Origin: Bacillaceae bacterium IKA-2
GTDB lineage: Bacteria > Bacillota > Bacilli > Bacillales > Anaerobacillaceae
DNA length: 64,000 nt
Direction of reading: 5' to 3'
Assembly: GCA_031761875.1 (NCBI GenBank)
Contig: CP134492.1
Span: 434,001 to 498,000 of the forward strand
In this document: positions 1-64,000 of the stretch, piece by piece
Position numbering within the stretch: the stretch's first letter is position 1
Layout: every line of letters starts with the position of its first letter
Made by a program: the position numbers and the translations under genes
The notes under the pieces: model-generated
The model's input: the letters and a program-made list of their open reading frames with translations, nothing else
Told to the model about the DNA's origin: nothing
The model's database searches: none

Positions 1-257
1 CACAGTTACTTGAAAGTATCGGCAATAATTTTTTTAGATTTCCTAATCTAGACGAACTAGGGCTACAATTTGCAGACGTGTTAGAGCAAGCTCCTCAAAA
101 TGAGGGACAATTGATCCAAGGAGCATTAGAAGCTTCCAACGTCGATTTAAGCAAAGAACTTATTGAACTAATGATTGCCCAACGTTCTTACCAATTTAAC
201 ACGCGCTCGATCTCAATCGCCGATCAAATGATGGGATTAGTCAACAGTGTCAGATGA
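1..257 (+). CDS. Flagellar basal-body rod/hook protein, FlgG family (C-terminal part only)
   Basis: Only the last 84 codons are present, read in the frame starting at base 3 and ending with TGA at 255-257. The tail contains ASNVDLSKELIELMIAQRSYQ followed by NTRSISIADQMM, which matches the conserved C-terminal helix of FlgF/FlgG/FlhO/FlhP proteins, the part that packs in the D0 core of the flagellar rod. The order rod gene, small EpuA-type gene, fabZ matches the flhP-ywpB end of the B. subtilis mbl region, so an flhP-type gene is the best guess. FlhO and FlhP cannot be told apart from this fragment. Confidence 0.85.
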   Translation, partial: QLLESIGNNFFRFPNLDELGLQFADVLEQAPQNEGQLIQGALEASNVDLSKELIELMIAQRSYQFNTRSISIADQMMGLVNSVR

Positions 258-361
258 TAAGTTTAGCAAAGTCCTGTGAGTGAGAGTTGTGCGTTACGTT
301 ATACGTGTTACTTGTACTTTTCGAAGAGAAACTAAATTCATTAAATACAAAGGTGTAAATA

Positions 362-682
362 ATGACAAATGATAACGAAAATCAGCAGAATGAAAAGCAA
401 CTAAGCGAAAAGCAACAAAAAGTAAATCAACAAAATGAAAATAAAACCAGAGAAGAAGTTCGTAAAGAAAAAGAAGCAAAGAAAGAGAAGAAGCTTCCCA
501 AACGAATTCGGATGATTCCAATTTGGATTCGAATTATCTTAGTAGCGCTACTTTTTTCCGCTAGCCTCATTGGAGGAGCGATGTTTGGTTACGGCGTTAT
601 CGGTAAGGGAGATCCTAAAGATGTAATAGATAAAGGCCCATGGCAAAAGATCCATGACATTATCTATAAAGACAGTGATTGA
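362..682 (+). CDS. EpuA-family (DNA-directed RNA polymerase subunit beta-annotated) small membrane protein
   Basis: 106 residues. Residues 1-45 are very charged and rich in Q, N, K and E. An arginine/lysine patch and IPIWIRI motif follow, then one membrane segment (about 57-79), then a short GKGDPKDVIDKGPWQKI tail outside. This charged N-terminus, one transmembrane helix and a P-W-x-x-I tail is the layout of the EpuA family, which databases name 'DNA-directed RNA polymerase subunit beta' although it is not RpoB. Family members usually lie between flagellar rod genes and fabZ in Bacillaceae, as here. AAGGTG lies just upstream of the ATG. No catalytic residues are apparent and the function is not known with certainty. 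Confidence 0.75.
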   Translation: MTNDNENQQNEKQLSEKQQKVNQQNENKTREEVRKEKEAKKEKKLPKRIRMIPIWIRIILVALLFSASLIGGAMFGYGVIGKGDPKDVIDKGPWQKIHDIIYKDSD

Positions 683-719
683 AAGCTGACAAACTGAAAA
701 TCGTTTGCCAGCTTTTTTT
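682..719 (+). terminator. Rho-independent terminator after the EpuA-family gene
   Basis: AAAGCTGACAAAC pairs with GTTTGCCAGCTTT (one mismatch) across an 8-base loop and is followed by a run of seven T. It starts at the stop codon of the upstream gene. Confidence 0.85.
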
Positions 720-744
720 GTTTTGTCCCACACACAATTGGTGC

Positions 745-777
745 CTTTTTGTTTGGTGCCTGACACCAAACAAAAAG
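745..777. repeat. REP-like palindrome with GGTGCCTGACACC core
   Basis: A 14-bp perfect stem (745-758 with 764-777) around the loop CCTGA. It contains the GGTGCCTGACACC core seen in dispersed intergenic repeats of Bacillaceae, and it is related to the GGGGACAGGCACC palindromes at 37202-37264 and 44015-44082. It is not part of a gene. Confidence 0.7.
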
Positions 778-828
778 TTTGTGAAAATCCATTTCCCATC
801 ACCAAAGCATTATGGCGCATAATTCACA

Positions 829-915
829 TGGTACCTGACACCGCTCGTGGACAAATTGCCAAAATGTCCGCGTCTCGCGGACGTCACAAACCCAACTTCG
901 TGTCTGACACCCGCG
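829..915. repeat. Degenerate REP-like units upstream of fabZ
   Basis: Two further GTACCTGACACC / GTGTCTGACACC cores flank a GC-rich hairpin (GTCCGCG TCT CGCGGAC, 867-883). This is locally far more GC-rich than the surroundings and looks like an older, diverged copy pair of the element at 745-777. No reading frame with a ribosome binding site is found between 683 and 971. Confidence 0.55.
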
Positions 916-933
916 ACCTCTTTATGGTACAAT
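904..933 (+). promoter_or_regulatory. Candidate sigma-A promoter for fabZ
   Basis: CTGACA (904-909) and TACAAT (928-933) are separated by 18 bases, about 40 bases upstream of the fabZ start. The -35 hexamer lies inside a TGACACC repeat core, so the promoter may have been built from the repeat. It is predicted from sequence only. Confidence 0.5.
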
Positions 934-971
934 AAATGTATTATCAGTTACTAATAGGAGGTACTAAGCCA

Positions 972-1406
972 ATGTTAGACATCCAGCAAATAAAAGAAAT
1001 CATTCCACATCGTTATCCTTTTTTACTAGTAGACCGTATTCTAGAGCTTGAAGAAGGAACGCGGGCGGTTGGAATAAAAAATGTCTCTGCAAACGAAGAG
1101 TTTTTCAACGGTCATTTTCCTGACTATCCGGTCATGCCGGGGGTGCTTATTGTCGAAGCTCTTGCTCAGGTTGGTGCTGTGGCGATACTGAAAAAAGAAG
1201 AAAATCGTGGTCGGCTTGCTTTTTTTGCGGGCATTGATAATTGCCGCTTCAAAGGCCAAGTTAAGCCAGGTGATCAACTCCGCTTAGAAGTTGAGATTAC
1301 GCGCTTAAGAGGTTCTATCGGCAAAGGTAAAGGAGTCGCTTCGGTTGATGGAAAAGTAGTCGCCGAAACTGAACTGATGTTTGCTTTAGGTGAAAAAAAT
1401 AACTAA
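972..1406 (+). CDS. fabZ: 3-hydroxyacyl-[acyl-carrier-protein] dehydratase FabZ
   Basis: 144 residues, the usual length. FabZ removes water from 3-hydroxyacyl-ACP in the type II fatty acid elongation cycle in the cytoplasm. The N-terminal [12 protein letters not shown] motif and the hot-dog helix motif [20 protein letters not shown] are intact, with catalytic His48 and Glu62. The ATG at 972 is chosen over an upstream in-frame ATG at 936 because GGAGGT (957-962) lies at the right distance and the protein then begins [17 protein letters not shown] like other FabZ proteins. It appears monocistronic, with a promoter in the repeat region upstream and a terminator at 1488. Confidence 0.97.
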
Positions 1407-1487
1407 AGCGACCCGCAGATGTTTGATTAAGACAGCTAAGACAGCTAATAAGATTTCGTTACAGGCAATCTATAAATATCTTACGAC

Positions 1488-1518
1488 AAAAAGGTTACTC
1501 ATTTGGGTAGCCTTTTTT
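1488..1518 (+). terminator. Rho-independent terminator after fabZ
   Basis: AAGGTTACTC and GGGTAGCCTT pair (with G-T pairs) across a short ATTT loop, followed by a T-rich run. Confidence 0.8.
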
Positions 1519-1811
1519 AATTCCCCGAATCATCTATTCTCAGCGATCACTCGCGCCGCATTCCTCTGAAACCCCCAAGCGACCCTCGCATCCCATACAC
1601 TTCCCATAGACTCTCTGCAACCGTCCCAACACACAGACGTCTTCTCCCACAATCGACCCGAACAATAAACCCAATAGCTTACGATAAATTATTTCTTGAT
1701 AAATATCGTCATCAAGAAGGGACTATGGTATTGATTTTGTCTAATGTACTAGACTTTTGTGGAAAAATGTAGTTTATTTGTATATATAATATAATTAATA
1801 GGGGTGATACT
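1519..1811. other. Intergenic stretch, no gene seen
   Basis: No supported reading frame. Bases 1540-1670 are strikingly C-rich on this strand, unlike the AT-rich neighbourhood. Bases 1771-1800 are AT-rich with a TATAAT-like hexamer (1785-1790) that could be the -10 of the amidase promoter, but I see no convincing -35. GGGGTGAT (1801-1808) is the ribosome binding site of the next gene. Confidence 0.5.
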
Positions 1812-3629
1812 TTGAAAAGATTTTCAGTTGCTTTTTTAGTTGTTTTTCTGACTGTGTTTAGTGTTTTTCAGTTTAATAACCAAGAAAATATAGTGTATGG
1901 CGATAGTAGTAGAGTAGCAGTTGGAGAAGTGACGGCAACAATATTAAATGTCAGAAGTGAACCTAATAGCACTAGCAAAATGATTTCTCGAGTTTCCAAT
2001 GGTGCAAAAATTTCAATCTATGAAACTGGTGTTAATAAAGAGTGGTTAAAAATAAAGATTAATAACCAAACGGCGTATGTACACGCAAACTTTGTAAAGA
2101 TTACTGAGACCTTTCTTCCTTCACAAGCCAATTTAGTGAAAATAGCTGAGGGCCAAGTAAAGGCTTCTAATTTAAATGTGAGAAGCGAACCGAAGACTAG
2201 CTCCCAGAGAATTGGCGTTCTAGTAAATGGAACAAAGGTTGATATTTATGAAACTGGCGTCAATAAAGACTGGCTAAAAATAAAAATGGGCAACAAATCA
2301 GGATATGTCCATGCTAACTTTGTAACCATCAACCAAGCAAGCAACACACAAGCGCCACCATCGAACGAAATCGTAACAAAAGGTAAAGTGACAGCAAGTA
2401 CCTTAAATGTCCGAAGCAAGCCCAATATGACGGCTACTAGAAGCGGAACTTTATCTTCTGGAGATCAAATTGATATTTATGAGACAGGAGTCAATAAAGA
2501 TTGGCTAAAAATAAAAATAGGCAGCCAATGGGGATATGTTCATGCTAACTTTGTCACCATCAGCAAAAGCAGTAACACTCCTGCCCCAAGCCCAGCTCCA
2601 GCGCCGACCCCAGTCGTAACGAAAGGACAAGTAACAGCGTCCAATTTAAATGTCCGAAGCGAAGCGAATATGACGGCCACTAGAATTAACACTTTATCTT
2701 CTGGAGATCAAGTTGATATTTATGAGACAGGAGTCAATAAAGATTGGCTAAAAATAAAAATAGGCAGCCAATGGGGATATGTTCATGCTAACTTTGTCAC
2801 CATCGGCCAAAGCAGCAACACTCCGGCCCCAAGCCGATCTTCACCGCCGACCCCAGTCGTAACGAAAGGACAAGTAACAGCTTCCAATTTAAATGTCCGA
2901 AGCGAAGCCAATATGACAGCTACTAGAATCAGCACTTTATCTTCTGGAAATCAAGTTGATATTTATGAGACAGGCGTCAATAAAGACTGGCTAAAAATAA
3001 AAATAGGCAGCCAATGGGGATATGTTCATGCTAGCTTTGTGAATATCTTAGGAACCCCACCAAACAGCAATGCATCATCAAAGCTCAAAAATAAAGTGAT
3101 CGTTATTGATCCTGGCCATGGTGGAAATGATCCAGGAGCAGTTGCTTTTTCAATAGCAGAAAAAAATGTTGTTCTAGCTCACTCGCTACTATTGCGGGAC
3201 AAATTGCAACAAGCGGGAGCCAAAGTAGTGATGACAAGAACTGGGGATTCATTTCTATCTCTCAGTGCAAGAACAAAAATCGCTAATAACGAAAATGCAG
3301 ATATGCTTATCAGTATTCATGCCAATTCATCTTTTGTAAGCACTGCTACTGGCACAGAAATATTTTGGAATAGTAATTTTCAATCAGCCAACAGCCGTTT
3401 ATTAGCAACTAGTCTCCAATCTAAGTTGGTCAACAGTTTAGGAACAAGAGATCGTGGCGTCAAACAAGCTAACTTTCAAGTTATCAGGAGTACGCAAATA
3501 CCAAGTGTATTAATAGAACTCGGATTTTTGACGAACTATAACGAGGCGAAGCGATTAGCTGATCCACAGTTTCAGGACCAAGCAGCAGAAGCAATGCTTG
3601 AGGGAATAGTAGATTACTATAATAATTAA
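1812..3629 (+). CDS. Secreted N-acetylmuramoyl-L-alanine amidase with five SH3b wall-binding repeats
   Basis: 605 residues from a TTG start preceded by GGGGTGAT. A signal peptide (about 1-30) is followed by five SH3b repeats (about 35-410), each with a LNVRSEPN...IYETGVNK-WLKIK-GYVHANFV pattern, joined by Pro/Ala/Ser linkers. The C-terminal Amidase_3 domain (about 428-602) has zinc ligands His436 (DPGHGG), Glu450 (AEKN) and His503 (SIHAN), and catalytic Glu569 (ELGFLTN). It should cut the amide bond between muramic acid and L-Ala in peptidoglycan outside the cell. Repeats 3-5 are nearly identical in DNA sequence, which points to recent internal duplication. The layout resembles Bacillus SH3b-Amidase_3 autolysins; the exact orthologue is not assigned. 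Confidence 0.93.
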   Translation: MKRFSVAFLVVFLTVFSVFQFNNQENIVYGDSSRVAVGEVTATILNVRSEPNSTSKMISRVSNGAKISIYETGVNKEWLKIKINNQTAYVHANFVKITETFLPSQANLVKIAEGQVKASNLNVRSEPKTSSQRIGVLVNGTKVDIYETGVNKDWLKIKMGNKSGYVHANFVTINQASNTQAPPSNEIVTKGKVTASTLNVRSKPNMTATRSGTLSSGDQIDIYETGVNKDWLKIKIGSQWGYVHANFVTISKSSNTPAPSPAPAPTPVVTKGQVTASNLNVRSEANMTATRINTLSSGDQVDIYETGVNKDWLKIKIGSQWGYVHANFVTIGQSSNTPAPSRSSPPTPVVTKGQVTASNLNVRSEANMTATRISTLSSGNQVDIYETGVNKDWLKIKIGSQWGYVHASFVNILGTPPNSNASSKLKNKVIVIDPGHGGNDPGAVAFSIAEKNVVLAHSLLLRDKLQQAGAKVVMTRTGDSFLSLSARTKIANNENADMLISIHANSSFVSTATGTEIFWNSNFQSANSRLLATSLQSKLVNSLGTRDRGVKQANFQVIRSTQIPSVLIELGFLTNYNEAKRLADPQFQDQAAEAMLEGIVDYYNN

Positions 3630-3687
3630 AGAAATTGGACCGTCGCTGTTAAAATAAATCTATTAACCAAGTTAGCGAGGCATTTAA

Positions 3688-3810
3688 ATGAGAGAATCAA
3701 AAGACATTAGGTGGGGTTCGCCAATAAGTGTAGCTTGTGTCGGGATCTTTTTGATTGGACTTGCGCTCCTATTAGATACAATTTGGAAACATTTTTTAAG
3801 GTTTGGATAA
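3688..3810 (+). CDS. Possible 40-residue single-pass membrane protein
   Basis: Starts at ATG 3688 with GAGG (3677-3680) seven bases upstream. The product begins MRESKDIRWG, has one hydrophobic segment (about 13-30) and ends WKHFLRFG. It lies between the amidase and a bidirectional terminator. I recognise no family. An overlapping reverse-strand frame (3707-3901) is also open, so coding is not certain. Confidence 0.35.
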   Translation: MRESKDIRWGSPISVACVGIFLIGLALLLDTIWKHFLRFG

Positions 3811-3955
3811 GATAAGAAGACAAGGTGCCCACTAAGACGCCAATTAAGTTGCCATATGGAAAGAAAAATGTGGCAACTAGGTTCCAACTAAGCCCGTTCA
3901 TAGGAGATCTAGTTGGTTGTCAAACAGGAAAAGTTGAATCAAAGTTTTAACCAAT

Positions 3956-3999
3956 AAAAAAGGCTAACCCGACTTAATTGTGTGGGTTAGCCTTTTTTA
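3956..3999. terminator. Bidirectional terminator between convergent genes
   Basis: AAAAAGGCTAACCC pairs with GGGTTAGCCTTTTTT across a 13-base loop. There are A and T runs on both sides, so it can end transcription from the amidase side and from the LCP gene on the other strand. Confidence 0.9.
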
Positions 4000-4021
4000 T
4001 ACCAGTATTTATTTAGATTAT

Positions 4022-4930
4022 TCACTCAATCTCTAATTGCTCTTTAAGCAAATTAGAAACGCGTAGGCGTTCTTCTTCTGCAACAACGTAGAACCAAATG
4101 CCACCGATTGTCGCTCCAGTGCCGGCAATCGTAACTTGCTCAGATGAGCGTCTGGCCTCTTTATAATTAGATTGAACTTTCATCATTTTATCAAAGTCTA
4201 AATCAGTCCGAACATTATTACCTAGCGCAGTCAAAATTTCTTGAATATGAGTAATCGAGGACAGTTGAGCCCCTTCTTTAATGACCGCATCCATAATTTC
4301 ACGTTGGCGATCGTTTCGACCGTGGTCACCTCTTGGATCTTTCTTTCGCATTCTAGAATAAGTAAGTGCTTGTTTCCCGTCTAAGAAAATCTCGCCTTCA
4401 GCAAAAGAATGTCCGCCATCAGTAAACGCAAAAGGATTATCAACATTGACACCACCAAAAGCATCAATAATTTCTTTAAAACCTTCCATGTTAATCGTGA
4501 TGTAGTAATCGATAGGAATATCTAAGAAATTTTCGACTGATGCAATCGCCATTTCCGGGCCACCGAAAGCGTAGGCATGATTAATTTTGTCATCAAAGCC
4601 TCTACCGACCATTTGGGTACGTGTGTCCCTTGGAATGCTTAACATCTTCATTGATTCCGTATTAGGGTTTACCGTAATAACCATCATCGTATCTGTTCGT
4701 CCACCTTCAGTGCCACTCGTGTCAACACCGAGCATTAAGAATGATAACGGCTCCTTTTTTTGGATATCGACTTCAACAACACGCCTATTTTCTCGTTCAA
4801 TCGGTTCGTGCATATCACTTACTGTACTTTTTACTGAACTGTATAAATAGAAACCATAACCAACGACACTTATAAAAATAGCAGCAATAATAATTCCAAT
4901 TGTTAGTAAAACTTTTTTCTTTTTCGACAT
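4022..4930 (-). CDS. LytR-CpsA-Psr (LCP) family wall glycopolymer ligase
   Basis: 302 residues with a short cytoplasmic lysine-rich start and one N-terminal membrane segment (about 8-30). The LCP domain (about 55-230) contains the conserved GVDTSGTEGGRTDTMM segment, SIPRDTR, KINHAYAFGG and the arginine-rich SRMRKKDPRGDHGRNDRQR motif, all of which bind the polyprenyl pyrophosphate head group. LCP enzymes move teichoic acid or capsule chains from undecaprenyl pyrophosphate onto peptidoglycan at the outer membrane face. GGAGCAGAG precedes the ATG. A second LCP gene lies at 33670-34665; which polymer each one attaches cannot be told from sequence. Confidence 0.93.
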   Translation of the reverse strand: MSKKKKVLLTIGIIIAAIFISVVGYGFYLYSSVKSTVSDMHEPIERENRRVVEVDIQKKEPLSFLMLGVDTSGTEGGRTDTMMVITVNPNTESMKMLSIPRDTRTQMVGRGFDDKINHAYAFGGPEMAIASVENFLDIPIDYYITINMEGFKEIIDAFGGVNVDNPFAFTDGGHSFAEGEIFLDGKQALTYSRMRKKDPRGDHGRNDRQREIMDAVIKEGAQLSSITHIQEILTALGNNVRTDLDFDKMMKVQSNYKEARRSSEQVTIAGTGATIGGIWFYVVAEEERLRVSNLLKEQLEIE

Positions 4931-5065
4931 TTTCTCTGCTCCTAAATAGACATTTTTTTCAAATCTATCTTGATTATAGTATGAGAGAGAAATTCTAGCA
5001 ATAAATTTTTAAAAAATGTAAATCAGTGTCGAGATTTCCAAAATTTTGTAGAAAATCTTTCAAGC

Positions 5066-6097
5066 CTATAAAGCTAAATTTCGAAAAATTTCTTGATAAT
5101 TCCTTAACATTAATTGCTTTTCCTTAGCTGATTTAAAATGATCTTTTTGACAAAAGCGCTCTAATAGGTATAAAGATAACAATTCTTTTTTTAGACTGGG
5201 TTCGTAAACCGAGCCTGTAGATAAAAATAACAACTTAAATTTCTCGTCAAATTCACCTTGGATAAATCTATTAATGTACGTATAATCACCGCGAATCAGC
5301 GCTTCTACAAAAAATAAATTTATTATGTCTGAAAAAAAGAAATGTTCCCGATAATATTCCCAATCAATAAAATAAAACTTTTTATTTGTAAATAACATGT
5401 TATCGAACCATAAATCCCCATGTAACATGTATACCGAGGCTGAATTAATTGTTACGTTCTCAAGCAACCCCTTAGTAAACTCATACGAGTTAATTAACTC
5501 CTTATTAAGGTGCAAAGAAATCGGTTTAGCTTTATTTTTGTTTTCTTTAAAAAAACTTATGTAAATTGAAAAAGCGCTAGCGATAGCAAAATCAATTGTA
5601 TCGTTATCCCAAGTATTATAAGGAATAAAATTTACCATTTCTTCAACATATAATAATTGTGAATCATCAAAAAAATAAACTTTTGGGATCGGAAAAGAAG
5701 TAGACACGGACTTGTAGGTCTTTTTATATTGATAATATTCCTTGGCACTATGGCACTGTGTGAGTACTTTTTGTTGACCTAGATCGAATATTTTTAAATT
5801 TAAACTCCACGTCAAAAGTAAAACTGTCCCATTAAAACTTTTTATGTCGCTAGTTATTTTAAAATCAAATTGACGATCAAATATGTCTTTAATGGAACTA
5901 ATTACCTTTTTCTTACTACTTGTGATAGTATTTTCTTGTAAACTGCGAACAAACCGTTGTGACTTGTCACAATTAAATAAATAGGCACTATTTCGTTTCG
6001 TATAATAAGTACCAGAAGCCAAATAATCTTGGTGAGTAGATAAAAAATTCACTAATTTTCTTTTTCTATTTAGATAATTTTTAACTTTATTTATCAC
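5066..6097 (-). CDS. APH/choline-kinase-like phosphotransferase
   Basis: 343 residues from a GTG start with AAAGGACG upstream. The C-terminal half has the kinase-like catalytic loop MLHGDLWFDNMLF (about 222-234) and the metal-binding FIDWEYY motif (about 242-248) of the aminoglycoside phosphotransferase/choline kinase fold. The N-terminal half is weakly conserved, and I do not recognise a specific subfamily. It is divergent from a MurJ-like flippase only about 50 bases away, inside a teichoic acid region. Phosphorylation of a small alcohol or sugar used for glycopolymer decoration is a guess from context; a resistance role is equally untested. The composition is AT-rich. Confidence 0.7.
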   Translation of the reverse strand: MINKVKNYLNRKRKLVNFLSTHQDYLASGTYYTKRNSAYLFNCDKSQRFVRSLQENTITSSKKKVISSIKDIFDRQFDFKITSDIKSFNGTVLLLTWSLNLKIFDLGQQKVLTQCHSAKEYYQYKKTYKSVSTSFPIPKVYFFDDSQLLYVEEMVNFIPYNTWDNDTIDFAIASAFSIYISFFKENKNKAKPISLHLNKELINSYEFTKGLLENVTINSASVYMLHGDLWFDNMLFTNKKFYFIDWEYYREHFFFSDIINLFFVEALIRGDYTYINRFIQGEFDEKFKLLFLSTGSVYEPSLKKELLSLYLLERFCQKDHFKSAKEKQLMLRNYQEIFRNLAL

Positions 6098-6146
6098 AAA
6101 AATAACGTCCTTTCTAATAGAAAAAACATCGGAGCTGAAATGATAA

Positions 6147-7685
6147 GTGAAAAATGTTTTTTTGAAATCTGTAGGTATAGTAACATTATTAACAATAGCA
6201 AGTAAATTACTCGGGTTTGTTCGTGAGGCTTTTATCGCGAATTATTTCGGGACTTCAGTAGAAGCCGACGCGTACTTTATTGCGTCATTGATACCAATGA
6301 TGATTTTTACAGTTATCGGTTCGGCAATATCAACTGGGATAATCCCGCTATATGTAAGCCAAAAAAAACAGGATGAAGAACGCGCTAATAAAATTATCGG
6401 GATTGTCGCGACAGTATTTACGATCCTCTCACTTTTGATCAGTATTTTATGTTGGTTTTTTGCAAAAAATATAACTCTTTTAATGGCCCCAGGATTTACA
6501 TTAGAGCAAATTGAACTAACCGCACTGTTAATTCGCATTATGATATTCGCTTCACTATTTTTTGTTTTATCGGCATTTGCGACAGGTGTTTTACATGCGA
6601 ACAAAAAATTTGTCGCGCCAGCTGCTGTTACGATTGCTAATAATTTAATTATAATCGTAGCATTGATAACTTTAGCTGATAAATATGGGATCATTGGACT
6701 AGCGTTTGGAACCATGTTAGGAATTTCTAGCCAATTTTTTATTCAATATCCTCAATTTAAAGCATATAATATTAGACCCAGTATTGAAATTATTAAATAT
6801 AAAGCTGATGTAAAAAATTATCTTTTCGTGATAATGCCAATCGTTATATCTTCAGTATTTAGTCAAATTAATAAAGTTGTTGATCGGATTATCGCCTCAG
6901 ATTTGCAAACAGGTAGTATTTCAGCTCTAAATTATTCAAATAAACTATTGTACTTACCATTAAGTATTATCATTATGGCATTTGTTACAGTTCTTTACCC
7001 GTACTTAATTGATGCGCTCGAAGAATCTATTGAGAAATTTATGGAATTAGCGTTAAAAGGGATCAGCATAATCATCTACATCTCAATTCCAATCTTAGTC
7101 GTCATGTTAATTTCAAAGCAGGAGTTAGTTGCACTTGCGTTCGGTCGAGGTGAGTTCACGAAAGACGCCGAAGTAATGACGACAATCGGTTTCTTTTATT
7201 ATTCGCTAGGAATGATATTTATAGCAATGAAGACGTTCCTATTTCACTGCTTATATGCATTGAAACGGGTAAATATAACGATTTTCACGAGTCTTGTTTT
7301 TATCCTTATGAATATCGGCCTCAGTATTTGGCTATCGAACTATTTAGCGCATGGTGGAATTGCCTTAGCAACATCGATAGCTATGTTGCTACACACGTTT
7401 ACATTGTTAATTATTTTATTTTCGATAAATAAAGTAACGGATTCATCTAGAACCTTTATTTTTGCGAGTTTAAAAATGTCCTTGTTGTTCTTTTTAGTAT
7501 TTCTGTTATCTTATTTCAGTATGAGAGGACTCGCTTTAAATCTGCATATTCTTAAAATTCTTGTAAACACAGTCATCACATTTAGCATTTTTATCCTCTT
7601 TTCATTTGTGTTGAAAATAAAGGAAATGGCAAGTGTCTTAGAATTAATAAAAAGTAAAACACACAAAAAAAGAGCAGCTGATTAG
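6147..7685 (+). CDS. MurJ/MviN-family lipid-linked oligosaccharide flippase
   Basis: 512 residues, GTG start, with GGAG 12 bases upstream. It is a polytopic membrane protein with about 14 hydrophobic segments. The opening segment LLGFVREAFIANYFGTSVEADAYFIA is the signature of MviN/MurJ proteins of the MOP flippase superfamily, which turn lipid II or similar undecaprenyl-linked glycans across the membrane. It sits next to tagA and a phosphotransferase, so a teichoic acid or other surface glycan substrate is possible, but a lipid II role cannot be excluded. The last 20 bases form part of a terminator for the opposite strand. Confidence 0.85.
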   Translation: MKNVFLKSVGIVTLLTIASKLLGFVREAFIANYFGTSVEADAYFIASLIPMMIFTVIGSAISTGIIPLYVSQKKQDEERANKIIGIVATVFTILSLLISILCWFFAKNITLLMAPGFTLEQIELTALLIRIMIFASLFFVLSAFATGVLHANKKFVAPAAVTIANNLIIIVALITLADKYGIIGLAFGTMLGISSQFFIQYPQFKAYNIRPSIEIIKYKADVKNYLFVIMPIVISSVFSQINKVVDRIIASDLQTGSISALNYSNKLLYLPLSIIIMAFVTVLYPYLIDALEESIEKFMELALKGISIIIYISIPILVVMLISKQELVALAFGRGEFTKDAEVMTTIGFFYYSLGMIFIAMKTFLFHCLYALKRVNITIFTSLVFILMNIGLSIWLSNYLAHGGIALATSIAMLLHTFTLLIILFSINKVTDSSRTFIFASLKMSLLFFLVFLLSYFSMRGLALNLHILKILVNTVITFSIFILFSFVLKIKEMASVLELIKSKTHKKRAAD

Positions 7686-7693
7686 GCTGCTCC
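7665..7693 (-). terminator. Terminator for tagA (reverse strand), inside the end of the flippase gene
   Basis: GAGCAGC and GCTGCTC pair across seven bases. Read on the reverse strand it is followed by a long T run, so it serves the convergent tagA gene while overlapping the last codons of the flippase. Confidence 0.75.
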
Positions 7694-7730
7694 GAATACG
7701 CGTCCCCAAAATTAGCATCGGCTGGGAGAT

Positions 7731-8465
7731 TCATTTGTATTTTTGTTTCAGTGTATCAATGAAAAAACCAGGGATAAAAGTAAGCCTTTTTAATCGACTA
7801 GGTTGCGTAATCACACGATACAACCACTCTATGCCTAACTTTTGAAATCCAATAGGAGCTCTTTTCGTTTGGCCACTTAGTACATCAAAGCTACCACCTA
7901 CCCCTATAAAAACACCCTCTTCAAATTGATCAAGATTATTTTTTATCCAGAGCTCTTGTTTCGGAACACCTAAAGCAACAAAAATGAGATCCGGTTTTTT
8001 GGCTTTAATGTCTGCAGAAATTTTTAATAGTTCCACGGCTCCTGCTTGGTAACCATCGCAGTGCCCGCATATCTTAACATTTGGATACTTCAAGTTAATA
8101 TTTTCAACTGCTAATTTTAAAATATTTTGATGAGCCCCATATAAGTAAACCTTATATGAATTTTGATTAGCTATTTCTAACAACTTAATCATTAGATCAT
8201 AACCAGTAACTCTTTCTTTTAAAGGCTTTTTTAAAAATTTAGCTGCAAGTAATATCCCTACCCCGTCTGGCGTAATATAATTTGCGGACTTAACAGCAGC
8301 CTTAAAGCTATCGTCATCGCGAAAATTTAGGACTGTTATCGGATTGGCGGTAATGATAAAGGCTTTCTTTTTTTCTTCTATGTGTTTTTTTAAAACATCG
8401 ACAAAACTTGTTAAGTCTATGTTAAGAAACTTAATATCAAAGAGTTCCTTTGTTTCTAGGTTCAT
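7731..8465 (-). CDS. tagA: N-acetylglucosaminyldiphosphoundecaprenol N-acetyl-beta-D-mannosaminyltransferase (WecG/TagA/CpsF family)
   Basis: 244 residues, the normal length. It transfers ManNAc to undecaprenyl-PP-GlcNAc, the second step of the teichoic acid linkage unit, at the inner membrane face. Family motifs are present: TANPITVLNF, YITPDGVGILLAAK with the catalytic-type Asp67, RVTGYDLM, LYGAHQNIL, and the C-terminal GVPKQELWI and GVGGSFDVLSGQTKRAP segments. An AAGGAGTCTGAGT ribosome binding site precedes the ATG. The gene is transcribed alone, away from the tagB/tagD pair, and ends in the 7665-7693 terminator. Confidence 0.94.
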   Translation of the reverse strand: MNLETKELFDIKFLNIDLTSFVDVLKKHIEEKKKAFIITANPITVLNFRDDDSFKAAVKSANYITPDGVGILLAAKFLKKPLKERVTGYDLMIKLLEIANQNSYKVYLYGAHQNILKLAVENINLKYPNVKICGHCDGYQAGAVELLKISADIKAKKPDLIFVALGVPKQELWIKNNLDQFEEGVFIGVGGSFDVLSGQTKRAPIGFQKLGIEWLYRVITQPSRLKRLTFIPGFFIDTLKQKYK

Positions 8466-8672
8466 TACTCAGACTCCTTTCTTAAATAACTTTAAACGAT
8501 ATCGTGCTATTTAAAACTATCATGCGTTAATTTTTACAAAAATGCAATCTCATCTAACAACCTCAGCTAGTTATAATTTGCGTATTCAATAAACTTACGG
8601 GTATTTCAAATTATTTTTGGGGCCATAATTAGAGGAGATAATAGTTTTAAATATCTGCTTATAGAGGATGCT

Positions 8673-8717
8673 CAAAAGGATAATCACGCGAGCGACTCGG
8701 CTCTGATTATCCTTTTG
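8673..8717. other. Large hairpin without a T run, upstream of the GT4 gene
   Basis: A perfect 14-bp stem (8673-8686 with 8704-8717) encloses a 17-base loop that can itself form a GAGC/GCTC stem. It ends 18 bases before the ribosome binding site of the next gene. There is no T run on either strand, so it looks more like a leader or RNA-stabilising structure than a classic terminator. Confidence 0.6.
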
Positions 8718-8750
8718 AACACGCACTTATATCAAAGGAGAGTATGTATT

Positions 8751-9881
8751 ATGAAGGTTCTTCACCTTATTGGTGGAAAAGAAGTGGCGGGTTCAAAAAA
8801 TCATTTATTATCATTGTTAAAAAATTTTAATAAAGAAGAAGTGGTTTTGGGAGTTTTTGAAAAAGGAGCCATTTTTACAGAAGCAGAAAAGCTAGGAATT
8901 GATGTCAGATATTTAGGACAGAAAACGAGATATGATCTTTCGGTCATTTATAAGATAAAGAAGCTGATTAGAAGCGAAACAGTTTCAATACTCCACACTC
9001 ATGGACCGCGAGCCAATTTATATGGCTACCTGGTCAGAAAAACTGAAAACATCATTTGGACAACGACCGTTCATAGTGATCCTAGATATGATTTTATCGG
9101 GAGAGGTTTAAAAGGAAAGCTATTCACCATAATCAATTTAAGAGTATTAAAAAAAGTTCACCACTGCTTCGCGATATCGAATAGATTTTCGAAGATGTTA
9201 CGAGATTTAAATGTCAACTGTCGGATAACGACGATTTATAATGGAATATCTTTTTCGGAAACTCAGCAAGATTTTTTTAGTGAAGCTGAACTGAATTTAA
9301 CAAAAAAAGACTTTGTGATTATTATGGTCGGACGTTTGCATCCGATCAAAGGTCATGTCGTAGTTTTTGAGGCGATCAAAAATTTGCAGGTCAAAATTCC
9401 TAATCTGAAACTTCTGATTGTCGGTGATGGTCCTATTGAAGAAGAACTTAAACGAAAAGTAACGACATACAAAATTGCTGAGCAGGTCTCTTTCCTTGGC
9501 TTCCAACCAGAGAAAAAAATTCATTCTTTACTTAAATTATCAGACGTTTTTGTCTTGTCATCCTACAGTGAAAGCTTCCCGTTAGTGATCTTAGAGGCAT
9601 CAAGAGCGAAGATCCCAGTTATTTCAACAGATGTTGGTGGCGTTAAAGACTTGATCATTGATCATTCATTAGGTTGGGTGATTCCACCGAAAGATGCCGA
9701 AAGCCTTGAAAAAGCGATTTTTAATGCTTATGAACTGAAAGATGAATTAGGTATTATTGGTATAAATTTATATGAAAAAGCAGCGAAAAACTATTCGGTC
9801 AAGCAACTTTTTGAAGCGGTAAACTCGGCATACAGAGAGCTATTGGCAGAGAAAAATAATAATATCATTGATGTTCCCTGA
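8751..9881 (+). CDS. Glycosyltransferase family 4 protein
   Basis: 376 residues from the ATG at 8751, chosen over an in-frame ATG 36 bases upstream because AAAGGAGA (8735-8742) and the typical opening MKVLHLIGG fit it. GT-B fold: the N-terminal domain begins with a GGKEVAGSKNHLL loop and the C-terminal domain has VGRLHPIKGH, LLIVGDGP and the SYSESFPLVILEAS motif with the E-x7-E nucleotide-sugar site. It is predicted to add a sugar to a lipid-linked surface glycan in the cytoplasm. It is followed 27 bases later by a Wzy/ligase-like gene. The sugar and acceptor are unknown. Confidence 0.9.
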   Translation: MKVLHLIGGKEVAGSKNHLLSLLKNFNKEEVVLGVFEKGAIFTEAEKLGIDVRYLGQKTRYDLSVIYKIKKLIRSETVSILHTHGPRANLYGYLVRKTENIIWTTTVHSDPRYDFIGRGLKGKLFTIINLRVLKKVHHCFAISNRFSKMLRDLNVNCRITTIYNGISFSETQQDFFSEAELNLTKKDFVIIMVGRLHPIKGHVVVFEAIKNLQVKIPNLKLLIVGDGPIEEELKRKVTTYKIAEQVSFLGFQPEKKIHSLLKLSDVFVLSSYSESFPLVILEASRAKIPVISTDVGGVKDLIIDHSLGWVIPPKDAESLEKAIFNAYELKDELGIIGINLYEKAAKNYSVKQLFEAVNSAYRELLAEKNNNIIDVP

Positions 9882-9908
9882 ATGGCCATCTAAATGAGGG
9901 AGAGATAA

Positions 9909-11294
9909 ATGAAGCAAATACAAGAAAAATTTATCGTGAAGCTTTCATGGTCGCTGCTATTTTTTATCGTTTTACAACCGATTTTAGATATAGTAACTTC
10001 AATTTCGATCTTTTACTATGATACAACCGTGACAATTGGTATCGTCGTTCGTTTGTTATTTATGTTTTTAGCAGCTGTTTATCTAGTATTATCTCCGCTT
10101 GTGGGACTAAGAAAAGTGGCTGTCATTTATTTAAGTTCGTTGCTGCTTATTATTGGTATCGGGTTTATTTCTGGTTTTATGATCAAACCAAACTTTCATT
10201 TGTTTTCGGAAGCGCAGTTTTATGCGAAAGGTTATTATTTTATTGTGATGTTTATTAGCTATACATTTGCGTTGCTTATTTTAAAGGATTCTACTGAAAA
10301 AAAATTGATAGCGATTGTCATAAATCCGATCGTCGTTGCGATGACAATCGTCGGGGTTGTTTTTCTGATCACTACCATGACGGGGACTGGGTTTGATACT
10401 TACCGACATATGAAAGCAGGTAATAAAGGTTTGTTCAATGCTGGTAATGAGATTGGCGCAATTCTTTCAATTGGCTTACCAATTGTGATTTTATACGGGA
10501 TCAAGTGTACCGAAAAAGTTAGGGATTTTTATTGTTGGATTCCATCGCTGTTAGTCATTTTCTCGCTAGTGATGTTAGGAACGAAAGTAGGCTATCTTGC
10601 GGTAATGGTTACATTGGTCATCACATTTTTCTTTTTAGCAATTAATCAATTTAAAAAGACTGCTGAGGGTAATCAAAAACTAAATTTAATTATTATTAGC
10701 CTTATTTTAGCGACAATGACAATCATAACACCGTTTACCCCGGCTTTCTCAAATACGGAAATGCATATGAAGGTTATCGATGACACTAACGATTTAGAAG
10801 GTCTTAGTGAAGAGAACAAAGATGAAGCGATAAATGACGCTAATATTAGGATTTTTACAAACAAATATGCCGATCGTTTTGTCAGTATTATTTTAAGCAG
10901 TAGACAGATTTTCTTGATTGAAACTCAGCAAATGTTTAATGAGGCACCATTAATTCAAAAGCTATTTGGGATGGGTTATGCCGGTAATTATCCAGATACT
11001 CCAAAATTAATCGAAATGGATTTTTTAGATCTATTTTATTCATACGGAATAGTTGGCTTTATCGTCTTCTTATTGCCGTTTATTATTGCGGTAGGGGTGC
11101 TTACTGTTAATTACAAACTGTATAAAAATAAATTATGTAAGGTTGAATTTGTTTTAGTTCTATGTTCGTTATTGCTAGGGTTTGGGATCGCTTTTGTTGC
11201 CGGTCACGTTTTATTTGCTCCTGCTGTTAGCATCTATTTAGCCTTTTTACTAGCGTATGTTTTTACTGATTTTGAAATTGTAAAGTCTCGATAA
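9909..11294 (+). CDS. O-antigen ligase / Wzy-like polymerase membrane protein
   Basis: 461 residues with about 11-12 hydrophobic segments and one large extracellular loop (about 270-355) of the Wzy_C/O-antigen ligase type, including a QQMFNEAPLIQKLFGMGYAG stretch before the last membrane helices. Such proteins polymerise or ligate undecaprenyl-linked glycans outside the membrane. GAGGGAGAG precedes the ATG. It is probably cotranscribed with the GT4 gene, the pair being enclosed by hairpins at 8673 and 11303. TuaE of B. subtilis is a comparable protein by layout only. Confidence 0.8.
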   Translation: MKQIQEKFIVKLSWSLLFFIVLQPILDIVTSISIFYYDTTVTIGIVVRLLFMFLAAVYLVLSPLVGLRKVAVIYLSSLLLIIGIGFISGFMIKPNFHLFSEAQFYAKGYYFIVMFISYTFALLILKDSTEKKLIAIVINPIVVAMTIVGVVFLITTMTGTGFDTYRHMKAGNKGLFNAGNEIGAILSIGLPIVILYGIKCTEKVRDFYCWIPSLLVIFSLVMLGTKVGYLAVMVTLVITFFFLAINQFKKTAEGNQKLNLIIISLILATMTIITPFTPAFSNTEMHMKVIDDTNDLEGLSEENKDEAINDANIRIFTNKYADRFVSIILSSRQIFLIETQQMFNEAPLIQKLFGMGYAGNYPDTPKLIEMDFLDLFYSYGIVGFIVFLLPFIIAVGVLTVNYKLYKNKLCKVEFVLVLCSLLLGFGIAFVAGHVLFAPAVSIYLAFLLAYVFTDFEIVKSR

Positions 11295-11302
11295 TTTAAA
11301 GA

Positions 11303-11348
11303 AGTTAACGCCCTAGTGGAGAACGGGAAAGTAGCTAGGGCGTTAACT
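11303..11348. other. Large hairpin after the Wzy-like gene
   Basis: A perfect 14-bp stem (11303-11316 with 11335-11348) has an 18-base loop and no T run. Its build is the same as the hairpin at 8673-8717, which lies in front of the two-gene unit that this one follows. Confidence 0.6.
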
Positions 11349-11393
11349 CCAGATTCTTGAAAAAGCTCGACTAAGCGATTAATACTTTTATTT

Positions 11394-11420
11394 ACGCCAC
11401 ACTTTGAGGTGGTGTTTTTG
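11394..11420 (+). terminator. Probable weak terminator
   Basis: ACGCCAC pairs with GTGGTGT (one G-T) across an 8-base loop, then TTTTTG. It comes 100 bases after the Wzy-like gene. Confidence 0.55.
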
Positions 11421-11552
11421 TGTCAGGTTACTTTTTCGCCGTTCATAGTCAAGTTGCTAAAAATTGGTTTTATGTGATTTATTTACCGTTTACATGATAC
11501 TACCACCTTGTTTACTATGAAGAAGGAAATTCATACAAACGAGGAGGATTTT

Positions 11553-13820
11553 ATGCAACAGAGGGTGTTTATACTAAAGCTAGTCATAGTTTCCTTGATT
11601 GTTCTTTTTCTTCCTAACGAAGTTTCGGCAAGTAATCAAGATGTTACAGTTAAACTGTCATACTTCTTAGGTAACCAAACTGAAATAACGGTTAGGATAA
11701 ACGGAACATACGTAATAAAGGAAGATAACCGAAAACTGACAAGTAATAAATTGTATCTCTTTAAGATTGTAGGAAATGCGATTGATGTCTATGAAGATGG
11801 GCAAAGAGTAGCTTCCTATACTAGTAGTTTTACAGCAAAGCCGCTTGTTTTTAGTGAAGAAAACTACATAACTATTAATAACAGAAAGTATTTAGGAGAT
11901 ATGAGATTTACGCTAGAATCGAATTTTATTAGACCGATTAACACCGTACCTTTAGAAGAATATTTAAAAGGTGTTGTCCCGCGTGAAATGTCGCCTTCAT
12001 GGGGTAATAATGGGGGGATGGAGGCACTTAAAGCGCAAGCGGTTACCGCCAGAACGTTCATGCTCAGAAGAATTAATTCGGTTGTCACTGACACAGAAAG
12101 TCACCAAGTTTACGGTGGTTATCATTGGCATAACAATACCAATCTTGCTGTTGATGCTACAAGCGGAGAAGTTGTTATACATAACGGTCACCTCATTGAC
12201 TCATTTTATTCAGCAACTAATGGTGGAAAGCTGTTAAGTAATCGGAATGTTTGGGGTTCAGCAAAACTTCCATACTTAGATGTAAAAAACGATCCTTATG
12301 ATCTTAAATCGGCAAGTTTGGGGAATAATCGAATCAACTGGGATTTTACGATTCAAAAAGAGCAAATAAATCTCCGTGATAAAAATTTAAACAGTCCACA
12401 ACAATGGTGGGATGACGTTCAAGAAGCAAATAGTGCAACGGTGAATTCTATTAAAAATTGGTTGATTAGTAGAGGACATATTGATTCGCAGTTTGATATA
12501 AAAATAGTTTCGATTGCGGATGTCCAGTTTACGACTCAGTTCACAGCCAACGAGGTTATGACGGGTAAGGTAACGATCAACTATATTTTAAGACACAACA
12601 GTGGAAATTCGTTCGTTATGGATGACGATCATATTAAAATTCAGACGATTACGATCAATAACCGTCACGATATTCTACGTGCGATGTTTAGTGGAGCTAG
12701 GATGTTAAGTTCATATGTTAAAGAAGTTGAGGAAACGAATTCTACCTTTACAATTCGTGGTGGTGGTTGGGGCCACAACATCGGCATGAGCCAATACGGT
12801 GCGTATCAAATGTCGAGAGAAGGCTTAAACTACCGTGATATTATTTCGTTTTATTATCAAGGTGCGCAGGTAATTGGACCGAATCCAATTTTTTCTATGC
12901 AGGTTACATCAAAAACAGAGATGTACAACCAACCAAATCCATTAGCAACTAGAACAGGATCAATAGCAGCACAAAAAGTAAATGTTTTTGAAGTAAGGGG
13001 AGATTGGTATTTAATTGATACTTGGTTAGGCAGGATGTGGGTCAATCCTGACTCTCCTATAACCGGTGAGATCGAAACTTATACAGAACGCTTATATGTA
13101 CCTGAAAATACGAGTATTTATAGCTCGCCAACATCCCAGGTTGCTAGCGGTGCAATTAGTCCGCAAAACGTAACCCCGTTGCGGAAGTGGGGAGATTGGT
13201 ATGAAATCAAGACATGGCTAGGTCCAAAATGGATTAAGCCTAACGCACTACTGCTCGGTGGGATTGATCGAATTTCTGAATCGATTACGCTAACGGAAGT
13301 AGCTGAAATTTTTCATTCACCGTTAGATAATCAGCGAAGAAGTTCAGTGAGTGTGCAAAAGGTGACCGCAACACACCAATGGAATGATTGGTATCGCATC
13401 GAGACGTGGTTAGGCGCAATGTGGATGAAACCAGAAGCAGCGATAATTGGCGAAGTTGTCGCTCATCCAGAAGGCTTATATGTAACCGGCAATACAAGCC
13501 TCTATCGTTCACCAACAGCTAAATCAAGTAGTGGTGCAATCGCTCCGCAAAACGTGGAAACGATAAGTAAATGGGGAGAATGGTACCAGATTAATACATG
13601 GCTAGGTCCAAAATGGATCAAGCCTACCGCCCCACTGCTCGGAGGCATCAAACAAGTTTCGGAAACGATTTCTTTAACAAAAAAAACACAAATGTACAAT
13701 TCACCACTAGATAGTCAACATCAAAGTGCATTAGCTGTACAAAAGGTGACCGCAACACACCAATGGAATGATTGGTATCGCATCAACACGTGGCTAGGTC
13801 CACAGTGGATTAAACTATAG
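11553..13820 (+). CDS. Secreted SpoIID/LytB-domain protein with five C-terminal SH3-like wall-binding modules
   Basis: 755 residues from the ATG at 11553, which has GAGGAGG (11541-11547) ahead of it; the frame is open further upstream without a good site. A signal peptide ends near EVSAS (about 27). The SpoIID/LytB domain (about 125-440) has PLEEYLKGVVPREMSPSW, MEALKAQAVTARTF and the C-terminal GGGWGHNIGMSQYGAYQM motif. SpoIID proteins are lytic transglycosylases that cut stem-peptide-free glycan; LytB is the amidase modifier of B. subtilis. From about 450 to the end there are five modules of about 65 residues with the pattern WY-I-TWLG-KWIKP. They alternate in two types (B-A-B-A-B), so a two-module unit was duplicated. 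Confidence 0.9.
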   Translation: MQQRVFILKLVIVSLIVLFLPNEVSASNQDVTVKLSYFLGNQTEITVRINGTYVIKEDNRKLTSNKLYLFKIVGNAIDVYEDGQRVASYTSSFTAKPLVFSEENYITINNRKYLGDMRFTLESNFIRPINTVPLEEYLKGVVPREMSPSWGNNGGMEALKAQAVTARTFMLRRINSVVTDTESHQVYGGYHWHNNTNLAVDATSGEVVIHNGHLIDSFYSATNGGKLLSNRNVWGSAKLPYLDVKNDPYDLKSASLGNNRINWDFTIQKEQINLRDKNLNSPQQWWDDVQEANSATVNSIKNWLISRGHIDSQFDIKIVSIADVQFTTQFTANEVMTGKVTINYILRHNSGNSFVMDDDHIKIQTITINNRHDILRAMFSGARMLSSYVKEVEETNSTFTIRGGGWGHNIGMSQYGAYQMSREGLNYRDIISFYYQGAQVIGPNPIFSMQVTSKTEMYNQPNPLATRTGSIAAQKVNVFEVRGDWYLIDTWLGRMWVNPDSPITGEIETYTERLYVPENTSIYSSPTSQVASGAISPQNVTPLRKWGDWYEIKTWLGPKWIKPNALLLGGIDRISESITLTEVAEIFHSPLDNQRRSSVSVQKVTATHQWNDWYRIETWLGAMWMKPEAAIIGEVVAHPEGLYVTGNTSLYRSPTAKSSSGAIAPQNVETISKWGEWYQINTWLGPKWIKPTAPLLGGIKQVSETISLTKKTQMYNSPLDSQHQSALAVQKVTATHQWNDWYRINTWLGPQWIKL

Positions 13821-13845
13821 CTTAATTTAAAACTCTAACATTTTG

Positions 13846-13875
13846 GGGTCACATCATATTGTGGCTCTTTTTTTT
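13846..13875 (+). terminator. Rho-independent terminator
   Basis: GGGTCACA pairs with TGTGGCTC (two G-T pairs) across a 6-base loop, followed by eight T. Confidence 0.8.
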
Positions 13876-13945
13876 ATAGTGGGAGTAATAATTTACTGTC
13901 ATAACATCGAAAAGTTAGGACAAGTTATAGGTGAGAGGTGTTGAA

Positions 13946-14998
13946 ATGATTTTTATAACTTTTATTATTTGTTTACTTGCGGTAATTTTAATTACGCCAC
14001 TTGTTAAAACTTTGGCGATTAAAATTGGGGCAACAGATAAGCCAAATCATCGAAAAGTACATCAAAAACTTATGCCGCGTTTAGGGGGATTGGCGATTTA
14101 TGTCGGGTTTTTGGTAGGGGTAATTTTTTTGCGGCCAGAAAGTCCATTCCTTTTGCCGATTCTTATTGGCGGCAGTATGATTGTTATCGTTGGTATTCTT
14201 GATGATCTATTTGAACTGGCGGCTAAATGGAAATTAGTCGTGCAAATAGTTGCGGCGAGTATCGTCATCGGAGGTGGAGTTCATGTCGAGTTTATTAACT
14301 TGCCATTTGATGGCCGTTTAGAATTAGGTTGGTATGGGATTCCCCTTACACTAGTTTGGATCGTTGGCGTTACAAATGCGATTAATTTAATCGATGGGCT
14401 CGATGGCTTAGCTGCAGGAGTTTCTTCAATCGTGTTGTTAACGTTATCCGGTATAGCCTATATGATGGGTAATTTCTTTGTAGTCGCTTTAGGAGTAATT
14501 CTGTTAGGGAGCACGCTCGGATTTTTAGTTTATAATTTTTACCCTGCAGAAATCTTTATGGGTGACACTGGGGCACTTTTCTTAGGGTTTATCATATCAG
14601 TCATCGCACTCCTTGGGTTTAAAAATGTAACCTTATTTTCTTTGTTAATTCCAGTGATTATTTTAGGCGTCCCAATATCGGATACACTATTTGCGATTAT
14701 TCGTCGTTTTGTTAATAAACTTCCTTTAACCGAACCTGACAATGCACATCTCCATCATTGTTTATTACGGTTGGGCTTTTCGCACCGGCAAACGGTGTTA
14801 GTCATTTATGCATTGAGCTTATTATTTGGCTTAGGAGCGATCGTCTTAACGCAATCAACACTTTGGGGTACATTCATTATTGTGGCTTTATTTATCATTG
14901 CTGTTGAATTAATGGTCGAGATTGTTGGACTGGTGAATACAACCTATAAACCGATGTTGAAATTCCTCAGGCGTTTAGGCGCGGTAAGGAAAGTGTAA
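13946..14998 (+). CDS. tagO: Undecaprenyl-phosphate N-acetylglucosaminyl-1-phosphate transferase, TagO/WecA type (copy 1)
   Basis: 350 residues from the ATG at 13946 behind GAGAGGTG. About 10-11 membrane helices. MraY/WecA family motifs: GATDKPNHRKVHQKLMPRLGG, the Mg-binding GILDDLFEL, NAINLIDGLDGLAAG, FMGDTGALFLGF and the cytoplasmic HLHHCLLRLGFSHRQ loop. It joins GlcNAc-1-phosphate to undecaprenyl phosphate, the first step of the wall teichoic acid linkage unit. A close paralogue is encoded at 32534-33604, so which one is the main TagO is not decided by sequence. This copy stands alone between terminators. Confidence 0.93.
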   Translation: MIFITFIICLLAVILITPLVKTLAIKIGATDKPNHRKVHQKLMPRLGGLAIYVGFLVGVIFLRPESPFLLPILIGGSMIVIVGILDDLFELAAKWKLVVQIVAASIVIGGGVHVEFINLPFDGRLELGWYGIPLTLVWIVGVTNAINLIDGLDGLAAGVSSIVLLTLSGIAYMMGNFFVVALGVILLGSTLGFLVYNFYPAEIFMGDTGALFLGFIISVIALLGFKNVTLFSLLIPVIILGVPISDTLFAIIRRFVNKLPLTEPDNAHLHHCLLRLGFSHRQTVLVIYALSLLFGLGAIVLTQSTLWGTFIIVALFIIAVELMVEIVGLVNTTYKPMLKFLRRLGAVRKV

Positions 14999-15104
14999 CT
15001 CCAAAATTCGATCTGACATCGCGATTTCAGATTGATCCAACAGAGGTATAGTAGAGCAATTAAAAATTAGCCTGAAAAGGCATTTTTCTTACAAAAAAAA
15101 AGAC

Positions 15105-16301
15105 TCAAAGTGAAACTTCTGAGCCTGCTTGCCTTTGGTAACTGTGTTCAGAATCATAAAGGACTGCTATTAAATTTTTACTTGAATTTCCATATGAAAA
15201 TTTATTCCAATTAGCGGCGTAACTTCTTATTTTCTCGTAATTGAAATCATTTGCTTGAATTACGTTAATAATCTCTTGTGTACTCTTCGTTACAGGACCA
15301 GGAATGTTACTTTTATAATCCTCCCAAAACCCTCTTGAAAAAGTATAAGGCTCTAGATCGTAAGCATGGAAAATCATCGGCTTTTCAAGTAATGAAAATT
15401 CAAAAGGTATCGAAGAATAATCAGATATTAGCATAGTTGAAATTAATAATAAGTGGTTTATATCGGGATAATCTGAAACATTATAGACAAAGTCCTCAAA
15501 ATTAGTTTCTAGATTTACTCGCATCGCAGGATGCAATCGTAAAAAAAGAACATACTCATCATTTAGTTCCTCATAAAGCTTTTTAATATCCAAGGCGATC
15601 TCTGGAGATGTTAGTTGCCCATCTCTAAAAGTGGGCGCATATAAGATCACTTTTTTAGTTTTAATAATTGGATAACGAGTAGTTAAACGATGGACTAGAT
15701 CTTCTTTAATTGTTTTATCATAGAAGATATCTGTTCTCGGAACACCTGTCCGGAGGATCCGTTCATCACTTACATCAAAACTTGCTTTGAAGATGTTGGC
15801 CATTTTTTCTGAACCAACGACAACATAATCGAATCGCTGATAAACTTTATCAAAACGTTTTTTCGATCGAAGGGAGCGCTGAGCGACAGAAGGATCCATT
15901 AATCCAAATTTTTTAATCGCGCCAGCTGCATGCCATAGCTGAATGCACATTACATTAGCTTTGAAGTTCATGACGGACAAACATCCGAAGTAATTATCAA
16001 CAAAGACTACTTTAGATGTGGCTAAGTGATAGATAGATCGTAGTAAATGTATTAAATTCTTTGATTGAAAACTTAAAACTTTTATCGTCGTAAAACGACT
16101 AAAATCAGTTTGACACTGTGGCGTTTTTAAAATGACCACTTGACCTTGATACGATTTTAGAAGCTCCTTCGTGACATAATAAGTATTATCCCCAAACGTT
16201 GCAATAAAAGTGGTTTTCTCCTTTTGCGGAAAAAGTTTAAAGATGTTAAAGATCACCCTGAAAAGAAAAAGGTAGATCGAAATAACAATCTCTCTAGCCA
16301 T
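15105..16301 (-). CDS. tagB: CDP-glycerol glycerophosphotransferase, probable TagB primase
   Basis: 398 residues, a length that fits TagB. One N-terminal hydrophobic segment, then a Glyphos_transf domain with QLWHAAGAIKKFG (the catalytic-type His motif), GVPRTDIFYD, YAPTFRDGQ, LRLHPAM and the SDYSSIPFEFSLL motif that binds CDP-glycerol. TagB adds the first glycerol phosphate to the ManNAc-GlcNAc-PP-undecaprenol linkage unit at the inner membrane face. It overlaps tagD by eight bases and is translated after it, so the enzyme making CDP-glycerol and its first user are coupled. The primase call rests on length and partnership with tagD; a TagF-like role is the alternative. Confidence 0.88.
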   Translation of the reverse strand: MAREIVISIYLFLFRVIFNIFKLFPQKEKTTFIATFGDNTYYVTKELLKSYQGQVVILKTPQCQTDFSRFTTIKVLSFQSKNLIHLLRSIYHLATSKVVFVDNYFGCLSVMNFKANVMCIQLWHAAGAIKKFGLMDPSVAQRSLRSKKRFDKVYQRFDYVVVGSEKMANIFKASFDVSDERILRTGVPRTDIFYDKTIKEDLVHRLTTRYPIIKTKKVILYAPTFRDGQLTSPEIALDIKKLYEELNDEYVLFLRLHPAMRVNLETNFEDFVYNVSDYPDINHLLLISTMLISDYSSIPFEFSLLEKPMIFHAYDLEPYTFSRGFWEDYKSNIPGPVTKSTQEIINVIQANDFNYEKIRSYAANWNKFSYGNSSKNLIAVLYDSEHSYQRQAGSEVSL

Positions 16302-16692
16302 TTTGTACCTTAAGTAAATCTTTTTTCATTTTCGAAGTAGAGATGCCGACTGTACGAGGCAAATAGATAACTTCGCAATATTCTTTCAAGAAGTCAAATT
16401 TCCCTTCCCAATCATCACCCATGACGAAGATATCAATCTTATTATCGACTACATCACTAATTTTTTGCGCCCAATCATTTTCAGGAATGACTGCATCTAC
16501 ATACCGAATCGCATCTAAGATAACTTTACGAGTTTCATAACTATGATAAGCCTTCTTATCTTTCAATTCATTAAATTCGTCAGAAGAAATCGCCACAGTT
16601 AAATGATCTCCTAAATCCTTCGCACGTCTCAGTAAATTTATATGGCCGTTATGAAGTAAGTCAAACGTGCCGTAGGTCAAAACTTTTTTCAT
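16294..16692 (-). CDS. tagD: Glycerol-3-phosphate cytidylyltransferase TagD
   Basis: 132 residues from the ATG at 16692, preceded by AGGAGG; the frame is open 57 bases further upstream but without a site. It makes CDP-glycerol from CTP and glycerol-3-phosphate. The nucleotidyltransferase motif GTFDLLHNGH (His14, His17) and the C-terminal RTVGISTSKMKKDL (from residue 113) are intact. It is the first gene of a two-gene operon with tagB. Confidence 0.96.
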   Translation of the reverse strand: MKKVLTYGTFDLLHNGHINLLRRAKDLGDHLTVAISSDEFNELKDKKAYHSYETRKVILDAIRYVDAVIPENDWAQKISDVVDNKIDIFVMGDDWEGKFDFLKEYCEVIYLPRTVGISTSKMKKDLLKVQNG

Positions 16693-16843
16693 ATTAAATC
16701 CTCCTATGAAACTTTTTTTCTTATTTATAAAATTCTTTATTATCGACAACTAAAGCAATAATACTAACATTGTATAAACTTTCGGGAAAAAATTCAAGTG
16801 ATAATTATTGTCAATAAAAAAATATGAGGTTAAATAGCCTTTT

Positions 16844-18919
16844 TTATCGTAATATATCGCTCAGTTCAGCAAATACATCTGCATTGACAGCTAATTCCCC
16901 ACCAAGGATGTTAACTTGACGATAATTAGTAGTAATGATGTTATCTTTTGTTATGTCACGAATTTTGGCACCGACCAAAAGTACGCCAACACTCTGCCTC
17001 GCTGCTAAAGCTCCACCAGAAAGGCCGTCTTGAAAGCGTTCAGAAGTTGCGACATATACTTTATCAGTATTTGGTTGAAAATAATTAAAGACTTTAATAT
17101 TCGTATCAAACATTGTTTGGCCTGCAATTCGCTTTGGGGCAGGTAGTAGTTTTTCGACAGCACTAGAAATCGCAAGCTCACCACCAATTACTAAGGTTTC
17201 CTTTACACCTAACTCATGTAAGGCCCTCTGTGTAGCGGAAGGTAAGTTTTTAGTATTTGCTAATAAAATAGGGATTCCGTGAACTCCAGCGTAGGATGCT
17301 ACCGATAAAGCATCTTGGAATCTGTTGTCACTGACGATAATCGCAATACCAGAACCGTTTGGAGCGACTTCTTTGGCAATCAGTTCGGCAGTCGCATGCA
17401 TATTAGCGCCAGCCAATCTGGTAACTTTGATTCCTAAATTAGTAATCGCAGTTTCAACTCCTTTTTCAATCGCTAAATGACCGCCAAGGATAATAACCTG
17501 TTTCGCTTCTAATCGTTGTAACTCAGCTTTCGTGAAAGTATCTAAGCGATTGCTCCTTGATAATAAGAGTGGGGCATCATGTTTAGTTGCTAAAGGGACA
17601 CCAGTTAAGGCGTCTGAAAAACGATCACCTCGAGCTAAAATAACAACATCTGATTTATCCCAACCTTCTTGACTGATTAAGGCAGACGTTTCGTAAAGGT
17701 TCACACCGCCAATTCTCGATATCTGTGCAGGGGTAATGTCTACATATTTCACAAAACCATGTCCATACCAAGGATCCCGACCAGCGTTTCCAAGATCTAT
17801 TGTATATTTTTTTAACTCATTTCTAAGCTCGACATTCATCATTTCCGGATGCATTTGCTTTAAAATCGCCAACATACCAGATATATGAGGAGTGGCAAAA
17901 GAAGTTCCGCTTGCATTTGCGTACTGATTATCAAGATACGTACTAATAATATTTATACCAGGAGCTGAAAATTCAATTTCTTTGCCAGTTGAAGAGAAAC
18001 TGGCTCTAGTCAAGCTCTCATCAACTGCAGAAATAGCAATGACACTTTCATATTTTGCCGGATAGTTGACACTGTTGCCGGTGCCATTCAAATTTCCAGT
18101 ATTGCCAGCAGCAGCGACCATCGTGATTCCAAGGTCATAAGCAACATCGATGATATCTTTTAATGCGGCAATATTGCTATCAGTACCTAAACTAAAGTTG
18201 ATAATATCGATGTCATTGATAATCGACCATTCAATGGCATTTAAAACAGTCAGTAGCGTTCCTTTTCCATTTTCGTCTAAAGCTTTGACGGCATAAATCT
18301 TGACGTCAGGAGCTATCCCGACAATTCCCTTACCATTATTATTATCTTTTGCGGCAATCGTACCCGCCACATGAGTCCCGTGACCATTATCATCTGCCCA
18401 AGAACCGTTATAGCTTACGGTAGAGACCCCGCCGGCAATAAGCAAATTAGGATGGGGAGAAATACCAGTATCGATTACCGCTACTTTAACATCTTTACCC
18501 GTATAGCCGTCATTCCAGGTGGACTTCGGGTTTACTTCATTGATGTTCCATTGATAATGATCATCTGTACTATCGATCACATTCATATTTAAATAGATTT
18601 GTGTTTCAGGGTTCACTATGAAACCCTGATCTATGATCGTAAAACTACAATTTTTTTCTACACTTTTAATATTTGGATTTTCTGCCAATGCGATGATGTC
18701 TTTTTCTATTAAAGATACGACTAGTGCTGGTATAGAAGAAAATTGATGACTGATGTCATTGGTAATTTCTTTAATAGCGGCTTTACCAATATCATTTTTG
18801 TAAATAATTATTACTTCTTCTTTAAGAGATTTACTTTCTGTAGTAGGTACTACTAGCATAGTAGTCAGTACGAGTATAATAGCTAGAAAAAAGAAATATG
18901 TTTTTCCTGTTAAGTTCAT
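16844..18919 (-). CDS. Secreted subtilisin-like serine protease (S8) with three CWB2 cell-wall-binding repeats
   Basis: 691 residues. Signal peptide (about 1-28), an I9-like propeptide (about 33-95), then an S8 catalytic domain (about 125-395) with the triad Asp150 (AVIDTGIS), His180 (NGHGTHVAGT) and Ser340 (SGTSFATPH). From about 400 to the end there are three CWB2 (PF04122) repeats with ARGDRFSDALTGVPLA, ILGGHLAI and similar blocks, which hold proteins on the anionic wall polymer. AAAGGAG precedes the ATG. It is divergent from a SpoIID/CWB2 protein at 19329. It probably acts as a wall-bound quality-control or processing protease; the substrate is unknown. Confidence 0.94.
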   Translation of the reverse strand: MNLTGKTYFFFLAIILVLTTMLVVPTTESKSLKEEVIIIYKNDIGKAAIKEITNDISHQFSSIPALVVSLIEKDIIALAENPNIKSVEKNCSFTIIDQGFIVNPETQIYLNMNVIDSTDDHYQWNINEVNPKSTWNDGYTGKDVKVAVIDTGISPHPNLLIAGGVSTVSYNGSWADDNGHGTHVAGTIAAKDNNNGKGIVGIAPDVKIYAVKALDENGKGTLLTVLNAIEWSIINDIDIINFSLGTDSNIAALKDIIDVAYDLGITMVAAAGNTGNLNGTGNSVNYPAKYESVIAISAVDESLTRASFSSTGKEIEFSAPGINIISTYLDNQYANASGTSFATPHISGMLAILKQMHPEMMNVELRNELKKYTIDLGNAGRDPWYGHGFVKYVDITPAQISRIGGVNLYETSALISQEGWDKSDVVILARGDRFSDALTGVPLATKHDAPLLLSRSNRLDTFTKAELQRLEAKQVIILGGHLAIEKGVETAITNLGIKVTRLAGANMHATAELIAKEVAPNGSGIAIIVSDNRFQDALSVASYAGVHGIPILLANTKNLPSATQRALHELGVKETLVIGGELAISSAVEKLLPAPKRIAGQTMFDTNIKVFNYFQPNTDKVYVATSERFQDGLSGGALAARQSVGVLLVGAKIRDITKDNIITTNYRQVNILGGELAVNADVFAELSDILR

Positions 18920-19328
18920 TGATATATCACTCCTTTTATAAAAAAATTTACTTTTTAGGAAAAGTATACCAAAAAAAGTAGAGTTAAAAGTAGATTTATA
19001 AGTATTTTTATAACAGACTAAAGAGTGATCAAAATTATCTTATCTTAACTATAACTAAAATTAGGATATATAGCCCAAAGAAAACTAGTGTATAATGTGA
19101 TATCATAGCGAATAAAGGAGAATAATGGAAACATTGGTATTAAATTTTCGGATTTTTTGTTTTAAGATACTTTCGTGTTAGCTAATGACACTATAAGTAT
19201 ATAAGTAGCTTGATAGTTTATTAGTATGAAAAAAGGATTATTTATCAACTTTTTTATAATAATCAACTTCTTTTTAACCATTTAGAACATTTACATAAGG
19301 ATTAAAATTTATAGAAGGAGGAAATTAA
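18920..19328. other. 409-base divergent intergenic region between two CWB2-protein genes
   Basis: It holds the starts of both wall-protein genes and must contain divergent promoters. A TATAAT hexamer lies at 19091-19096 without a clear -35. An 18-codon frame, 19125-19181 (METLVLNFRIFCFKILSC), follows AAAGGAG at 19115-19120 and could be a leader peptide, but this is weak. The rest is AT-rich with no other supported feature. GAAGGAGG at 19315-19322 is the ribosome binding site of the 19329 gene. Confidence 0.4.
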
Positions 19329-21656
19329 ATGAGAAAGTTAGTAAAAGTAGCTAGTTTAACATTAATGATCGCTTTCCTATTGAACTACTTACCGGCGGAA
19401 GTGCAGCAAAATTTATTTAAGAACAACTCTGAAGTAAACGCAGTTGAATTGTTATCAAATGCGAATGAGAGACTAATGCAAGTTCGATTAAAAAATTATT
19501 TAGGGGATAAGACAACGATTCCGATTAAATTCACTGGTAATTATCAAGTCTTTGAGGATGCGAAAATTGTTTTGGAAGCTAATAAAGAATATCAAATAAA
19601 GCTAAGTGGTGGTAAATTACAGTTATTTGATGGGTCTACTCTTCTTAAAACCTTTACTTCCGTGTTTACGCTAATTCCAGAAAGATATTATGAAGATAAT
19701 TACATGGCTGAGTACATATTTATTGACAAGAGAGCTTATCTAGGTCAGATCCAATTTACTGTAGAAAACAGCAAATTTATTCGTCCAATTAATACACTTC
19801 GTCTTGAAGATTATTTAAAGAGCGTCGTCCCGCATGAGATGCCAGCTTGGTGGGGGAACGCCACCGGAGGAATGGAGGCACTTAAGTCGCAAGCTGTTGC
19901 GGCGAGGGGCTATGCCGTGAGACGATCGAGTACAATTATTGATGATACAACATTATTTCAAGTGTACGGCGGGTTTAAAAATTCAAATACTAATGTATGG
20001 CACCCAAATACAACACAAGCAGTTAATGAAACAAACGGAGAAGTTCTTTTAACTGGTTTAAATATTGCTGACACCGTTTATTCGTCAAGCAATGGTGGAG
20101 TGGTTGAATCAAACTTTGGTGCCTGGAATTCAAGGCAACTGCCGTATTTAAAGGCAAAAGCGGATCCTTTTGATCCAAAGCATAGCTGGAACTTTACCGT
20201 TCAAAAACAGCAAATTCAAGTAGGTAATTTGGCGAATCCTAGTTCTTGGTGGAATTCAACGAATGAGCAAAACGCTAACTTAACGAATCGTTTGAAGCAA
20301 AGTTTAACAGCACTAGATTCATATAAAGGTACGAATTCCATTAAAGTCAACTCAATTGATTTGATTTCATTTGCAAATATGATAGATGGTGAGCGTTACA
20401 AAAATGCTTCTTTTGATCTTTCTTTTTATGTAAAAGATAAAGACGCAGTGAATGTTAAAGAATTACAGGGGCAGACTCGTTGGGATACAAATAAGGAAAT
20501 TACTCAATTTGGTTGGACTAAGCAACAAGACGTTGTCCTGATTGGGCGAGGTGACCAATCAGCTGATGCACTCACTGGAAACGTACTCGCAGCGAAGTAT
20601 AACGCACCAATCTTATTAACAAAAAATGATCAATTACCTAGCCAAATGGTGGACGAGTTAACGAGATTAAAACCGTCAACAATTTACATTTTAGGTGGTC
20701 CGTTGGCGATTTCAGCAGGCGTAGAGAAAAAAATTAAAGAACTAGCACCAACGGCAAAGATTCAACGTATTGCCGGAAAGACTCGATACGCGACGTCAGT
20801 TGATATTGCAAAAGAAATCAATTCTTCAAGTAAAAGCATTATTTTAGCTCCTACTATTGATGGAAATGGCAATGAATCACCTGATGCGTTAACGATTGGT
20901 CCATATGCAGGGGTCAATCAAATTCCGATCCTCTTAACAGAAAAGGATGACTTACGATCGGAAATAAGAAACTACATTACCGACAATGCGATAAATCAAG
21001 TTTATATAATTGGTGGAGATTTAGTAGTTTCCAATAAAGTTGAAGCAGAGTTAAGAAAGCTAGCAAACGTTAAGGTAGAACGGATAGCAGGGAAAACCCG
21101 TTTTGAAACATCAATAAAAATTACAGAACGTTTCCCTTTAAACAGTAGCAAGGTCTTCTTTGCAAGAGGAGATGGCCATATCGATGCACTTGCAGCTGCA
21201 CCAATGGCCGCTCGTGAGAAAGCACCAATTGTTTTAACGAGAACGACAAGCCTCCCGAACGAAGTAAGGGATTGGTTAATTAAAGAGAAAAATAACGTTA
21301 AAGATGTTTATTTTCTCGGTGGCCAGCTAGCGATTGAAGATGGAACACGTGAAGCGATTAAAAATAGCCTAATGTATCGTCTTAATAATGATGGAACAGT
21401 AAAACTATTTAATGAACAAGTAACCATTACTACCGCTCAGCTACGCTTAGTCATTGGCGGAAGTGTCATGAAAAGTACGTTAATCAATGCTAACACCCCA
21501 AGTTTAAGTAACGGAGTATATACTGTGCGTGGTAGTGGCTTTGGTCATGGCGTCGGGATGAGCCAATACGGGGCATACGAAAGAGCAAAAGCAGGTCAAA
21601 CATATCAGCAAATTCTTGGGTTTTATTACGATGATACAACGATTGGGACACGATAA
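19329..21656 (+). CDS. Secreted SpoIID/LytB-domain protein with three CWB2 repeats inserted inside the SpoIID domain
   Basis: 775 residues, strong GAAGGAGG site. Signal peptide about 1-24. The SpoIID/LytB domain begins near residue 150 (RPINTLRLEDYLKSVVPHEM, then GGMEALKSQAVAARGYAVRR) and is interrupted near 378 by three CWB2 repeats (to about 665: GRGDQSADALTGNVLAAKYNAP, ILGGPLAI, IAGKTRYATS and so on). It then resumes, with its last motif GSGFGHGVGMSQYGAY at about 735. The wall-binding repeats are therefore nested within the enzyme domain instead of being attached at an end as in B. subtilis LytB. Probable role: amidase modifier or glycan-cleaving wall enzyme held on the secondary wall polymer. 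Confidence 0.92.
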   Translation: MRKLVKVASLTLMIAFLLNYLPAEVQQNLFKNNSEVNAVELLSNANERLMQVRLKNYLGDKTTIPIKFTGNYQVFEDAKIVLEANKEYQIKLSGGKLQLFDGSTLLKTFTSVFTLIPERYYEDNYMAEYIFIDKRAYLGQIQFTVENSKFIRPINTLRLEDYLKSVVPHEMPAWWGNATGGMEALKSQAVAARGYAVRRSSTIIDDTTLFQVYGGFKNSNTNVWHPNTTQAVNETNGEVLLTGLNIADTVYSSSNGGVVESNFGAWNSRQLPYLKAKADPFDPKHSWNFTVQKQQIQVGNLANPSSWWNSTNEQNANLTNRLKQSLTALDSYKGTNSIKVNSIDLISFANMIDGERYKNASFDLSFYVKDKDAVNVKELQGQTRWDTNKEITQFGWTKQQDVVLIGRGDQSADALTGNVLAAKYNAPILLTKNDQLPSQMVDELTRLKPSTIYILGGPLAISAGVEKKIKELAPTAKIQRIAGKTRYATSVDIAKEINSSSKSIILAPTIDGNGNESPDALTIGPYAGVNQIPILLTEKDDLRSEIRNYITDNAINQVYIIGGDLVVSNKVEAELRKLANVKVERIAGKTRFETSIKITERFPLNSSKVFFARGDGHIDALAAAPMAAREKAPIVLTRTTSLPNEVRDWLIKEKNNVKDVYFLGGQLAIEDGTREAIKNSLMYRLNNDGTVKLFNEQVTITTAQLRLVIGGSVMKSTLINANTPSLSNGVYTVRGSGFGHGVGMSQYGAYERAKAGQTYQQILGFYYDDTTIGTR

Positions 21657-21663
21657 TATTATA

Positions 21664-21690
21664 AAAAAGGAGCCGGGAAGGCTCCTTTTT
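21664..21690 (+). terminator. Rho-independent terminator
   Basis: AAAAAGGAGCC pairs with GGCTCCTTTTT across a GGGAA loop, with further T after it. Confidence 0.92.
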
Positions 21691-21790
21691 ATTTTTTTAG
21701 GTTAGCGCGACTATATTAGCTAATCTATGACAACCTAAAAATGAACATCAACGGTAAATTGATTTTTATTTCACCTATACAAAATTCGCT

Positions 21791-21819
21791 TTGTAATGAT
21801 TTTTGTAGTGTGGTAAAAT
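21791..21819 (+). promoter_or_regulatory. Candidate sigma-A promoter for the GT2/glycerophosphotransferase gene
   Basis: TTGTAA (21791-21796) and TAAAAT (21814-21819) with exactly 17 bases between, about 75 bases ahead of the GTG start at 21895. Confidence 0.6.
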
Positions 21820-21894
21820 ATTTTGGTGAAATAAGGACTAATATTAAACAATAAGAGCTTAAGATATTACTTTATTTTTAGAAAGGGTGTTTTT

Positions 21895-24054
21895 GTGAGT
21901 AAGATTAGTATTATTACACCAGTAAAACAAGATGATATTCACTTCACTATAGAGTTATATAAATTATTGTTGGAACAATTATATAAAAATATTGAGTGGA
22001 TAATTATTAAAGATGGAAATTTCACAATGCCATTGAATAGTGAAAATAAAAAGGCTGACTTCCCGCTTAAAATTGTCAGTAATCAGTTTGAAAAAGGTGT
22101 CGCTGGTGCTAGAAATACAGGAATTGAAAATGCTACAGGTGATTTTATTTATTTTCTAGATTGCGACGATTTACTCTCAGAACACACATTAACTTGTTTA
22201 GCAGAAAATCTTCAAAAAGAAGAAGTTGATATCGTTATTGGGCACATCACGAAAGTGACAAAGGCACCTTCTTCTTCAAATAGTTATCGTACAATGTTTA
22301 ATAGACTGCTAAAAGATCGTCATATAAATGAAACTGAAGCGCAAACAAAGCACTTACGTTCATCTTCATTGAATATCTTGTTTAAACGAACATTTTTAAT
22401 GGAAAATAATATTTGGTTTGATACAAGTTTAAAATTATTTGCTGATGAACCGTTCAATTTCGCTGCCTTTGAAAACGCAGACAAAATTCTTTATGAACAA
22501 GATGCGTTTTATTTAAAAAAGACAAGAAATGATCCTGAAAAAAACCCATCACTGCATCAAGAAAACAGTGATGAAAGGGTTAATCAATATCCAATTGCTT
22601 ATAATAAAGCAAAAGATTTAGTAACTCAAGAACATTTAAAAACTATTTTAGATAATCGCTTGTTGAAAGCGTATTATTATCATTTTGTACGTGAAATCTA
22701 TCTTGTTAATAACTCAGCATTTCTTATTAATTGGGAGAACGCTTTAAAAAGTATAGAGAAAAAATCACTTGAAAAGTGGAAGAAATATGCTGTTGTTGAG
22801 GTAAAAAGTTTATCTTCAGGTCGATATACAATTAGCAAGGCACTTGCTAATTTGAGAATTCTTATAAACGAAATTAAAGTACTACAAAAAAAACCAATGC
22901 AACGTAAGAAGACTATCTACAATAATTTATTTTTAAAGTTGCCAATTAAGAATAATATTATTTTATATGAAAGTTTCTTAGGAAAAAATTATTCAGATAG
23001 CCCTAAATATATTTATACGTATTTGAATGAACAATATAAAGATGATTATAAACATGTTTGGATTTTTGATAGAGAACGAAATGACCTTTCTGATATAAAA
23101 CATAAAGTTAAGCGATTTAGCTTTACCTATTTTTACTACTTAGCAACAGCGAAATACCTCGTAAATAATATGAGACAACCTAATTGGTACGAAAAAAGAG
23201 CTGACCAAGTTTTTTTACAAACATGGCATGGAACACCGTTAAAAAAGCTAGGAATGGACATCGAAGAGGTGCATATGCCTGGAACAACTACGGAAAAATA
23301 CAAAAAGAATTTCGCGGATGAAACAAGTCGCTGGGACTACTTAGTCTCTGCCAACGCACATTCTAGCAAAGTATTCAAAAGAGCATTCTTATTCAATCAT
23401 GAACTATTAGAATACGGATACCCAAGAAATGATAGCTTATATATGGCGGACAAAGAAGTATATGCAACAGAACTTAAAAGTAAGCTTGGTATCCCTCAAG
23501 ATAAAAAAATTGTTTTATATGCGCCTACATGGAGAGATGATGAGTTCTATGGGAAGGGTCAGTACAAATTCACGTTAAAGCTCGATTTACAGCGCCTAAA
23601 AAAAGAGCTTGGAGATGAATATTTCTTTATCCTACGCACCCATTATTTAATTGCTGATCAACTAAATATCGAAGGCGTTGAAGATGTCGTGTATAATGGT
23701 TCAAAATACGATGATATTGCCGACTTATATTTAATTTCCGATGTATTAATTACCGATTATTCCTCAGTTTTCTTTGATTATGCAAATTTAAAGAGACCAA
23801 TCTTGTTTTATGCTTACGATTTAGACAAATATAAAGATACGTTAAGAGGATTTTACTTAAATCATCAAACAGAATGGCCAGGACCGATTTTGAAAACAAA
23901 CGATGAAGTAATCAAAACGCTTAAAAATATCGAAACAGAATACGCTCCATATCAAAAAAGGCTTGAAGAGTTCCACGAGATTTACTGTAAGTGGGATGAT
24001 GGTAATGCTTCGAAAAATGTTGCCGAACAGGTAATTGTAAAGCGAAAAGAGTAG
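21895..24054 (+). CDS. Bifunctional GT2 glycosyltransferase / CDP-glycerol glycerophosphotransferase
   Basis: 719 residues, GTG start behind GAAAGGGTG. The N-terminal GT2 domain (about 1-215) has SIITPVKQ, GVAGARNTGIENA and the DXD-type LDCDD motif near residue 90. The C-terminal Glyphos_transf domain (about 340-715) has LFLQTWHGTPLKKLG-type (QTWHGTPLKK near 442), GYPRNDSLY, APTWRDDEFYGKG (near 543), LRTHYLIADQ and TDYSSVFFDYA (near 620). The second domain polymerises or adds glycerol phosphate; the first probably adds a sugar to the same polymer. It is flanked by its own promoter and a perfect palindromic terminator. TagF-like proteins with an N-terminal GT2 are known; the exact products here are unknown. 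Confidence 0.9.
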   Translation: MSKISIITPVKQDDIHFTIELYKLLLEQLYKNIEWIIIKDGNFTMPLNSENKKADFPLKIVSNQFEKGVAGARNTGIENATGDFIYFLDCDDLLSEHTLTCLAENLQKEEVDIVIGHITKVTKAPSSSNSYRTMFNRLLKDRHINETEAQTKHLRSSSLNILFKRTFLMENNIWFDTSLKLFADEPFNFAAFENADKILYEQDAFYLKKTRNDPEKNPSLHQENSDERVNQYPIAYNKAKDLVTQEHLKTILDNRLLKAYYYHFVREIYLVNNSAFLINWENALKSIEKKSLEKWKKYAVVEVKSLSSGRYTISKALANLRILINEIKVLQKKPMQRKKTIYNNLFLKLPIKNNIILYESFLGKNYSDSPKYIYTYLNEQYKDDYKHVWIFDRERNDLSDIKHKVKRFSFTYFYYLATAKYLVNNMRQPNWYEKRADQVFLQTWHGTPLKKLGMDIEEVHMPGTTTEKYKKNFADETSRWDYLVSANAHSSKVFKRAFLFNHELLEYGYPRNDSLYMADKEVYATELKSKLGIPQDKKIVLYAPTWRDDEFYGKGQYKFTLKLDLQRLKKELGDEYFFILRTHYLIADQLNIEGVEDVVYNGSKYDDIADLYLISDVLITDYSSVFFDYANLKRPILFYAYDLDKYKDTLRGFYLNHQTEWPGPILKTNDEVIKTLKNIETEYAPYQKRLEEFHEIYCKWDDGNASKNVAEQVIVKRKE

Positions 24055-24072
24055 AGATTAAAAACACATAAA

Positions 24073-24114
24073 AAAAACGCGGTATGAATTGTTAACAATT
24101 CATACCGCGTTTTT
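24073..24114. terminator. Perfectly palindromic bidirectional terminator
   Basis: A 42-bp perfect palindrome centred on GTTAAC at 24091-24096, with A and T runs at the ends. It separates two teichoic acid polymerase genes. Confidence 0.85.
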
Positions 24115-24131
24115 AAATTTCTGCTTTTTCT

Positions 24132-24160
24132 TTGTCAATTTATTATAAAGAATGTATAGT
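24132..24160 (+). promoter_or_regulatory. Candidate sigma-A promoter for the double glycerophosphotransferase gene
   Basis: TTGTCA (24132-24137) and TATAGT (24155-24160) with 17 bases between and TG just before the -10. It is about 115 bases ahead of the start at 24276. Confidence 0.65.
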
Positions 24161-24275
24161 AGAATTCAATAAAGGTGATAATTACATTCAAGATATATCA
24201 CCCTTTAAAAATTCGAGTCAAATAGATAAGAAATAACGTTATTGTTTTATAAAAATTGATTAACAGGTGGTTGCA

Positions 24276-27200
24276 ATGAAATTATTTTCTAAATCCAAAG
24301 GAAAACTTAAACATCATTTAAGTATTAAGCAAAATAAAGAAGTACTTTCACTAGCAGGTATTTTTAATAACGAAGATTATTTGGCTGAAGAACTATGGCT
24401 TTTTTCTAGAAATGAAGGCGAAAAGTTAAAAATTGCTGAAATAGAACCAACAAATAAGTTTCAATTTAAAGTAGATTTAAACAAGGTAATGGAAGAGCTA
24501 TTAATGACCGAAGAAAGTACCTTTGATTGGTATGTAAAGGTTAGGAGAAGTTACTCAGAAATTGGACAGAAAATAAAAGATCGCGACGACCTTGAAATTA
24601 TTGAAGAAAATAATCAGAAGATCGCCAAATATTTCATCCGTTTAGGGAGATTTGAAAATACTGAGCTAGATTCGTTACCATACTTCTATAAAAATAGTGA
24701 TTTTTTGATTAATTATATCACTCTAAAAGGTAATTTTTCGATAGTTCTTAATGAAACATTAAACCTTGAAATCAGTTCACAAATAGATAAATTAAAAACA
24801 AAAAAAAATCAGCTGATAATAGAAGGGAAATTATTTACCAAGAATTCCTCGATCGAAAATGCTGAAATAGTTTTAAAGGCAAGAAACCAGCAAATAGAGT
24901 TAGTTTCAGGCAAAATAACATTCAGACACTTGAAGGATGAAACTGAAAAAAAATATGGTTTAAATCGTTATACATACGAAGTAGTAATAGAGCTAGATAA
25001 CATCCAAAATGGTGAAATATTAAACGAAGATGTTTATGATGTCTTTATAAACTTAAAAATTAGAAATACAGATTTAATTAAAATAATCAGAGTTGGAAAG
25101 CCGACTTTTAGAGCGAAATATTTAAATAAAGAAGTGTATTGTAAGAATGATAAAGAGGCTATTATTGTTAACCCATATTATACATTCAAAAAATTAAACT
25201 TATCTCTTGAAGTATTTCAATATCCACTAGAGACTTATAATTATTTAAGAAAAATGATGCGCTGGTCATGGCTGATTCAGTTATTTAATAAAAGTAAAGA
25301 TATTTGGATTGTTGGTGAAAAACCAAATAAAGCTCAGGACACAGGTCTAACATTTTTTAAATATTTAAGGGAAAATCACCCGAAAAAAAATGCATATTAT
25401 GTAATCGAGAAAAATTCTCCTGAAGCGAAAAATGTCGAGCAGTTGGATCAAGTATTAGAATATAAATCAAAGGAACATATCTGGTATACGATTATTGCAA
25501 CAAAAGTAATTTCATCACATCATCCTGATTATTTATACCCTTTGCGAACATCCAGGTTTAAGAAGAAAGTTAAAGGAATAAAGGTTTTCTTGCAACACGG
25601 TGTCATGGGTACAAAAAATATGGTGTCGAACTATGGTAAATCCGCCATAGACTTTGATACGGATGTCTTTATGGTTAGCTCAGATTTTGAAAAAGAAATG
25701 ATTGTCAACGACTTTGGTTATAATCCAAACGATGTCTTCGTTACTGGACTATCAAGATTTGATACGTTATTCAAAAATGATGTTGTTAAACAGCGAAATT
25801 TATTAATCATACCAACCTGGCGTGACTGGTTAGCGACAGTGGATCGTTTTATGGAAAGTGAATATTATCAAAGATATCAAGAGCTGATTCATTCAGAAAG
25901 ATTACACGATTTAGCCAGTAAGTACAACTTTAAAATTATTTTCTGTTTACACCCAAATATGCAAAAGTATGCTCATTTTTTTGAAGATGCACCGGTCACG
26001 GTTATTAATCAAGGAGATGTAGATGTTCAGCACTTGATCAAAGAGAGTTCAATGATGATTACCGACTATTCAAGTGTGGGCTTTGATTTTAGCTTCTTAG
26101 AAAAGCCGATACTTTATTATCAATTCGATCGAAATAAGTTTATCGGGAAAATGCCGTCACACCTTGATTTAGATAATGATCTACCGGGCAGGGTCTGCTT
26201 TGATTTGTTCACGTTATTAACTGAACTAGAAGAGTATTCAAAAGATAACTTTGTGGTAAAAGAGAAGTATATTAACCGTGCCAATAAATTTATAAAAAAT
26301 AAAGATACTTCATCGTCAGAAAGAATTTTTAAGGTTATCTCAAATTACACTAATGAAAAAAGTGTAGTACAAAAAAAGGATGAAAATTTATTACTAAAAG
26401 AGCTATTCAATAGATTTAGAAAAAGTCGCTTTTACTACCCAATGATGAAACTATTTTATAGAATTGGAACAAAAATAATTCCAGTCGATAAAAAGCTAAT
26501 TCTTTTTGAAAGTGGTTTAGGAAAACAATATGGAGATAGCCCGAGGTATATTTATGAAGCAGTAGTTAAGAAAAAAATAGGTTACAGTACTGTTTGGGTC
26601 TATAATAAAAACCATGAATTTTTAAATCCAGAAACAAAGTCGGTTAAAAGGTTAAGTCCACTTTATTATTATTATTTACTAAGGTCTAAATATTGGGTTA
26701 ACAATCAAAATTTTCCTAATTATATAGTTAAAAGACCTGAAACGACCTTTTTACAAACGTGGCATGGTACGCCGTTAAAGAAAATGTTATATGATATTGA
26801 GACTGTTCAAGGCCGGTCTGAAGGATATGTTGACAGGATTGGTAGCGCGATTAATAATTGGGATTATTTGATTTCACCAAGCGATTATGCAAGCAAAGCC
26901 TTTAGGAGTGCATTTCAATATGAAGGTGAGATTTTAGAAGTGGGATATCCTCGTAATGATTTATTTTTCGCACAAAATCAAAACAATACTCTTGTTGGGG
27001 ATATTGTTCGTAGTTTGAATTTGCCAGAAGGAAAAAAAATCCTTTTATACGCTCCGACTTTTAGAGATAATAAAACAACTAAAAATAACAAGTTCGTATT
27101 TGATATAGATTTTGATTTAGATAAATTATATGAAGAGTTTCATGAAGACTATGTTCTCTTATTGCGAATGCATGTTGTAATTAGTAATCGACTATATGTT

Positions 27201-27575
27201 GATCCGAAATATAACGATTTTGTTTTTAATGTATCTGATTATCCAGAAATGCAAGAATTATTAGTAATATCAAATGTGCTGATAACAGATTATTCTTCAG
27301 TTATGTTTGATTTTGCAAATAGTAATAAGCCGATTCTTTTTTACACATATGATTTAAAAGAATATAGAGATAATACAAGAGGATTTTACATCGATTTTGA
27401 AGAGGAAGCACCTGGTCCATTGTTGTTTAACACCGAAGAATTACTATTGGCTATTAAAGATTTAGAACAGTTCGGGGTTAAATATAACCAAAAATATAAA
27501 GATTTCCAGCAAAAGTATTGTTATCTAGAGGATGGAAATGCTACACAACGGGTAGTAGATAAATTTTTCAAATAA
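24276..27575 (+). CDS. Tandem double-domain CDP-glycerol (or CDP-ribitol) glycerophosphotransferase
   Basis: 1099 residues from ATG 24276 (AGGTGG at 24265-24270); an in-frame GTG nine bases upstream is too close to that site. Three parts are seen: an N-terminal region (about 1-330) of beta-rich type found ahead of TarL/TagF-like enzymes; a first Glyphos_transf domain (about 340-690) with FLQHGVMGTKN (near 440), LSRFDTLF and TDYSSVGFDFSFL (near 596); and a second one (about 735-1095) with LQTWHGTPLKKM (near 828), YAPTFRDN and TDYSSVMFDFA (near 1004). Two catalytic domains in one chain could give both priming and elongation. Domain 1 has QHGV in place of WHGT, so its donor or acceptor may differ. 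It is probably followed by cotranscription of the GT2 gene 26 bases downstream. Confidence 0.9.
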   Translation: MKLFSKSKGKLKHHLSIKQNKEVLSLAGIFNNEDYLAEELWLFSRNEGEKLKIAEIEPTNKFQFKVDLNKVMEELLMTEESTFDWYVKVRRSYSEIGQKIKDRDDLEIIEENNQKIAKYFIRLGRFENTELDSLPYFYKNSDFLINYITLKGNFSIVLNETLNLEISSQIDKLKTKKNQLIIEGKLFTKNSSIENAEIVLKARNQQIELVSGKITFRHLKDETEKKYGLNRYTYEVVIELDNIQNGEILNEDVYDVFINLKIRNTDLIKIIRVGKPTFRAKYLNKEVYCKNDKEAIIVNPYYTFKKLNLSLEVFQYPLETYNYLRKMMRWSWLIQLFNKSKDIWIVGEKPNKAQDTGLTFFKYLRENHPKKNAYYVIEKNSPEAKNVEQLDQVLEYKSKEHIWYTIIATKVISSHHPDYLYPLRTSRFKKKVKGIKVFLQHGVMGTKNMVSNYGKSAIDFDTDVFMVSSDFEKEMIVNDFGYNPNDVFVTGLSRFDTLFKNDVVKQRNLLIIPTWRDWLATVDRFMESEYYQRYQELIHSERLHDLASKYNFKIIFCLHPNMQKYAHFFEDAPVTVINQGDVDVQHLIKESSMMITDYSSVGFDFSFLEKPILYYQFDRNKFIGKMPSHLDLDNDLPGRVCFDLFTLLTELEEYSKDNFVVKEKYINRANKFIKNKDTSSSERIFKVISNYTNEKSVVQKKDENLLLKELFNRFRKSRFYYPMMKLFYRIGTKIIPVDKKLILFESGLGKQYGDSPRYIYEAVVKKKIGYSTVWVYNKNHEFLNPETKSVKRLSPLYYYYLLRSKYWVNNQNFPNYIVKRPETTFLQTWHGTPLKKMLYDIETVQGRSEGYVDRIGSAINNWDYLISPSDYASKAFRSAFQYEGEILEVGYPRNDLFFAQNQNNTLVGDIVRSLNLPEGKKILLYAPTFRDNKTTKNNKFVFDIDFDLDKLYEEFHEDYVLLLRMHVVISNRLYVDPKYNDFVFNVSDYPEMQELLVISNVLITDYSSVMFDFANSNKPILFYTYDLKEYRDNTRGFYIDFEEEAPGPLLFNTEELLLAIKDLEQFGVKYNQKYKDFQQKYCYLEDGNATQRVVDKFFK

Positions 27576-27601
27576 CTCAGCTAAATTTTAGGGGGAATCC
27601 A

Positions 27602-29170
27602 ATGTTTACACAATTATTTGACAAATCTTCTAAGGAGGAAAGTGCTGCCGGGGGATGTATCGAGTCTGATGATGCAATCAAAAAAGCAAAGTTGCTACTA
27701 AGTAATAAAGCGACAAAAATAATCAGTCCACCTGAGCGTGAAACGGAAATAACAGTGATTATTCCGTGTTTCAATGCCCGAAAATTTTTAATTGAAACGT
27801 TAGATTCTGTCTTTAATCAATCACTTTCAAGTGATCTGATTCAAGCAATTGTCGTTGATGATAAGTCTAATGATGACTCAAGTGATTTACTCATGGCTTA
27901 CGCAGATAAACATAGTAACTTAACGATTGTTTTATTAAATGAGAATACCGGTTCGCCAGGAACTCCGAGAAATATTGGAATTGAATTATCTAAATCTAAA
28001 TACGTGACATTTTTAGATGCTGATGATTATTTACACCGAGATGGGCTAAAAAAGCTGTATGATATTTTAGAAGAAAGTAATGACGATTACGTAGTAGGAA
28101 AAACAATTAAAAAAGAGGAGAAACGCGAGACGATTATTGGCGAGTGGCAATCAATTAAAGAACGTCGGAATATCTCGCCACTCGAGGTCAAACATTTCTT
28201 CCATCACTTAGGTCCAACGGCAAGAATGCTTAAATTGTCGATTGTTAAAGAGAATAATATTAGATTCCCAGAGTTAAGATTTGGTGAAGATAAATTTTTC
28301 TTTGCAAGTGTCCTTTTGTATTCAAAAAGTGTCGCAACGACAACAGACGTAATATATTTTGCGAACAGACTTGAAGAGAACAATGCGTCGCTTACAAGGA
28401 CGACGGATGTTTTACAAAAAAGAAAAGCAGATTTACAAGTCTTAAAGTTATTAAATGAAATTCAGATGACCATTGAACAAAAAAAGATGATCTTTAATCG
28501 AATCTATGAATATGACTTTGTTAGAACGTTTAACAGCCAGTTATTCTTAAAATCAACGAACAAGCAAGAATTTTTCAGTATTCTTGATCAAGCAATTAAA
28601 ACTACTGAAAATCTAGAATATAATTTTGTTGACGAGTTTGAGAGTGATTTGTATAAGTTAGCGATTACGTTGTATTTAGAAGGAAAAAAAGAGCAATTCA
28701 TTAAATTATTTGAATGGAATAAGCATGATAAAAACAAGCAATTTGAAATAACCAATGGAATTGCCTATGGAGTACTAGCACTTGAAAACGAGACTATTTA
28801 TGTAAAACAAAATATGTTTGCTCGTTATTATGATTCTTTCTATCGTGAAAATACATTCCATATTAAATTTGAAATTTACGGAGATTATCTAAGTGATCTT
28901 AACTATTTATTGTTAAGAGATAAGTCAAAAGCTAATAATGATAAGTCTTTCCCGATTTCAATGACTAATAATAGGGCTGAAGTAGAAGTGGATTTAAATG
29001 AATTAACAAATCTAGATGTTTCTCAATATGCCGTTTTAGTTCGCTATAATGACTATCAAAATTTCAATGTGACAAAGGTCGGTAAAAATAACATTAAATA
29101 TAATAAACGAGAATATGAGTTCTATACAACTGTCGCAAATAATTTAGGTTTTTCTATTAGAAATAATTAG
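27602..29170 (+). CDS. GT2 glycosyltransferase with TarS/TarP-like layout (teichoic acid sugar transferase)
   Basis: 522 residues with AGGGGG upstream. The GT2 catalytic domain (about 50-270) has ITVIIPCFNARKFL, IVVDDKSNDDS, NTGSPGTPRNIGIELSKS and the DADDYL metal-binding motif (139-144). A helical linker and a C-terminal beta-rich region (about 400-522) follow. This three-part build resembles enzymes that put sugars on teichoic acid repeats, such as TarS. It lies directly behind the double polymerase gene and ends at a strong terminator. The sugar is unknown. Confidence 0.82.
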   Translation: MFTQLFDKSSKEESAAGGCIESDDAIKKAKLLLSNKATKIISPPERETEITVIIPCFNARKFLIETLDSVFNQSLSSDLIQAIVVDDKSNDDSSDLLMAYADKHSNLTIVLLNENTGSPGTPRNIGIELSKSKYVTFLDADDYLHRDGLKKLYDILEESNDDYVVGKTIKKEEKRETIIGEWQSIKERRNISPLEVKHFFHHLGPTARMLKLSIVKENNIRFPELRFGEDKFFFASVLLYSKSVATTTDVIYFANRLEENNASLTRTTDVLQKRKADLQVLKLLNEIQMTIEQKKMIFNRIYEYDFVRTFNSQLFLKSTNKQEFFSILDQAIKTTENLEYNFVDEFESDLYKLAITLYLEGKKEQFIKLFEWNKHDKNKQFEITNGIAYGVLALENETIYVKQNMFARYYDSFYRENTFHIKFEIYGDYLSDLNYLLLRDKSKANNDKSFPISMTNNRAEVEVDLNELTNLDVSQYAVLVRYNDYQNFNVTKVGKNNIKYNKREYEFYTTVANNLGFSIRNN

Positions 29171-29261
29171 TAGTAACGTTCAGGGTGAATACAGCCATTC
29201 ACTGTAAATGATAAACGGGAATCGAGAAAATTTTTAGCGACTATCCTGATTATGCGGTTGA

Positions 29262-29290
29262 AAAAAGCTCGTCAAATTGACGAGCTTTTT
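29262..29290. terminator. Bidirectional terminator between convergent teichoic acid genes
   Basis: AAAAAGCTCGTCAA pairs perfectly with TTGACGAGCTTTTT around one base. Opposite A and T runs serve both strands. Confidence 0.9.
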
Positions 29291-29344
29291 ACCTATTAAC
29301 TAAACATGTTGGTTGCCATTACTTTTTAATGCCATTTTCCAGAT

Positions 29345-30535
29345 TTACTTTTTTGTTACTCCTAACAGTTTTTCGACAACTCTTTTTGCAGCATGCCCAT
29401 CCTCTAAAGCGGTGAACTTACGTAAAAACAATTCTGGAACAAGATTTTTATTGTTACTGTCACTAATTTTTTTAATTGCGCTAATGACTTCCGTTGTTGT
29501 TTTCACTAACGGTCCAGGGGCTTCTTTTTCAAAGTCAAAGTAAAAGCCCCTCAATTGATCACGATAAGAATCAATATCATAAACATAAAAGATCATTGGT
29601 CGATTTAAATTTGCATAATCAAAGAAAACAGAAGAATAGTCAGTAATTAATAAATCCGAGATAATATAAAGCTCTCTAATATCGGAATGATTAGAAGCAT
29701 CGATTACGAAGCCCTTGTACTCAGACAGGTCTAAATTGTCTGAGATAAGATAATGGAGTCTTAATAAAACAATGTACTCGTCACCTACTTGTCTTTTTAG
29801 CGCTTGTAAATCTAATGTTAACGAAAATTTATATTTGCCTTTTGAGTGGTATTCGTTATCACGCCATGTCGGAGCGTAGAGAATCACTTTTTTGTCAGTA
29901 GGAATAGAAAGTTGTTTTCGAATTTTAGCAACATCAGCTGGCTTGAATGTATATAAAAAATCGTTTCTCGGGTAGCCACTTTCAATCATTTGCTTGTTAA
30001 AGCGAAATGCACCGCGAAAAATCTCGCTTGAATACTTATTCGGTGAAATCAAATAATCCCAGCGGCTCGATTCCATTATGAAATTTTTCTTATATTTTTC
30101 TGTTGTCGTTCCTGGCATTACTATTTCCTCAATATCGACACCTAATTTTTTTAAAGGTGTGCCATGCCACGTTTGTAAATAGATAGTTTTAGCAGGTTTT
30201 GGTGTCCATGCAGGTAGTCGACTATTTGATACCCAGTATTTAGCGCTTGGCATGATCAATAACCATTTGACTGAGAACCTTTTAACAAGGTTAAGATTAT
30301 AACCAGTGAAGTTATCCACATATCTGGGGTCATAACTCCAGTAACATTGATAGTCTGGATAGTTTTCGGTTATATATTCATAAATTGCTCTAGGGTTGCA
30401 ACTATATTGTTTACCAAGGAAACTTTCAAAAACAATCACTTTTTCTTGCTTTGGTAATATTCCGACCAGGATAAATAAATATTTATACAAAAGTTTAACG
30501 TATTTAGATACACGCTCTTTAATCATCGAGGACAT
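29345..30535 (-). CDS. CDP-glycerol glycerophosphotransferase (TagB/TagF-like, single domain)
   Basis: 396 residues, one N-terminal hydrophobic segment, then a full Glyphos_transf domain: LQTWHGTPLKKLGVDIEEIV, GYPRNDFLY, YAPTWRDNEYHSKGKY, LRLHYLISDN and TDYSSVFFDYANLNRP. The last four blocks are almost the same as in the C-terminal half of the 21895 protein, so the two genes share a recent ancestor. As a single-domain protein it could be a second primase or a short polymerase. A weak AAGG site precedes the ATG. It is convergent with the GT2 gene and divergent from tagGH. Confidence 0.88.
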   Translation of the reverse strand: MSSMIKERVSKYVKLLYKYLFILVGILPKQEKVIVFESFLGKQYSCNPRAIYEYITENYPDYQCYWSYDPRYVDNFTGYNLNLVKRFSVKWLLIMPSAKYWVSNSRLPAWTPKPAKTIYLQTWHGTPLKKLGVDIEEIVMPGTTTEKYKKNFIMESSRWDYLISPNKYSSEIFRGAFRFNKQMIESGYPRNDFLYTFKPADVAKIRKQLSIPTDKKVILYAPTWRDNEYHSKGKYKFSLTLDLQALKRQVGDEYIVLLRLHYLISDNLDLSEYKGFVIDASNHSDIRELYIISDLLITDYSSVFFDYANLNRPMIFYVYDIDSYRDQLRGFYFDFEKEAPGPLVKTTTEVISAIKKISDSNNKNLVPELFLRKFTALEDGHAAKRVVEKLLGVTKK

Positions 30536-30640
30536 ATAACCTTACCTTACCCTTCTTTTAGGTATTTTTGAAAACATCCTTATTAGTATAGTTTAAACTA
30601 GTTAGATTTTAAAGGTAAAGCTAATCAGGTTTTATAATTA

Positions 30641-30669
30641 TTGTATTCTACATTTGTTTCAAGTATAAT
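30641..30669 (+). promoter_or_regulatory. Candidate sigma-A promoter for tagGH
   Basis: TTGTAT (30641-30646) and TATAAT (30664-30669) with exactly 17 bases between, 41 bases ahead of the tagG start. Confidence 0.75.
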
Positions 30670-30710
30670 TTTTTAGTATTGACTAAAAGTAGGTTAGGGA
30701 TGACGCAAGA

Positions 30711-31532
30711 ATGAAATCCATGTACTTAGTAATTCAGGAACAAATCAAATACTTCTATTTAGTTAGAAGATTATCACTATATGAAATCAAAAGTAAAAAT
30801 AAAAATAATTTCCTTGGGATGGCTTGGGAAATCATAAACCCGTTAATTCAAATAACCATTTATTGGTTTGTGTTTGGATATGGGATTAGAGAGCGACAAC
30901 CGATCGAGGTTGCAGAAGGAATGTACGTGCCATTTTTACAATGGATGCTACCTGGGATTATCATTTGGTTCTTTTTTTACCAATCAACGATCGAAGCTTC
31001 GAAGTCGATTTATACAAGGTTAAAAATGCTATCAAAAATGAAGTTTCCGATGAGCGTGATCCCGAATATAGTCATTTTCGCAAAGTTTTACACGCATCTA
31101 ATTATGGTGCTTGTAACCTTCCTGATCTTACAATTTTCAGGATATTCTATTAATATCTATTATCTACAAATTGTTTATTTTGCTTTTGCGACCTTTATGT
31201 TCATCTATTCGTTAGCGTTAATTACTTCGACTTTAGCAACCTTTGTTAGAGATGTTCAGATGTTTTTGCAAGCAGTTTTAAGAATGTTACTTTATTTATC
31301 ACCAATTTTATGGACAATCTCGACACTACCTGCTTCAATACAAATTATCATGAAAATTAACCCGCTCTATTATCTTATCGAGGGTTATCGACACGCCTTT
31401 TTAGGATTAGGTTGGTACTTTATCGATCAATGGCAGTATACGTTGTATTTTTGGATTGTAACAGTTGCGCTCTTTTTAATTGGATCAATCCTGCATATAA
31501 AATTTAGAAAACATTTCATTGACTTTATTTAG
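30711..31532 (+). CDS. tagG: Teichoic acid ABC transporter permease TagG
   Basis: 273 residues, like B. subtilis TagG. Six membrane segments of the ABC2 type, with an amphipathic N-terminus (YLVRRLSLYEIKSKNKNNFLG) and the ending LYYLIEGYRHAFLG. With TagH it moves finished undecaprenyl-PP-linked teichoic acid across the membrane. The GGGATG-type ribosome binding site is modest. tagH follows after 16 bases. Confidence 0.94.
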   Translation: MKSMYLVIQEQIKYFYLVRRLSLYEIKSKNKNNFLGMAWEIINPLIQITIYWFVFGYGIRERQPIEVAEGMYVPFLQWMLPGIIIWFFFYQSTIEASKSIYTRLKMLSKMKFPMSVIPNIVIFAKFYTHLIMVLVTFLILQFSGYSINIYYLQIVYFAFATFMFIYSLALITSTLATFVRDVQMFLQAVLRMLLYLSPILWTISTLPASIQIIMKINPLYYLIEGYRHAFLGLGWYFIDQWQYTLYFWIVTVALFLIGSILHIKFRKHFIDFI

Positions 31533-31548
31533 TTTGGAAGGGACGTCT

Positions 31549-32349
31549 ATGGATAAAGCTATTGTAGTAAAAAATTTAACGAAAAAATATAAATTATATA
31601 CGAAACGATCTGAGAGATTCCTCGATATAATCTCATCTAAAAGTTATGGTGAAGATTTCTTCGCACTTAGCGATGTCAGCTTTGAAGTTGACAAAGGTGA
31701 TGTAGTTGGTTTTCTAGGGGTGAATGGATCTGGAAAATCGACACTGTCTAATATTATTGCAGGGATTATTCCGGAAACTAGTGGAACTGTCTCTGTCAAT
31801 GGTGAGACGGCCTTGATCGCAGTTGCAGCGGGGCTAAAGGGAGATTTAACAGGAAGAGAAAATATTGAGTTGAAATGTTTGATGTTAGGCTTTTCTCCAA
31901 TAGAAATTAAAGCAATGGAAGAAAACATTATCGAATTTGCTGAGTTGGAACGGTTTATTGATCAACCAGTTAAATCGTACTCTAGTGGTATGAAATCACG
32001 ATTAGGATTTTCAATATCAGTTAATATTAATCCAGACATTTTGATCATTGATGAAGCGCTATCTGTCGGTGATAAAGCTTTCGCCGAAAAGAGCTTGGAA
32101 AAAATGGGCGACTATAAAGCTAAAGGGAAAACGATGATTTTTGTGAGTCACTCGATTGGCCAGATGAAGCAGTTTTGTGAAAAAATCCTCTGGTTAGAAT
32201 TCGGACAAGTAAAAGAGTATGGTCCGGCTGACGAAATTATTCCGTTGTACGAAGCTTTCATCAAGGAATATAAAAAAATGTCCAAGCAAGAAAGAGATAA
32301 GTACCGTCAAAATGCTTTAAAGAAAAAGGCGATATATTCAAACAACTAG
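31549..32349 (+). CDS. tagH: Teichoic acid ABC transporter ATP-binding protein TagH
   Basis: 267 residues from ATG 31549 behind GGAAGGGACG; the upstream in-frame ATG at 31519 lies inside tagG and lacks a site. Walker A is GVNGSGKST (57-65), the signature YSSGM (144-148), Walker B ILIIDEA (164-170) and the switch His is in FVSHS. It powers TagG. It lacks the long extracellular C-terminal extension of B. subtilis TagH (527 residues) and is of the short TarH type. Confidence 0.95.
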   Translation: MDKAIVVKNLTKKYKLYTKRSERFLDIISSKSYGEDFFALSDVSFEVDKGDVVGFLGVNGSGKSTLSNIIAGIIPETSGTVSVNGETALIAVAAGLKGDLTGRENIELKCLMLGFSPIEIKAMEENIIEFAELERFIDQPVKSYSSGMKSRLGFSISVNINPDILIIDEALSVGDKAFAEKSLEKMGDYKAKGKTMIFVSHSIGQMKQFCEKILWLEFGQVKEYGPADEIIPLYEAFIKEYKKMSKQERDKYRQNALKKKAIYSNN

Positions 32350-32389
32350 AAAGAGAAGGAAGTATCACCTTTTTAACGCGGCTAGTTTC

Positions 32390-32423
32390 AGGCGCTCGTG
32401 ACCAAGTCACTGGCGCCTTTTTT
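32390..32423 (+). terminator. Rho-independent terminator after tagGH
   Basis: AGGCGCTCGTGA pairs with TCACTGGCGCCT (two mismatches) around five bases, then six T. Confidence 0.85.
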
Positions 32424-32533
32424 GTGTAATATAAAGTTTATGTTACAAAAACAATAGCTTATTGTTAAGATTTCCGCTATAGTTAAGTAATAGTTGCCAC
32501 TTTTTAAATTAAGTTGGTATGGAGGATTTTAAC

Positions 32534-33604
32534 ATGTTGATTTTCACATTACTTTTATGTTTCATCATTTCGTTTGCAATAACGCCCTTAATAATAAAAC
32601 TGGCTTTAAAAATTGGCGCAACAGATAAGCCATCACAACGCAAGGTGCATCTGAAGGTTATGCCACGTTTAGGCGGGCTAGCGATATTCATCAGTTTTAT
32701 TGTCGGTGTCTTAATCATTAGTCCGGATAGCAGTTATCATTTTTGGATTTTGGTAGGAGCTTCAACGATCGTCCTAGTCGGTGTACTAGATGATATTTAT
32801 GAATTATCTGCAATGAAAAAAGTAATTGGTCAAATTATTGCAGCGCTACTTGTGATTACCTTTGGTGGAATACAAGTAGAATTTATAAACCTACCATTTG
32901 GCGGTGTCTTGGAGTTCGGTATTTTAAGTGTCCCAATCACGCTGTTTTGGATCGTTGCAATTACAAATGCAATTAATTTAATTGATGGACTAGATGGTCT
33001 AGCTTCTGGGGTAACATCAATAGCCTTAATAACCGTTGCAACAATGTCCTTTATGATGGGCAATATGTATGTATTTGTGTTTTCACTGTTGTTGTTATTT
33101 AGTATCTTAGGTTTTATTTATTATAATTTTCATCCTGCGAAAATTTTTCTTGGTGATACAGGATCGTTATTTTTAGGTTTTATGATTGCGGTGTTATCGT
33201 TACTAGGTTTTAAAAATATTACCTTAGTAGCCTTAATAGTGCCAATGCTTATATTAGCAGTACCGATCATCGATACATTTTTTGCGATTATCCGGAGAAG
33301 AAGGAATAAAGTCCCCTTTTACATACCGGATCGTTCCCATTTTCATCATTGCTTATTAGATTTAGGTTTCACACACAGAAATACAGTACTGATTATTTAT
33401 TCAGTCAGTGCCGGATTTGGAGTAGCGGCGATTTTGTTTTCAATGGCGACAGTTTGGGGTTCATTATTAATCGCTTTAGTGATAGTAGTAATTATCGAAC
33501 TGCTAGTTGAATATCTTGGTCTAGTAAGTAAAAGCTATCGACCACTACTAAGCTTATTTAAAATTTATAGAAGCTCGCCAAGCTATGTTTATAAAAGAAA
33601 ATAA
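32534..33604 (+). CDS. Undecaprenyl-phosphate GlcNAc-1-phosphate transferase, TagO/WecA type (copy 2)
   Basis: 356 residues from ATG 32534, eight bases after GGAGG; the ATG at 32519 overlaps that site and is less likely. The same motifs as copy 1 occur: GATDKPSQRKVHLKVMPRLGG, GVLDDIYEL, NAINLIDGLDGLASG, FLGDTGSLFLGF and the HFHHCLLDLGFTHRN loop. The two proteins align over their full length. This copy is next to tagGH and an LCP gene, so it may start a different polymer from copy 1, or the two may be redundant. Confidence 0.92.
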   Translation: MLIFTLLLCFIISFAITPLIIKLALKIGATDKPSQRKVHLKVMPRLGGLAIFISFIVGVLIISPDSSYHFWILVGASTIVLVGVLDDIYELSAMKKVIGQIIAALLVITFGGIQVEFINLPFGGVLEFGILSVPITLFWIVAITNAINLIDGLDGLASGVTSIALITVATMSFMMGNMYVFVFSLLLLFSILGFIYYNFHPAKIFLGDTGSLFLGFMIAVLSLLGFKNITLVALIVPMLILAVPIIDTFFAIIRRRRNKVPFYIPDRSHFHHCLLDLGFTHRNTVLIIYSVSAGFGVAAILFSMATVWGSLLIALVIVVIIELLVEYLGLVSKSYRPLLSLFKIYRSSPSYVYKRK

Positions 33605-33610
33605 GCTTCA

Positions 33611-33657
33611 CAAACAATAAGCGGGACCACTTAATTTAGTGGTCCCGCTTATTGTTT
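33611..33657. terminator. Bidirectional terminator between tagO copy 2 and the LCP gene
   Basis: A 20-bp stem on each side of TAATTT, with AAACAATAAG and CTTATTGTTT at the foot and T runs in both directions. Confidence 0.92.
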
Positions 33658-33669
33658 TTTGGTTAATGT

Positions 33670-34665
33670 TTAGTTTGCATTACTTTGTTGGAATTTAATA
33701 TCTAAATGGTTCCTTAAAGTAGCTGAAATTTGGGCAACTGAATCTTCTTCAAGCTCATAGTAATAGATGCGGTTATCTGTTAAGTCATTACCTTTCAGAC
33801 TTAAAGACTCAATCTCTTTTAAACCTGAACTATATGAATGTAAACTTAAAATGTTTCCGAAGCTTAGATTAGTAGATAAATTTGTTTCGACACTATCCAT
33901 TAGATCGTCAAATCTGGCGATCGTCGAGAAGGAAGAACCCTTTTTGATAATCGCTGCTAAAATTTGTTGCTGGCGCTCACCGCGACCAATATCTCCACGC
34001 GGATCTTTTTTTCGCATTCTAGCAAAAGCAAGTGCTTCTTCTCCGTTGAGATTTTGAAGCCCTTCAGTCAAGGTAATCGCACTTTTACGATCATTACTAT
34101 CCATTTCTTGAAATGTAAATGGAACGTCTACTTCGATGCCGCCTAATGCATCAATGATTTCGATAAAGGCATCAAAATTTAGCTTTACAAAATAATCAAC
34201 CGGGATATCGAAGAGATTTTCGACTGTAGCGACGGTCATATCAAGGCCACCAAACGCGTGAGCGTGATTAATCTTATCTAAGTTGACTCTACCTGGTATT
34301 TCGACGCGAGAGTCTCTTGGAATATTAATCATCTTTATCGTACTTTCATCTTTATTAAATGTAGCTAAGAGAATCGCATCGGTTCTTCCTTTTAAGCTAC
34401 CATCTCTGTCGTCCAAACCTAAGAAGAGAACCGAAAAGTTGTCTTTACTAGGGTTTACTGCTTGGTCGCGCTTATCGGAGTGTTCGCCGCGCTCTAATTC
34501 ATGCTGGGCACTGGCAGTTAAATTAGCCATTTTATTTAAAAAGTAACCTACTGCAGCTCCTGAGACAATAAATAAAGCAAGGAACAATAAGGCGGTCATT
34601 TTTAAGCGCTTAAATCGCTTTTTCTTCTTAACTCGTTGTTTATATTCATTTCTGTTATTCTCCAT
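33670..34665 (-). CDS. LytR-CpsA-Psr (LCP) family wall glycopolymer ligase (second copy)
   Basis: 331 residues from ATG 34665 behind AAAGGAG; a longer frame to 34701 has no ribosome binding site. A lysine/arginine-rich cytoplasmic start, one membrane segment (about 22-43), then the LCP domain with LFLGLDDRDGSLKGRTDAIL, NIPRDSRVEI, KINHAHAFGGLDM and ARMRKKDPRGDIGRGERQQ. Role as for the LCP protein at 4022; the two are paralogues. It is divergent from the ywqCDE-type operon, which places it near exopolysaccharide control as well as teichoic acid genes. Confidence 0.93.
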   Translation of the reverse strand: MENNRNEYKQRVKKKKRFKRLKMTALLFLALFIVSGAAVGYFLNKMANLTASAQHELERGEHSDKRDQAVNPSKDNFSVLFLGLDDRDGSLKGRTDAILLATFNKDESTIKMINIPRDSRVEIPGRVNLDKINHAHAFGGLDMTVATVENLFDIPVDYFVKLNFDAFIEIIDALGGIEVDVPFTFQEMDSNDRKSAITLTEGLQNLNGEEALAFARMRKKDPRGDIGRGERQQQILAAIIKKGSSFSTIARFDDLMDSVETNLSTNLSFGNILSLHSYSSGLKEIESLSLKGNDLTDNRIYYYELEEDSVAQISATLRNHLDIKFQQSNAN

Positions 34666-34933
34666 TGTCAAACTCCTTTGGCGTATAAAATAAAAATTCA
34701 CAAAATAGTTTCATATATTGTTGTTGCAAAAATTTTAATTATTTTACTACTAACTAATATATATTAATGGAATAAAGATGAAACGTAAAGGTTTAAATTC
34801 TTCCAAGCAAAAAAAATCTACTCTTCCAGAGATTTTATGTAAAATTTTAGTGAAATATCAATTACTTTGTCAATAAAGTGTGATAGAATTCAATTATCTG
34901 AGTAAATAAAGCATAAGACATTAGGAGGCAACA

Positions 34934-35683
34934 ATGGAAGGAACAACGGAAGAAACTATTAGTTTAAAAGAATTATATGAGACAATTAAAAAACGAATTA
35001 TCCTGATTGTCCTGATTACAGTTACGGCTGTGGCCTTGAGTGCGTTCGTTAGTTATCTATTTTTGACACCAATTTATCAATCGTCAACACAGTTATTAGT
35101 AAATCAATCACAAGCAGAACAGCAAAATATTAGTTCCGGTGATATTCGGACGAATATTGATTTAATTAATACGTACAATGTCATTATTAAAAGTCCAATT
35201 ATCTTAGACAAAGTGATTGGCGAATTAAATCTTGATACATCTGCCGGAGGCTTAAATAGCCAAATTTCGGTCGGTAGTGAGCAAAATTCGCAAGTACTGT
35301 TTATCTCCGTGCAAGATCCTGACCCGGCCTTAGCGGTCCGAATCGCCAATACGGTCGCTTCTGTATTTCAACGCGAAATTGTTTCAATTATGAATGTTGA
35401 TAACGTTAGTATTCTATCTGAAGCAAAATTAGCAGAGAACCGAGCGCCGATTAAACCTAATCCAAAACTTAATATGGCGATTGCTTTTGTCGTCGGTTTA
35501 ATGGCAGCAGTTGGACTTGCCTTCTTATTAGAATTCCTTGATAACACAATTAAAACAGAACGAGATATCGAAAAACATCTGGGCTTGTCAGTAATAGGCG
35601 TCATTCCTTCATTTGACTTAGATAAGGCGGTAGCCGAAAGGCAAGATTCAAGAAGAAAACGGGGTGCGGACATCAGTGCTTAG
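34934..35683 (+). CDS. ywqC: Wzz/CapA-type polysaccharide co-polymerase, tyrosine-kinase activator (YwqC/EpsA-like)
   Basis: 249 residues, AGGAGG eight bases ahead of the ATG. Two membrane segments (about 20-42 and 174-196) enclose an extracellular Wzz domain, and a short C-terminal cytoplasmic tail (DNTIKTERDIEKHLGLSVIGVIPSF) contacts and activates the kinase, as in CapA/CapB and YwqC/YwqD pairs. It sets chain length and gates the kinase. It overlaps the kinase gene by eight bases. It could equally be an EpsA orthologue; the gene symbol is by layout. Confidence 0.88.
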   Translation: MEGTTEETISLKELYETIKKRIILIVLITVTAVALSAFVSYLFLTPIYQSSTQLLVNQSQAEQQNISSGDIRTNIDLINTYNVIIKSPIILDKVIGELNLDTSAGGLNSQISVGSEQNSQVLFISVQDPDPALAVRIANTVASVFQREIVSIMNVDNVSILSEAKLAENRAPIKPNPKLNMAIAFVVGLMAAVGLAFLLEFLDNTIKTERDIEKHLGLSVIGVIPSFDLDKAVAERQDSRRKRGADISA

Positions 35684-36374
35684 AAATGGAAAAAAACAAC
35701 AAACAAGTTCGACGCGCAGCTTAATTACGAAAATTGAACCGCAGTCGCCGATTTCAGAACAATATCGAGCAATTCGAACCAATTTACAGTTTGCGTCTAT
35801 TGATAAACAATTAAGAACAATTTTGATTACTTCAGCAAATCCGTCAGAAGGTAAATCGACAACGATTGCTAATTTGGCGATTGTCTTGGCTCAACAAGGT
35901 AACCGAGTCTTGCTAGTCGATGCAGATCTTCGTAAACCATCCGTTCACTATACGTTCAGATGTCAGAACACTAAGGGGTTAACGAGTGTGCTTACGAAGC
36001 AAGTGACGCTAGACGAGGCAATCACTAGTTCGGAAGTTGAAAATCTAACTATTTTAACAAGTGGCCCAATTCCGCCTAATCCATCGGAACTACTAGGCTC
36101 GAAAGCGATGGAGCTATTATTAAAATCAGCGGACGTTGCTTATGATTTCATCTTATTAGACACGCCACCGGTATTAGCAGTAACAGATGCGCAACTAGTA
36201 GCTAATCTCTGTGACGGGGTCATCCTCGTTGTCAGTAGCGGCAAAACGGAAGTTGAGCAAGGAGTTATGGCAACAGAAATATTAAAAAGATCGAAAGCGA
36301 AAATTTTAGGTGCGGTTTTAAACCAAAAAGATATTAAACAAAGTCAGTATTACTATTATTATGGCGAAAAATAA
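35676..36374 (+). CDS. ywqD: Bacterial tyrosine kinase (BY-kinase), CpsD/CapB family (YwqD/EpsB-like)
   Basis: 232 residues from the GTG at 35676, which overlaps the ywqC stop; an in-frame GTG at 35664 has a poorer site. Walker A SANPSEGKSTT, Walker A' VLLVDADLRKP and Walker B FILLDTPP are the BY-kinase set. The C-terminal tyrosine cluster SQYYYYYGEK is the autophosphorylation tail. It is activated by the YwqC-like partner and phosphorylates itself and sugar enzymes such as UDP-glucose dehydrogenases in B. subtilis. A terminator follows, between it and the phosphatase gene. Confidence 0.93.
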   Translation: MLRNGKKQQTSSTRSLITKIEPQSPISEQYRAIRTNLQFASIDKQLRTILITSANPSEGKSTTIANLAIVLAQQGNRVLLVDADLRKPSVHYTFRCQNTKGLTSVLTKQVTLDEAITSSEVENLTILTSGPIPPNPSELLGSKAMELLLKSADVAYDFILLDTPPVLAVTDAQLVANLCDGVILVVSSGKTEVEQGVMATEILKRSKAKILGAVLNQKDIKQSQYYYYYGEK

Positions 36375-36381
36375 ACAAAGC

Positions 36382-36409
36382 AGGGACAAGTGACCCTTGT
36401 CCCTTTTTT
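36382..36409 (+). terminator. Terminator between kinase and phosphatase genes
   Basis: AGGGACAAG pairs with CTTGTCCCT across TGACC, then a T run. It lies inside what would otherwise be a three-gene operon, so it may reduce phosphatase expression. Confidence 0.82.
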
Positions 36410-36430
36410 CACTAGATTAGGAGGTTTCAA

Positions 36431-37198
36431 ATGATTGATATTCATTGCCATATCCTCCCGACAATTGATGACGGAGCTAAAGATGTAGAAATGGCCTTAG
36501 AAATGGCTGAAAGAGCTGTCGAAGAGGGGATAACGACGATTTTTGCGACACCCCATCACGGGAACGGAGCTTTTGATAACTTCAAATCTAGCATTTTGGC
36601 GCGGGTTGATCAATTAAATGAATTAGTAAGCGTCGCAAATATTCCCTTAACGATTTTACCAGGACAAGAACCGCGTATCTTTGGAGAAATGGTTGAAGCC
36701 TACAAGAACGAGGAATTACTTTCACTTAACGATCATCATCAATATATCCTTGTAGAGTTTCCTGCTAACCATGTTCCCAGATATACAAACAAGCTCTTCT
36801 TTGATTTGCAACAGCAAGGGCTAACACCAGTTATCGTTCATCCAGAACGAAACTCAGAACTTATTGAAAACCACGATTTATTATATAAGCTAGTCAAGGG
36901 CGGAGCTCTTACTCAAGTAACAGCAGCCAGTGTCACGGGCCACTTCGGAAAAAAAATCCAAAAATTTAGTTTTGAGCTTATTAATCACAATCTGACTCAC
37001 TTTCTAGCATCGGACGCCCACAACACGACAAACCGAACTTTCCACTTAAGAGATGCTTATGAAAAAGTAGAACAAGAATGTGGTTCTTTTTATCGCCACT
37101 ATCTCCAAGAAAACCCAGAGTTGTTAGCGAGTGGCCAACATGTATACATCGAACCACCAGAACAGATTAAGAAAAAGAAGTTTCTGGGGATATTTTAG
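36431..37198 (+). CDS. ywqE: CpsB/CapC-family manganese-dependent protein-tyrosine phosphatase (YwqE-like)
   Basis: 255 residues, PHP fold: MIDIHCHILPTIDDGAKD at the start, ATPHHGNG, the GQEPRIF segment, LVEFP, VIVHPERN and the final metal-binding LASDAHNT. It removes phosphate from the C-terminal tyrosines of the BY-kinase. AGGAGG lies seven bases ahead of the ATG. It is followed immediately by a long REP-like palindrome. Confidence 0.94.
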   Translation: MIDIHCHILPTIDDGAKDVEMALEMAERAVEEGITTIFATPHHGNGAFDNFKSSILARVDQLNELVSVANIPLTILPGQEPRIFGEMVEAYKNEELLSLNDHHQYILVEFPANHVPRYTNKLFFDLQQQGLTPVIVHPERNSELIENHDLLYKLVKGGALTQVTAASVTGHFGKKIQKFSFELINHNLTHFLASDAHNTTNRTFHLRDAYEKVEQECGSFYRHYLQENPELLASGQHVYIEPPEQIKKKKFLGIF

Positions 37199-37201
37199 TG
37201 G

Positions 37202-37264
37202 AAAAAGGGGACAGGCACCGTTTCCCTCGAAAAGAGAATGGGAAACGGTGCCTGTCCCCTTTTT
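37202..37264. repeat. Long perfect REP-like palindrome (GGGGACAGGCACC type)
   Basis: A 25-bp perfect stem (37202-37226 with 37240-37264) around a 13-base loop, containing GGGGACAGGCACC and its complement. It also has A and T runs and could end transcription in both directions. It is related to 44015-44082, the half-copy at 39095 and the cores near 745-915. Confidence 0.9.
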
Positions 37265-37285
37265 CCCGTTTTGGAGGTTTATTTC

Positions 37286-39091
37286 GTGACTTATCATAGA
37301 AGATTATTTTTGTTAGTTTTATTAGATTCGTTGATTGTTATTCTGTCAATTTTTGCTAGTTTTTTTATTTTATCGCCCAATATAAGTTTTGTTACGCCGA
37401 TACTAGTGATAAGTTCGATTACATTATTTTTCTCCCACCACTTTTTTGCGAATCGTTATAAAATTTATAACAAAGTATGGCAGTATGCGAGTGTAGGAGA
37501 ATTATCAGTGATCTTTAAGGTCGTAACATTATCGATTTTAATGACTGCTGTTGTTCAGTTTGCTTTTGGTCAAAATGTATTTATCAGGACATTGATGATT
37601 ACTTGGATGTTACATATTTTATTAATTGGTGGCTCGCGGTTTTCATGGCGTTTATATCGGGATACGCATCTTAAGAGAAGAGTCAATCAAATTCCGACAT
37701 TAATTATTGGTGCGGGAGCAGCGGGTACAATGGTAGCAAGGCAATTGTTACAAAATCACAATGCGGAACTTTCGCCAGTTGCGTTTATTGATGATGATTT
37801 CCAGAAGCAAGGTCTAGAGCTTTTAGGGATACCAGTCCTTGGGACAAGCGCTGCAATCGAACGAGTCATCAAAGAAAATCAAATCAAGCATGTTATTATC
37901 GCGATTCCTTCCCTCGGTAAAAAAGATTTAAACGATATTTTTGTGAAATGTTCAAAAACAAAAGCAAGAACACAAATCATGCCAATGTTAGAAGATCTTA
38001 TCTCGGGAAAAATTTCTGTTAACTCATTTCGTGACGTTGGGGTAGAGGATTTATTAGGAAGAGAACAGGTAGAACTTGATACGGAAACGATTGGCAAAAA
38101 ACTAACAGAGAAAACGATCCTTGTCACAGGTGCTGGCGGTTCAATTGGTTCAGAGGTTTGCCGGCAAATCTGTCAATTTAATCCGGAAACGATTATTTTA
38201 TTAGGGCATGGTGAAAATAGTATTTATGAAATTGAACTGGAGTTAAAACGAGCTTTTAAAATGATCAACATCGAAACGGAAATTGCTGATGTTCAAGATC
38301 GGGAAAAGATGTTCTCGATTATGAGTCGTCGTCGTCCTGATGTTGTCTACCATGCAGCGGCCCATAAACATGTGCCACTAATGGAGCGGAATCCAGAAGA
38401 AGCGGTTAAAAATAATATCATCGGTACGAAAAATGTCGCTGAAGCAGCGAGTGAAGCTGCAGTTGGGATTTTTGTGATGATCTCGACAGATAAAGCCGTT
38501 AACCCAACCAGTGTCATGGGGGCAACGAAGCGGATTGCCGAGATGATCGTCCAGCACATGGACATCGTCAGTGAGACTCGGTTTGTCGCCGTACGTTTCG
38601 GAAATGTACTTGGCAGTCGTGGCAGTGTTATTCCGTTATTTAAAAAGCAAATTGAAGAAGGTGGACCAGTAACAGTGACCCACCCAGATATGATTCGTTA
38701 CTTTATGACCATTCCAGAAGCATCAAGATTAGTGTTACAAGCAGGTGCTCTTGCCAAGGGTGGTGAGATCTTTGTGCTTGATATGGGAGAACCGGTGAAG
38801 ATTGTTGATTTAGCGAAGAACTTGATCAGGTTGTCTGGATATACTGATGAGGAAATTCCGATTGAGTTCACCGGGATGAGACCGGGCGAGAAGATGTTTG
38901 AGGAACTTTTAGGAAAAGATGAAGTTCATACCGAGCAAATTTATCCGAAGATCTATGTGGGCAAGAGACCACTAGTCAATATTGGTGTCGCCGAGCATTT
39001 GATTAACTCTCATGGTCGTATGGGGCAGGAAGAATTAAGGAATGAATTGTTGGATATCGCCAATTTCCGGAAGACGGGTCAAAGAGTATAG
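37286..39091 (+). CDS. CapD/WbpM/PglF-type UDP-sugar 4,6-dehydratase, membrane-anchored (copy 1)
   Basis: 601 residues from the GTG at 37286 with GGAGG at 37273-37277; the longer frame runs into the palindrome and is not used. Four membrane helices (about 5-110), a CoA-binding-like domain (about 130-250, LIIGAGAAGTMVARQLLQN), then the extended SDR domain with VTGAGGSIGSEVCRQI (near 280) and STDKAVNPTSVMGATKR (near 401), where Met replaces the usual active Tyr as is normal in WbpM/PglF proteins. It should turn UDP-GlcNAc into the 4-keto-6-deoxy sugar. A close paralogue lies at 44213. EpsC of B. subtilis is the comparable protein. Confidence 0.92.
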   Translation: MTYHRRLFLLVLLDSLIVILSIFASFFILSPNISFVTPILVISSITLFFSHHFFANRYKIYNKVWQYASVGELSVIFKVVTLSILMTAVVQFAFGQNVFIRTLMITWMLHILLIGGSRFSWRLYRDTHLKRRVNQIPTLIIGAGAAGTMVARQLLQNHNAELSPVAFIDDDFQKQGLELLGIPVLGTSAAIERVIKENQIKHVIIAIPSLGKKDLNDIFVKCSKTKARTQIMPMLEDLISGKISVNSFRDVGVEDLLGREQVELDTETIGKKLTEKTILVTGAGGSIGSEVCRQICQFNPETIILLGHGENSIYEIELELKRAFKMINIETEIADVQDREKMFSIMSRRRPDVVYHAAAHKHVPLMERNPEEAVKNNIIGTKNVAEAASEAAVGIFVMISTDKAVNPTSVMGATKRIAEMIVQHMDIVSETRFVAVRFGNVLGSRGSVIPLFKKQIEEGGPVTVTHPDMIRYFMTIPEASRLVLQAGALAKGGEIFVLDMGEPVKIVDLAKNLIRLSGYTDEEIPIEFTGMRPGEKMFEELLGKDEVHTEQIYPKIYVGKRPLVNIGVAEHLINSHGRMGQEELRNELLDIANFRKTGQRV

Positions 39092-39094
39092 CGA

Positions 39095-39119
39095 GAAAAG
39101 GGGACAGGCACCTTTTCCC
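39095..39119. repeat. Half copy of the GGGGACAGGCACC repeat
   Basis: Contains GGGGACAGGCACCTTTTCCC, the same as one arm of the palindrome at 44015-44082, but the second arm is missing. It sits between the dehydratase and the SGNH gene. Confidence 0.75.
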
Positions 39120-39139
39120 TCAAAAGATAGGAGATCGTC

Positions 39140-39952
39140 ATGAAAAAATTGCTATTGGTCATTTTATTTATCATGCTAGCAGGCACTGCCATTTTTTATG
39201 GAAACAGCCAATATAAAAATAAATTGAGTCTGACAAACGAACGAGCGCAAGCAGAAATAAGTAGGTATCAGGAAGAGTCCGAAGAACAGGTCTTGCAAAA
39301 AGAAATGGAAGAACAAGAACGTTTAGAGAGATTGGTTGGAAACGTCAGTCCAGAACTTGAGGAGAAAATAATGCAGGTCTTGGCTGGCGGTGAGCCTTTA
39401 AAAGTAGTCGCGATGGGTTCACGAGCATTAACGGGAAAGGGTGATCTTGTTCCTTGGCCAGAAATTATCGAAGAGCGCGTGAATAAGCTGTACGGGATAA
39501 ATTTGTTCAACGTCGAAACTCTAGCATTTGGAAAAGATAATACCTTCGATGTTGTTGGCGGTGATAAACATCTAGAAGCAGCTCTGTTAAACCCGGATAT
39601 CGTAATATTAGAGCCATTTATCTGGAATAATAATGGTTATGCAAGAATGGAAGATACACTTTATCATATTGGTGAAATGGTTCGAGTCTTCAAAGAGGAA
39701 AACGAAGACGTTATTATTTTTATTCAACCAGGAAATCCTATTTACAATGCTACTTTATTTCAGCAACAAGTAGCGAGTGTGAAAGAATATAGTTTAGAGC
39801 AGGGACTGCTTTACTTTGACCATTGGGAAAAGTGGCCGGATACGAGTGATGAAATACTAAAAAGCTATCTAATCGAAGATGATGACATTCCGAATCAAAG
39901 CGGCCATGACTTGTGGGCAGATTATCTTGTCAGATATTTTGTAGCTGAATAG
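39140..39952 (+). CDS. SGNH/GDSL-family hydrolase, membrane-anchored
   Basis: 270 residues with one N-terminal membrane segment (about 4-22), a glutamate-rich coiled region (about 30-70), then an SGNH domain: VVAMGSRALTGKGD near the nucleophile, a weak block III, and the C-terminal PNQSGHDLWADYL block with the catalytic His. Such proteins remove or move acetyl groups on exported polysaccharides. A ribosome binding site, GATAGGAGATCG, is present. Its place after a dehydratase suggests it edits the exported glycan; no direct proof. Confidence 0.78.
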   Translation: MKKLLLVILFIMLAGTAIFYGNSQYKNKLSLTNERAQAEISRYQEESEEQVLQKEMEEQERLERLVGNVSPELEEKIMQVLAGGEPLKVVAMGSRALTGKGDLVPWPEIIEERVNKLYGINLFNVETLAFGKDNTFDVVGGDKHLEAALLNPDIVILEPFIWNNNGYARMEDTLYHIGEMVRVFKEENEDVIIFIQPGNPIYNATLFQQQVASVKEYSLEQGLLYFDHWEKWPDTSDEILKSYLIEDDDIPNQSGHDLWADYLVRYFVAE

Positions 39953-40082
39953 CCTACTTTTTGACTAGGATTTTCCTTACTTAGCAATGGAAAGCAATTG
40001 TTAAAAATAATCCTTTCTTCTGACCCGATTTGTGTCATATAATAGATGATAATAGTAGAATCTCCCAAAGGTGGTAAAGGAT

Positions 40083-41594
40083 ATGCAAAGAACGGAATCT
40101 AGCAAGCTAAAAAAAGCAACAGTGACTGCTTCAATCGCTACTAGTATTGGTTTATTTTTATTATCGCCACAAGCAACAGAAGCGGCTCTTGGTGATCAAA
40201 CATTGCAGCCAGGGATGCAGCATCAAGATGTCAAAGAACTTCAAGACTTACTAAAGCAAAAGGGCTATTTCACGTTTCATACCTCGACTGGATATTATGG
40301 AGATATTACAAAGGCCGCCGTTGAGAAGTTTCAACAAGCAGAAAAACTCACAAAAACAGGAATTGTTGACAAAAATACATTGCAAGCTGTAGTACAGCTT
40401 AAAAAAACGAATCTAACAACTTTACGAATCGGCTCAAGAGGACAAGCTATTACTGAGCTTCAGGATGATTTACGAGTGTTAGGAATGTTTAATCGTTCTT
40501 CAACGGGTTATTTTGGTTCGATTACAGACACTTCGGTTCGGGAATTTCAGCTTAAACATGGGATTCGGATCACCGGTATTGCAGATCAAGAGACACTGCA
40601 AGGAATCAAACGAATCAAGGCTAATGGCTCGCAGCCAACGCCACAAAAGACTAGTACGAGTAGAAGTGCTTCTCCTACTCAAGTAGTTTTAAAGATTGGT
40701 TCTAGAGGCGCTTCAGTTTCTGAGATTCAATCGCTTTTAAAAGAAGCGAATTTGTTTGATTACCACACGATTACCGGCTATTACGGTGAAATTACCGCAA
40801 CAGGAGTGCGTCATTTTCAAAGACTAGCAAATCTGCCCTTAAATGGACAAGCTGATGCTAAAACGGTTGAAGCATTAAAGGATCATCTAAAAAAAGTAAC
40901 AAAAGAGCCAACTCCAACTACGACACCAACGCCGACATCTCCTGCTACTCAGGTGCCAACGAAGCAAGCTGAAACTTCTTTTCTTCTAAAAGTAGGGATA
41001 AGTAGTGAAGCGGTTAGAGAACTTCAACATCAATTAAACTATTTAGGCTATTTTAACCATCGTATAACGGGCTATTTTGGCCCGATTACAGAAGCGAGTG
41101 TGAAGGAATTTCAAAAGAAAAATAGCCTTATTGCAGATGGATTAGTAACGACAAGTACGATGAACAAGCTTGTCGAAGAAGCAACCAGTAAACGATTAGC
41201 GCCGGTTGTTTTACCATCGGAGACGAATCAAGAGTTTAATGCGATCAATCTAGTTGCTGATGCTTCACAATTATTAGGGACACCATATGTATGGGGTGGA
41301 ACGACTTCAGCGGGAATGGACTGTAGTGGATTTATTCAAAACGTCTTTCAAAAAAGTAAGATCCAACTACCGCGAACCGTTGCGCAAATGTGGAATGTTG
41401 GTCAAACGGTCTCGAAACCAAAAGTTGGCGACCTTGTTTTCTTTGAAACTTACACAAAGGGACCTTCACATGCAGGAATTTATATCGGCAATAATCAATT
41501 TATTCATAGTGGTGCCTCTACCGGAGTAACCGTTAGCAATCTTACTACGAATTATTGGAGTAGTCGCTACTTAGGAAGTAAGAGCTATAAATAA
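40083..41594 (+). CDS. Secreted peptidoglycan endopeptidase: four PG_binding_1 domains plus NlpC/P60
   Basis: 503 residues from ATG 40083 behind AAAGGTGG. Signal peptide about 1-36 (ends TEAALG). Four PG_binding_1 repeats (about 45-95, 115-165, 195-250, 300-350, each with G-x-V-x-ELQ-x-L and the TGYYG/TGYFG block) joined by Ser/Thr/Pro linkers. The NlpC/P60 domain (about 390-503) has catalytic Cys414 (MDCSGF), His463 (SHAGIY) and His475 (FIHSG). It cuts D-Glu-meso-DAP-type bonds in stem peptides. It resembles LytF/CwlO-like DL-endopeptidases, but with PG_binding_1 instead of LysM repeats. Confidence 0.94.
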   Translation: MQRTESSKLKKATVTASIATSIGLFLLSPQATEAALGDQTLQPGMQHQDVKELQDLLKQKGYFTFHTSTGYYGDITKAAVEKFQQAEKLTKTGIVDKNTLQAVVQLKKTNLTTLRIGSRGQAITELQDDLRVLGMFNRSSTGYFGSITDTSVREFQLKHGIRITGIADQETLQGIKRIKANGSQPTPQKTSTSRSASPTQVVLKIGSRGASVSEIQSLLKEANLFDYHTITGYYGEITATGVRHFQRLANLPLNGQADAKTVEALKDHLKKVTKEPTPTTTPTPTSPATQVPTKQAETSFLLKVGISSEAVRELQHQLNYLGYFNHRITGYFGPITEASVKEFQKKNSLIADGLVTTSTMNKLVEEATSKRLAPVVLPSETNQEFNAINLVADASQLLGTPYVWGGTTSAGMDCSGFIQNVFQKSKIQLPRTVAQMWNVGQTVSKPKVGDLVFFETYTKGPSHAGIYIGNNQFIHSGASTGVTVSNLTTNYWSSRYLGSKSYK

Positions 41595-41599
41595 TAATA

Positions 41600-41635
41600 A
41601 AAGGTAGACTGGAAACTATTCAGTCTATCTTTTTT
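41600..41635 (+). terminator. Rho-independent terminator
   Basis: AAAGGTAGACTG pairs with CAGTCTATCTTT (one G-T) across nine bases, followed by T. Confidence 0.85.
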
Positions 41636-41645
41636 AAAGGGTAAG

Positions 41646-41790
41646 GGTGAAAAAGTTGGAAAGGAAAAGTAAAAAGTTGGTTAGTTGGAAAGTTGGAAAG
41701 GAAGAGCAAGAGCAAGTGATAAACCAATGCCCATAGGGCTTTTGACCTTCCTAACCAACTAACGGCTAACCAACTAGCCAACTTCACTAA
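41646..41790. repeat. AGTTGGAAAG / CCAACT inverted repeat cluster (first site)
   Basis: A purine block with AGTTGGAAAG units (41646-41710) is followed by GGGCTTTTGACCTTCC and a pyrimidine block with CCAACTA units (41736-41790). It is a degenerate member of the same family found at 44084-44132 and through 46003-48212. There is no gene here. Confidence 0.7.
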
Positions 41791-41846
41791 AGGGCGCCTG
41801 CGTCCTTTCGTGCCTATAAATATATGATTAAGGGAGATAATTAATT

Positions 41847-43916
41847 ATGCTGAAAATGACAAAATTTTTCCTGCTAGCTGCTTTTTTAGTGGGGGCTGTG
41901 ATTGTAGGTTGTTCAAAAGAAGAGGAAAAGGAACCAACGCCCGAAGAAGCCTTTGCCGAATACGCAGCTTTCTGGGAAGAAGCTAATTACGAAATGATGT
42001 ATGAATTACTTTCACTAGAATCAAAAGAAGCTATTAGTAAAGAAGAGTTTGTCCGTAGGTATACGAATATATACAGCGCTATTCAGGCAACCGATGTGAC
42101 GATTAAGATGATCGTTGATGAAATAGAGATAGAGGAGGAAGAGCAAGAAGAGCAGGAGCCGCCTACAGAAGTCGTATTGAGCTATGAACAAACAATGGAA
42201 ACACTCGCCGGGGAGCTTTATTTAGATTCCGATATTAAGTTACTACTAGAAATTGAGGAAACAGAAGCTGACGATCTAAAAAAATGGGCAATTGATTGGA
42301 TACCAGCGATGATTTTCCCGCATTTAGAAGCGGGGGATGAGGTTAGAGTCAGTACGTTACAACCTAAACGTGGCGAACTTGTTGACAGAAATGAAAATGG
42401 TTTGGCCGTTAATGGTAAAGTGATTGAAATCGGGATTGTTCCTGAACGTCTACCGGAAACAGAACTAGCCACATTCGAGAAAGTCGCTAAATTACTACAG
42501 TTATCGGTTGCAGAAGTTGAGAGTAAACTTAACCAATCGTGGGTTCAAGCAACGATGTTTGTGCCGCTTAAATCGATTGCCCTAGAAGAGGAGCTCTTGC
42601 TAGCTGAATTAATGGGCATTGAAGGAGTTACTTATCAGGAGATTAAAGGTAGAGTCTATCCATTAAGTGAAGCTGCAGCCCATTTAATCGGCTATATTGG
42701 ACCAATCACAGCGGAAGAGCTAGAGAAGTATAGTGAAAAACAATATCATTCTAATTCGTTCTTAGGAAAGACAGGACTTGAAAGTATTTTCGAAGATCAG
42801 TTAAGAGGCGAAGTAGGTGGGGTTATTTATATTGTAGATGAGGCAGGCAAGAAAAAAATAACCATTGCCGAAAAAGAGGCTATTGATGGTGAGATCATTC
42901 AACTAACGATTGATAGCGATGTCCAACAATCTAGTTATCAACAATTATTAGGAGACAGCGGGACCGCTGTTGCTCTAGATCCACTAACCGGTGAAGTACT
43001 AGCTTTAGTTAGTAGCCCTGCCTATAATCCTAATGATTTTGTGTTAGGAGTGACGTCGCAAAAATGGCAAGAGTTAAATGAAGATGAAGAGAAACCTTTG
43101 TTAAACCGTTTTACACAAGCTTATACACCAGGGTCAACGATTAAGCCGCTGACTGCTCAAATTGGGATCGAGCAAGGTTGGGACAAATTAGTGAAACGTG
43201 TCATTGAGGGAAACGCATGGCAAAAAGACTCTTCGTGGGGAGGGTATCGGATTAGCCGGGTAACAGACCCGAACCACGACGTCGATCTTCATGATGCTTT
43301 GGTTTATTCCGACAACATTTATTTTGCGCAACTAGCTTTGGAGCTAGGAGTCGATCATTTTACAGAGGGATTCACGAAATTAGGTTTCGGTGAAGCGTTG
43401 CCTTTTGTTTACGGGATGAGCACTGCAAAGATTGCCAATGATGGGATCATGTCGGACACTCAACTAGCAGATAGCGGCTATGGGCAGGGTGAAGTCGTTA
43501 TTTCAGCGCTACACATGGCGTTATTGTATAGTTCTTTGGTCAATGAGGGTTCGATTGCGAAACCGATCCTACTTGCAAAAGACGCCAAAGCTGAGATCTG
43601 GAAAGAGGGATTATTTGATTCAGAGAATGCTAGTTATATTTTAAATGCGCTCGTCGATGTGATTGAATCCCCGCGCGGAACAGCCAAAGAGGCGGAGATT
43701 GACGGACTTACTTTAGCAGGGAAAACAGGAACAACTGAGCATAAAGCAAGTCAATCAGAAGCAGGCGAAGAAACGGGCTGGTTTATTGCGATGAATACAG
43801 ATGATCCAGAGCTGCTCGTATTAATGATGATTGAAAATGTCGAGAATCGTGGCGGCAGCGGCTATGTCGTTCCAAAAGTCCGAAATGTATTTTTAGAAAC
43901 TCTTCGCGGCGAATAA
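41847..43916 (+). CDS. Class B penicillin-binding protein with MecA_N-like domain (PBP3/PbpC type lipoprotein)
   Basis: 689 residues; AAGGGAGAT ribosome binding site. A lipobox (AVIVGC, Cys22) suggests lipid anchoring. NTF2-like MecA_N domain about 30-150, dimerisation/allosteric domain about 160-340, transpeptidase about 360-685 with SxxK at Ser430-Lys433 (PGSTIKP), SDN at 488-490 and KTG at 626-628. It cross-links peptidoglycan stem peptides outside the membrane. The build is that of B. subtilis PbpC and staphylococcal PBP2a. Neighbours are repeat blocks on both sides, so it may have been placed here by rearrangement. Confidence 0.92.
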   Translation: MLKMTKFFLLAAFLVGAVIVGCSKEEEKEPTPEEAFAEYAAFWEEANYEMMYELLSLESKEAISKEEFVRRYTNIYSAIQATDVTIKMIVDEIEIEEEEQEEQEPPTEVVLSYEQTMETLAGELYLDSDIKLLLEIEETEADDLKKWAIDWIPAMIFPHLEAGDEVRVSTLQPKRGELVDRNENGLAVNGKVIEIGIVPERLPETELATFEKVAKLLQLSVAEVESKLNQSWVQATMFVPLKSIALEEELLLAELMGIEGVTYQEIKGRVYPLSEAAAHLIGYIGPITAEELEKYSEKQYHSNSFLGKTGLESIFEDQLRGEVGGVIYIVDEAGKKKITIAEKEAIDGEIIQLTIDSDVQQSSYQQLLGDSGTAVALDPLTGEVLALVSSPAYNPNDFVLGVTSQKWQELNEDEEKPLLNRFTQAYTPGSTIKPLTAQIGIEQGWDKLVKRVIEGNAWQKDSSWGGYRISRVTDPNHDVDLHDALVYSDNIYFAQLALELGVDHFTEGFTKLGFGEALPFVYGMSTAKIANDGIMSDTQLADSGYGQGEVVISALHMALLYSSLVNEGSIAKPILLAKDAKAEIWKEGLFDSENASYILNALVDVIESPRGTAKEAEIDGLTLAGKTGTTEHKASQSEAGEETGWFIAMNTDDPELLVLMMIENVENRGGSGYVVPKVRNVFLETLRGE

Positions 43917-44014
43917 TGACGAAAAAAGGCGAAAAGAAACTAGTACTTACTAACTATAACTATGGTAAACTTAAAAATAGCAAATAATGTCGAGATGTGA
44001 AGAAAGTTGAAGAA

Positions 44015-44082
44015 GGGAATCGGGGACAGGCACCTTTTCCCTTAGAAAAGCGACCGGGAAAAGGTGCCTGTCCCCGATTCCC
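44015..44082. repeat. Long perfect REP-like palindrome (GGGGACAGGCACC type)
   Basis: A 27-bp perfect stem (44015-44041 with 44056-44082) around a 14-base loop. It shares the GGGGACAGGCACC core and TTTCCC arms with the palindrome at 37202. There is no A/T tract at the feet, so it is not simply a terminator. Confidence 0.9.
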
Positions 44083-44083
44083 G

Positions 44084-44132
44084 TTCTTTTGACCTTTTCC
44101 AACTTTCTACTTTTCACTTTTAACTTTCCACG
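44084..44132. repeat. CTTTCCAA-type pyrimidine repeat block
   Basis: CTTTTGACCTTTTCCAACTTT followed by CTACTTTTCACTTTTAACTTTCCA: 7-8-base CTTTYMA units. It abuts the REP-like palindrome and lies ahead of the second dehydratase gene. Confidence 0.75.
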
Positions 44133-44212
44133 AAATTTTACGAGAGAACATTTGCTATGAAAATATTTTCTCATAAGTTTTCGTTTTTCTATTTTATACG
44201 GAGGTGCTGGTA

Positions 44213-46126
44213 TTGACGTTGAAAAAAAGAATCGCTGGCTTAGTTGTTGTCGATTCACTGATTGTCCTTATATCTATTTATATTGGTAATTTTATTCTTG
44301 CTCCAACTAGCGAGTTACTAAAGTATCCGATTGTCGCTAGCTCAATAGTCTTATTAATTTCCCATCACTTGCTCGCTTCACACTATCATCTTTATCAAAG
44401 AGTTTGGTCATATGCGAGTATCGGTGAGCTATTGTCGATTACAAAGGTTGTTACCTTTTCAGTTGTGATTACCGCTTTCTATCAGGCTATTTTTATTCAA
44501 ACGATCTTTTTTCGAACGATGTTTATTACCTGGATGCTACATATTCTCTTAATTGGTGGATCAAGATTTTCTTGGCGACTTTATTGTGATACATACATAA
44601 AGAAAAGACTTGACCAAAAGGATACCTTAATTATTGGTGCTGGTGCCGGTGGGACAATGGTTGCTAGACAACTGCTTCAAAATTGCGAGGCAGAACTTAA
44701 GCCTGTCGCTTTTATTGATGATGACGTGCGCATGCATGGACTTGAAATCATGGGTATCCGTGTTTGGGGTGGTCGCGAAACAATTGAAAGTATTGTCAGT
44801 AAGCAGCAGATTGAGCAAATTATTATTGCGATTCCTTCATTAACGAAGGGTCAGTTAAATGATATTTTTAACGAATGTTCAAAAACAACAGCAAAAACGC
44901 AAATTATCCCGATGCTTGAAGATTTAATGACGGGGAAACTGTCGATTAGTCAAGTTCGTGATGTTGAAGTTGGAGATTTATTAGGCAGAGAAGAAGTTGA
45001 ACTTGATACAGATAAGATTGGTGAAAAGCTAACCGGTAAAACAATCCTTGTTACGGGTGCAGGTGGTTCAATTGGTTCAGAGGTTTGTCGGCAAATCTGC
45101 AAGTTTAAACCTGAGACAATTATTTTATTAGGTCATGGTGAAAATAGTATTTATGAGATTGAACTGGAGTTAAAACGAGCTTACAAAGTGATCAACATCG
45201 AAACGGAAATTGCTGATGTTCAAGATCGTGAGAAAATCTTTACAATTATGAAAAAGTATCGTCCAGATGTTGTTTATCACGCGGCCGCTCATAAGCATGT
45301 ACCACTAATGGAGCGAAATCCAGAAGAAGCGGTTAAGAACAATGTCATCGGTACGAAAAATGTCGCAGAAGCAGCGAGTGCAGCCGCCGTCGGTATTTTT
45401 GTGATGGTTTCGACTGATAAAGCTGTTAATCCAACGAGTGTCATGGGAGCAACAAAACGAATTGCCGAGATGGTCGTGCAGCATATGGATATGATTAGTA
45501 AGACGCGATTTGTCGCAGTACGATTCGGAAATGTACTCGGTAGCCGCGGCAGTGTCATCCCATTGTTTAAAAAGCAAATTGAAGAAGGCGGACCGGTTAC
45601 AGTGACGCACCCAGACATGGTTCGTTATTTTATGACGATTCCAGAAGCGTCAAGATTAGTCTTGCAAGCAGGAGCACTTGCCAAAGGCGGCGAGATCTTC
45701 GTCTTAGACATGGGCGAGCCAGTGCGGATTGTTGATTTAGCGAAGAACTTGATTAAGCTGTCTGGATATACAGAAGCAGAGATCCCGATTGAGTTCACGG
45801 GAATGAGACCTGGCGAAAAGATGTTTGAGGAATTGTTAGGTAAAGATGAGGTACATGCGGAGCAGGTGTATCCGAAGATTTATGTTGGCAAGACACCGAT
45901 GGTTGATATTGGGGTCGCGAATCAGCTGATTAAGTGGCATGGTGCGATGGAGAAGGAAGAGTTGCGGGTGGAGTTATTGGATATAGCTAATTTTAGGAAA
46001 GTCGAAAGTTGGAAAGTTGGAAAGGGAAATCAAAGTCAAAACCGCATCCGGCTAGAACCGAATCAACATTCTAGCTTAAATCTTTTGAACTTGTTCCAAT
46101 TTTTGAAAGTAGAAAGGAAAACCTAA
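44213..46126 (+). CDS. CapD/WbpM/PglF-type UDP-GlcNAc 4,6-dehydratase (copy 2), with a repeat-derived C-terminal tail
   Basis: 637 residues from a TTG at 44213, placed six bases after GGAGGTG; the protein then opens MTLKKR like copy 1 (MTYHRR). Four membrane helices, a CoA-binding-like domain and an SDR domain with VTGAGGSIGSEVCRQI and STDKAVNPTSVMGATKR. From residue 280 on it is nearly identical to copy 1, while the first 120 residues differ clearly. Copy 1 ends shortly after DIANFRK; here the frame continues about 40 residues into the AGTTGGAAAG repeat (SWKVGKG and on), so the tail is probably not native. Likely first enzyme (PglF step) of the diacetylbacillosamine route with the genes at 48816-51212. 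Confidence 0.9.
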   Translation: MTLKKRIAGLVVVDSLIVLISIYIGNFILAPTSELLKYPIVASSIVLLISHHLLASHYHLYQRVWSYASIGELLSITKVVTFSVVITAFYQAIFIQTIFFRTMFITWMLHILLIGGSRFSWRLYCDTYIKKRLDQKDTLIIGAGAGGTMVARQLLQNCEAELKPVAFIDDDVRMHGLEIMGIRVWGGRETIESIVSKQQIEQIIIAIPSLTKGQLNDIFNECSKTTAKTQIIPMLEDLMTGKLSISQVRDVEVGDLLGREEVELDTDKIGEKLTGKTILVTGAGGSIGSEVCRQICKFKPETIILLGHGENSIYEIELELKRAYKVINIETEIADVQDREKIFTIMKKYRPDVVYHAAAHKHVPLMERNPEEAVKNNVIGTKNVAEAASAAAVGIFVMVSTDKAVNPTSVMGATKRIAEMVVQHMDMISKTRFVAVRFGNVLGSRGSVIPLFKKQIEEGGPVTVTHPDMVRYFMTIPEASRLVLQAGALAKGGEIFVLDMGEPVRIVDLAKNLIKLSGYTEAEIPIEFTGMRPGEKMFEELLGKDEVHAEQVYPKIYVGKTPMVDIGVANQLIKWHGAMEKEELRVELLDIANFRKVESWKVGKGNQSQNRIRLEPNQHSSLNLLNLFQFLKVERKT

Positions 46127-46200
46127 ACCAAACAAACTAGGAGAAGCTCTTCGAGTTTTTGACTTTTTTCCAAATTTTTACTTTCTACTTTCCAACTTAT
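46003..46200. repeat. Repeat pair upstream of four-helix-bundle gene copy 1
   Basis: A purine block (AAAGTTGGAAAGTTGGAAAG, 46003-46032, inside the dehydratase frame) and an inverted pyrimidine block (46137-46200: GCTCTTCGAGTTTTTGACTTT, then CTTTCTACTTTCCAACTT) that ends just before the ribosome binding site. Confidence 0.8.
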
Positions 46201-46213
46201 TGGAGGTAAAACA

Positions 46214-46573
46214 ATGTACTCTGATACTAGTAAATTAATGGTTTGGCAGAGATCACACTCATTAGTCTTAAACATTTATAACATCACCAAAGATTTTCCG
46301 AGAGACGAACAGTATGGGTTAACTTCACAGTTAAGAAGAGCGGCTGTATCTGTACCGAGTAACATTGTCGAAGGCAAGGCTCGAGGATCAAATAAGGAAT
46401 ACAAAAGGTTTTTGCTAATAGCCAGAGGATCTCTAGAAGAAGTGAAATATCAATTGTTACTGGCAAAGGATTTGAAGTATATAGATGAAAGAAAGCATGA
46501 AGAAACACTAAAAGCGGCTAAAGAAGTTGGCCGATTGTTAAATGGCCTGTTGGTGGCGATGGAGAAAGAGTGA
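46214..46573 (+). CDS. Four-helix-bundle protein, 23S rRNA intervening-sequence (S23/IVP) family, copy 1
   Basis: 119 residues, TTGGAGGT eight bases ahead of the ATG. Residues fall into four amphipathic helices: KLMVWQRSHSLVLNIYNITKDF, EQYGLTSQLRRAAVSVPSNIVEGKAR, NKEYKRFLLIARGSLEEVKYQLLLAKDL and the last from about 92 to 117. The R-R-A-x-S-x-P-x-N-I-x-E-G core is the family signature. Members occur in 23S rRNA inserts of some bacteria, as stray genes in polysaccharide clusters, and as Avd in diversity-generating retroelements; the fold binds nucleic acid or forms a pentamer barrel. No reverse transcriptase is seen here. Function in this setting is unknown. Confidence 0.9.
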   Translation: MYSDTSKLMVWQRSHSLVLNIYNITKDFPRDEQYGLTSQLRRAAVSVPSNIVEGKARGSNKEYKRFLLIARGSLEEVKYQLLLAKDLKYIDERKHEETLKAAKEVGRLLNGLLVAMEKE

Positions 46574-46599
46574 AATGTTGGACCGTAAGGTCCAGCATT
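46574..46599 (+). other. GNRA-capped hairpin directly after the four-helix-bundle gene (copy 1)
   Basis: AATGTTGGACC pairs with GGTCCAGCATT (11 bp, one G-T) with loop GTAA. It starts at the base after the stop codon and has no T run. Its counterpart at 47395-47420 has a T-A to C-G swap in the stem. Confidence 0.8.
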
Positions 46600-46605
46600 A
46601 AGTAA

Positions 46606-46664
46606 TGCAGCTCTTCGAGCTTTTGACCTTTTCCAACTTTCCAACTTTCTACTTTCCAACTTTA
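46606..46664. repeat. CTCTTCGAGC + CTTTCCAA repeat block
   Basis: GCAGCTCTTCGAGCTTTTGAC then TTTTCCAACTTTCCAACTTT and CTACTTTCCAACTT. It is the clearest tandem member of the family. Confidence 0.85.
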
Positions 46665-46667
46665 TTA

Positions 46668-46868
46668 TTAGGTAAGGATGAGGTACATACAGAGCAGGTT
46701 TATCCGAAGATTTATGTTGGCAAGACGCCAATGGTTGATATTGGGGTCGCGAATCAGCTGATTAAGTGGCATGGTGCGATGGAGAAGGAAGAGTTGCGGG
46801 TTGAGTTATTGGATATAGCTAATTTTAGGAAAGTTGTAAGTTGGAAAGTTGGAAAGGGAAAAAGTTGA
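46668..46868 (+). pseudogene. Remnant 3' end of a CapD-type dehydratase gene
   Basis: Encodes GKDEVHTEQVYPKIYVGKTPMVD to DIANFRK, the last ~60 residues of the 44213 protein, with no start and no rest of the gene. One residue (HTEQ instead of HAEQ) agrees with copy 1 at 37286 and not with the adjacent copy 2. The end again runs into the repeat as SWKVGKGKS. Confidence 0.85.
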
Positions 46869-47021
46869 AAGTTAAAAGTTGGAAGGGAAGGACAAAACCT
46901 TCTAAAACCAACCTAAGAACCTAAGAACCTAAGAACCTAAGAACTTAATACTATGCACTAACTTTCTACTTTATTTCTTTTGACCTTTTCCAACTTTCCA
47001 ACTTTCTGCTTTCCAACTTAT
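46833..47021. repeat. Repeat pair and 8-base microsatellite upstream of four-helix-bundle gene copy 2
   Basis: Purine block AAGTTGGAAAGTTGGAAAGG (46833-46893), then about four CCTAAGAA units (46912-46945), then the pyrimidine block TTTTGACCTTTTCCAACTTT to CCAACTT (46975-47021). Confidence 0.8.
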
Positions 47022-47034
47022 TGGAGGTAAAACA

Positions 47035-47394
47035 ATGTACTCTGATACTAGTAAATTAATGGTTTGGCAGAGATCACACTCATTAGTCTTAAACATTTAT
47101 AACATCACCAAAGATTTTCCGAGGGATGAACAGTATGGGTTAACATCTCAGTTAAGAAGAGCGGCGGTATCTGTACCGAGTAACATTGTCGAAGGCAAGG
47201 CTCGAGGATCAAATAAGGAATACAAAAGGTTTTTGCTAATAGCCAGAGGATCTCTAGAAGAAGTGAAATATCAATTGTTGCTGGCAAAGGATTTGAAGTA
47301 TATAGATGAGAGAAAGTATCAAGAAACACTAAATGCGGCTAAAGAAGTGGGTAGATTGTTAAATGGACTGTTGGTGGCGATGGAGAAAGAATGA
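47035..47394 (+). CDS. Four-helix-bundle protein, 23S rRNA intervening-sequence (S23/IVP) family, copy 2
   Basis: 119 residues, nearly identical to copy 1, with changes at the end of helix 3 and start of helix 4 (ERKYQETLNAAKE instead of ERKHEETLKAAKE). Most base differences are silent, which suggests the protein has been kept under selection since the duplication. The same TTGGAGGT site and the same flanking repeats are present. Function unknown, as for copy 1. Confidence 0.9.
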   Translation: MYSDTSKLMVWQRSHSLVLNIYNITKDFPRDEQYGLTSQLRRAAVSVPSNIVEGKARGSNKEYKRFLLIARGSLEEVKYQLLLAKDLKYIDERKYQETLNAAKEVGRLLNGLLVAMEKE

Positions 47395-47420
47395 AACGCT
47401 GGACCGGAAGGTCCAACGTT
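47395..47420 (+). other. GNRA-capped hairpin directly after the four-helix-bundle gene (copy 2)
   Basis: AACGCTGGACC with GGTCCAACGTT around GGAA. Against copy 1, a T-A pair has become C-G, a T-G pair has become C-A, and the loop is still of GNRA type. It begins at the base after the stop codon. Confidence 0.8.
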
Positions 47421-47426
47421 AAGTAA

Positions 47427-47476
47427 TGCAGCTCTTCGAGCTCTTGACTTTTTCCAACTTTCTACTTTCCAACTTA
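47427..47476. repeat. CTCTTCGAGC + CTTTCCAA repeat block
   Basis: GCAGCTCTTCGAGCTCTTGAC followed by TTTTTCCAACTTTCTACTTT and CCAACTT, as at 46606. Confidence 0.8.
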
Positions 47477-47603
47477 TTCGTGCTTTCGCTTATTTCCGAC
47501 AAAAAATAGCTAACTTTACCAATTTCTAGTTGACAAAAACCGCGTTAATGAGTAGAATTTGTACTCGTAGGACGGTTTTTTATATTCGGTGAGGGTGAAC
47601 GAT

Positions 47604-48122
47604 ATGCTTGATTATTTAATTACATCAAAAACGCGTTTAAAGCTTATTTTAAAGTTTTTCCTTAATACAGAAACGAAGGGTTATTTAAGGGGTTTAGCGA
47701 AAGAATTTGACGAGTCAACGAATTCCGTACGTGTCGAGTTAAATCGATTTGTCGAGGCTGGGTTATTAGATAGTGAGATGGATGGTCGAAAAAAGGTTTA
47801 TATTGCGAATAAGAAACATAATCTCTTTGATGACATCCATAATATTGTTACAAAATTTGTTGGTATTGATCAGCTGGTGGAACAGATTGTTTCTAAGTTG
47901 GGTGATGTCAAGGCAGCTTACATAATTGGAGATTACGCAAGTGGGATAGATTCTGGGGTTATTCAGTTAGTGATTGTTGGTGATGTTGATGGTGAGTATT
48001 TGGGAGAGTTAGTTTTGAAGACTGAGAGTATGATAGACCGGAAAATTAGTGTTGATGTGAAGGAAAAGTGTGATGGAAGTATTGTAGATGAAGGGGTTTT
48101 GGTTGTGTGGGGGGCTATTTAG
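47604..48122 (+). CDS. Winged-helix protein with nucleotidyltransferase-like C-terminal domain (ArsR/MNT-type regulator)
   Basis: 172 residues from ATG 47604 behind GAGGGTG. The N-terminal winged helix (about 1-75) has LILKFFLNTETKGYLRGLAKEF, a helix-turn-helix STNSVRVELNRFVEAGLL and a basic wing DGRKKVYIANK. The C-terminal half (about 95-170) follows the MNT-fold order (VKAAYIIGDYASGIDSGVIQLVIVGD) but with GDYASG for the usual GSxARG, so catalysis is doubtful. Such proteins are found at the heads of polysaccharide clusters and probably regulate them. It sits just before the long leader of the EPS operon, a good place for a local regulator. Confidence 0.8.
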   Translation: MLDYLITSKTRLKLILKFFLNTETKGYLRGLAKEFDESTNSVRVELNRFVEAGLLDSEMDGRKKVYIANKKHNLFDDIHNIVTKFVGIDQLVEQIVSKLGDVKAAYIIGDYASGIDSGVIQLVIVGDVDGEYLGELVLKTESMIDRKISVDVKEKCDGSIVDEGVLVVWGAI

Positions 48123-48157
48123 TTGGCTAGGAAGATCTTAAACCTAACACAAACAAC

Positions 48158-48212
48158 CTAAGTGCTCTTCGAGCTCTTGACCTTTTCCAACTTTCTACTT
48201 TCCACTTTTTAA
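48158..48212. repeat. CTCTTCGAGC + CTTTCCAA repeat block
   Basis: GTGCTCTTCGAGCTCTTGACC, TTTTCCAACTTTCTACTTTCC, ending CACTTTTTAAGG. Last member of the family. Confidence 0.8.
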
Positions 48213-48815
48213 GGTGATGTCTCCTAACCTATATCAACGGAGGTACTCGGTCATTCTGTGGGTGCTTGTAAACAAGTGCCTTAGACACTTATGTTGTCAC
48301 TGGTGTGGTGTGAGGTGGGGTTAAATGCCTCATGTTTTAATTATTTCTTCGAGGAAAATTTAGTAGAGGTCATTGGTTAGTGGCGGTGGGTTCTGGTAAG
48401 TTTTTCTTGGAAAAGTATAATGCTTGATAGCAAGGTCTTAAATTAACTTATTTTCCAACTTGAGAGATTGAATTGAGGTTGCGAGGTGACTACCGTTAAT
48501 AGATTACCACGATATATAGATTTATAGTTTCGATAAAACGAGATTATAACACCATATATTGATTCTTTCCTTAACGCATACTGGTCTTGAGGTGGTTATG
48601 TGGAATGGGTAAAAAATGTTTTTTGTTCCTAAGAAATCGTGAAAAATAAATGAATACAGATAAACACCATTATCGAGGTGACTGTCGTTAATAGATCGAA
48701 ATAGTGTTTAGTAGGTTACTAGTTAATTGGAAAGATTTTAATATTCTAGTTAAGTATTAAGCGACTAAAAAGTAGTTTATAAATAGGGACATAACTAGGA
48801 AGGAAGTTTTCGAGA
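48213..48815 (+). promoter_or_regulatory. 600-base non-coding leader of the EPS operon with a 23-base direct repeat
   Basis: No supported frame. A direct repeat, CGAGGTGACTACCGTTAATAG (48482-48504) and CGAGGTGACTGTCGTTAATAG (48674-48696), has two differences over 23 bases at a distance of 192. A stem GGTGCTT/AAGTGCC lies near 48267-48286. Long leaders before EPS operons can carry antitermination or RNA elements (EAR, LoaP targets), but I do not recognise either here. GGAAGG at about 48800 serves the next gene. Confidence 0.5.
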
Positions 48816-49931
48816 ATGGGAGATAGAATTTTCCTCTCGTCGCCACATATGAGTGATGAGGGTTATGAAATGGAATATGTAAAGGAAGCTTTTGATACGA
48901 ACTGGATTGCACCTCTTGGCAAGAACGTCAATGAGTTCGAGAATGAACTTGCAGATAAGGTTGGTAGCAAAGCGGCGGCAGCGCTAACGACTGGGACAGG
49001 TGCTATCCATTTAGCGCTTAAAGCTGCTGGTGTTGGTGATGGAGATATCGTGTTTTGTCCAACGTTGACGTTCTCTGCCACAGCTAATCCAATCATCTAT
49101 CAAAATGCTATTCCTGTTTTTATAGATAGTGATTACGAGACTTGGAATATGTGTCCTAAAGCATTGGAAGAGGCTTTTGTGAAATATCCGGAAGTGAAGG
49201 CAGTTATTGTTGTTCATCTTTATGGCCTGTCTGCAGACATGGATAGAATAGTAGAACTTTGTAAGAGGCATAGTGTAGTTTTGATTGAAGATGCTGCGGA
49301 GTCTTTAGGTACTTACTATAAAGGGCAGCATACTGGGACTTTTGGTGATTATGGTATTTTCTCTTTCAATGGTAATAAGATCATCACTTCTTCCGGTGGT
49401 GGGATGCTTGTTTCTGACAATGAAGAGAGAATTGCCAAGGCAAGATATTGGGCGACTCAATCGAGAGATCCTGCAAGGCACTATCAACATAGCGAATTAG
49501 GGTTTAATTACCGGATGAGTAATGTCTCTGCCGGGATCGGTAGAGGGCAATTAAGAGTACTAGACCAGAGGGTTAAGAAGAAGAATTATATTTTTGAGTT
49601 TTATAAAAGGGAGCTTGGTGGACTTGATGGTGTTGAGTTCATGCCTAGCAATGAGTGGAATGAACCGAATTATTGGTTAAGTTCTATTACTTTAAGTGGT
49701 ATGGTTAGGCCGATTGATATTATGGAAGCTTTGGAAAAAGAAAATATCGAAGCAAGGCCGATCTGGAAGCCAATGCATTTGCAGCCGTTTTTTGAGAAGT
49801 ATGATTTTGTTGGAACGGATGTTTCTGAGAAGTTGTTTGAGGATGGGGTTTGTTTGCCGTCTGATACGAAAATGACGGATGGGGATTTGGAGAGGGTTTG
49901 TGAGATTGTAAAGGGGTTGTGGTTTAAGTGA
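48816..49931 (+). CDS. DegT/DnrJ/EryC1-family PLP aminotransferase (PglE/EpsN-like)
   Basis: 371 residues, normal length. Type I PLP fold with TGTGAIHLALKAAGVG, the cofactor Asp in VVLIEDAAESLG, the Schiff-base lysine Lys188 in FNGNKIITSSGGGM, and the LGFNYRMSNVSAGIGRGQL motif. It should aminate the 4-keto sugar from the CapD-type dehydratase to UDP-4-amino-4,6-dideoxy-GlcNAc, using glutamate. It is the first gene of the EPS operon and its TGA overlaps the ATG of the next gene. Confidence 0.93.
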   Translation: MGDRIFLSSPHMSDEGYEMEYVKEAFDTNWIAPLGKNVNEFENELADKVGSKAAAALTTGTGAIHLALKAAGVGDGDIVFCPTLTFSATANPIIYQNAIPVFIDSDYETWNMCPKALEEAFVKYPEVKAVIVVHLYGLSADMDRIVELCKRHSVVLIEDAAESLGTYYKGQHTGTFGDYGIFSFNGNKIITSSGGGMLVSDNEERIAKARYWATQSRDPARHYQHSELGFNYRMSNVSAGIGRGQLRVLDQRVKKKNYIFEFYKRELGGLDGVEFMPSNEWNEPNYWLSSITLSGMVRPIDIMEALEKENIEARPIWKPMHLQPFFEKYDFVGTDVSEKLFEDGVCLPSDTKMTDGDLERVCEIVKGLWFK

Positions 49932-50569
49932 TGGAACCTTCTGAAGGTGGTATTTATAAAAGATTTATAAAAAGGCCGATGGATTTTATCTTGTCTTTAA
50001 TGGCTATTATAGTTCTTAGTCCGGTACTTTTGGTAGTAGCTTTACTTGTAAGAACTAAATTAGGAAGTCCGGTGTTGTTTAAGCAGAAAAGACCGGGTCT
50101 GAATGAGAATATTTTTATGATGTATAAGTTTAGGACAATGACAGATGGAAGAGATGAGAGCGGGGAGTTGTTGCCGGATAATGTGAGGCTTACTAAGTTT
50201 GGTAGGTTATTGAGGTCAACTTCTTTAGATGAGTTACCAGGAATCTACAACATTCTTAAGGGCGATATGTCGATCGTTGGACCTAGACCACTATTAGTTC
50301 AATACTTACCGCGCTACAATGAACATCAAAAGCGTCGTCATGAAGTAAGGCCAGGATTATCAGGCTTGGCACAGGTCAGCGGTAGAAATACGATCAGCTG
50401 GGAAGATAAGTTTAATCTTGATGTAGAGTATGTAGATAGCGTTAGTTTTATAGGTGATTGGAAGATTATTTTATTGACACTTAGGAAAGTCTTTGTAAGA
50501 GATGGTATTAATTCAGAGACTGCTGCGACGATGGAGTATTTTGAAGGAAGCATAAGATCGGAGGAATAA
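49931..50569 (+). CDS. Monotopic phosphoglycosyl transferase (PglC/EpsL-like initiating sugar transferase)
   Basis: 212 residues from ATG 49931, coupled to the aminotransferase by an ATGA-type overlap. Re-entrant N-terminal helix (KRPMDFILSLMAIIVLSPVLL), then FKQKRPGLNE, YKFRTMTD, catalytic dyad Asp100-Glu101 (SLDELPGIYN) and GPRPLLVQYLPRY. It moves a phospho-sugar, probably diNAcBac-1-P, onto undecaprenyl phosphate to start the repeat unit. Its length fits PglC-type minimal enzymes rather than the long WbaP type. Confidence 0.93.
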   Translation: MEPSEGGIYKRFIKRPMDFILSLMAIIVLSPVLLVVALLVRTKLGSPVLFKQKRPGLNENIFMMYKFRTMTDGRDESGELLPDNVRLTKFGRLLRSTSLDELPGIYNILKGDMSIVGPRPLLVQYLPRYNEHQKRRHEVRPGLSGLAQVSGRNTISWEDKFNLDVEYVDSVSFIGDWKIILLTLRKVFVRDGINSETAATMEYFEGSIRSEE

Positions 50570-50573
50570 TTAG

Positions 50574-51212
50574 ATGAAAGATATAGTGATAATTGGAGCA
50601 GGTGGATTTGGAAGAGAAGTTGCTTGGCTAATTGAAGATATAAATAAAATCAATGAAGAATGGAATATTGTTGGGTTTGTTGATGACAATGAACAAATCC
50701 AAGGAACAGAAGTAAATGAATATAGAGTGGTTGGAAATGTTGAATGGTTAAAAGGTCAAGAACTTAATGTGGTAAATGCAATTGGTGAACCAATTGCAAA
50801 AAAGGAAATTATGGAAAGACTTGAAAATAGCAATAATACATTTCCAGTTTTAATACATCCAAGTGTTATTTATTCAAACAAAGTTTCATTTGGGGAGGGC
50901 TCTATTGTATGTGCTGGTAGCATCATTACAGTAGATATTGAAATTGGTAAACATGTAATCATTAATTTGGATTGTACAATTGGACATGATGCAGTCCTTG
51001 GAGACTACACTACAGTTCTTCCAAGTGTAAATGTTTCAGGATTTGTTACAACAGAGGAGTGTGTGAATGTCGGAACTAGTTCCGCAATAATTCAAGGAGT
51101 TACTATAGGTAAAAATACGGTCATTGGCGCAGGGGCTGTTGTTGTGAAAGATTTACCTGCAAACTGTACTGCCGTAGGTGCTCCTGCAAAACCAATTAAG
51201 TTTCACGATTAG
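50574..51212 (+). CDS. NeuD/PglD-family sugar O/N-acetyltransferase (PglD/EpsM-like)
   Basis: 212 residues, GGAGG site. The N-terminal Rossmann-like sugar-binding domain (IIGAGGFGREVAWLIED) and a left-handed beta-helix (about 100-205) with catalytic-type His138 (TIGHDAVLGDY). It should acetylate the 4-amino group made by the preceding aminotransferase to give UDP-N,N'-diacetylbacillosamine. Operon context strongly supports this. Confidence 0.92.
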   Translation: MKDIVIIGAGGFGREVAWLIEDINKINEEWNIVGFVDDNEQIQGTEVNEYRVVGNVEWLKGQELNVVNAIGEPIAKKEIMERLENSNNTFPVLIHPSVIYSNKVSFGEGSIVCAGSIITVDIEIGKHVIINLDCTIGHDAVLGDYTTVLPSVNVSGFVTTEECVNVGTSSAIIQGVTIGKNTVIGAGAVVVKDLPANCTAVGAPAKPIKFHD

Positions 51213-51337
51213 TACGACAATTTTATTTTTCAATATGGAAGATTACTAGTGACTGCAAAACCAATGGTGGTGTGGTATTTCGACATGTAACTGAATTCGA
51301 AACTTTTGTAGGAGTTTCAACAAGGGGAGTATAGAGG

Positions 51338-52549
51338 ATGAATGTACTTTTTTTAACACTTCAAGATTTTTCAACAATTGGTGAAAGTGGCATATACACA
51401 GATTTAATGAAAGAATACGTGAAAAATGGTCATAATTTGTATATTATTTCTCCAACTGAAAAGAGAAATCAGCAACCCACAATGTTGGTTGATAATGGGA
51501 ATTACAAGTTACTTAAATTACAAATCGGTAATACCCAAAAGACTAATTTGATCGAAAAAGGTATTTCGACACTTAATTTGGAAACGAAATTTCTAAAAGG
51601 TATCAAAAAGTACTTTCTTGATGTTAAATTCGATCTAGTCATCTATTCAACACCACCGATTACGTTACAAAAAGCGGTTGAATACGTGAAAAAACGAGAC
51701 AATGCAAAGGCATATTTGCTGTTAAAGGACATTTTTCCGCAAAATGCGGTTGATCTCGGAATGTTAAAGAAGACCGGTATTAAAAGCGTTCTATATAACT
51801 ATTTTAGAACTAAAGAAAAAGAATTGTATAAACTGTCTGATTATATAGGTTGTATGTCTAAGGCAAATGTAAAATTTTTATTGCAGCAAAATCCAGAATT
51901 ATCTCCTAAAATTGTGGAGGTGTGTCCTAACAGTATAGACCCTAAAATCATAGAAAAAGATGAGAAAAAAATAGCCTTGATTAAAGCAAAGTATAGCATA
52001 CCACTGGATAAAACGGTGTTCATATATGGAGGGAATTTGGGGAAACCACAGGGCATTGACTTCTTGATTGAGTGCTTGAAGGCAAATAAAGCTAATGACC
52101 AAGTTTATTTCGTTATAGCTGGGTCAGGGACAGAATTTACTAAGCTTAAAACCTTTTTTGACTACGAAAAACTAACTAATGCACAGTTATTTTCCCAATT
52201 ACCAAAAGATGATTATGAAATTCTAGCTAATTCATGTGATGTAGGATTAATATTTCTTGATAGACGATTTATAATACCAAACTTTCCTTCAAGATTACTT
52301 TCATATATGCAGGCGTCAATGCCTGTGTTAGCAGCAACTGATGTAAATACTGATGTCGGACAAGTTATTGAACAAGGAGAAATTGGCTATTGGTGTGAGA
52401 GTAGTAATGTTGAGCAATTTAGTAAAAAAGTTCAGGAGTTATGTGATATAAAATTAAGAAAACAGATGGGTGTAAACGCAAGAAACTATTTAGAAGAAAA
52501 CTATACAGCAAAGCACTCATACGAAATAATCATGAGTCACTTTAAATAA
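51338..52549 (+). CDS. GT4 glycosyltransferase, WbuB/FnlB-cluster type
   Basis: 403 residues with a GGGGAGTATAGAGG leader. GT-B fold; N-terminal LFLTLQDFSTIGESGIYTDL, middle LLKDIFPQNAVDLGML, C-terminal FIYGGNLGKPQGIDFLIE and the E-containing donor block. It resembles WbuB-type enzymes that add L-FucNAc, and the three FucNAc genes follow it directly, which supports that donor. The acceptor is unknown. Confidence 0.82.
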   Translation: MNVLFLTLQDFSTIGESGIYTDLMKEYVKNGHNLYIISPTEKRNQQPTMLVDNGNYKLLKLQIGNTQKTNLIEKGISTLNLETKFLKGIKKYFLDVKFDLVIYSTPPITLQKAVEYVKKRDNAKAYLLLKDIFPQNAVDLGMLKKTGIKSVLYNYFRTKEKELYKLSDYIGCMSKANVKFLLQQNPELSPKIVEVCPNSIDPKIIEKDEKKIALIKAKYSIPLDKTVFIYGGNLGKPQGIDFLIECLKANKANDQVYFVIAGSGTEFTKLKTFFDYEKLTNAQLFSQLPKDDYEILANSCDVGLIFLDRRFIIPNFPSRLLSYMQASMPVLAATDVNTDVGQVIEQGEIGYWCESSNVEQFSKKVQELCDIKLRKQMGVNARNYLEENYTAKHSYEIIMSHFK

Positions 52550-52569
52550 ACTGAGAGAGGTTTGAATAT

Positions 52570-53589
52570 ATGTTTACAAATAAAACACTATTAATTACAG
52601 GTGGTACAGGATCTTTCGGGAATGCTGTCATGAAAAGATTCTTAGATACAGACATAAAAGAAATACGCATCTTTTCAAGAGATGAAAAAAAACAAGATGA
52701 TATGCGAAAAATTTATAAAAATGAAAAACTTAAATTCTATATAGGAGATGTACGAGATTTAGCCAGTGTCAAAAATGCTATGTATGGCGTAGACTACGTC
52801 TTTCATGCGGCTGCGCTAAAGCAAGTTCCATCTTGTGAATTTTTTCCATTAGAAGCTGTAAAAACAAATGTACTAGGTACAGATAATGTTCTTACTGGTG
52901 CTATTGAAAGTGGAGTAAAAAAAGTGATCTGCTTGTCTACAGACAAAGCCGCATACCCTATTAATGCGATGGGCATCTCGAAAGCGATGATGGAAAAGGT
53001 ATTTGTGGCTAAAGCAAAGATCGTAGATCCAGATAGAACTCTCATTTGCGGTACGCGTTATGGAAATGTGATGGCGTCTAGAGGTTCCGTGATTCCATTA
53101 TTTATTGACCAGATTAAAAGTGGACAACCATTAACGATCACAGATCCGAATATGACTAGGTTCTTGATGAGCCTAGAGGAAGCAGTCGAACTTGTAGAAT
53201 TTGCATTCGAAAATGCTGAAGCTGGGGATATCATGGTACAAAAAGCACCTGCATCGACGATAGGTGATCTGGCACAAGCAATCAAGGAGCTATTCAATGT
53301 AGACAATGAAATAAAAATCATTGGTACCCGTCATGGTGAAAAGCTATATGAAACCTTACTTACTAGGGAAGAACATGTAGTTGCAGAAGATTTAGGTGGG
53401 TTTTATCGAGTTCCTGCTGATAAGAGAGATCTTAATTATGATAAGTATTTCGTAGAAGGCGATCAGAAATTATCTTCTGAAGATGAGTACAACTCTCATA
53501 ACACAGAGATATTAAATCTTGAGCAAATTAAAGATAGGTTACTAATGCTGGATTATGTTAGAGAAGAACTGAAAGGTTGGAACCAATAA
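52570..53589 (+). CDS. capE: UDP-GlcNAc 4,6-dehydratase (5-inverting), CapE/FnlA type
   Basis: 339 residues. Extended SDR with TGGTGSFGNAVMKRF, VFHAAALKQVPSCEFFPLEAVKTN, STDKAAYPINAMGISKAMMEK and GTRYGNVMASRGSVIPLF. First step of UDP-L-FucNAc formation. AGAGAGG lies ahead of the ATG. TAATG overlap with capF. Confidence 0.93.
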   Translation: MFTNKTLLITGGTGSFGNAVMKRFLDTDIKEIRIFSRDEKKQDDMRKIYKNEKLKFYIGDVRDLASVKNAMYGVDYVFHAAALKQVPSCEFFPLEAVKTNVLGTDNVLTGAIESGVKKVICLSTDKAAYPINAMGISKAMMEKVFVAKAKIVDPDRTLICGTRYGNVMASRGSVIPLFIDQIKSGQPLTITDPNMTRFLMSLEEAVELVEFAFENAEAGDIMVQKAPASTIGDLAQAIKELFNVDNEIKIIGTRHGEKLYETLLTREEHVVAEDLGGFYRVPADKRDLNYDKYFVEGDQKLSSEDEYNSHNTEILNLEQIKDRLLMLDYVREELKGWNQ

Positions 53590-54698
53590 TGAAGTTGCTA
53601 GTAACAGGCGCAGAGGGGTTCATAGGTAAGAATCTTATAGCAGAATTAAGAAACCAAGACTATACGAATATCTTTGAATATGATCAGAAAACTGATCCAT
53701 CTTTACTTGATAAATATTGTAAAGAAGCGGATTTTGTGTTTCATCTTGCAGGAGTAAATCGTCCCAAGGACCAGTCCGAATATATGGACGGCAACTTTGG
53801 CTTTACATCGACACTACTAGAAACGTTTAAAAAAAATAAAAACACTTGTCCAGTAATGATCTCATCTTCTATCCAAGCTGAACAGGATAACTCATATGGT
53901 ATCAGTAAAAAAGCAGGTGAAAATTTGCTCTTTGAATACAGTAAAAGGACAGGCGCAAAAATCCTCGTTTACCGTTTTCCTAATGTGTTTGGGAAATGGT
54001 GTAAACCAAATTATAATAGTGCTGTAGCGACATTCTGTCATAACGTAGCTCATGACTTACCGATAACAGTGAAAGATCCTAGTGCGGTAATGAACTTAGT
54101 TTATATAGATGATGTAGTCGAAGAACTGATCAATGCTTTGAACGGTCATGAAAACTTAGTTGGAGGCTTTTGTGAAGTTCCAGTAGTTCACACGATCACT
54201 CTGGGAGAAATCGTTGATTTGATTTATTCATTCAAAAAAAGCCGTGCAGAACGTTCTATTCCCGATATGTCTAATCCATTCACGAAAAAATTACATAGCA
54301 CGTATTTGAGCTATTTGCCAGAAGACCAATTTAGCTATGATCTTAAAATGAATATAGATCAAAGAGGTTCTTTCACAGAGTTTATTAAGACACCTGATCG
54401 AGGGCAAGTTTCTGTTAATGTCTCTAAACCTGGAATAACAAAAGGGAACCACTGGCATCATACAAAAAATGAAAAGTTTCTTGTCGTAAGTGGAAAAGGA
54501 GTTATTCGTTTTAGAAAAATTGACTCAAATGTAGTCATTGAATATTTTGTTAGTGGTGACAAACTGGAAGTAGTAGATATACCGACTGGCTACACACATA
54601 ATATTGAAAATCTTGGTGATGCCGATATGGTCACGATTATGTGGGCCAATGAGCATTTTGATCCTGTGAAGCCAGACACTTACTACTTGGAGGTATAA
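53589..54698 (+). CDS. capF: CapF/FnlB bifunctional epimerase/reductase (SDR plus cupin)
   Basis: 369 residues from ATG 53589, sharing one base with the capE stop. N-terminal NAD(P)-binding domain (about 1-245: LLVTGAEGFIGKNL, FHLAGVNRPKDQSEY) and a C-terminal cupin (about 255-369) with metal-binding GNHWHHTKNEKF and IPTGYTHNI. It epimerises and reduces the CapE product to UDP-6-deoxy-L-talNAc. Confidence 0.94.
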   Translation: MKLLVTGAEGFIGKNLIAELRNQDYTNIFEYDQKTDPSLLDKYCKEADFVFHLAGVNRPKDQSEYMDGNFGFTSTLLETFKKNKNTCPVMISSSIQAEQDNSYGISKKAGENLLFEYSKRTGAKILVYRFPNVFGKWCKPNYNSAVATFCHNVAHDLPITVKDPSAVMNLVYIDDVVEELINALNGHENLVGGFCEVPVVHTITLGEIVDLIYSFKKSRAERSIPDMSNPFTKKLHSTYLSYLPEDQFSYDLKMNIDQRGSFTEFIKTPDRGQVSVNVSKPGITKGNHWHHTKNEKFLVVSGKGVIRFRKIDSNVVIEYFVSGDKLEVVDIPTGYTHNIENLGDADMVTIMWANEHFDPVKPDTYYLEV

Positions 54699-54701
54699 CG
54701 A

Positions 54702-55826
54702 ATGAAGAAATTAAAAGTGATGACAGTTGTTGGTACTAGACCAGAGATCATCAGGCTCTCAGCGGTTATTAATAAATTAGAAGAATCGAATGCAATCGAA
54801 CACACACTTGTCCATACTGGACAAAATTATGATTATGAATTAAATGAAGTGTTTTTTAAGGACTTTAAGTTAAAAAAACCGGATTATTTCCTTAATGCAG
54901 CTTCTGGAACAGCAGTAGAAACGATCGGAAATATCCTTATTAAAATAGATCCTATTATGGAAGAAGTAAATCCTGATGCTTTCTTGGTACTTGGAGATAC
55001 AAATAGCTGTTTATGCGCAATTGCTGCAAAAAGAAGACATATCCCAATATTCCACATGGAAGCGGGGAATAGATGTTTTGACCAAAGAGTACCGGAAGAA
55101 ACCAATCGAAAAATTGTTGATCATACAGCCGATATTAATTTAACCTATAGCGATATTGCAAGAGAGTATTTATTAAGAGAAGGACTGCCAGCGGATAGAA
55201 TCGTTAAGACTGGAAGCCCAATGTTTGAAGTTCTCAACTCGAGAAAAGATGACATTGAGAAATCAAATGTACTAGAGAGATTGGAACTAGAAGAAGGGAA
55301 CTATTTTGTCGTATCAGCTCATAGGGAAGAAAACATTAGTTCAGAAACTAATTTTTTAGATTTAGTTGATAGTTTAAATGCGATCGCAGAAAAGTATAAT
55401 ATGCCAGTTATTGTTAGCGCACATCCTAGAACTAGAAATATGATTGAAGCTAAAGGGATAGAGTTTAATCCATTGGTGAAAACGATGAAGCCGTTAGGGT
55501 TTAATGATTATGTAAAGCTTCAAATAAAAGCTAAAGCGGTGCTTAGTGATAGTGGAACAATTAGTGAGGAATCTTCTATTCTGGGGTTTAGGGCGCTTAA
55601 TATTAGACAAGCACATGAAAGACCGGAGGCGATGGAAGAAGCGTCGGTGATGATGGTGGGGTTAGGGAAACAGAGAATTTTGCAAGGGTTAAAGATATTG
55701 GAGACGCAGGAAAAAGATACATTGAGGCTTGTTGGGGATTATAGTATGACGAATGTATCGGATAAAGTGCTAAGGATTATATTGTCTTATACGGATTATG
55801 TGAATAGGGTTGTTTGGGGTGAGTAA
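54702..55826 (+). CDS. capG: UDP-L-FucNAc synthase, CapG/FnlC (non-hydrolysing UDP-GlcNAc 2-epimerase family)
   Basis: 374 residues, GGAGGT site three bases after capF. GT-B-like epimerase with GTRPEIIRLSAVI, HTGQNYDYELNEVFF, HMEAGNRCFDQRVPEETNR, SAHREENI and SDSGTISEESSILGF. It inverts C2 to give UDP-N-acetyl-L-fucosamine, completing the CapE-F-G route. The E-containing GNRCFDQ block points to CapG rather than MnaA, so it is not evidence for ManNAc supply. Confidence 0.93.
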   Translation: MKKLKVMTVVGTRPEIIRLSAVINKLEESNAIEHTLVHTGQNYDYELNEVFFKDFKLKKPDYFLNAASGTAVETIGNILIKIDPIMEEVNPDAFLVLGDTNSCLCAIAAKRRHIPIFHMEAGNRCFDQRVPEETNRKIVDHTADINLTYSDIAREYLLREGLPADRIVKTGSPMFEVLNSRKDDIEKSNVLERLELEEGNYFVVSAHREENISSETNFLDLVDSLNAIAEKYNMPVIVSAHPRTRNMIEAKGIEFNPLVKTMKPLGFNDYVKLQIKAKAVLSDSGTISEESSILGFRALNIRQAHERPEAMEEASVMMVGLGKQRILQGLKILETQEKDTLRLVGDYSMTNVSDKVLRIILSYTDYVNRVVWGE

Positions 55827-55847
55827 GTTGATAGGGGGAGAAAATGT

Positions 55848-56465
55848 ATGAACCTATGGTATTTTATTTCAAAACTAATCAAAAAACTGCACATACCCGC
55901 ACTAAAAAATTCAATTATTAATAAAACAGCAAAAATAAGCTCATACTCTCATGTTGTAAATACGGAAATGGGTAAATATTCATATATGGGTAATAACTGC
56001 ACGGTAGTTAATGTCCAAATCGGGAAATTTTGTTCTATTGCGGATAATTGTATTATAGGAGGGGCAAGTCATCCTATTGAATGGGTATCAACTTCTCCAG
56101 TTTTTCATGAAGGTAAAAATATTATGAAAAGAAACTTCTCAAAACATACTTATAGTACAGGAAGTTTGACGGTTATAGGGAATGATGTATGGATAGGTAA
56201 TAATTGTCTAATAAAAAGCGGTGTTAAGGTTGAAGACGGAGCTGTAATTGGGATGGGATCAATTCTTACAAAAAACGTTGGAGCATATGAAATATGGGCA
56301 GGCAATCCAGCTCGATTAATTCGTATGCGGTTTAGTGAGGACAAGATAGAAAAACTTTTAGAAAGTAATTGGTGGGAATGGGACGATGAAATCCTTTCCA
56401 AAAAAGCATATTGCTTTAATGATATTGAAAAATTTCTGATTACAGAAAAGGAGAATAATACTTGA
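55848..56465 (+). CDS. CatB-related (xenobiotic/hexapeptide) O-acetyltransferase
   Basis: 205 residues, GGGGG site. Hexapeptide left-handed beta-helix (about 20-165) with NCTVVNVQIGKFCSIADNC, the GGASHPIEWVST loop with its catalytic-type His, and a C-terminal WAGNPARLIRMRF block. Such enzymes put acetyl groups on polysaccharide repeat units. It overlaps the next gene by four bases. Confidence 0.88.
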   Translation: MNLWYFISKLIKKLHIPALKNSIINKTAKISSYSHVVNTEMGKYSYMGNNCTVVNVQIGKFCSIADNCIIGGASHPIEWVSTSPVFHEGKNIMKRNFSKHTYSTGSLTVIGNDVWIGNNCLIKSGVKVEDGAVIGMGSILTKNVGAYEIWAGNPARLIRMRFSEDKIEKLLESNWWEWDDEILSKKAYCFNDIEKFLITEKENNT

Positions 56466-57616
56466 AAGTATTGCATGTATGCCTAGCGAGTTTTTATATT
56501 GATAATTATTCATATCAAGAAAATATGCTACCAAAGTATCATAAAAGACTCGGGTTGGAAGTTGAAATAATTGCTTCACTTGTTTCATTTGATGAGAATG
56601 GTAAAAGTTGTTTATTAGAAGAAGGTAGTCAATATTTTAATGAGTATGGCATACCTGTTACAAGATTAGAGTACAAGAAATCTGTAGTGAGCAAAAAATT
56701 ACGAAAATATGAAGGCGTGTATGAAGCAATATTGAAAGCCAAACCTAATATTATTTTTATCCATGGCTGCCAATTCCTTGATATAAAGGAAGTCATAAAA
56801 TATATTAAGCAAAATCGAAATGTTAAAGTGTATGTAGACAACCATGCAGATTTCTCGAATAGTGCAAAAACATGGTTGTCAAAGAACGTGCTGCATAAGG
56901 TTATCTGGAAAAAGTGTGCTCATATGATTGAACCTTATGTAACTAAGTTTTATGGTGTTCTTCCAGCAAGAGTAGATTTTCTTAAAAATCTGTATAAATT
57001 ACCCAAAGGGAAAATTGAGTTACTATTAATGGGTGCCGATGATGACAAAATATTAGAGGCAAAAAAAGAAAATAAAAAAATTTTAATAAGAGAAAAATAC
57101 GGTATAAAACCAAATGACTTTTTAATAATTACTGGTGGGAAAATAGATCCACCAAAGCAACAAACTCTTTATCTGATGGAAGCTGTGCAGCGAATTACAG
57201 ATGTAAACTTAAAATTGTTAGTCTTTGGTTCTGTAACTCTAGATCTAAAAGAGAAATTAAATTCTTTAGTAGACGGGCAAAAGGTACAGTATATAGGTTG
57301 GTTAAATTCAGAAGAAGTATATGAGTATTTCCTCGCATCGGAGTTAGGTGTTTTCCCTGGAAGACATTCTGTTTTATGGGAGCAAGCAGTTGGGACAGGT
57401 TTACCTTGTATTTTTAAACACTGGGATGGAACGACTCATATAGATGTGGGAGGGAATTGTCAATTTCTTTATGATGATAGCGTTGAGGAAATAATTAATT
57501 CTTTAACAAGTGTAATTGAAGATAATGTAGTGTTTAATAAAATGAAGAAAAAAGCATTAGAGGGTATAGACCAATTTTCATACAAAGAAATTGCGAAGAA
57601 AAGTATAGGGATTTAA
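56462..57616 (+). CDS. Glycosyltransferase family 4-like protein
   Basis: 384 residues from a TTG start that overlaps the previous stop, with AAGGAG upstream. Opening MKVLHVCLASFYIDNYSYQEN; the C-terminal domain has IITGGKIDPPKQQ, LLVFGSVT, YIGWLNSEEVYEYFLASELGVFPGRHS and a VLWEQAVGTGLP donor block. Probable GT-B enzyme acting on the lipid-linked repeat unit; sugar unknown. Confidence 0.82.
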   Translation: MKVLHVCLASFYIDNYSYQENMLPKYHKRLGLEVEIIASLVSFDENGKSCLLEEGSQYFNEYGIPVTRLEYKKSVVSKKLRKYEGVYEAILKAKPNIIFIHGCQFLDIKEVIKYIKQNRNVKVYVDNHADFSNSAKTWLSKNVLHKVIWKKCAHMIEPYVTKFYGVLPARVDFLKNLYKLPKGKIELLLMGADDDKILEAKKENKKILIREKYGIKPNDFLIITGGKIDPPKQQTLYLMEAVQRITDVNLKLLVFGSVTLDLKEKLNSLVDGQKVQYIGWLNSEEVYEYFLASELGVFPGRHSVLWEQAVGTGLPCIFKHWDGTTHIDVGGNCQFLYDDSVEEIINSLTSVIEDNVVFNKMKKKALEGIDQFSYKEIAKKSIGI

Positions 57617-57715
57617 TTATTTCCTAGATTACGCTATTATTATATTAATAGAACCCTTAATAATTAATTATATTTTTGATGTTGAATAGTAATGTCAAAT
57701 TAGAAGGAGTTTAAT

Positions 57716-58675
57716 ATGACTAACCTTTCTATAATAATTCCACACTATAACTCATCAGATTCATTGGAACTACTAATTTCATCAATACCAAATATCGCGG
57801 GAATAGAAATAATTGTTGTAGATGACCAAAGTGATTTGAAACATAAGGATAAGTTAGACGAAATAAGAGGAATCAATATTCAAAAAAACATCTTTTTTCA
57901 TAAGAATAAATCAAATACAAGAAGTGCAGGTACTTGTCGAAATATTGGGTTAAGACAAGCAAAGGGAAAGTGGATATTGTTTGCCGACGCAGATGATTTT
58001 TTTGTGAGTAATTTTTATGAAATCATAAGACAATATTTCCAATTAACTAAAGATGTAATTTTCCTTTCTCCAACAAGTATTGAAAGTCAAACTGGAAATA
58101 TGTCGGATAGACATAAAAATTACGAAAAAATTATTAACAATTATCTTCAGAAAGCGGATCGTAAGTCGGAATTATATTTAAGGTTCAGCTTTTTTGTTCC
58201 TTGGTCAAAGTTACTAAGAAGAGATTTTTTAATGGAGAACAATATTTTTTTTGATGAAGTAATTGCATCAAATGATGTAATGTTTTCAACAAAAGTAGGC
58301 TATTATATGAAATATTTTGAAGTGTCCAATAAAGTAATATATTGCGTTACTAGAAATAATACAAGTTTAACGGTAAATATTAGTGAACAAGTATTTGATG
58401 CTAGGGTAATGGTTCATATTAATTATTGTATTTTTTTAACTGGAAATTTGAATATAGAGGATTTAAAGTTCTTCGACCTTAGAGGATCTGGATATTTATT
58501 AAATGTTATAAAATATAGATTAGGGTTAAAAAAATTAGTATCTACGTATTTTCTTTTACGAAAATCAAAAATAAAAGTATTTGATTTAAAGTACTTTAAC
58601 CCACTTTATACCATTAAAAGGATTACATCTCAATTTATATTATATAAAAAAAATAAAAAATATTTTCTAAAGTGA
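57716..58675 (+). CDS. Glycosyltransferase family 2 protein
   Basis: 319 residues, AAGGAG seven bases ahead of the ATG. GT-A fold: LSIIIPHYNSSDSLELLI, IVVDDQSD, SAGTCRNIGLRQAKGKW and the metal-binding FADADDFF near residue 92. The C-terminus is basic and may lie along the membrane. Low GC, like its neighbours. Sugar unknown. Confidence 0.88.
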   Translation: MTNLSIIIPHYNSSDSLELLISSIPNIAGIEIIVVDDQSDLKHKDKLDEIRGINIQKNIFFHKNKSNTRSAGTCRNIGLRQAKGKWILFADADDFFVSNFYEIIRQYFQLTKDVIFLSPTSIESQTGNMSDRHKNYEKIINNYLQKADRKSELYLRFSFFVPWSKLLRRDFLMENNIFFDEVIASNDVMFSTKVGYYMKYFEVSNKVIYCVTRNNTSLTVNISEQVFDARVMVHINYCIFLTGNLNIEDLKFFDLRGSGYLLNVIKYRLGLKKLVSTYFLLRKSKIKVFDLKYFNPLYTIKRITSQFILYKKNKKYFLK

Positions 58676-58766
58676 ACCAGTCTCATAATTCGCTTTTTTT
58701 AAGAGGCTGACACTTCAAGAAAACATGGTACGTGATTTTTTGAAATTAAGCTGCAATAAATTGTTT

Positions 58767-59598
58767 TTAGGTTGTATACTTGCATGCCTTAAGCTTGTTA
58801 TTTTCATTATATTGTAACTAAATCAAAATGAACTTTTGCTCGTTTTCTGGTTCTAAATCTCACATTATTTAACGGAAAGAACTCTTTTAAATTGTTCTTT
58901 CCATGCCATTGAACCACGTGCAGGAGCACTATAACGTCGCAAATTGCTCTAGATCTTTATCTTAAAGATTCTTTGACACAGAGAATCATGAGTTAATGGA
59001 CGATTGGAATCATTCTTTCGATCATGTATATTTTAATATTTGATATTTTTGTCAAACCTATCGTATTGATGTTCTCTGACACAAGTGGGTGTGAATTGTT
59101 GATCAAATACAATAGGATCAGATTCATTCTTTTTATTGTAAGCAATAATCGAATAGCCTTTCATTCAAAAGATTTGCTCTTAAATAGGATCATAATCATA
59201 TCCAGCATCCATTATGACCAACTTCCATTGTAAAGTTGGTAAAGTATTCTCAATCCCTTTTAATAATGGAATAGCCATTTTCCCATCGTTTAAGTTACCA
59301 GAAGACATAATAGAGTGAAGAAGAATTGGCTATCTCTATCAATGCAAAATTACCTTTATAGCCAAGCCAAAAAACATTTTTTCCTTCACACACCATTTGG
59401 AGTCATGAGGGGTTTATTTCTTTAGTTCAATGTAAGAAATATCTAACTGATCTTAATTTTCTTTTCCAAGATAATAGAGAAAAGCATTTTACAAAAGGAT
59501 GGGTATTTATTGTTAGAAAATCTCATCATAGCGATGGCTAGGTTCTAAATCAAATAAATTTTTGCGTGTTAAAAAGGCTCTTGGTGTACACTAGACAT
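58767..59598 (-). pseudogene. Decayed DDE transposase (IS4/IS5-like)
   Basis: Read on the reverse strand with several stops and frame changes, fragments typical of an intact transposase can be joined: LNDGKMAIPLLKGIENTLP, WKLVIMDAGYDYDPI, GYSIIAYNKKNESDPIVFDQQ, FTPTCVREHQYDRFD and a final TGKRAKVHFDLVTI-type block. The order and spacing match a single transposase of about 280 or more residues. No clean terminal inverted repeats or target-site copies could be seen, so the ends are approximate. The family call is tentative. Confidence 0.75.
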
Positions 59599-59970
59599 AA
59601 GAGAATTCCTCCCATTCGAATTGGTGTGCTTGACACTTACTAGATTTGAGGAGGTACACCTTTATTATGCTTAAAAACCGTTGAGCTCAGAATTACTAAA
59701 TTCATTCAAATAATAAATTACTTTAAATTTATGATATTGTATTGTTTTTAAACAATACAATATCCAGTTGAATAGTAATAATTAAATATTTATTTTGGGA
59801 ATCTTTATTTACATTAGGGGGGTGAAGCATGAAAAATTAATTGTAAAACCGATTATCATCAAAGCAATAAGAGAATACAAAGAGTAGGATTTAAGTTTTA
59901 AAGAATTACAGATTTGTTTAGCAAAGGAAAAATTATATTAGTTATATTTAAATAACTGGAGTTGTTTGTT
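59599..59970. other. Non-coding stretch with a 32-bp palindrome and decayed frame
   Basis: 59733-59764 is a palindrome with 15-bp arms (GATATTGTATTGTTT and its complement) around TT. From 59829 a GGGGGTGAAGC site leads a frame broken by early stops (MKN, then KPIIIKAIREYKE and DLSFKELQICLAKE fragments), which looks like a lost small gene. GGAG at 59958 serves the next gene. Confidence 0.5.
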
Positions 59971-61152
59971 TTGAACATTCTGTTAAAGGTGTTTTTCTTT
60001 ATAGCGTTAACAGGTTTTTTTATTGGAGGAACTGCAATAAGGATTTCAGATTTTCAATCTTATATAAATATTTTTATATTTTTCAATGGTATTTTAATTA
60101 TTATCATTTCTTTATTAGTTACAAAATCTAATTTTAAAATTAACATTAATAAATTTACAATTCTTATATTTGTATGCTTTTTGGGCTTAAGTATCTCATC
60201 ACTTATAAATGGATCTTCTTCAGACTTTCTATTTAGTATTAAATTTTTATTTTTATTTCTTTTTTTTGTGATTGCTTTAAGAAATATACGAGATTTTATT
60301 TCTTTTAGAATTATTTCATGGTCGTTTTTACTTAGTAGTTCATTTATAGTTGTTTTATCTATACTAGAAGACCCTCCAAATTTTTTTGCTATACGCCCAT
60401 ATAGTGGTCTATTCGATAATCCAAATTCTTTTGGTTTATTAACAGGCACAATGTTTTCAGTAGTTTTAGTATTGTTTGTTTCAAATATATTTTATAAATT
60501 AAATGTTAAACTTGTACTATTTTATTTTAGCTTAATGGTATGTATATTATTATTAATTTCCTTATCTGCAAGCCGTACTTCTTTTGTTACTGCATTATTA
60601 TTACTATTAATAGTTGTGATTATTTACTGTATAAAATTTTTAAAAAGGAAGGCCTTTAACATCGGTAAGGTCCTTAATATTTTCTTAATTATTCTATTAA
60701 TTACTTCTTTATCATTTATTTTTATTAATAGTAGCTATTATTCTGTAGTAGAAGAAAGTATTTTTAATAAATTTACACAGAGATCTATTGGTGGTGATGT
60801 TACAGCAGGACGAGATAGAATATGGAATAGTATATTATCTGAATCCATATTAATTGGACCAAGTGAATATTCAAGTAATCCAAATAACCCTTCGGCTCAC
60901 AATACTTTTATCTCAAAAATAGGTAATCATGGTTGGATTGTAGGTATTTTTTATCTAATATTTTGGTTAGTAGCATTTATTCAAAGTATTATTTATTTCT
61001 GGAAAAATTGTAGAGTAGATAAGTATGCTTCCTTTCCTTTCGTTTCTATACTAACATTTATATTACTATCGATGACTGAAGTTTTAACAATGAATAGTGC
61101 TGAGTTATTGGCGTTGTGTTCTATTGCATTTTTATCCCATAAAAATGGTTAA
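59971..61152 (+). CDS. Wzy/O-antigen polymerase-like membrane protein
   Basis: 393 residues from the TTG at 59971, nine bases after GGAG; an in-frame TTG at 59962 overlaps that site. About 11 membrane helices, with the Wzy-like outer motif FAIRPYSGLFDNPNSFGLLTG, a second loop with GGDVTAGRDRIWNSILSES and SAHNTFISKIGNHGWIVG. It should join repeat units outside the membrane. Very AT-rich (Phe, Ile, Leu from TTT/ATT/TTA). It lies between a dead transposase and the flippase gene. Confidence 0.85.
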   Translation: MNILLKVFFFIALTGFFIGGTAIRISDFQSYINIFIFFNGILIIIISLLVTKSNFKININKFTILIFVCFLGLSISSLINGSSSDFLFSIKFLFLFLFFVIALRNIRDFISFRIISWSFLLSSSFIVVLSILEDPPNFFAIRPYSGLFDNPNSFGLLTGTMFSVVLVLFVSNIFYKLNVKLVLFYFSLMVCILLLISLSASRTSFVTALLLLLIVVIIYCIKFLKRKAFNIGKVLNIFLIILLITSLSFIFINSSYYSVVEESIFNKFTQRSIGGDVTAGRDRIWNSILSESILIGPSEYSSNPNNPSAHNTFISKIGNHGWIVGIFYLIFWLVAFIQSIIYFWKNCRVDKYASFPFVSILTFILLSMTEVLTMNSAELLALCSIAFLSHKNG

Positions 61153-61195
61153 TGTCAGTAGAATTTAAAAATTTTTTCATATAAGAGTAAAGTAT

Positions 61196-61246
61196 GATAA
61201 CCCTTACTTAATTCATTATTATAGTATAAATTAAGTAAGGGTTATC
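61196..61246. terminator. Long hairpin after the Wzy-like gene
   Basis: A perfect 18-bp stem (61196-61213 with 61229-61246) around 15 bases. No long T run follows, so it may be a weak terminator or an RNA 3' end. Confidence 0.6.
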
Positions 61247-61556
61247 TACATATGAACGTATGCATGTTCATATTTTGAAGCAAAGGGAAGGTTCTTGCCA
61301 CTTTAGGCTTCTTATGCTTAGTTAACAGGGTATTCTTCTAAACTTCCAGTGAACTTCGAACTTCAACTTCGAGTACTGTCACCACCCGGTATTTGTCCAA
61401 ATTTGTAGAATAGAAGACTCGAAGAGTCGAAGAGTCGTTGTCAGAGTAGGACATAATTTCCCGGAATTATACGTGTCTACTACCATGGACGTAAAGCAGA
61501 TTATGTCTACATTAAAATATTTTATACGTCACTTATATTTAAATTTACGTAACAGG
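61247..61556. other. 310-base non-coding stretch with heptad-like repeats
   Basis: No supported gene. 61351-61371 holds ACTTCGAACTTCAACTTCGA (7-base ACTTCRA units), and 61414-61436 holds GACTCGAAGAGTCGAAGAGTC. This purine/pyrimidine pairing recalls the CTTTCCAA family at 41646-48212 but with a different unit. Confidence 0.5.
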
Positions 61557-61598
61557 TTGTTATGATATTACATTATAACAAGTGTTAACTTGTTATAA
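61557..61598 (+). promoter_or_regulatory. Likely operator: three TTGTTAT half-sites including a 26-bp palindrome
   Basis: TTATAACAAGT (61573-61583) and ACTTGTTATAA (61588-61598) are perfect arms around GTTA. A third half-site, TTGTTAT, lies at 61557-61563. The palindrome covers the -35 region of the predicted promoter at 61593-61621, a good place for a repressor. Confidence 0.6.
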
Positions 61599-61621
61599 AA
61601 ATTGTAGTTACTTGGTATAAT
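61593..61621 (+). promoter_or_regulatory. Candidate extended -10 promoter for the flippase gene
   Basis: TGGTATAAT (TATAAT at 61616-61621, TG one base before it) with a weak TTATAA -35 (61593-61598) and 17 bases between. About 45 bases ahead of the start. Confidence 0.6.
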
Positions 61622-61664
61622 ACGGCCGCTGCGAATTTGAATTCAGTAACTAAAGGAGTATAGA

Positions 61665-62960
61665 ATGAAAAGCAAGTTAATCAAACTAAGTAAAAAACCA
61701 TTTGTGCAGAATGTAGCGATAGTAGCCACGGGCACAGCTGCAGCTCAAGCCATCACTATGGCATTTGCACCTGTAATCACTCGTTTATATGGGCCGGAAG
61801 CATTTGGTGTACTGGGAGTGTTTATGGCGATGGTGGCAATTATTTCACCAATAGCAGCCCTGACTTATCCAATCGCTATAGTGCTACCAAAAAGTGATGC
61901 GGATGCCAAAGTATTAATTGGTATTTCTTTATATATTTCAGTAGGGATGTCGGCGGTTATAGCACTAATTTTAGTTTTATTTAATAATCCGATAGTTACT
62001 TTCCTGCAAATAGAAGTTATCGCACCTTTTTTATATTTGATTCCTCTGGTGATTTTATTTTCAGCGTTCCTACAAGTTGCACAGCAATGGCTAATACGAA
62101 CTAAACAGTTCAGAATCACCGCTAGGGTCGCATTCTTACAAGCTTTATTTTTAAACAGTGCTAAAGCAGGCATTGGCTGGTTCAATCCTGTGGCAGCTGT
62201 ACTCATAATTCTAGCAACGTTAGGTAGCGCTTTACACGCATTGATGCTTTTCTTAGGAGCAAGCCGTTCGCAGCGCAAACAAGTAGAAGAGTTAACTGAG
62301 TCTAATACGGTAAAAGAACTAGCCAAAAAGCATAGGGACTTCCCGATATATAGAGCGCCGCAAGTTTTCATTAATGCAATCTCTCAAAGCTTGCCTGTCT
62401 TATTATTAGCAAGTTTCTTTGGCCCTGCCTCCGCTGGATTTTACACTATAGGTAAAACCGTGCTTGGTATGCCAGCACAACTTATTGGAAGTTCGGTGGG
62501 TGATGTGTTTTATCCTCGGATTGCCGCGGCAGCGAATAACGGTGAAAACCTTACTCGTTTAATTACAAAAGCAACTCTAGGGCTTGCAGCAGTTGGTATC
62601 ATACCATTTGGAATAATTATCGCCTTAGGGCCCTGGATTTTTGGGTTTGTGTTTGGTGCAGAGTGGGTGTTGGCAGGGGAATATGCTAGATGGATAGCAC
62701 TTTGGAGTTTTTTTATGTTTCTAAATAATCCAAGTGTTAAAGCATTGCCTGTTTTGTCCGCACAGTTGTTTCACTTAAGGTTTACTATTTTTACTGTAAC
62801 AACACGAATTAGTGTTTTAGCAATTGGTTATTATGTGTTTTCAAGTGATATTGTAGCAGTTGCTTTATTTGGAGTGTCAGGTGCAATAATTAATATTATA
62901 TTAATTTTAATTACTCTCCAAAAAGGGAAAAGTTTTGATAAGTTACGGAGGCGTACATAA
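61665..62960 (+). CDS. Wzx-type polysaccharide repeat-unit flippase
   Basis: 431 residues, AAAGGAG site. About 12 membrane helices; N-terminal NVAIVATGTAAAQAITMAFAPVITRLYGPEAFG is the RfbX/Wzx (MOP superfamily) signature. It turns the undecaprenyl-linked repeat unit to the outer face. GC content is visibly higher than in the Wzy gene before it, so the two may have different origins. The next gene starts at the base after its stop. Confidence 0.92.
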   Translation: MKSKLIKLSKKPFVQNVAIVATGTAAAQAITMAFAPVITRLYGPEAFGVLGVFMAMVAIISPIAALTYPIAIVLPKSDADAKVLIGISLYISVGMSAVIALILVLFNNPIVTFLQIEVIAPFLYLIPLVILFSAFLQVAQQWLIRTKQFRITARVAFLQALFLNSAKAGIGWFNPVAAVLIILATLGSALHALMLFLGASRSQRKQVEELTESNTVKELAKKHRDFPIYRAPQVFINAISQSLPVLLLASFFGPASAGFYTIGKTVLGMPAQLIGSSVGDVFYPRIAAAANNGENLTRLITKATLGLAAVGIIPFGIIIALGPWIFGFVFGAEWVLAGEYARWIALWSFFMFLNNPSVKALPVLSAQLFHLRFTIFTVTTRISVLAIGYYVFSSDIVAVALFGVSGAIINIILILITLQKGKSFDKLRRRT

Positions 62961-64000
62961 ATGGCAAAAGTATTTATTTGTGGAGATATCGTAAATTACG
63001 AAAATCGTGATGGCTTGGTCTGCTCAAAGACTTTGTCTAAGGTGATTTCTGAAGCAGACTACTCTATATGTAATTTTGAGGCACCAATAGATGGTTTTGG
63101 TGAGCCACAGCCTAAATCAGGGTCTCATCATTTTCAGAGAAAATCGACAATAGGCGGTTTAAAGGAACAAGGGTTTAATTTGTTATGTATGGCGAATAAT
63201 CACATAATGGACTTTGGAAGTGCTGGATTAACGGAAACAATCAAAGAAGCAAATAGTTCAGGTTTAGAAACAATAGGTGCAGGGTCTGATTTTGATGAAG
63301 CTTATAAACCATTAATTAAGAAAATTGATAATCTAAAGCTTGGTATTATAAATGCATGTGAGGCTCAATTTGGTGTAATTGATTATTTTTCAGGACCAGA
63401 TCAAGCTGGCTATGCATGGATTAATCATAATAATATAGATAAACAAATTATTGAGCTTAGAAAGAAATGTGATTATGTTATAGTACTGTCTCATGCGGGC
63501 TTAGAGCATTATAACCTGCCACAAAAAGAGTGGAGAAGGCGTTATAAGCATTTCTGTGATTTAGGTGCTGATGCAATTGTCGGTTCTCACCCACACGTAC
63601 CTCAAGGCTATGAGCATTATAATGATTCTTTAATATTCTACAGTCTTGGAAATTTTTATTTTGATTCTAAAAACTATATTAAAAAGGAAGATCGTTCTTA
63701 CTCTATAGTCTTGCAGTTAGAGAAAAATAAGAAAATTAATTTTGAGCCAGTTTTTCATCACAAACAAGATGGATTGGTTCAACTCTCGCCACCAGATAAA
63801 CAAATTGATTTAAATTCTTTAAATGCGAATTTGAACGATGAATATGAAATGCTTCACAATGCAATGTCCCTTGCAGTTTATAGTAAAAAAATTAAGTCTA
63901 ATTTTATATATTCTATATTGCCTTTTCCGTATGATGGCAGATTAAAATCTTCGCTCAAAAGAATTATAGCTACGCTTCTGGGTAGAAAAAAGATAGATAA
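62961..64000 (+). CDS. CapA/PgsA-family metallophosphatase-like protein (3' end beyond window)
   Basis: At least 346 codons, open to the window end. GGAGGCG lies eight bases ahead of the ATG, which directly follows the wzx stop. Calcineurin-like motifs: FICGDIVN, CNFEAPI, CMANNHIMDFG, LSHAGLEHYN and the GSHPHVPQGYE and YSLGNFYFD blocks. CapA/PgsA proteins are linked to poly-gamma-glutamate and to capsule export or modification; no signal peptide or membrane anchor is seen at the start, so this one looks cytoplasmic. Its role in this operon is unclear. Confidence 0.88.
   Translation, partial: MAKVFICGDIVNYENRDGLVCSKTLSKVISEADYSICNFEAPIDGFGEPQPKSGSHHFQRKSTIGGLKEQGFNLLCMANNHIMDFGSAGLTETIKEANSSGLETIGAGSDFDEAYKPLIKKIDNLKLGIINACEAQFGVIDYFSGPDQAGYAWINHNNIDKQIIELRKKCDYVIVLSHAGLEHYNLPQKEWRRRYKHFCDLGADAIVGSHPHVPQGYEHYNDSLIFYSLGNFYFDSKNYIKKEDRSYSIVLQLEKNKKINFEPVFHHKQDGLVQLSPPDKQIDLNSLNANLNDEYEMLHNAMSLAVYSKKIKSNFIYSILPFPYDGRLKSSLKRIIATLLGRKKID

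Follow-up and report, generated by a model that had tools for sequence, protein, structure and literature searches.

The S23/IVP gene, together with the inverted arms that flank it, probably constitutes a mobile element of about 400–500 bp, of the type represented by the intervening sequences (IVS) of bacterial 23S rRNA. We observe arms around S23 genes, an association between S23 and arms that extends across phyla, filled and empty sites in cyanobacteria, one target duplication, and a gene-less copy lying within an S23 gene. We read S23 as most likely the cargo or a helper of this element, the rRNA inserts as one of its branches, and dispersed word palindromes as its gene-less derivatives. 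Two such genes lie in the window (the whole stretch of 64,000 nucleotides from Bacillaceae bacterium IKA-2 that was analysed), for which the original prediction had proposed a repeat-linked mobile element. The association across genomes and the filled and empty sites speak for such an element; its mobility is supported in cyanobacteria, and we infer it for the window copies, which would have come by the same route.

The window locus

Both genes belong to the four-helix-bundle family to which they had been assigned: they match PF05635 (E-values 6.9e-42 for copy 1 and 1.7e-42 for copy 2; 142–144 bits against a cut-off of 33.8) and also TIGR02436, and they lie not in 23S rRNA but downstream of a PglF-like gene, with another protein gene following (Table 1). 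They score 45–46 bits with bAvd (Pfam cut-off 40) and weakly with DivGenRetAVD, and their 49.2 and 47.9 bits with the NCBIfam Avd model are below its cut-off of 80. Both copies have, by eye, a good ribosome binding site, and few amino-acid changes separate them, 12 of the 15 codon differences being synonymous and 3 nonsynonymous. S23 proteins are not strongly basic, with a median net charge of +2 and a positive charge in 68 of 102; the window copies have +7. S23 is not known to have a catalytic domain.

The two units go back to one tandem duplication of 0.8 kb, with 45832–46663 and 46664–47476 identical at 728 of 792 aligned bases. They are thus not independent evidence, and the like order of features in both, which had been read as a module, is there twice as a consequence of the one duplication; the spacer within the upstream palindrome differs (72 of 99 aligned bases) and unit 1 has an additional AGCTCTTCGAG upstream, at 46145. 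The broken-off dehydratase 3′ end noted in unit 2 is present, as part of the duplicated segment: 46664–46858 and 45832–46026, a range that takes in the arm, are identical at 185 of 195 bases. In the PglF-like gene itself the family similarity stops at about 46000, the open frame then continuing for some 40 codons inside the element, and no CTTTCCAA words occur within 1.5 kb either side of the second PglF-like gene of this genome. By eye, the sequence common to the unit breakpoints is a short ATT.

The hairpin described after the stop is found in both copies, with an 11-position stem directly following the TGA and a GNRA loop; the copies differ at two stem positions, a compensatory T-A to C-G change and a T.G to C.A change that leaves a non-pair. 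GCTCTTCGAGC is found at 46610 and 47431. When 45990–46670 is folded as RNA, the purine arm and the distal pyrimidine arm form a stem that encloses the gene (−184 kcal/mol, z −5.0, with 0 of 20 shuffles as low), and the proximal pyrimidine arm may be an alternative partner of the left arm. A DNA search with the window locus gave no match in plasmids. The search of viral contigs gave no relative, and that of phages gave four distant matches (29.1–30.4% identity), three of them annotated as accessory variability determinant.

Table 1. Features of the S23 locus, in window positions.
Feature	Position	Strand	Evidence
Block with two AAGTTGGAAAG words, without S23	41653..41700	-	word search
PglF-like UDP-sugar 4,6-dehydratase	44204..46126	+	PF02719 E 1.8e-125
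Unit 1 left purine arm (GGAAAGTCGAAAGTTGGAAAGTTGGAAAGGG)	45996..46026	+	94% complementary to 46627-46657; pairs in RNA fold
Unit 1 proximal pyrimidine arm, AGCTCTTCGAG core	46145..46198	+	direct-repeat family D2
S23/IVP four-helix-bundle gene copy 1, 119 aa	46214..46573	+	PF05635 142.4 bits, TIGR02436 133.7 bits
GNRA-loop (GTAA) hairpin directly 3′ of copy 1 stop	46574..46599	+	sequence
GCTCTTCGAGC terminator-like stem, T run and unit 1 distal pyrimidine arm	46609..46662	+	repeats D2, I3; fold
Duplicated dehydratase 3′ end, start of unit 2	46664..46827	+	protein match G000:480665-480829, 98% identity
Unit 2 left purine arm	46828..46863	+	83-86% complementary to pyrimidine arms (I1, I2)
Unit 2 proximal pyrimidine arm	46978..47019	+	repeats D1, D2, I2
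S23/IVP gene copy 2, 119 aa	47035..47394	+	PF05635 144.4 bits; 97% aa identity to copy 1
GNRA-loop (GGAA) hairpin directly 3′ of copy 2 stop	47395..47420	+	sequence
GCTCTTCGAGC stem and unit 2 distal pyrimidine arm, right end of duplicated block	47430..47475	+	repeats
GCTCTTCGAGC stem and pyrimidine arm after next gene, without S23	48163..48216	+	repeat D2

Arms at S23 loci in other genomes

Complementary arms that beat all 100 shuffles flank 61 of 89 unique S23 loci compared to 18 of 370 control ORFs taken from the same loci; across genomes the proposed link between gene and repeats is strong. In this test the right flank begins 36 nt before the stop; at 28 of the 89 loci it found no significant arms. 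Matches covering less than 80% of the model were dropped, as were two of the 91 full-length matches (identical protein or short flank), and loci L009–L020 and L047–L075, which duplicate other loci, were left out of the counts. An earlier version of the test gave 52 of 89 loci (scores compared to controls, Mann-Whitney p 2.5e-26). Arms are likewise present at 11 of the 14 plasmid loci examined, among 29 plasmid records with a match, compared to 2 of 32 controls; 11 of the 14 have period-7 arms at a self-identity of at least 0.6. The word in the window is 8 nt long.

Arm words are mostly 7-nt tandem repeats: 63 of 72 armed loci have clearly tandem arms, with period 7 in 53 and period 8 in 6, while nine of 20 armed controls are tandem, seven of them with period 7. 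The words vary between lineages, and CTTTCCAA, put forward as the mark of the module, was rejected as the word of one lineage. Arm similarity correlates weakly with protein identity (Mantel r 0.164, 3 of 1000 permutations; without the pairs above 60% identity, 109 of 1000), in an arm set that lacked the right arms of L179, L182 and L185, where the stop codon lies inside the arm. Arm mismatches have no wobble excess (G.U 77, A.C 68), and RNA pairing of the arms argued on that ground was rejected. The GNRA hairpin, whose company with S23 at other loci was to be checked, does not look like a general feature and was rejected as one by eye, as none was seen in 13 flank pairs of S23 loci. The polysaccharide cluster is not the sole setting either, as the neighbours of other loci include ribonucleotide reductase, cas, cmr, VirB10-side and ABC-transporter genes. 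Neighbour statistics cover the loci other than the nine in rRNA or RNase P RNA and the window.

An Rfam scan of nine loci placed S23 within LSU rRNA at seven and within RNase P RNA at two, where the inserts sit at a hairpin tip that we take to be P12. The eight rRNA and RNase P rows of the S23 tree form one clade (SH-aLRT 99); the ‘intergenic’ labels of this tree come from a motif test, the nine loci being those scanned with Rfam, and L130, a partial gene, is outside it. The three settings, which are gaps within operons, 23S rRNA and the RNase P RNA hairpin tip, share the same arm anatomy.

Filled and empty sites

Comparison of sites with and without the unit, the check that had been proposed for its exact ends, yielded units whose ends are the arms. 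At one clean site, a 428-bp insert has a 5-bp GTAAT target duplication at both ends (two filled and two empty alleles compared) and is absent, by match length, from six related plasmids at 97.4–97.9% identity, two of which were aligned. The duplication is clean at this one of seven sites; at the others the flanks have diverged or the duplication is not resolved, the junctions of sites 2, 3 and 4 (second element or diverged flanks) being read from alignments. In one Nostoc plasmid operon, adjacent gaps are filled and empty in opposite pattern in two strains. Likewise, the gap between cmr2 and cmr3 holds a unit in PCC 7003 but not in PCC 7002, and that between nrdB and nrdA holds one in Nostoc edaphicum but not in Calothrix NIES-4105. 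Related elements (77.8–82.5% DNA identity) occupy three unrelated sites. The filled and empty pairs are all cyanobacterial; none was found for the window lineage, nor an empty allele for the window locus.

At locus L199 the S23 gene is interrupted by a 182-bp unit that lacks S23 but has the same arms; no clear target duplication is seen for this insertion. Matches to the unit lie at 98 places in 43 plasmid records, and in 28 of these records the cover is at least 80%.

Repeat words without the gene

The window genome has 150 occurrences of CTTTCCAACTT (5 for the reversed-word control) and two close S23/IVP genes, which alone argues against a link between gene and repeat. The best 100 of 105 places matched by a 13-mer give at least 58 sites more than 1 kb apart, so that repeats spread over the genome with no link to the gene, which was to count against the original prediction, are what is seen inside this one genome. 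Elsewhere, GTGGAGAGTGGAG has 88 copies in G201 and at most one in each of 40 other genomes, and GTTAAACRATRGTTAAAC, which is borne by related S23 genes of three genomes, has 30 matches in those three and one, itself in an S23 genome, among 38 other genomes searched. All 7 matches of the flank word of G096 in its own genome are at the S23 locus; that word has 10 matches across six other genomes.

Broad random sampling covered 20 genomes with S23 and 20 without. Period-7 palindromes numbered 6 in 798 kb of the former (1 after shuffling) and 1 in 550 kb of the latter (0 after shuffling), few counts in either case; plain period-7 tandem arrays stood at 83.9 per Mb with S23 compared to 145.4 without, all periods being raised in the latter set. 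A strict detector found 0 palindromes in 200 kb of the window genome, where elements do exist, and is therefore insensitive; in 200 kb from G003 it found 5, compared to 1 after shuffling.

Alternative explanations

The word palindromes might be repeats or terminators of a common intergenic kind, lengthened by slippage and spreading on their own, with S23 elements inserting into or acquiring them. This would suit the excess of words over S23 genes in the window genome, where a second word, GTTGGTTAG, is also present in 19 of 40 own-genome clusters and some palindrome cores resemble terminators by eye. It would also suit the palindromes found beside some control genes and in genomes without a close S23, for instance three tandem-armed ones in 200 kb of G003 and those after pglF in G001. 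We nevertheless consider it quite unlikely: at filled sites the arms arrive with the gene and are missing from the empty allele, the G096 word is confined within that genome to the S23 locus, and an 11-nt dialect common to three related S23 genes of three genera has a single match in 38 other genomes. Also unlikely, though a little less so, is that the unit is a passenger moved in trans by a reverse transcriptase, a Y1 (RAYT-type) or a DDE transposase, S23 having an unrelated role, host or selfish. S23 is the sole gene in the units read, the 5-bp target duplication fits a cut-and-paste enzyme, and there are six RVT_1 and seven Y1 matches in the window genome, none of either (PF01797 for Y1) within the window interval 434001–498000. 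Against this, among six genomes searched the S23-bearing G096 has no RVT_1 match and the S23-bearing G201 (88 word copies, 91% complete) no Y1 match, so that neither enzyme looks like a common helper and both were set aside as a shared one. Moreover, the arms keep their architecture and not their sequence, unlike known transposase ends.

For the window alone, there may have been no recent movement, slippage in DNA rich in repeats having doubled a vertically inherited S23 of the pgl cluster, with everything else due to drift; we take this possibility seriously while leaning against it. A PglF-like gene lies before S23 in Bacillus FJAT-47783 as well (L024, by Pfam) and, by eye, in Evansella, and in several other genomes S23 precedes, by eye, either the same aminotransferase gene or one for a sugar transferase. 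The ATT shared by the breakpoints would fit slippage, as would the extra dehydratase 3′ ends with palindromes at Evansella L022. However, distribution in the genus is patchy, with no close S23 in six other genomes (best E 1.2e-4; two of them only 62% and 80% complete), and in G004 the DNA between pglF and a galU-like gene (galU read by eye) contains word palindromes but no S23.

Discussion

The window units resemble the IVS of bacterial 23S rRNA in protein family and in having a stem of inverted repeats that encloses the ORF, here with 31-nt arms that are 94% complementary. They differ in lying between protein genes and in having dispersed gene-less relatives. The Coxiella IVS, as given in the accessible part of PMC4990558, has an S23p/IVP gene, 28-bp terminal inverted repeats and tandem heptamers beside the gene, and its 428 nt are matched by the 428-bp cyanobacterial insert; in that part mobility is a hypothesis, and no filled or empty sites are described. 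In REPIN/RAYT systems, according to the accessible text of PMC3116915, a gene present in few copies is likewise bordered by inverted repeats that also occur dispersed as hairpins without the gene, as we find for S23. However, S23 is a four-helix bundle and not a Y1 transposase, its arms are tandem 7–8-nt words and not conserved REP palindromes, and S23 units themselves move. The family includes a pentameric member and shares a superfamily with Avd of diversity-generating retroelements; unlike in those systems, the window proteins are below the NCBIfam Avd cut-off and the window interval has no reverse transcriptase match.

The STRR are heptamers of cyanobacteria (Vioque 1997, as cited in PMC2858038), for which the accessible part of PMC2670836 describes no protein link, and the cyanobacterial S23 units have arms of this kind. 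The GGGAATC heptamers of Xanthomonas (70 and 75 inverted pairs in two species) and the TAACTGA repeats of Beggiatoaceae are mostly intergenic; the Beggiatoaceae paper considers a repeat-binding protein as possibly the mobile part, the available portions of both texts name no protein partner, and the term ‘S23’ is absent from both papers (PMC4692102, PMC4679880).

In the mechanism that we propose, the element would end in two inverted arms of short tandem words, mostly of 7 nt and of 8 nt in the window, and the DNA strand or its transcript could form a hairpin whose loop holds the S23 gene. The element would insert in intergenic gaps, often between same-strand neighbours, one branch entering hairpin tips of 23S rRNA and RNase P RNA, where closure of the arms into a stem may keep the damage small. 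The IVS of 23S rRNA is cut out by RNase III in Coxiella and others, and the 23S copies here may be removed likewise. Elements that had lost the gene but not the arms would spread as small palindromes, and the numerous GTTGGAAAG...CTTTCCAAC units found between genes of the window genome would be examples. At the window locus, the element would have landed in the last codons of the PglF-like gene and then been tandemly duplicated along with its 3′ end. The S23 protein may bind the arms and aid their movement or maintenance. A wider proposal, which we offer tentatively and hold to be doubtful, is that S23/IVP is the protein partner of a large and hitherto unconnected class of bacterial hairpin elements, in which STRR, GGGAATC and TAACTGA repeats, rRNA IVS and RNase P inserts would be the arms, complete elements or gene-less derivatives of one mobile family, the S23 pentamer recognising folded word arms by shape and spreading them, possibly via an RNA or single-strand intermediate akin to the role of Avd in retroelements.

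A gene known mainly as an rRNA insert is thus also found between ordinary bacterial genes, and the word-armed S23 unit may explain scattered short repeats so far unaccounted for. IVS were found around 1990, and their nature and the role of S23 are a standing question in the accessible part of PMC4990558. Should the rRNA inserts prove to be a branch of a widespread and mostly intergenic element, this question would become testable in culturable cyanobacteria and Bacillota, the heptamer repeats of several phyla would gain a candidate protein partner, and RNase P RNA would join the host RNAs of S23-coding inserts.

Tandem S23 units in the window

The window holds two genes of the S23/IVP four-helix-bundle family, each bracketed by complementary blocks of short tandem words, here called arms (gene and arms together form a unit). 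In both copies a purine arm, a proximal pyrimidine arm and a ribosome binding site precede the S23 gene, and a GNRA hairpin starting at the base after the stop, the GCTCTTCGAGC stem and a distal pyrimidine arm follow it. In the RNA fold of 45990-46670 the left purine arm pairs with the distal arm and encloses the S23 gene, at an energy of -184 kcal/mol, which lies at z -5.0 relative to 20 shuffled sequences. A single tandem duplication accounts for both units, with 728 identical among 792 aligned bases; the duplicated block starts inside the PglF-like dehydratase gene that lies directly upstream of the pair and ends with the distal arm. Of the 15 codon differences between the copies 12 are synonymous, which suggests retention of the protein.

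Downstream of the pair come a regulator-like ORF and, by eye, an aminotransferase gene; 3′ of this ORF there is a stem and pyrimidine arm as in the S23 units, with no S23. Partial copies of the 3′ end of an upstream gene, each followed by word repeats, recur downstream of S23 in the window (46664-46827), in an Evansella locus (L022, about 3460-3800) and in a further locus (L025). The repeated end is that of the PglF-like gene in Evansella and the window and, by eye, that of S23 itself in L025; on visual inspection the right end of these copies appears to be constant and the left end to vary.

Features of the window around the S23 pair
Feature	Position in window	Family match
S23/IVP gene, copy 1	46214-46573	PF05635, TIGR02436
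S23/IVP gene, copy 2	47035-47394	PF05635, TIGR02436
Regulator-like predicted ORF	47589-48122	PaaX, sub-threshold (21 bits vs 24.8)

Arms and neighbours of S23 across genomes

Of the phylum's 398 genomes, 60 have a PF05635 match above cut-off. Using 60 stretches fetched around S23 matches and 26 further loci from Bacillota and other phyla, we compared the upstream with the downstream flank of each gene, calling it armed when their complementarity exceeded that of all 100 shuffles. Arms go with S23: 61 of 89 unique S23 loci are armed (52 in the first version of the test) compared to 18 of 370 other ORFs from those loci, and on plasmids the figures are 11 of 14 and 2 of 32. The arms are clearly tandem in 63 of the 72 armed S23 loci, with a period of 7 in 53, 8 in 6, 11 in 3 and 9 in one, and G outnumbers C in the left arm in 47 of 52 cases (the opposite in 3). 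Among the 20 armed control ORFs, 9 have tandem arms, 7 of them with period 7, and palindromes of this kind therefore also adjoin genes other than S23.

Both neighbours were found for 60 of 71 loci examined. They lie on one strand in 49 of these, with S23 co-oriented in 45. Matches among the 130 neighbouring proteins, in overlapping families, number 11 for sugar epimerase/dehydratase families, 10 for Polysacc_synt_2, 7 for DegT aminotransferases, 5 for sugar transferases and 4 for flagellar families; surface-sugar genes are thus the commonest single setting of S23, not the rule.

Words in the window genome and their dialects

The word of the window genome, CTTTCCAACTT, has 150 matches in its 4.42 Mb (5 for the word reversed), and the genome has two close S23 genes and a single distant relative. 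The link between gene and repeats put forward in the original prediction would be refuted by this genome taken alone, with 150 word matches for two close S23 genes, but emerges across genomes from the armed loci. The 13-mer CTTTCCAACTTTC occurs at 105 places, of which the 100 listed group into 58 sites separated by over 1 kb. Among those 100, 6 lie on the plus and 45 on the minus strand in the first 1.5 Mb, 42 and 7 beyond 2.4 Mb, and none between 1.4 and 2.4 Mb, a strong strand bias by chromosome half that hints at a link with the direction of replication or with gene ends. In the main cluster of each of 40 stretches fetched around matches, a purine word is followed by a pyrimidine word in 18, one kind stands alone in 22 and the reverse order is found in none; a second word, GTTGGTTAG, is present in 19 of the 40. 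Elsewhere in this genome, outside the window, a distant S23/Avd-like gene has a co-oriented reverse transcriptase match about 545 nt away (G000:C1:3822750-3824253; loci L011 and L020), which looks like a diversity-generating retroelement.

The words of the arms differ between genomes. In counts over 41 genomes, GTGGAGAGTGGAG has 88 matches in its genome of origin and 2 elsewhere, GTTAAACRATRGTTAAAC has 30 in three genomes with related S23 and one elsewhere, and AGTCAGCAGTCAG has 11 at its origin and 5 in four others (G106, G051 and G135 one each, G137 two); AACTAGTAACTAG is not specific: 7 matches fall in its own genome and 10 in six other genomes. Dispersal away from S23 is variable too: one genome (G201) has 88 word matches and one S23 gene, another (G274) has 8 of 11 matches away from its S23 locus, a third (G055) has 19, including an array of 12 and 2 at S23, and a fourth (G096) has none away from S23. 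GACTGACGACTGA, which served only as a reversed control, has 31 matches in G130 and is probably another dispersed word.

Filled and empty sites

Matches were found in 29 plasmid records, at least 18 of them Nostocales by name, and 14 were examined as S23 loci. In these, units occupy the gaps nrdB/nrdA, cas6/cas4 (two) and cmr2/cmr3 and the gap that separates an ABC transporter gene from a leukotoxin-secretion-like one; others lie near VirB10 genes (two) and elsewhere. At one site (site 1; Trichormus, Scytonema) an insert of 428 or 414 bp is missing, by match length, from six plasmids at 97.4-97.9% identity, and GTAAT is present once in two aligned empty alleles and twice in filled ones. Two Nostoc plasmids are reciprocal at adjacent gaps, each filled where the other is empty, with units of two dialects; cmr2/cmr3 differs between PCC 7003 and PCC 7002, and nrdB/nrdA between Nostoc edaphicum and Calothrix NIES-4105. 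Site 1 carries a decayed S23 in Nostoc C052. In a Brasilonema plasmid (L193, about 1180-1265) a short S23-less palindrome with GGAGTCAGG words, of the kind seen in the S23 units, lies exactly there.

Taken singly, a filled and an empty site could alternatively reflect precise loss rather than gain. However, precise loss hardly explains related units at three unrelated sites, nor the 182-bp gene-less unit of matching dialect that interrupts the S23 gene of Nostoc N6. Counting itself, this gene-less unit has 98 matching places, distributed over 43 records; in 28 of these records the match covers at least 80%.

S23 inside RNA genes

Rfam places S23 inside LSU rRNA in 7 of 9 loci scanned and inside bacterial RNase P RNA in the other two, from two closely related genomes. 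The RNase P insert lies at the tip of a hairpin, which we take to be P12, and its arms lengthen that stem. In a tree of 102 proteins, built on few columns, with many open forks and with surrounding "intergenic" rows labelled by motif test, the eight RNA-inserted rows group together in a single clade (SH-aLRT 99).

The account of the Coxiella intervening sequence (IVS) in PMC4990558 gives 428 nt, a 28-bp stem, excision by RNase III and tandem heptamers, and mentions an older idea that the IVS ORF served mobility; for CPR bacteria, IVP is reported from both 16S and 23S inserts (PMC11270868). Heptamer repeats are described in passages of PMC2670836, PMC4692102 and PMC4679880, and a term search of the last two returns no "S23". 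Among the matches listed for the open-licence PMC literature, S23 units that carry word arms outside rRNA are described in no title or abstract start, and neither is an S23 gene within RNase P RNA.

What S23 may do

Avd, a relative of S23, works with reverse transcriptase. A common reverse transcriptase or Y1 helper is disfavoured for S23, since, in a search of six genomes, one S23-bearing genome lacks a match to the first and another a match to the second. A simple RNA reading is opposed by the lack of a wobble excess at arm mismatches and by the weakly basic S23 proteins (median net charge +2; window copies +7). Word palindromes are present also in genomes without close S23, the random sample of palindromes from S23 and S23-less genomes being too small to decide, and in random sampling plain tandem arrays are no commoner in S23 genomes. 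Sequence similarity relates S23 to the known structures 2gsc (E 3.4e-23) and 2rld (2.6e-5), and Xanthomonas S23p is given as a homopentamer in PMC4990558. The arms, their link with S23 and the existence of filled and empty sites are shown by the data; we infer that the S23 protein acts on the arms that bracket its gene.
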